NCBI GenBank assembly: GCA_946481135.1
Contig: CAMLMQ010000105.1
Span: forward strand, 1-9,803
DNA from: an uncultured Microbacteriaceae bacterium
GTDB lineage: Bacteria > Actinomycetota > Actinomycetes > Actinomycetales > Microbacteriaceae
Length of the DNA stretch: 9,803 nt
Reading direction: 5' to 3'
This document shows positions 1 to 9,803 of this stretch, in pieces (positions within the stretch are counted from its first letter, which is position 1; each line of letters starts with the position of its first letter). The notes under the pieces were generated by a model that made no database searches, was not told the DNA's origin, and worked only from the letters and a program-made list of their open reading frames with translations. A program made the position numbers and the translations under genes.

Positions 1-548
1 GCATCCTGCTCGACGGGCGCGACACCGCCGAACTCGATCTGCGCCAGGCGCGGCAGTTCTTCTCCGTCGTGCCGCAGGAGTCGGTGCTGTTCGAGGGGTC
101 GATCCGCGAGAACGTGCAGTACGGGCTGCGCAACGTGTCCGACGAGGAGCTCGAGCGCGTGCTCCGGGACGCCAACGCGCTCGACTTCGTGCGCGAGCTG
201 CCCGACGGATGGGACTCGGTCGTCGGGCAGCGGGGAGCCCGGCTCTCGGGCGGGCAGCGGCAGCGTCTCGCGATCGCGCGCGCCCTCATCCGCGACCCCC
301 GCATCCTCCTGCTCGACGAGGCGACCTCCGCGCTCGACAGCGAGTCGGAGCGCGCGGTGCAGGAGGCGCTCGAACGGCTGCGCGCCGGGCGCACGACCCT
401 CGTCGTCGCCCACCGGCTCTCGACGATCAAGTCGGCCGACCGCATCGTCGTGCTCGAGGGCGGTCGCGTCGCCGAGATCGGCCCGCACGCCGAACTGCTC
501 GCGGCGGGCGGCACGTACGCCCGACTCGTGCGCGCCCAGCAGCTGTAG
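1..548 (+). CDS. ABC exporter, C-terminal half of ATP-binding domain (5' partial)
   Basis: This is the 3' end of a gene that begins before the window. The reading frame is open from base 3 and gives 181 residues. The visible part is most of an ABC nucleotide-binding domain: Q-loop (VVPQES, just after the window edge), signature LSGGQRQRLAIARAL, Walker B ILLLDEATSALD with D-loop, and H-loop VAHRLSTI. The Q-loop followed by VLFEGSIRENV and the tail GPHAELLAAGGTYARLV are typical of type IV exporters (ABCB/MsbA/MdlB-like), in which this domain is fused behind six membrane helices. It would hydrolyse ATP at the inner face of the membrane to drive export. The substrate cannot be told. The ATG at base 69 lies inside the domain and is not the start. 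The gene ends 41 bases before the LacI-type gene and seems unrelated to the sugar locus. Confidence 0.93.
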   Translation, partial: ILLDGRDTAELDLRQARQFFSVVPQESVLFEGSIRENVQYGLRNVSDEELERVLRDANALDFVRELPDGWDSVVGQRGARLSGGQRQRLAIARALIRDPRILLLDEATSALDSESERAVQEALERLRAGRTTLVVAHRLSTIKSADRIVVLEGGRVAEIGPHAELLAAGGTYARLVRAQQL

Positions 549-553
549 AGCAT

Positions 554-559
554 TAGGCT
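554..559 (+). promoter_or_regulatory. putative -10 element of the LacI-type gene
   Basis: TAGGCT fits the actinobacterial TANNNT -10 pattern and lies in the short gap after the ABC gene. Transcription would start near base 566 and leave a leader of about 24 bases that contains the strong ribosome binding site. No good -35 is visible. The assignment rests on pattern and position only. Confidence 0.4.
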
Positions 560-575
560 CACGGAAGTCGAGGCG

Positions 576-586
576 AGGAGGTGATC
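576..586 (+). promoter_or_regulatory. extended Shine-Dalgarno that fixes the start of the LacI-type gene
   Basis: AGGAGGTGATC is an uninterrupted match to the sequence that pairs with the 3' end of bacterial 16S rRNA. Its AGGAGG core (576-581) ends 8 bases before the ATG at 590. A GTG at 581 in the same frame lies inside this motif and so cannot use it as a ribosome binding site. The start is therefore 590, not 581. Confidence 0.85.
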
Positions 587-589
587 GGG

Positions 590-1606
590 ATGCCGGAGCC
601 CGATCCGCACGCGCGCGTCACCATCAAAGAGGTGGCGGAGCGCGCCGGCGTCTCGCGCTCGACCACCTCGCGTGCCCTCGCCGGCAACGGCTACGTCGCG
701 GATGCCGTACGGCAGCGGGTGCGCAAGGCGGCCGAGGAGCTCGGCTACGTCGTCGACGCCACCGCGCGATCCCTCAAGCAGAGGTCGAGCCGCGTGCTCG
801 GGGTCGTCGTCTCCGATCTGCGCAACGCCTTCTACGCCGACCTCGCCTGGGGGGCGGGCAACGCCGCCCGCGAGGCGGGCTACACGATGATCCTCGTCGA
901 CGACGCGGGCGACCCCGAGGGCGAGCTCAAGGCCGCGAACGCGTTCGTCGCGTCGCGCGTCGCGGGGGTCGTGCTCACGCCGGTCGCCGACGCCGCCGCG
1001 GCGTTCCTGCAGCGGCAGCGCGTTCCCGTCGTCGAGGTCGACCGCGTGTTCGGCGACGTCGACGCCGTCGTGATCGACAACCGGCACGCCGCCCGCGCGA
1101 CGACCGAGCACCTGCTGAGCCTCGGGCACCGCCGCATCGCGCTCGTGATCGACGAAACCGACTGGACGACGGGCCGCGACCGGCGGGCGGGCTATGCCGA
1201 CGCGCTCGATGCCGCGGGTGTCGCCCTCGACCCCGACCTCGTGCTCTCCGCCGGCTGGGACGCGGATGCCGCGACGGCCGCCACCCGCCGCCTGCTGTCG
1301 CGCCCCGACCGTCCGACGGCGGTGTTCGCCGCCAACAACCTGCTCGCCGAGGGCGCGTGGCGGGCGGCGATGGCGCTCGGCCTGCGCATCCCCGACGACC
1401 TCTCGCTCGTCGCCTTCGACGACGCCCCGTGGATGTCGATGGTCACGCCCGGGGTGACCGCGGTCACCCAGGACGCCGCGCTGCTCGGGGCCGAGGCCGT
1501 CGCCCTGCTGCTGCGCCGCATCGCCGAGCCCGACCTCGAGACGCAGGTCGTGACCCTCCCTGCGGGTATGGCCCGCCGCGGCTCGACCGCCCGCCCCCCG
1601 GCCTGA
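590..1606 (+). CDS. LacI-family transcriptional regulator
   Basis: A 338-residue protein, normal length for LacI/GalR regulators. Residues 10-30 (VTIKEVAERAGVSRSTTSRAL) are the helix-turn-helix, and 57-64 (DATARSLK) form the hinge helix, whose Leu intercalates at the central CG of operators in this family. Residues 68-338 are the periplasmic-binding-protein-like sensor domain, with the usual PTAVFAANN and IPDDLSLVAFDDAPW segments. It should bind DNA as a dimer and be released by a sugar or sugar phosphate. Two matching operators, in the promoters of the glycosidase gene (1666-1680) and the kinase gene (5439-5454), make it the likely local repressor. No such operator is seen in front of its own gene. 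The inducer cannot be read from the sequence. The start at 590 is chosen by the extended ribosome binding site. Confidence 0.95.
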   Translation: MPEPDPHARVTIKEVAERAGVSRSTTSRALAGNGYVADAVRQRVRKAAEELGYVVDATARSLKQRSSRVLGVVVSDLRNAFYADLAWGAGNAAREAGYTMILVDDAGDPEGELKAANAFVASRVAGVVLTPVADAAAAFLQRQRVPVVEVDRVFGDVDAVVIDNRHAARATTEHLLSLGHRRIALVIDETDWTTGRDRRAGYADALDAAGVALDPDLVLSAGWDADAATAATRRLLSRPDRPTAVFAANNLLAEGAWRAAMALGLRIPDDLSLVAFDDAPWMSMVTPGVTAVTQDAALLGAEAVALLLRRIAEPDLETQVVTLPAGMARRGSTARPPA

Positions 1607-1623
1607 CCCCTCCCCGCCCAGCC

Positions 1624-1640
1624 CGTTTGTCGGGCAAACG
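1624..1640 (+). terminator. short hairpin after the LacI-type gene, possible terminator
   Basis: CGTTTG (1624-1629) and CAAACG (1635-1640) form a 6-bp stem around a TCGGG loop. It starts 17 bases after the stop codon. There is no U-run after it, so intrinsic termination is uncertain. Its right side, TCGGGCAAAC (1630-1639), is identical to part of the right arm of the long inverted repeat at 6443-6502, which sits at the same distance behind the kinase gene. Confidence 0.4.
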
Positions 1641-1665
1641 CCGATTCACGGGACGCGCTCGCGAT

Positions 1666-1680
1666 GTGGGAACGATGCCA
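1666..1680 (+). promoter_or_regulatory. LacI-type operator in the glycosidase promoter
   Basis: GTGGGAACGATGCCA has the imperfect dyad TGGnAnC|GnTnCCA about a central CG, as expected for LacI-family sites. It matches the site before the kinase gene in 14 of 15 bases. It lies between the expected -35 and -10 (1683-1688), where a bound repressor would block RNA polymerase. Assignment to the adjacent LacI protein is inference from proximity and repetition. Confidence 0.75.
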
Positions 1681-1682
1681 GG

Positions 1683-1688
1683 TACGAT
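1683..1688 (+). promoter_or_regulatory. -10 element for a probably leaderless glycosidase mRNA
   Basis: TACGAT is a good TANNNT hexamer. It ends exactly 6 bases before the ATG at 1695, so the predicted transcription start is the A of the start codon. No Shine-Dalgarno sequence is present at a useful distance. The -35 is weak (CGCGAT at 1660-1665 would give a 17-base spacer), and the spacer is occupied by the operator. Confidence 0.6.
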
Positions 1689-1694
1689 CGGGGC

Positions 1695-3545
1695 ATGCCC
1701 CGCGATGCCGCGCCGCCCGTCCGCACGATCCGGAACGGGGCGCGGCTGCGCATCGAGACGGATGTCTACGCCCTCGAGCTCGCCGACGTCGACGCCGCGC
1801 TGAAGCGCGCCCCCGTCGCCCGGCTCGAGGATGCCGCGGGCCGCACGTGGAGCGACCTCTCGCTGCTCGCATCCGCCCACGTGCGCGGGGCCGCCGACGA
1901 GACCCTTCGCGTGCTCGCGATCGACGCGGCGCCGATCGCCGACGGCGTCGAGCTGCGCGTGCGGTTCGGCAGCTCGGTGTGGGCGCGACGCGACCTCGTG
2001 CTCACCTGCCTCCCCGACCGGGTCGAGCTGCGTCTCGAACTCGACGGCGCGGGAGATCTCACCGACGTCGAGCTGCTCGGGGGCCGCGCGACCCTGCCGA
2101 ACACGGCGAGCGGCGAGTTCCGCTCCCGCATCGGATTCGCCGGCGTGCTCGTGCCCGCCGCGACCGAGCCCGTGCAGCTCGTGCGCCCCGCGACCACCCC
2201 CGGCGCGCTCAGCGTCGTCGGCGACGCCGACGCGGGGCGGCTCAACGCCGTCTTCTCGCCGCCGCCCCTCGCGTTCGGTCTCTCCCGCGAGGCGCCGACC
2301 GGCGCGACCGAGGTGCCCGGCGGCGACTGGCTCGGGATGTGGCTGCGCGCCCCCGTCGACGAGCTCACGATGACGGCGGTGCGCTACGCCCCGCTCGACG
2401 GCGGGTTCCTGCTGCGCCTCGACTACGAGGGGCACACCCCCGTCGACGGCACCTGGACCTCGCCCGTCGTCGTGCTGCGGCCCGCGCGCGGAGGCTGGGA
2501 CGTGCTGGAGGACTACCGGGCCGACCTCGCCGCGGCGGGGCTCGCCCCGGCATCCCGACCCCGGGCCGACTGGTGGGACGAGCCGATCTTCTGCGGGTGG
2601 GGCGCGCAGTGCGCCCGCGCCGCCCGCGACGCCCGTGGTGCCCTTCCCGCCGCCGGCACCCCACCCGAGGAGGTCGCGCTCGCCGGGGCCGCCCGCCCCG
2701 CGCCGTGGTACGCCCGGCAGGACGTCTACGACGAGTTCCTCGCCCGGCTCGACGCCCACGATCTCGACCCCGGCACGATCGTCGTCGACGACCGGTGGCA
2801 GGCGAGCTACGGCCTCGGCACCGTCGACGAGGAGGCGTGGCCCGACCTCAAGGCCTGGATCGCGACCCGCCACGCCGAGGGACGCAAGGTGCTGCTGTGG
2901 TGGAAGGCGTGGGACGCCGAGGGTGTGCCGGCCGACGAATGCGTACGCACCGCCGACGGCGAGCGGTTCACCGTGGATGCCGGCAGCCCCGCGTATCGCG
3001 CGCGGCTCGCGGGCATCGTGCGGCACCTGCTGTCGCCCGAGGGCCTCGACGCCGACGGGTTCAAGCTCGACTTCACGCAGCGCGGTCCGAGCGGGCACAG
3101 CCTCGTCGGCACGCCCGGGGTGTGGGGGGTGGCGGCGCTCCACCTGCTCCTGCGCACGATGGCGACGGCCGCCCGGGAGGTGAAGCCCGACGCGCTGCTC
3201 ATCGCGCATTCGATGCATCCGTCGTTCGGCGACGTGTTCGACATGGCGCGCCTCAACGACGTCACCGAGCGCGACGTGCACGGTGGACGTGTGCCCGTGA
3301 CCGAGCAGCTCGCCCTCCGCGCCGCCATCACGACGCGCGCGCTGCCCGACCACCTCGTCGACACCGACCAGTGGCCGATGCCCGACCGGGCGCAGTGGCG
3401 GTCCTACGTCGAGGCGCAGCCGCGGTTCGGCGTGCCCGCGCTCTACTACCTCGAGGCGATCGACAACTCGGGCGAGCCGCTCGGCGACGACGACCTCGCG
3501 CTCGTGCGGGAGTCGTGGGCCGCGTATCGGGGAGCCCGGGCATGA
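1695..3545 (+). CDS. clan GH-D-like (GH31/GH36-type) TIM-barrel glycoside hydrolase
   Basis: A 616-residue protein without signal peptide or membrane segment, hence cytoplasmic. Residues 1 to about 290 look like an N-terminal beta-sandwich, and about 295-600 form a TIM barrel. Landmarks are CGWGAQ (300-305), TIVVDDRWQASYG (361-373, compare LDDGW in GH36), WPDLKAWIATRHAEGRKVLLWW (382-403), and DADGFKLDF (452-460). D459 in FKLDF is the likely catalytic nucleophile by analogy with KxD in GH31/GH36. D522 in MARLND (517-522), after a conserved-looking HSMHPSFGDVFD, is a candidate acid/base. These residue roles are inferred, not aligned. The protein ends straight after the barrel, so the C-terminal beta-sandwich usual in GH31/GH36 is absent. 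It is probably an alpha-glycosidase acting on an imported glycoside; the exact family and substrate are unknown. Its stop overlaps the start of the MBL gene (ATGA), so the two should be translated together. Confidence 0.8.
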   Translation: MPRDAAPPVRTIRNGARLRIETDVYALELADVDAALKRAPVARLEDAAGRTWSDLSLLASAHVRGAADETLRVLAIDAAPIADGVELRVRFGSSVWARRDLVLTCLPDRVELRLELDGAGDLTDVELLGGRATLPNTASGEFRSRIGFAGVLVPAATEPVQLVRPATTPGALSVVGDADAGRLNAVFSPPPLAFGLSREAPTGATEVPGGDWLGMWLRAPVDELTMTAVRYAPLDGGFLLRLDYEGHTPVDGTWTSPVVVLRPARGGWDVLEDYRADLAAAGLAPASRPRADWWDEPIFCGWGAQCARAARDARGALPAAGTPPEEVALAGAARPAPWYARQDVYDEFLARLDAHDLDPGTIVVDDRWQASYGLGTVDEEAWPDLKAWIATRHAEGRKVLLWWKAWDAEGVPADECVRTADGERFTVDAGSPAYRARLAGIVRHLLSPEGLDADGFKLDFTQRGPSGHSLVGTPGVWGVAALHLLLRTMATAAREVKPDALLIAHSMHPSFGDVFDMARLNDVTERDVHGGRVPVTEQLALRAAITTRALPDHLVDTDQWPMPDRAQWRSYVEAQPRFGVPALYYLEAIDNSGEPLGDDDLALVRESWAAYRGARA

Positions 3546-5386
3546 CGCCCGAGGAGGTCGGTCCCGGCATCTGGCTCGTGCGCGACACGTGCAACGTTTA
3601 CCTCGTGAAGGCGGAGGGCGCCGACACGGCCGTCGCGATCGACTTCGGCTCGGGCGACGTGCTGGATGTGCTCGCCGACCTCGGCATCAGCCGCATCACC
3701 GACGTGCTCATGACCCACCACCACCGCGACCAGGGGCAGGGGTTGCCCCGCGCGGTCGAGCACGGCGCGCGCATCCACGTGCCGCCGGTCGAGCGCGACC
3801 TGTTCGACGCCGTCGACGAGTTGTGGCGCACCCGGCCGCTCGACAACGACTACGTCGTCCGGCAGGACCGGTTCTCGCTGCTCGAGCCCGTGCCGGTGCA
3901 CGCGACGGTGCCGGAGTACCGGTTCTTCGAGGCCGGTGGTGTGCGCCTGCGCCCGATCCCGACGCCCGGGCACACGACGGGATCCGTCACCTACCTGCTC
4001 GACCGGGGCGGGGCGCGCCACGCCTTCAGCGGCGACCTGATCTACGCGCCCGGCAAGGTGTGGTCGCTCGCGTCGACGCAGTGGACCTACACCGACAACG
4101 AGGGTCCCGCGATGGCGGTGCTGTCGTGCCTCCTGCTGGGCGACGAGAAGCCCGACGTGCTCTACCCGTCGCACGGCGACCCGATGGAGGATGCCGGGTC
4201 GGCGCTCGCGCTCACCGCCGAGCGTCTGCAGGCGTACGTCGACACGCGGCGCCCGCATCCGTGGGATCTGACCGCGCGGCTGAGGTCGCCGTTCGTGCCG
4301 ATCACGGAGCATCTGCTGCTCAACCGCTCGAGCATGTCGTGCTCGTACGTGCTGCTGTCACGCACGGGCGAGGCCCTGCTCGTCGACTACGGCTACGACA
4401 TGTTCACGGGTCTGCCGTCGGGCACGGGCCGCGCGTCGCGCCGACCGTGGCTCGCGTCGCTGCCCGCGCTCAAGGCCGACTTCGGCGTCTCACGGATCTC
4501 GGTGGCGCTCGCGACCCACTACCACGACGACCACATCGCCGGGATGCCGCTGCTGCGAGACGTCGAGGGAGCTGAGCTCTGGGCGCCCGACACCGTCGCG
4601 CCGATCCTCGCCGACCCGTGGCGCTACGACCTGCCGTGCCAGTGGTACGAGCCGATCGTCGTCGACCGGGCGGTGCCGGTGGGCGAGACGGTGACGTGGA
4701 ACGAGTACGAGATCGGGGTGCATGCCCAGCCCGGGCACACGCTCTTCGCCGCCGCCTTCTCGGTCGAGGTCGACGGTGTCCGGGTCGTCTTCACGGGCGA
4801 CCAGCAGGAGAACATGGGCGTCGCGGGGGAGCGCCACGAGATCCTCAACTACCAGTACCGCAACCGGATGCGGCTCGGCGACTACGTCGCGAGCGCCGAG
4901 CTGTACCGCCGCATCGCGCCCGGCCTGCTGCTCAGCGGGCACTGGCAGCCGCGCGAGGTCGACGGCGGGTACCTCGACTACCTGCTCGCCGCCGGGCGCG
5001 AGCTCGACGAGATCCATGCCGCCCTGCTACCGCTCGACGACCTCGACCTCGACGCGGACGGCGTGCTGTGCCGCCTCGTGCCCTATCGCGCCGCCGCGCA
5101 ACCCGGTGCCCTTCTGCGCTATTCGGTCGAGCTGCGCAACCCGCACCGGGAGCCGGCGGAGGCTGTCGTGCGCCCGGTGGTGCCCCGGGGCTGGACCACG
5201 GAGCCCGCGGAACTGCGGGTGCCGCTCGACGCGCTCGGCACCGCGGAGGCGGCGTTCGTCGTGCGCGTGGGCACAGAGGTCGGACCGCGCCGGGTGCTCG
5301 CGCTCGACGTCGAGATCGGCGGTCTGCGACTCGGTCAGCACTGCGAGGCGCTCGTCGATGTGGGTGGCCGCGACGCTCGACCCTGA
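3542..5386 (+). CDS. tandem metallo-beta-lactamase-fold hydrolase with C-terminal Ig-like domain
   Basis: A 614-residue cytoplasmic protein with two MBL domains in a row. Domain 1 (about 5-235) has THHHRDQ (58-64), PGHT with H144, SGD with D165 and PSHGD with H211. The last His of its HxHxDH motif is Gln (Q64), so the second metal site may be weak. Domain 2 (about 255-495) has a complete HYHDDH (326-331), then H399 (PGHT), D420 (TGDQ) and H467 (SGHW). Residues about 505-605 look like a beta-sandwich of the NEW3 (NPCBM-associated) type: an RNP turn, then a PRGWTTEPAEL segment and alternating hydrophobic strands. MBL proteins of this type hydrolyse esters, lactones, thioesters or phosphoesters; the substrate here is unknown. 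The ATG overlaps the glycosidase stop and has GGGGAG at 3529-3534, 7 bases upstream. Shared transcription with the glycosidase suggests work on the same compound or its product. Confidence 0.85.
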   Translation: MTPEEVGPGIWLVRDTCNVYLVKAEGADTAVAIDFGSGDVLDVLADLGISRITDVLMTHHHRDQGQGLPRAVEHGARIHVPPVERDLFDAVDELWRTRPLDNDYVVRQDRFSLLEPVPVHATVPEYRFFEAGGVRLRPIPTPGHTTGSVTYLLDRGGARHAFSGDLIYAPGKVWSLASTQWTYTDNEGPAMAVLSCLLLGDEKPDVLYPSHGDPMEDAGSALALTAERLQAYVDTRRPHPWDLTARLRSPFVPITEHLLLNRSSMSCSYVLLSRTGEALLVDYGYDMFTGLPSGTGRASRRPWLASLPALKADFGVSRISVALATHYHDDHIAGMPLLRDVEGAELWAPDTVAPILADPWRYDLPCQWYEPIVVDRAVPVGETVTWNEYEIGVHAQPGHTLFAAAFSVEVDGVRVVFTGDQQENMGVAGERHEILNYQYRNRMRLGDYVASAELYRRIAPGLLLSGHWQPREVDGGYLDYLLAAGRELDEIHAALLPLDDLDLDADGVLCRLVPYRAAAQPGALLRYSVELRNPHREPAEAVVRPVVPRGWTTEPAELRVPLDALGTAEAAFVVRVGTEVGPRRVLALDVEIGGLRLGQHCEALVDVGGRDARP

Positions 5387-5401
5387 CCGCTCGCGCGGCC
5401 G

Positions 5402-5431
5402 TTGCCGTCGGTGCTTCCGGTCGTCTAGAGT
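5402..5431 (+). promoter_or_regulatory. promoter of the ROK kinase gene
   Basis: TTGCCG (5402-5407) as -35, an 18-base spacer, and TAGAGT (5426-5431) as -10. Transcription should start near 5438, directly at the edge of the operator at 5439-5454. The kinase therefore seems to have its own promoter, besides any read-through from the MBL gene that ends at 5386. Confidence 0.6.
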
Positions 5432-5438
5432 CCCGGGA

Positions 5439-5454
5439 GTGGGAACGATTCCAC
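5439..5454 (+). promoter_or_regulatory. LacI-type operator in the kinase promoter
   Basis: GTGGGAACGATTCCAC has an imperfect dyad about the central CG (half sites GTGGGAAC and GTGGAATC, 6 of 8 matching). It resembles the TGGGAGCGCTCCCA operator known for CebR/CelR-type regulators of actinobacteria, and repeats the site at 1666-1680 with one change in the shared 15 bases. It starts just after the predicted transcription start, a position typical of repression. Confidence 0.78.
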
Positions 5455-5485
5455 ATCCGTCCCAGACCGAACCGGAAGGCACCGC

Positions 5486-6424
5486 GTGACCGCCGTCCTC
5501 GCCCTCGACATCGGCGGCACGAAGCTCGCCGCCGGCGTCGTCACGCCCGACGGCGCGGTGCACGGCATGGTCGTCGAGCCCACCCGACGCACGGAGGGGC
5601 CGGATGTCATCATCCCCCGGCTCTTCGACCTCGGGCGCCGAGCGATCGCGGAGTCGGGGGTCGCCGAGCCGATGGCCGCGGTCGGCATCTCGTGCGGGGG
5701 ACCGCTCGATGCCGACGCCGGCGTGCTCACCGGCCCGCTGCACCTGCCCGGCTGGATCGACATCCCGATCGTGCGCCTCGCGGGGGAGGAGTTCGGACTG
5801 CCCGCTGCGCTCGAGAACGACGCCTCGCTCGCGGCGCTCGCCGAGCAGCGGCACGGGGCCGCGCGCGGCGCCCGCTCGATGATGTACCTCACGATCTCGA
5901 CCGGCATCGGTGGGGGAGCCGTGTTCGACGGCGCGCTGTACCGGGGCGCCGCCGGCAACGGAGGCGAGTTCGGCCACATCACCGTCGAGCGCGGCGGGAG
6001 GCTGTGCCTGTGCGGACGCCGCGGCTGCCTCGAGGCGTACGCGTCGGGCACGTCGATCGGCGTGCGCGCCGACGAGCGTCTCGCGAGCGGGGCGTCGAGC
6101 GTGCTCGTCGCCCCCGTGACCGCACAACAGGTGGCCGTCGCGGCGTCGCAGGGCGACTCGGTCGCGACGGCTGTGTGGGACGAGACGGTCGACCTGCTCG
6201 GGCAGGCCGTCACCGACCTCGTCAACATCCTCGAGCCCCAGGTCGTCGTGCTCGGCGGCGGCGTGACCCGGTCGGGCGCGCAGCTGCTCGACCCCGTGCG
6301 GCGCACGGTCCTCGCCGGCGCGATGGGCCCCGCCCGCGGTGCGGTGCGCGTCGAGCTCGCGGCCCTCGGCGACGCGGTGTGCGTCGTCGGCGCGGGGGAA
6401 CTCGCCCTCGATCTCGTGCGCTGA
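5486..6424 (+). CDS. ROK-family sugar kinase
   Basis: A 312-residue protein, normal for ROK kinases. It has the ATP-binding motif DIGGTK (8-13), the catalytic Asp in LENDAS (D112), the substrate/zinc segment GGEFGHI with E161 and H164, and the zinc motif CLCGRRGCLE (C174, C176, C181). The second phosphate-binding element is ISTGIGGG (137-144). All key residues are present, so it should phosphorylate a hexose or amino sugar with ATP in the cytoplasm. There is no N-terminal helix-turn-helix, so it is a kinase and not a NagC/XylR-type repressor. The sugar cannot be assigned; glucose is common in the family. The start is GTG with GGAAGG (5474-5479) 6 bases upstream. The operator in its promoter ties it to the LacI-type gene, and it likely traps the monosaccharide released by the glycosidase. 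Confidence 0.95.
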   Translation: MTAVLALDIGGTKLAAGVVTPDGAVHGMVVEPTRRTEGPDVIIPRLFDLGRRAIAESGVAEPMAAVGISCGGPLDADAGVLTGPLHLPGWIDIPIVRLAGEEFGLPAALENDASLAALAEQRHGAARGARSMMYLTISTGIGGGAVFDGALYRGAAGNGGEFGHITVERGGRLCLCGRRGCLEAYASGTSIGVRADERLASGASSVLVAPVTAQQVAVAASQGDSVATAVWDETVDLLGQAVTDLVNILEPQVVVLGGGVTRSGAQLLDPVRRTVLAGAMGPARGAVRVELAALGDAVCVVGAGELALDLVR

Positions 6425-6442
6425 GGCCCCCGCCCCCCCTTG

Positions 6443-6502
6443 GCTGTTTGCCCGAGATTGTCGGGTTCGAGCGCGGAATACCGACGATCTCGGGCAAACA
6501 GC
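6443..6502 (+). repeat. 22-bp inverted repeat (long hairpin) after the kinase gene
   Basis: The left arm 6443-6464 and right arm 6481-6502 are reverse complements over 22 bases except one position. There T6459 faces G6485-side sequence as a U-G wobble, so the RNA stem would be continuous. The loop is 16 bases. It starts 18 bases after the kinase stop codon, where a terminator would sit, but no U-run follows. The right arm also covers the expected -35 region of the next gene. It could be a U-less terminator, as is common in high-GC actinobacteria, or a copy of a dispersed palindromic repeat; a relative of its core lies at 1624-1640. Confidence 0.85.
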
Positions 6503-6516
6503 GCATCTCGGCGGGG

Positions 6517-6522
6517 GAAGAT
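6517..6522 (+). promoter_or_regulatory. possible -10 element of the FUSC gene
   Basis: GAAGAT ends 6 bases before the ATG at 6529, the same spacing as the stronger hexamers before 1695 and 8792. A GGGGA at 6514-6518 could instead act as a Shine-Dalgarno with 10 bases to the start. Both readings are possible, so leaderless translation is less sure here. Confidence 0.35.
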
Positions 6523-6528
6523 GGACGG

Positions 6529-8345
6529 ATGAGAGAACTCCGGCTCGCGGTCTACGCCGCCGATCCGGGGCTCCGCCGCCTCGGGGCGGCCATCCGAGCG
6601 GCCGTGAGCTTCGCGCTCGTCGCGGTCGTGCTGCTCGTCGGCTTCGCGCTGCTCGACGTGCCGCTGTCGCTCGCGTATCCGGGACTGCTCGTCGCCGCCG
6701 TCGCGAGTATCACCACGGGGATGGGGTTGCGCCTGCGCCTGCGGTTCCTGCCGCTGCTGCTGCTCGCCCCGGCCGCCGTCGGCGGGCTCGCCCTCGGCAT
6801 CCTCGTGCTGCCGTCGCCCGTGCTCACGGGCGTCGTGTTCGGACTGCTCGGGCTCGCCCTCGTCGCGTCGACCCTTCTGGGACGCCCCGGCACCGTCGTC
6901 GCGCTCGGCGCGGTCGTCGGGTTCGCGGCCGTCGCGATCCTGCGCCCCGCGTGGGCGGACCTGCCGTGGGCTGCCCTCGCGGTGGTCGTCGGCGCGGGCC
7001 TTTCGGCCGTGCTCCTGGGCGTGGCGCTGCGTGAGCGGCCCCGAGCGGAGGCCCGGCGGATGCTCGCGAGCCTCCGCGCCCTCGCCGAGCAGATGCCCCT
7101 CGCGGTCGCCCAAGGCGAGGGGGCGGCCCGGCGGCACCTCGACGCGTTCGGCACGGCGATCTCGGCGACACGGGCCCGCATCGCGGCCGACCCCACCGGG
7201 TGGCCCGAGCGGCTGCGCCGCGGCGACGGCGCCGCGCTCGCCGAACTCGAACTGCGGTTCGACCGCGTCGTGCGGGAGGCGGTCGGAGGTCCCGCCTCGG
7301 CCGAGCTCGGCGCCCTCGTGCTCAACCCGCTGCTGCACGACCCCGAGGCCGTGCCGCTGCCGAGCCGCACGTCGCGACTCGACGCGCCGCACGCTCCCGT
7401 GCGCCTCGACTGGCGGCGGGCCGGCCGTAGTCTCCTCTCCGTCGGGGTGCAGCTCGGCGTCGCGGTCGTCGCGGCGCTCGCGGCGGGCCTGCTCATCGAC
7501 CCTCGACTCTGGCACTGGTGCGTGCTCGCCGCGCTCATCATGATGTTCGGCGTCACCTCGGCGGCCGCGTCGATCGGGCGCGGCTACCGGCGGCTGCTCG
7601 GAGCCCTCGTCGGCGTCCCGCTCGGCGTCGGACTCGCGTGGCTCACCGCCGACAGCGTCGTGGGCATCGCGGCGATCGTGCTCGTGCTGCTGTTCGTGCA
7701 GCAGTACGTCGCCGAACTCGCCTACGGCGCGAGCATCCTCGTGCTCACCGTGCTGCTCATCGTGCTCTTCCAGCAGTCGCCCGACGATCGCGGTGAGACG
7801 TTCCTGCTGCGGCTGCTGCTCACGGGTGTCGGTGGCGTGATCGGCGCGGGCGTCGGGTTCGCCGTGCTGCCCAGCCGTCTCGGCGAGTCGCTGCGCCGGC
7901 ACGCCGACGACGCGATGGCCGAGGTCGCGAAGACCCTCGCGGCGATGGCGGCGGGCGAGCGCGCCGAGGTCGTCACTTTGGCCGGTCGCGACGCCTACGA
8001 ACGCTTCGTGGCGCTGCGCACCGACGCACACGCCTCGCGACGCGGCTGGCCTCTCTCGCGTCACCACCGCATCCTCGCCGAGCAGCTGGGCTCGGGTGCG
8101 GTCGTCGCCCGCGAACTGCGTGCCGCGGTGCACGACTACCGCGCGCGCGTGGTCGACAAGCCGGGATTCCGCGCGGCCGTCGCCGAGGTCGAGGCGAAGG
8201 TCGCCGCCGTGCGGGCGGAGGTCGCGGGCGGCCGGACGCGGCGTGAGGCGCCGCCCGCCCCCGACGGGATGACGTCGCCCGAGCATGGACTCGTGCGGCT
8301 CGAGCGCGCGATCGACGCCCTCGCGGTCGCCCTCCGCGCGGGCTG

Positions 8346-8346
<1 letters not shown>
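6529..8346 (+). CDS. FUSC-family membrane protein (aromatic acid exporter-like)
   Basis: A 605-residue inner-membrane protein with the two-block layout of the FUSC/ArAE superfamily. A first cluster of about six membrane helices spans about 24-166, a cytoplasmic stretch about 168-300, a second cluster about 302-447, and a cytoplasmic C-terminal region follows. The second block contains the hallmark stretch from DPRLWHW (324-330) through GRGYRRLLGALVG (350-362), matching the FUSC_2-type core. Members include AaeB, which exports 4-hydroxybenzoate, and proteins linked to fusaric acid resistance; many others are uncharacterised. The energy source would be the proton gradient. The ATG at 6529 is chosen because the frame upstream of it runs through the hairpin. 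An ATG at 6521 in another frame reads only three codons. The downstream GIY-YIG gene overlaps its stop. Substrate assignment is open; pobA nearby makes aromatic acids a fair guess. Confidence 0.85.

Positions 8347-9803
<1,457 letters not shown>

Follow-up and report, generated by a model that had tools for sequence, protein, structure and literature searches.

The window, i.e. the whole stretch of 9,803 nucleotides analysed here, comes from an uncultured Microbacteriaceae bacterium. Only four members of the gene set proposed below are present in it, all on the forward strand: a LacI-family regulator (590-1606, possibly starting at 581; Pfam LacI HTH and Peripla_BP_3 domains), a clan GH-D-type glycosidase of 616 aa named GHx (1695-3545), an MBL-MBL-Ig-like protein of 614 aa named MBL2x (3542-5386) and, 3' of the latter, a ROK sugar kinase (5486-6424). 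In the ORF analysis of the window, GHx and MBL2x overlap by ATGA at 3542-3545, as the earlier note on this DNA had described. The kinase matches Pfam ROK (PF00480) with E 9e-59 and 199.9 bits against a cut-off of 22.9. With the glucokinase model TIGR00744 it scores 178.1 bits, below the curated score of 260.35. Its nearest PDB chains are glucokinases, and it can be called glucokinase/ManNAc-kinase-like.

The glycosidase and the double MBL protein

The structure model of GHx (pLDDT 92.7, pTM 0.92) has the clan GH-D fold, in agreement with the earlier note. Its best structural matches in Foldseek and VIA are GH31-type and related alpha-galactosidase and galactosaminidase structures. On the sequence level GHx exceeds the cut-off of no family in the Pfam-A scan: it scores 16.6 bits with GH31 (PF01055) over 338-404 (gathering score 23.5) and does not match GH36 (PF02065) at E up to 0.1, reaching an E of only 0.05 in a profile comparison with that family. 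The identity to alpha-glycosidases of clan GH-D (GH27, GH31, GH36) is 9-17% in the VIA rows, and the motifs WWKAWD and CGWGAQC are conserved inside the GHx group, a further difference. GHx carries the motifs DDRW (365-368) and FKLDF (456-460). Positions D365, D366, K457, D459 and D522 are invariant across 54 GHx sequences. The putative nucleophile is D459, which stands opposite the KxD Asp of GH36 in a weak alignment with one of five ORFs mis-picked; the acid/base could be D522 or D527. No signal peptide is evident in GHx.

MBL2x matches Pfam Lactamase_B (PF00753) in two stretches (E 9e-25, 88.2 bits, cut-off 22.7), and its halves align with each other (BLASTP E 2e-7), so that the two MBL folds claimed for this 614-residue protein are confirmed. 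Domain 1 (residues about 1-240) has the metal motif HHHRDQ, with the last His changed to Gln, and domain 2 (about 250-490) has HYHDDH; in terms of the HxHxDH motif, the two read THHHRDQ and THYHDDH. Among the 79 called homologues, HHHRDQ is found in 78 and TH[YF]HDDH also in 78. An Ig/NEW3-like tail follows (about 505-610). The structure model (pLDDT 88.7, pTM 0.88) is beta-rich at about 510-607, which upholds the Ig-like tail of the earlier note, and the match of the tail to NPCBM_assoc/NEW3 in Pfam is sub-threshold (13.4 of 24.4 bits). The VIA rows for MBL2x cover domain 1 only, the assignment of domain 2 and the tail resting on sequence and secondary structure.

The fold and the metal motif of domain 2 are common to MBL2x and the MBL superfamily, including B3 beta-lactamases, GloB, AidB and MPH-type lactonases. 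Unlike these, MBL2x has two MBL domains per chain, the His-to-Gln change in domain 1 and the Ig/NEW3-like tail. One of the proteins that match the fold of domain 1 best is the Cronobacter metallo-beta-lactamase 'HARLDQ' protein (6dqh, 6dr8), where Gln likewise replaces the last His of HxHxDH. However, the latter is a single-domain protein with HARLDQ, whereas HHHRDQ of MBL2x retains the middle His. The specific models listed score low: 54.9 bits for B3 beta-lactamase (NF033105, curated score 240), 58.1 for hydroxyacylglutathione hydrolase (TIGR03413, 200.8) and 36.7 over 10-169 for AidB lactonase (NF047979, 360). GloB-type hydrolases are the best NCBIfam match of domain 2 (58 of 200.8 bits), while domain 1 weakly matches AidB lactonase and methyl-parathion/dihydrocoumarin hydrolases. 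A beta-lactamase or resistance function of MBL2x was rejected, as the scores are far below the listed specific models and the context is that of sugar catabolism.

Operator-like sites and the LacI regulator

The operator-like sequence GTGGGAACGATnCCA occurs once 14 nt before GHx and once 32 nt before the ROK gene. The GHx-side site TGTGGGAACGATGCCAGG (1665-1682, forward strand) scores 27.9 bits with a matrix derived from 24 related-locus sites and includes an exact match to GTGGGAACGATNCCA at 1666-1680. The site before the kinase, GTGGGAACGATTCCA (5439-5453, forward strand), is an exact copy of it. These are the sole matches in the window with at most two mismatches; 0.04 were expected, and two were reached in one of 200 shuffles. 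Thus the claim that the pair and the kinase share LacI-type control is supported, and the regulator encoded at 590-1606 is the likely owner of the operators. The GHx-side site is followed by a -10-like TACGAT (1683-1688, forward strand) 6 nt before the ATG of GHx. The order operator, 1-2 nt, TAnnnT, 6-7 nt, ATG is seen in the window and in 12 listed of 75 GHx loci, and the GHx start is probably of the leaderless type. A sigma-70 consensus scan found no promoter.

A LacI homologue was called in 66 of 80 MBL2x loci, with identity of 57-69% in most and 50-51% in four (L077-L080). A scan of these loci with the matrix, whose 24 training sites come from the same loci, yielded 242 operator sites, compared to 13 in mononucleotide-shuffled loci. 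A gene was counted as having a site if the centre of the site fell between 300 bp before the gene start and 80 bp within the gene. Such sites are found at 53 of 61 ROK genes, 32 of 34 GH84 genes and 24 of 27 genes of the importer substrate-binding protein (SBP), as against 26 of 388 other genes. When training sites are omitted, the counts are 47/61, 22/34, 24/27 and 21/388, respectively. In some loci a site is also seen at further GH38-type genes (c26, c39). A single operator-like motif thus stands in front of the majority of importer SBP, GH84 and ROK genes, and it recurs before many GHx and MBL2x genes. For 34 of the 242 sites there is no gene start close by. Sites also occur at genes of non-sugar type, encoding a GGDEF protein, a cation-efflux protein, an Ig-repeat protein and an MFS protein; being divergently adjacent to genes of the set, these sites may serve the latter. 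A study of LacI regulons (PMC4052901) names ManR for mannose and mannosides.

Conservation and co-inheritance of the gene set

The loci analysed are those of the best 80 of 129 relatives. Their genes come from simple ORF picking, by which some starts, and hence overlaps, may be wrong; MBL2x itself was called in 79 loci and missed in one (L050). Neighbour families were annotated by cluster representative only. In the 80 loci, many of which are cut by contig ends, GHx is present in 75, LacI in 66, ROK in 61, GH38 in 54 and SIS in 50; among the 55 loci that exceed 21 kb in length, the respective counts are 51, 44, 46, 47 and 39. In 36 loci GHx precedes MBL2x with a spacing of -52 to +214 nt, and in 19 of these the overlap is 4 nt. 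The larger set in relatives comprises an importer, one or more alpha-mannosidases (GH38), a SIS isomerase, GH84 (an N-acetylglucosaminidase-type gene), a GH127-like gene and an FAD oxidoreductase. One relative (P0075) has an in-frame MBL2x-ROK fusion. A crude hydropathy test finds a secretion-like N-terminus in 89% of SBPs and in 0-8% of GHx, MBL2x, ROK, GH38, SIS, GH127-like, GH84, GH1 and GH2 proteins. The FAD oxidoreductases, 34% of which pass the threshold, perhaps do so due only to their Rossmann strand.

Among 345 Actinomycetes genomes, MBL2x was found in 18 (including the centre genome, chosen for having it), GHx in 18 and both in 17. The earlier note had named rare adjacency of the two genes as grounds for abandoning its idea; they are neighbours in 75 of 80 loci, and with both present in 17 of 18 MBL2x genomes, chance adjacency is rejected. 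In the same 18 genomes, profiles built partly from the tested genomes match SIS in 17, GH38 in 18, GH84 in 15, the FAD oxidoreductase in 17 and the GH127-like gene in 17, and none of the five is seen in 20 control genomes at ortholog-level scores, the E-values for which were chosen after seeing the matches. The controls are the first 20 listed genomes without a match and are smaller on average, and the counts ignore kinship. Thus a set of eight to nine genes is largely co-inherited. Mirror-tree correlations over 49 loci are 0.96 for MBL2x-GHx, 0.95 for MBL2x-LacI and 0.91 for MBL2x-ROK; calculated without a housekeeping control, they fit co-function and common descent alike. A phage origin finds no support, as none of 148 pattern stretches in viral contigs encodes a relative.

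The partnership of MBL2x with GHx is close but not obligatory. Five of the 80 loci have no GHx, and four of these five lie in genomes where no GHx was found. In one such genome, MBL2x lies together with GH4 and a PfkB kinase in a sugar operon of another kind. A further MBL2x genome, G216, has no GHx match and none for the FAD oxidoreductase, the GH127-like gene or GH84, and gene calling gave no ROK on its stretch of 18 kb, but it does have SIS and GH38. GHx is thus dispensable, and, given the four genomes with MBL2x and no GHx, MBL2x goes with the importer-isomerase-mannosidase core more than with GHx, for which it is no dedicated follow-up enzyme.

A candidate glycan pathway

The reading that we favour, at somewhat under an even chance, is that GHx and MBL2x are members of a LacI-controlled catabolic regulon of Actinomycetes for the uptake and breakdown of an alpha-mannose-containing oligosaccharide, in which MBL2x is a zinc hydrolase that acts close to the kinase. 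Once imported, the oligosaccharide would be trimmed intracellularly by GH38, GHx, GH84 and others. GHx would act as a retaining exo-alpha-glycosidase with a galacto-type DDxW/KxD pocket, ROK would phosphorylate the sugar, and the GmhA-like SIS protein would turn a manno-configured aldose phosphate into a ketose phosphate for central metabolism. MBL2x is a candidate zinc hydrolase with the full metal motif in its second domain; our guess is that it takes an ester, lactone or amide substituent off the released sugar or sugar phosphate.

The GH127-like gene, GH84 and the FAD oxidoreductase are superfluous for the use of plain mannosides, and therefore the substrate may be another glycan. Since ManA-type isomerases are common, a special isomerase is also a hint that the sugar is not mannose. 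It is conceivable, albeit with less assurance, that MBL2x is the first example of a new class of carbohydrate-active hydrolases with the MBL fold, domain 2 being catalytic and the modified domain 1 binding or gating the sugar. It would then act together with a GmhA-type isomerase and an unclassified family of clan GH-D, as part of an undescribed soil-actinobacterial glycan pathway, possibly for a non-mannose manno-configured sugar.

The earlier note had proposed a sugar pathway of glycosidase, MBL protein and kinase. As a dedicated three-step route, where GHx frees a sugar in ester or lactone form, which MBL2x then deacylates or opens and ROK phosphorylates, this is unlikely. The ATGA overlap here, the frequent 4-nt overlap in tightly spaced loci, the MBL2x-ROK fusion and the weak lactonase-type matches of domain 1 agree with it, but the regulon is far larger than three genes, and the four genomes without GHx, as well as G216 with MBL2x, SIS and GH38, do not fit. 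What stands of the proposal is the conserved pair and its link to a sugar kinase, strengthened by the shared operators and the fusion.

Another possibility, and a rather improbable one, is that MBL2x N-deacetylates an alpha-linked N-acetylhexosamine, after which GHx cleaves the amino sugar. The gut A-antigen pathway is such a deacetylase-glycosidase pair. Flavonifractor galactosaminidases are the top Foldseek matches of GHx, and GH84 genes mostly carry the operator site. However, in VIA they rank below GH31 glycosidases and MYORG, which suggests that the match reflects fold and not substrate, and there is no NagA/NagB-type gene among the annotated cluster representatives.

Salvage of heptose is very unlikely. 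GH38 and its partners would free D-glycero-D-manno-heptose, ROK would form the 7-phosphate, the GmhA-like SIS protein would convert it to sedoheptulose 7-phosphate, and MBL2x would remove a phosphate ester or diester decoration. Phosphoheptose isomerases are indeed the nearest group to the SIS enzyme, a relative of which matches them with E 5e-47, and His61, Glu65, Gln172 and His180, which we take to be the GmhA zinc-ligand positions, are invariant in 13 SIS sequences. On the other hand, the L001 copy of SIS scores 164.3 bits with the GmhA model TIGR00441, under the curated score of 209.45, the annotated representatives include no epimerase or heptose-specific gene, and GH38 is nearest to Ams1-type mannosidases. 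An equally doubtful regulatory or protective role, with MBL2x detoxifying a by-product of the sugar route (glyoxalase- or thioester-type) outside the pathway itself, would agree with the GloB-type match of domain 2, but not with the MBL2x-ROK fusion and the near-strict co-inheritance with SIS and GH38.

Actinobacterial N-glycan utilisation loci are of the GH5_18/GH38/GH85 type. They share regulator or ROK genes, the ABC importer, GH38 and a hexosaminidase with the MBL2x loci, whereas they are not known to include MBL2x, GHx, SIS, the GH127-like gene or the FAD oxidoreductase. The pathway of the L-ascorbate 6-phosphate lactonase UlaG also places an MBL hydrolase beside sugar phosphorylation; the MBL2x set differs from it in its genes, the lack of a PTS and the two MBL domains. 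Among the matches listed from open-licence literature, there was no description of the MBL2x gene set.

The gene set is common to many soil actinobacteria and is seemingly switched on together. Of the Actinomycetes genomes sampled, about 5% (18/345) have MBL2x. An unclassified glycosidase group and a double-MBL enzyme belong to the set, and its operator could be used directly as a readout of the inducer. The inducing glycan, once found, would help to assign several enzymes at once and to improve on names such as 'glyoxylase-like metal-dependent hydrolase' and 'hypothetical protein'.

Gene order in the window and among relatives

The window opens with the end of an ABC exporter gene (3-548). 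Downstream of it, ORF and domain calls yield, all on the forward strand, the genes of a LacI regulator (590-1606), the clan GH-D-type glycosidase GHx (1695-3545), the MBL-MBL-Ig-like protein MBL2x (3542-5386), a ROK sugar kinase (5486-6424) and a FUSC-type membrane protein (6520-8346), at whose stop codon the gene of a small, N-terminally Cys-rich MUG113/T5orf172 protein begins (8346-8768). They are followed on the same strand by an IclR regulator of the PcaR/PobR type, scoring below the cut-off, and by another gene, whose start alone lies in the window (together 8780-9801). The latter looks like a FAD monooxygenase, and the two genes perhaps belong to an aromatic catabolism operon. The ATGA overlap of GHx and MBL2x reported in the earlier note is exact (3542-3545). 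Close named relatives come from Microbacteriaceae, e.g. Pseudolysinimonas for GHx (84%) and Protaetiibacter for MBL2x (73%).

Genome contigs were scanned for relatives, and the best 80 of 129 were used as loci, with genes predicted by our own gene caller; the record titles of all 80 name actinobacteria. The homologues of GHx and MBL2x are adjacent, as expected if the pair serves one sugar pathway: GHx was called in 75/80 MBL2x loci; it precedes MBL2x on the same strand in 71 of them and comes directly after it in four. The spacing ranges from -52 to +214 nt in 36 loci, 19 of which have a 4-nt overlap. The other genes called encode LacI (66 loci), ROK (61) and, with family names taken from cluster representatives, GH38 alpha-mannosidase (cluster c4, 54), the phosphoheptose-isomerase-like SIS (c5, 50), a GH127-like protein (c6, 39; 24.0 bits against a cut-off of 24.9), PF12831 FAD oxidoreductase (c7, 38) and GH84 (c8, 34, always on the strand opposite to MBL2x), as well as importer parts (27-33) and GH1 (21). 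The 55 loci exceeding 21 kb contain GHx in 51 cases, GH38 in 47, ROK in 46, LacI in 44 and SIS in 39. A module of OtnC-like, OtnK, DeoR, FGGY kinase, LacD-type aldolase and Asp/Glu-racemase-like genes lies beside GHx in one locus (L001:2394-8154); each of its genes is present in 5-17 of the 80 loci.

Among 345 sampled Actinomycetes genomes, including the centre genome G001 that had been picked for having the pair, MBL2x and GHx were found at E <= 1e-60 in 18 genomes each and together in 17 (Fisher p 1e-26, kinship uncorrected). Neighbour profiles were applied to 39 genomes: the 18 with MBL2x, G319 with GHx only, and 20 controls with neither. GH38 matched 18/18 MBL2x genomes, SIS (E < 1e-60), FAD oxidoreductase (E < 1e-200) and GH127-like 17/18 each, and GH84 15/18, versus 0/20 controls in every case. 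Weaker SIS matches occur in four controls and G319 (best 4e-52), and a FAD oxidoreductase paralogue in one control (5e-127); in G319, GH38, GH84, FAD oxidoreductase and GH127-like have no match at the same score levels.

Candidate operator and promoter

LacI regulons of sugar genes are of a known kind. Control shared with the ROK gene, also proposed in the earlier note, agrees with the predicted operator GTGGGAACGATnCCA, which occurs in the window at 1666-1680 and 5439-5453, the sole matches with at most two mismatches. An inverted repeat that differs from it, CGTTTG-tcggg-CAAACG, lies in the LacI-GHx intergenic region (1624-1640). A matrix was built from the 24 sites that a strict-pattern search of the 80 loci had located; it gave 242 sites above 12 bits, versus 13 in mononucleotide-shuffled loci. 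Candidate sites lie near the gene start in 53/61 ROK, 32/34 GH84, 24/27 substrate-binding protein (SBP), 46/79 MBL2x, 22/75 GHx and 26/388 other genes (47, 22, 24, 40, 17 and 21, respectively, without the training sites).

Upstream of GHx, in the window and in the 12 loci listed of the 75 with GHx, the operator is followed by 1-2 nt, TAnnnT, 6-7 nt and ATG (2 nt, TACGAT and 6 nt in the window); in three of the 12, the gene caller chose a start other than this ATG. This layout suggests that the GHx transcript may be leaderless, with the repressor sitting over the promoter.

Further site-bearing genes are GH38-type, GFO/IDH/MocA and, in two loci, sulfatases; one gene each of the GGDEF, cation-efflux, Ig-repeat and MFS types has an operator-like site as well. 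The sulfatase genes (L017:12983-14431, L021:12889-14445) point away from ROK, and the region between the two contains an operator-like site, hinting that the substrate may be sulfated in some Microbacteriaceae.

Proposed route

Among the matches listed in open-licence literature, there is no description of a double-MBL enzyme combined with an unclassified clan GH-D protein, a GmhA-like isomerase, GH38, GH127-like and PF12831 oxidoreductase. Judging from what is known of the families, the substrate would be imported by the ABC transporter and trimmed intracellularly, ROK would phosphorylate the sugar, and SIS would isomerise the sugar phosphate. A crude hydropathy test gave secretion-like N-termini for 89% of SBPs, 34% of FAD oxidoreductases and 0-8% of the other enzymes. 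In 13 SIS sequences, His61, Glu65, Gln172 and His180, presumably the zinc ligand positions of GmhA, are invariant, and thus the most likely substrate of SIS is an aldose phosphate of manno configuration. This fits GH38, whose nearest PDB relatives are Ams1-type alpha-mannosidases. Close to the phosphorylation by ROK, MBL2x would remove an ester, a lactone or an amide; this chemistry is a guess that is rather more likely to be wrong than right. The regulon part of the explanation is well supported.

Loci with separated partners

Protein P0075 of an uncultured Friedmanniella (945 aa) contains MBL2x and then ROK kinase in a single reading frame. In 5 of 80 loci there is no GHx nearby. The genome of L016 has it on a different contig, and in those of L005-L007 and L050 (completeness not given) it was not found at E <= 1e-20. 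In L005-L007, from two Planctomonas species and an uncultured Microbacteriaceae, MBL2x stands beside ROK, SIS and GH38. In L050 (3042-19585) it belongs to a different sugar operon, with an importer, PfkB kinase, GH4 enzyme and nitrilase-family hydrolase; a TrwC relaxase gene adjoins this operon, which is therefore possibly mobile. In genome G216, MBL2x is accompanied by importer, LacI, SIS and GH38 genes, and no ROK was called within the 18 kb fetched. This genome has no GHx match, and a GFO/IDH/MocA and ThuA pair lies between MBL2x and SIS (L087:9787-11671); here GHx may possibly have been replaced by a 3-keto-sugar route.

In G319, GHx is present and MBL2x was not found. The L088 copy of GHx (8136-9857), from a genome in which MBL2x was not found, shares 86% identity with one of the copies from the loci retrieved and lies beside SSF symporter genes resembling those of Nonomuraea loci; it would be a remnant or have a separate use. 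The loci and genomes with MBL2x and no GHx, together with the lone GHx of G319, therefore argue that MBL2x is part of an import-isomerase-mannosidase core, usually with ROK, and that GHx is its frequent but replaceable partner.
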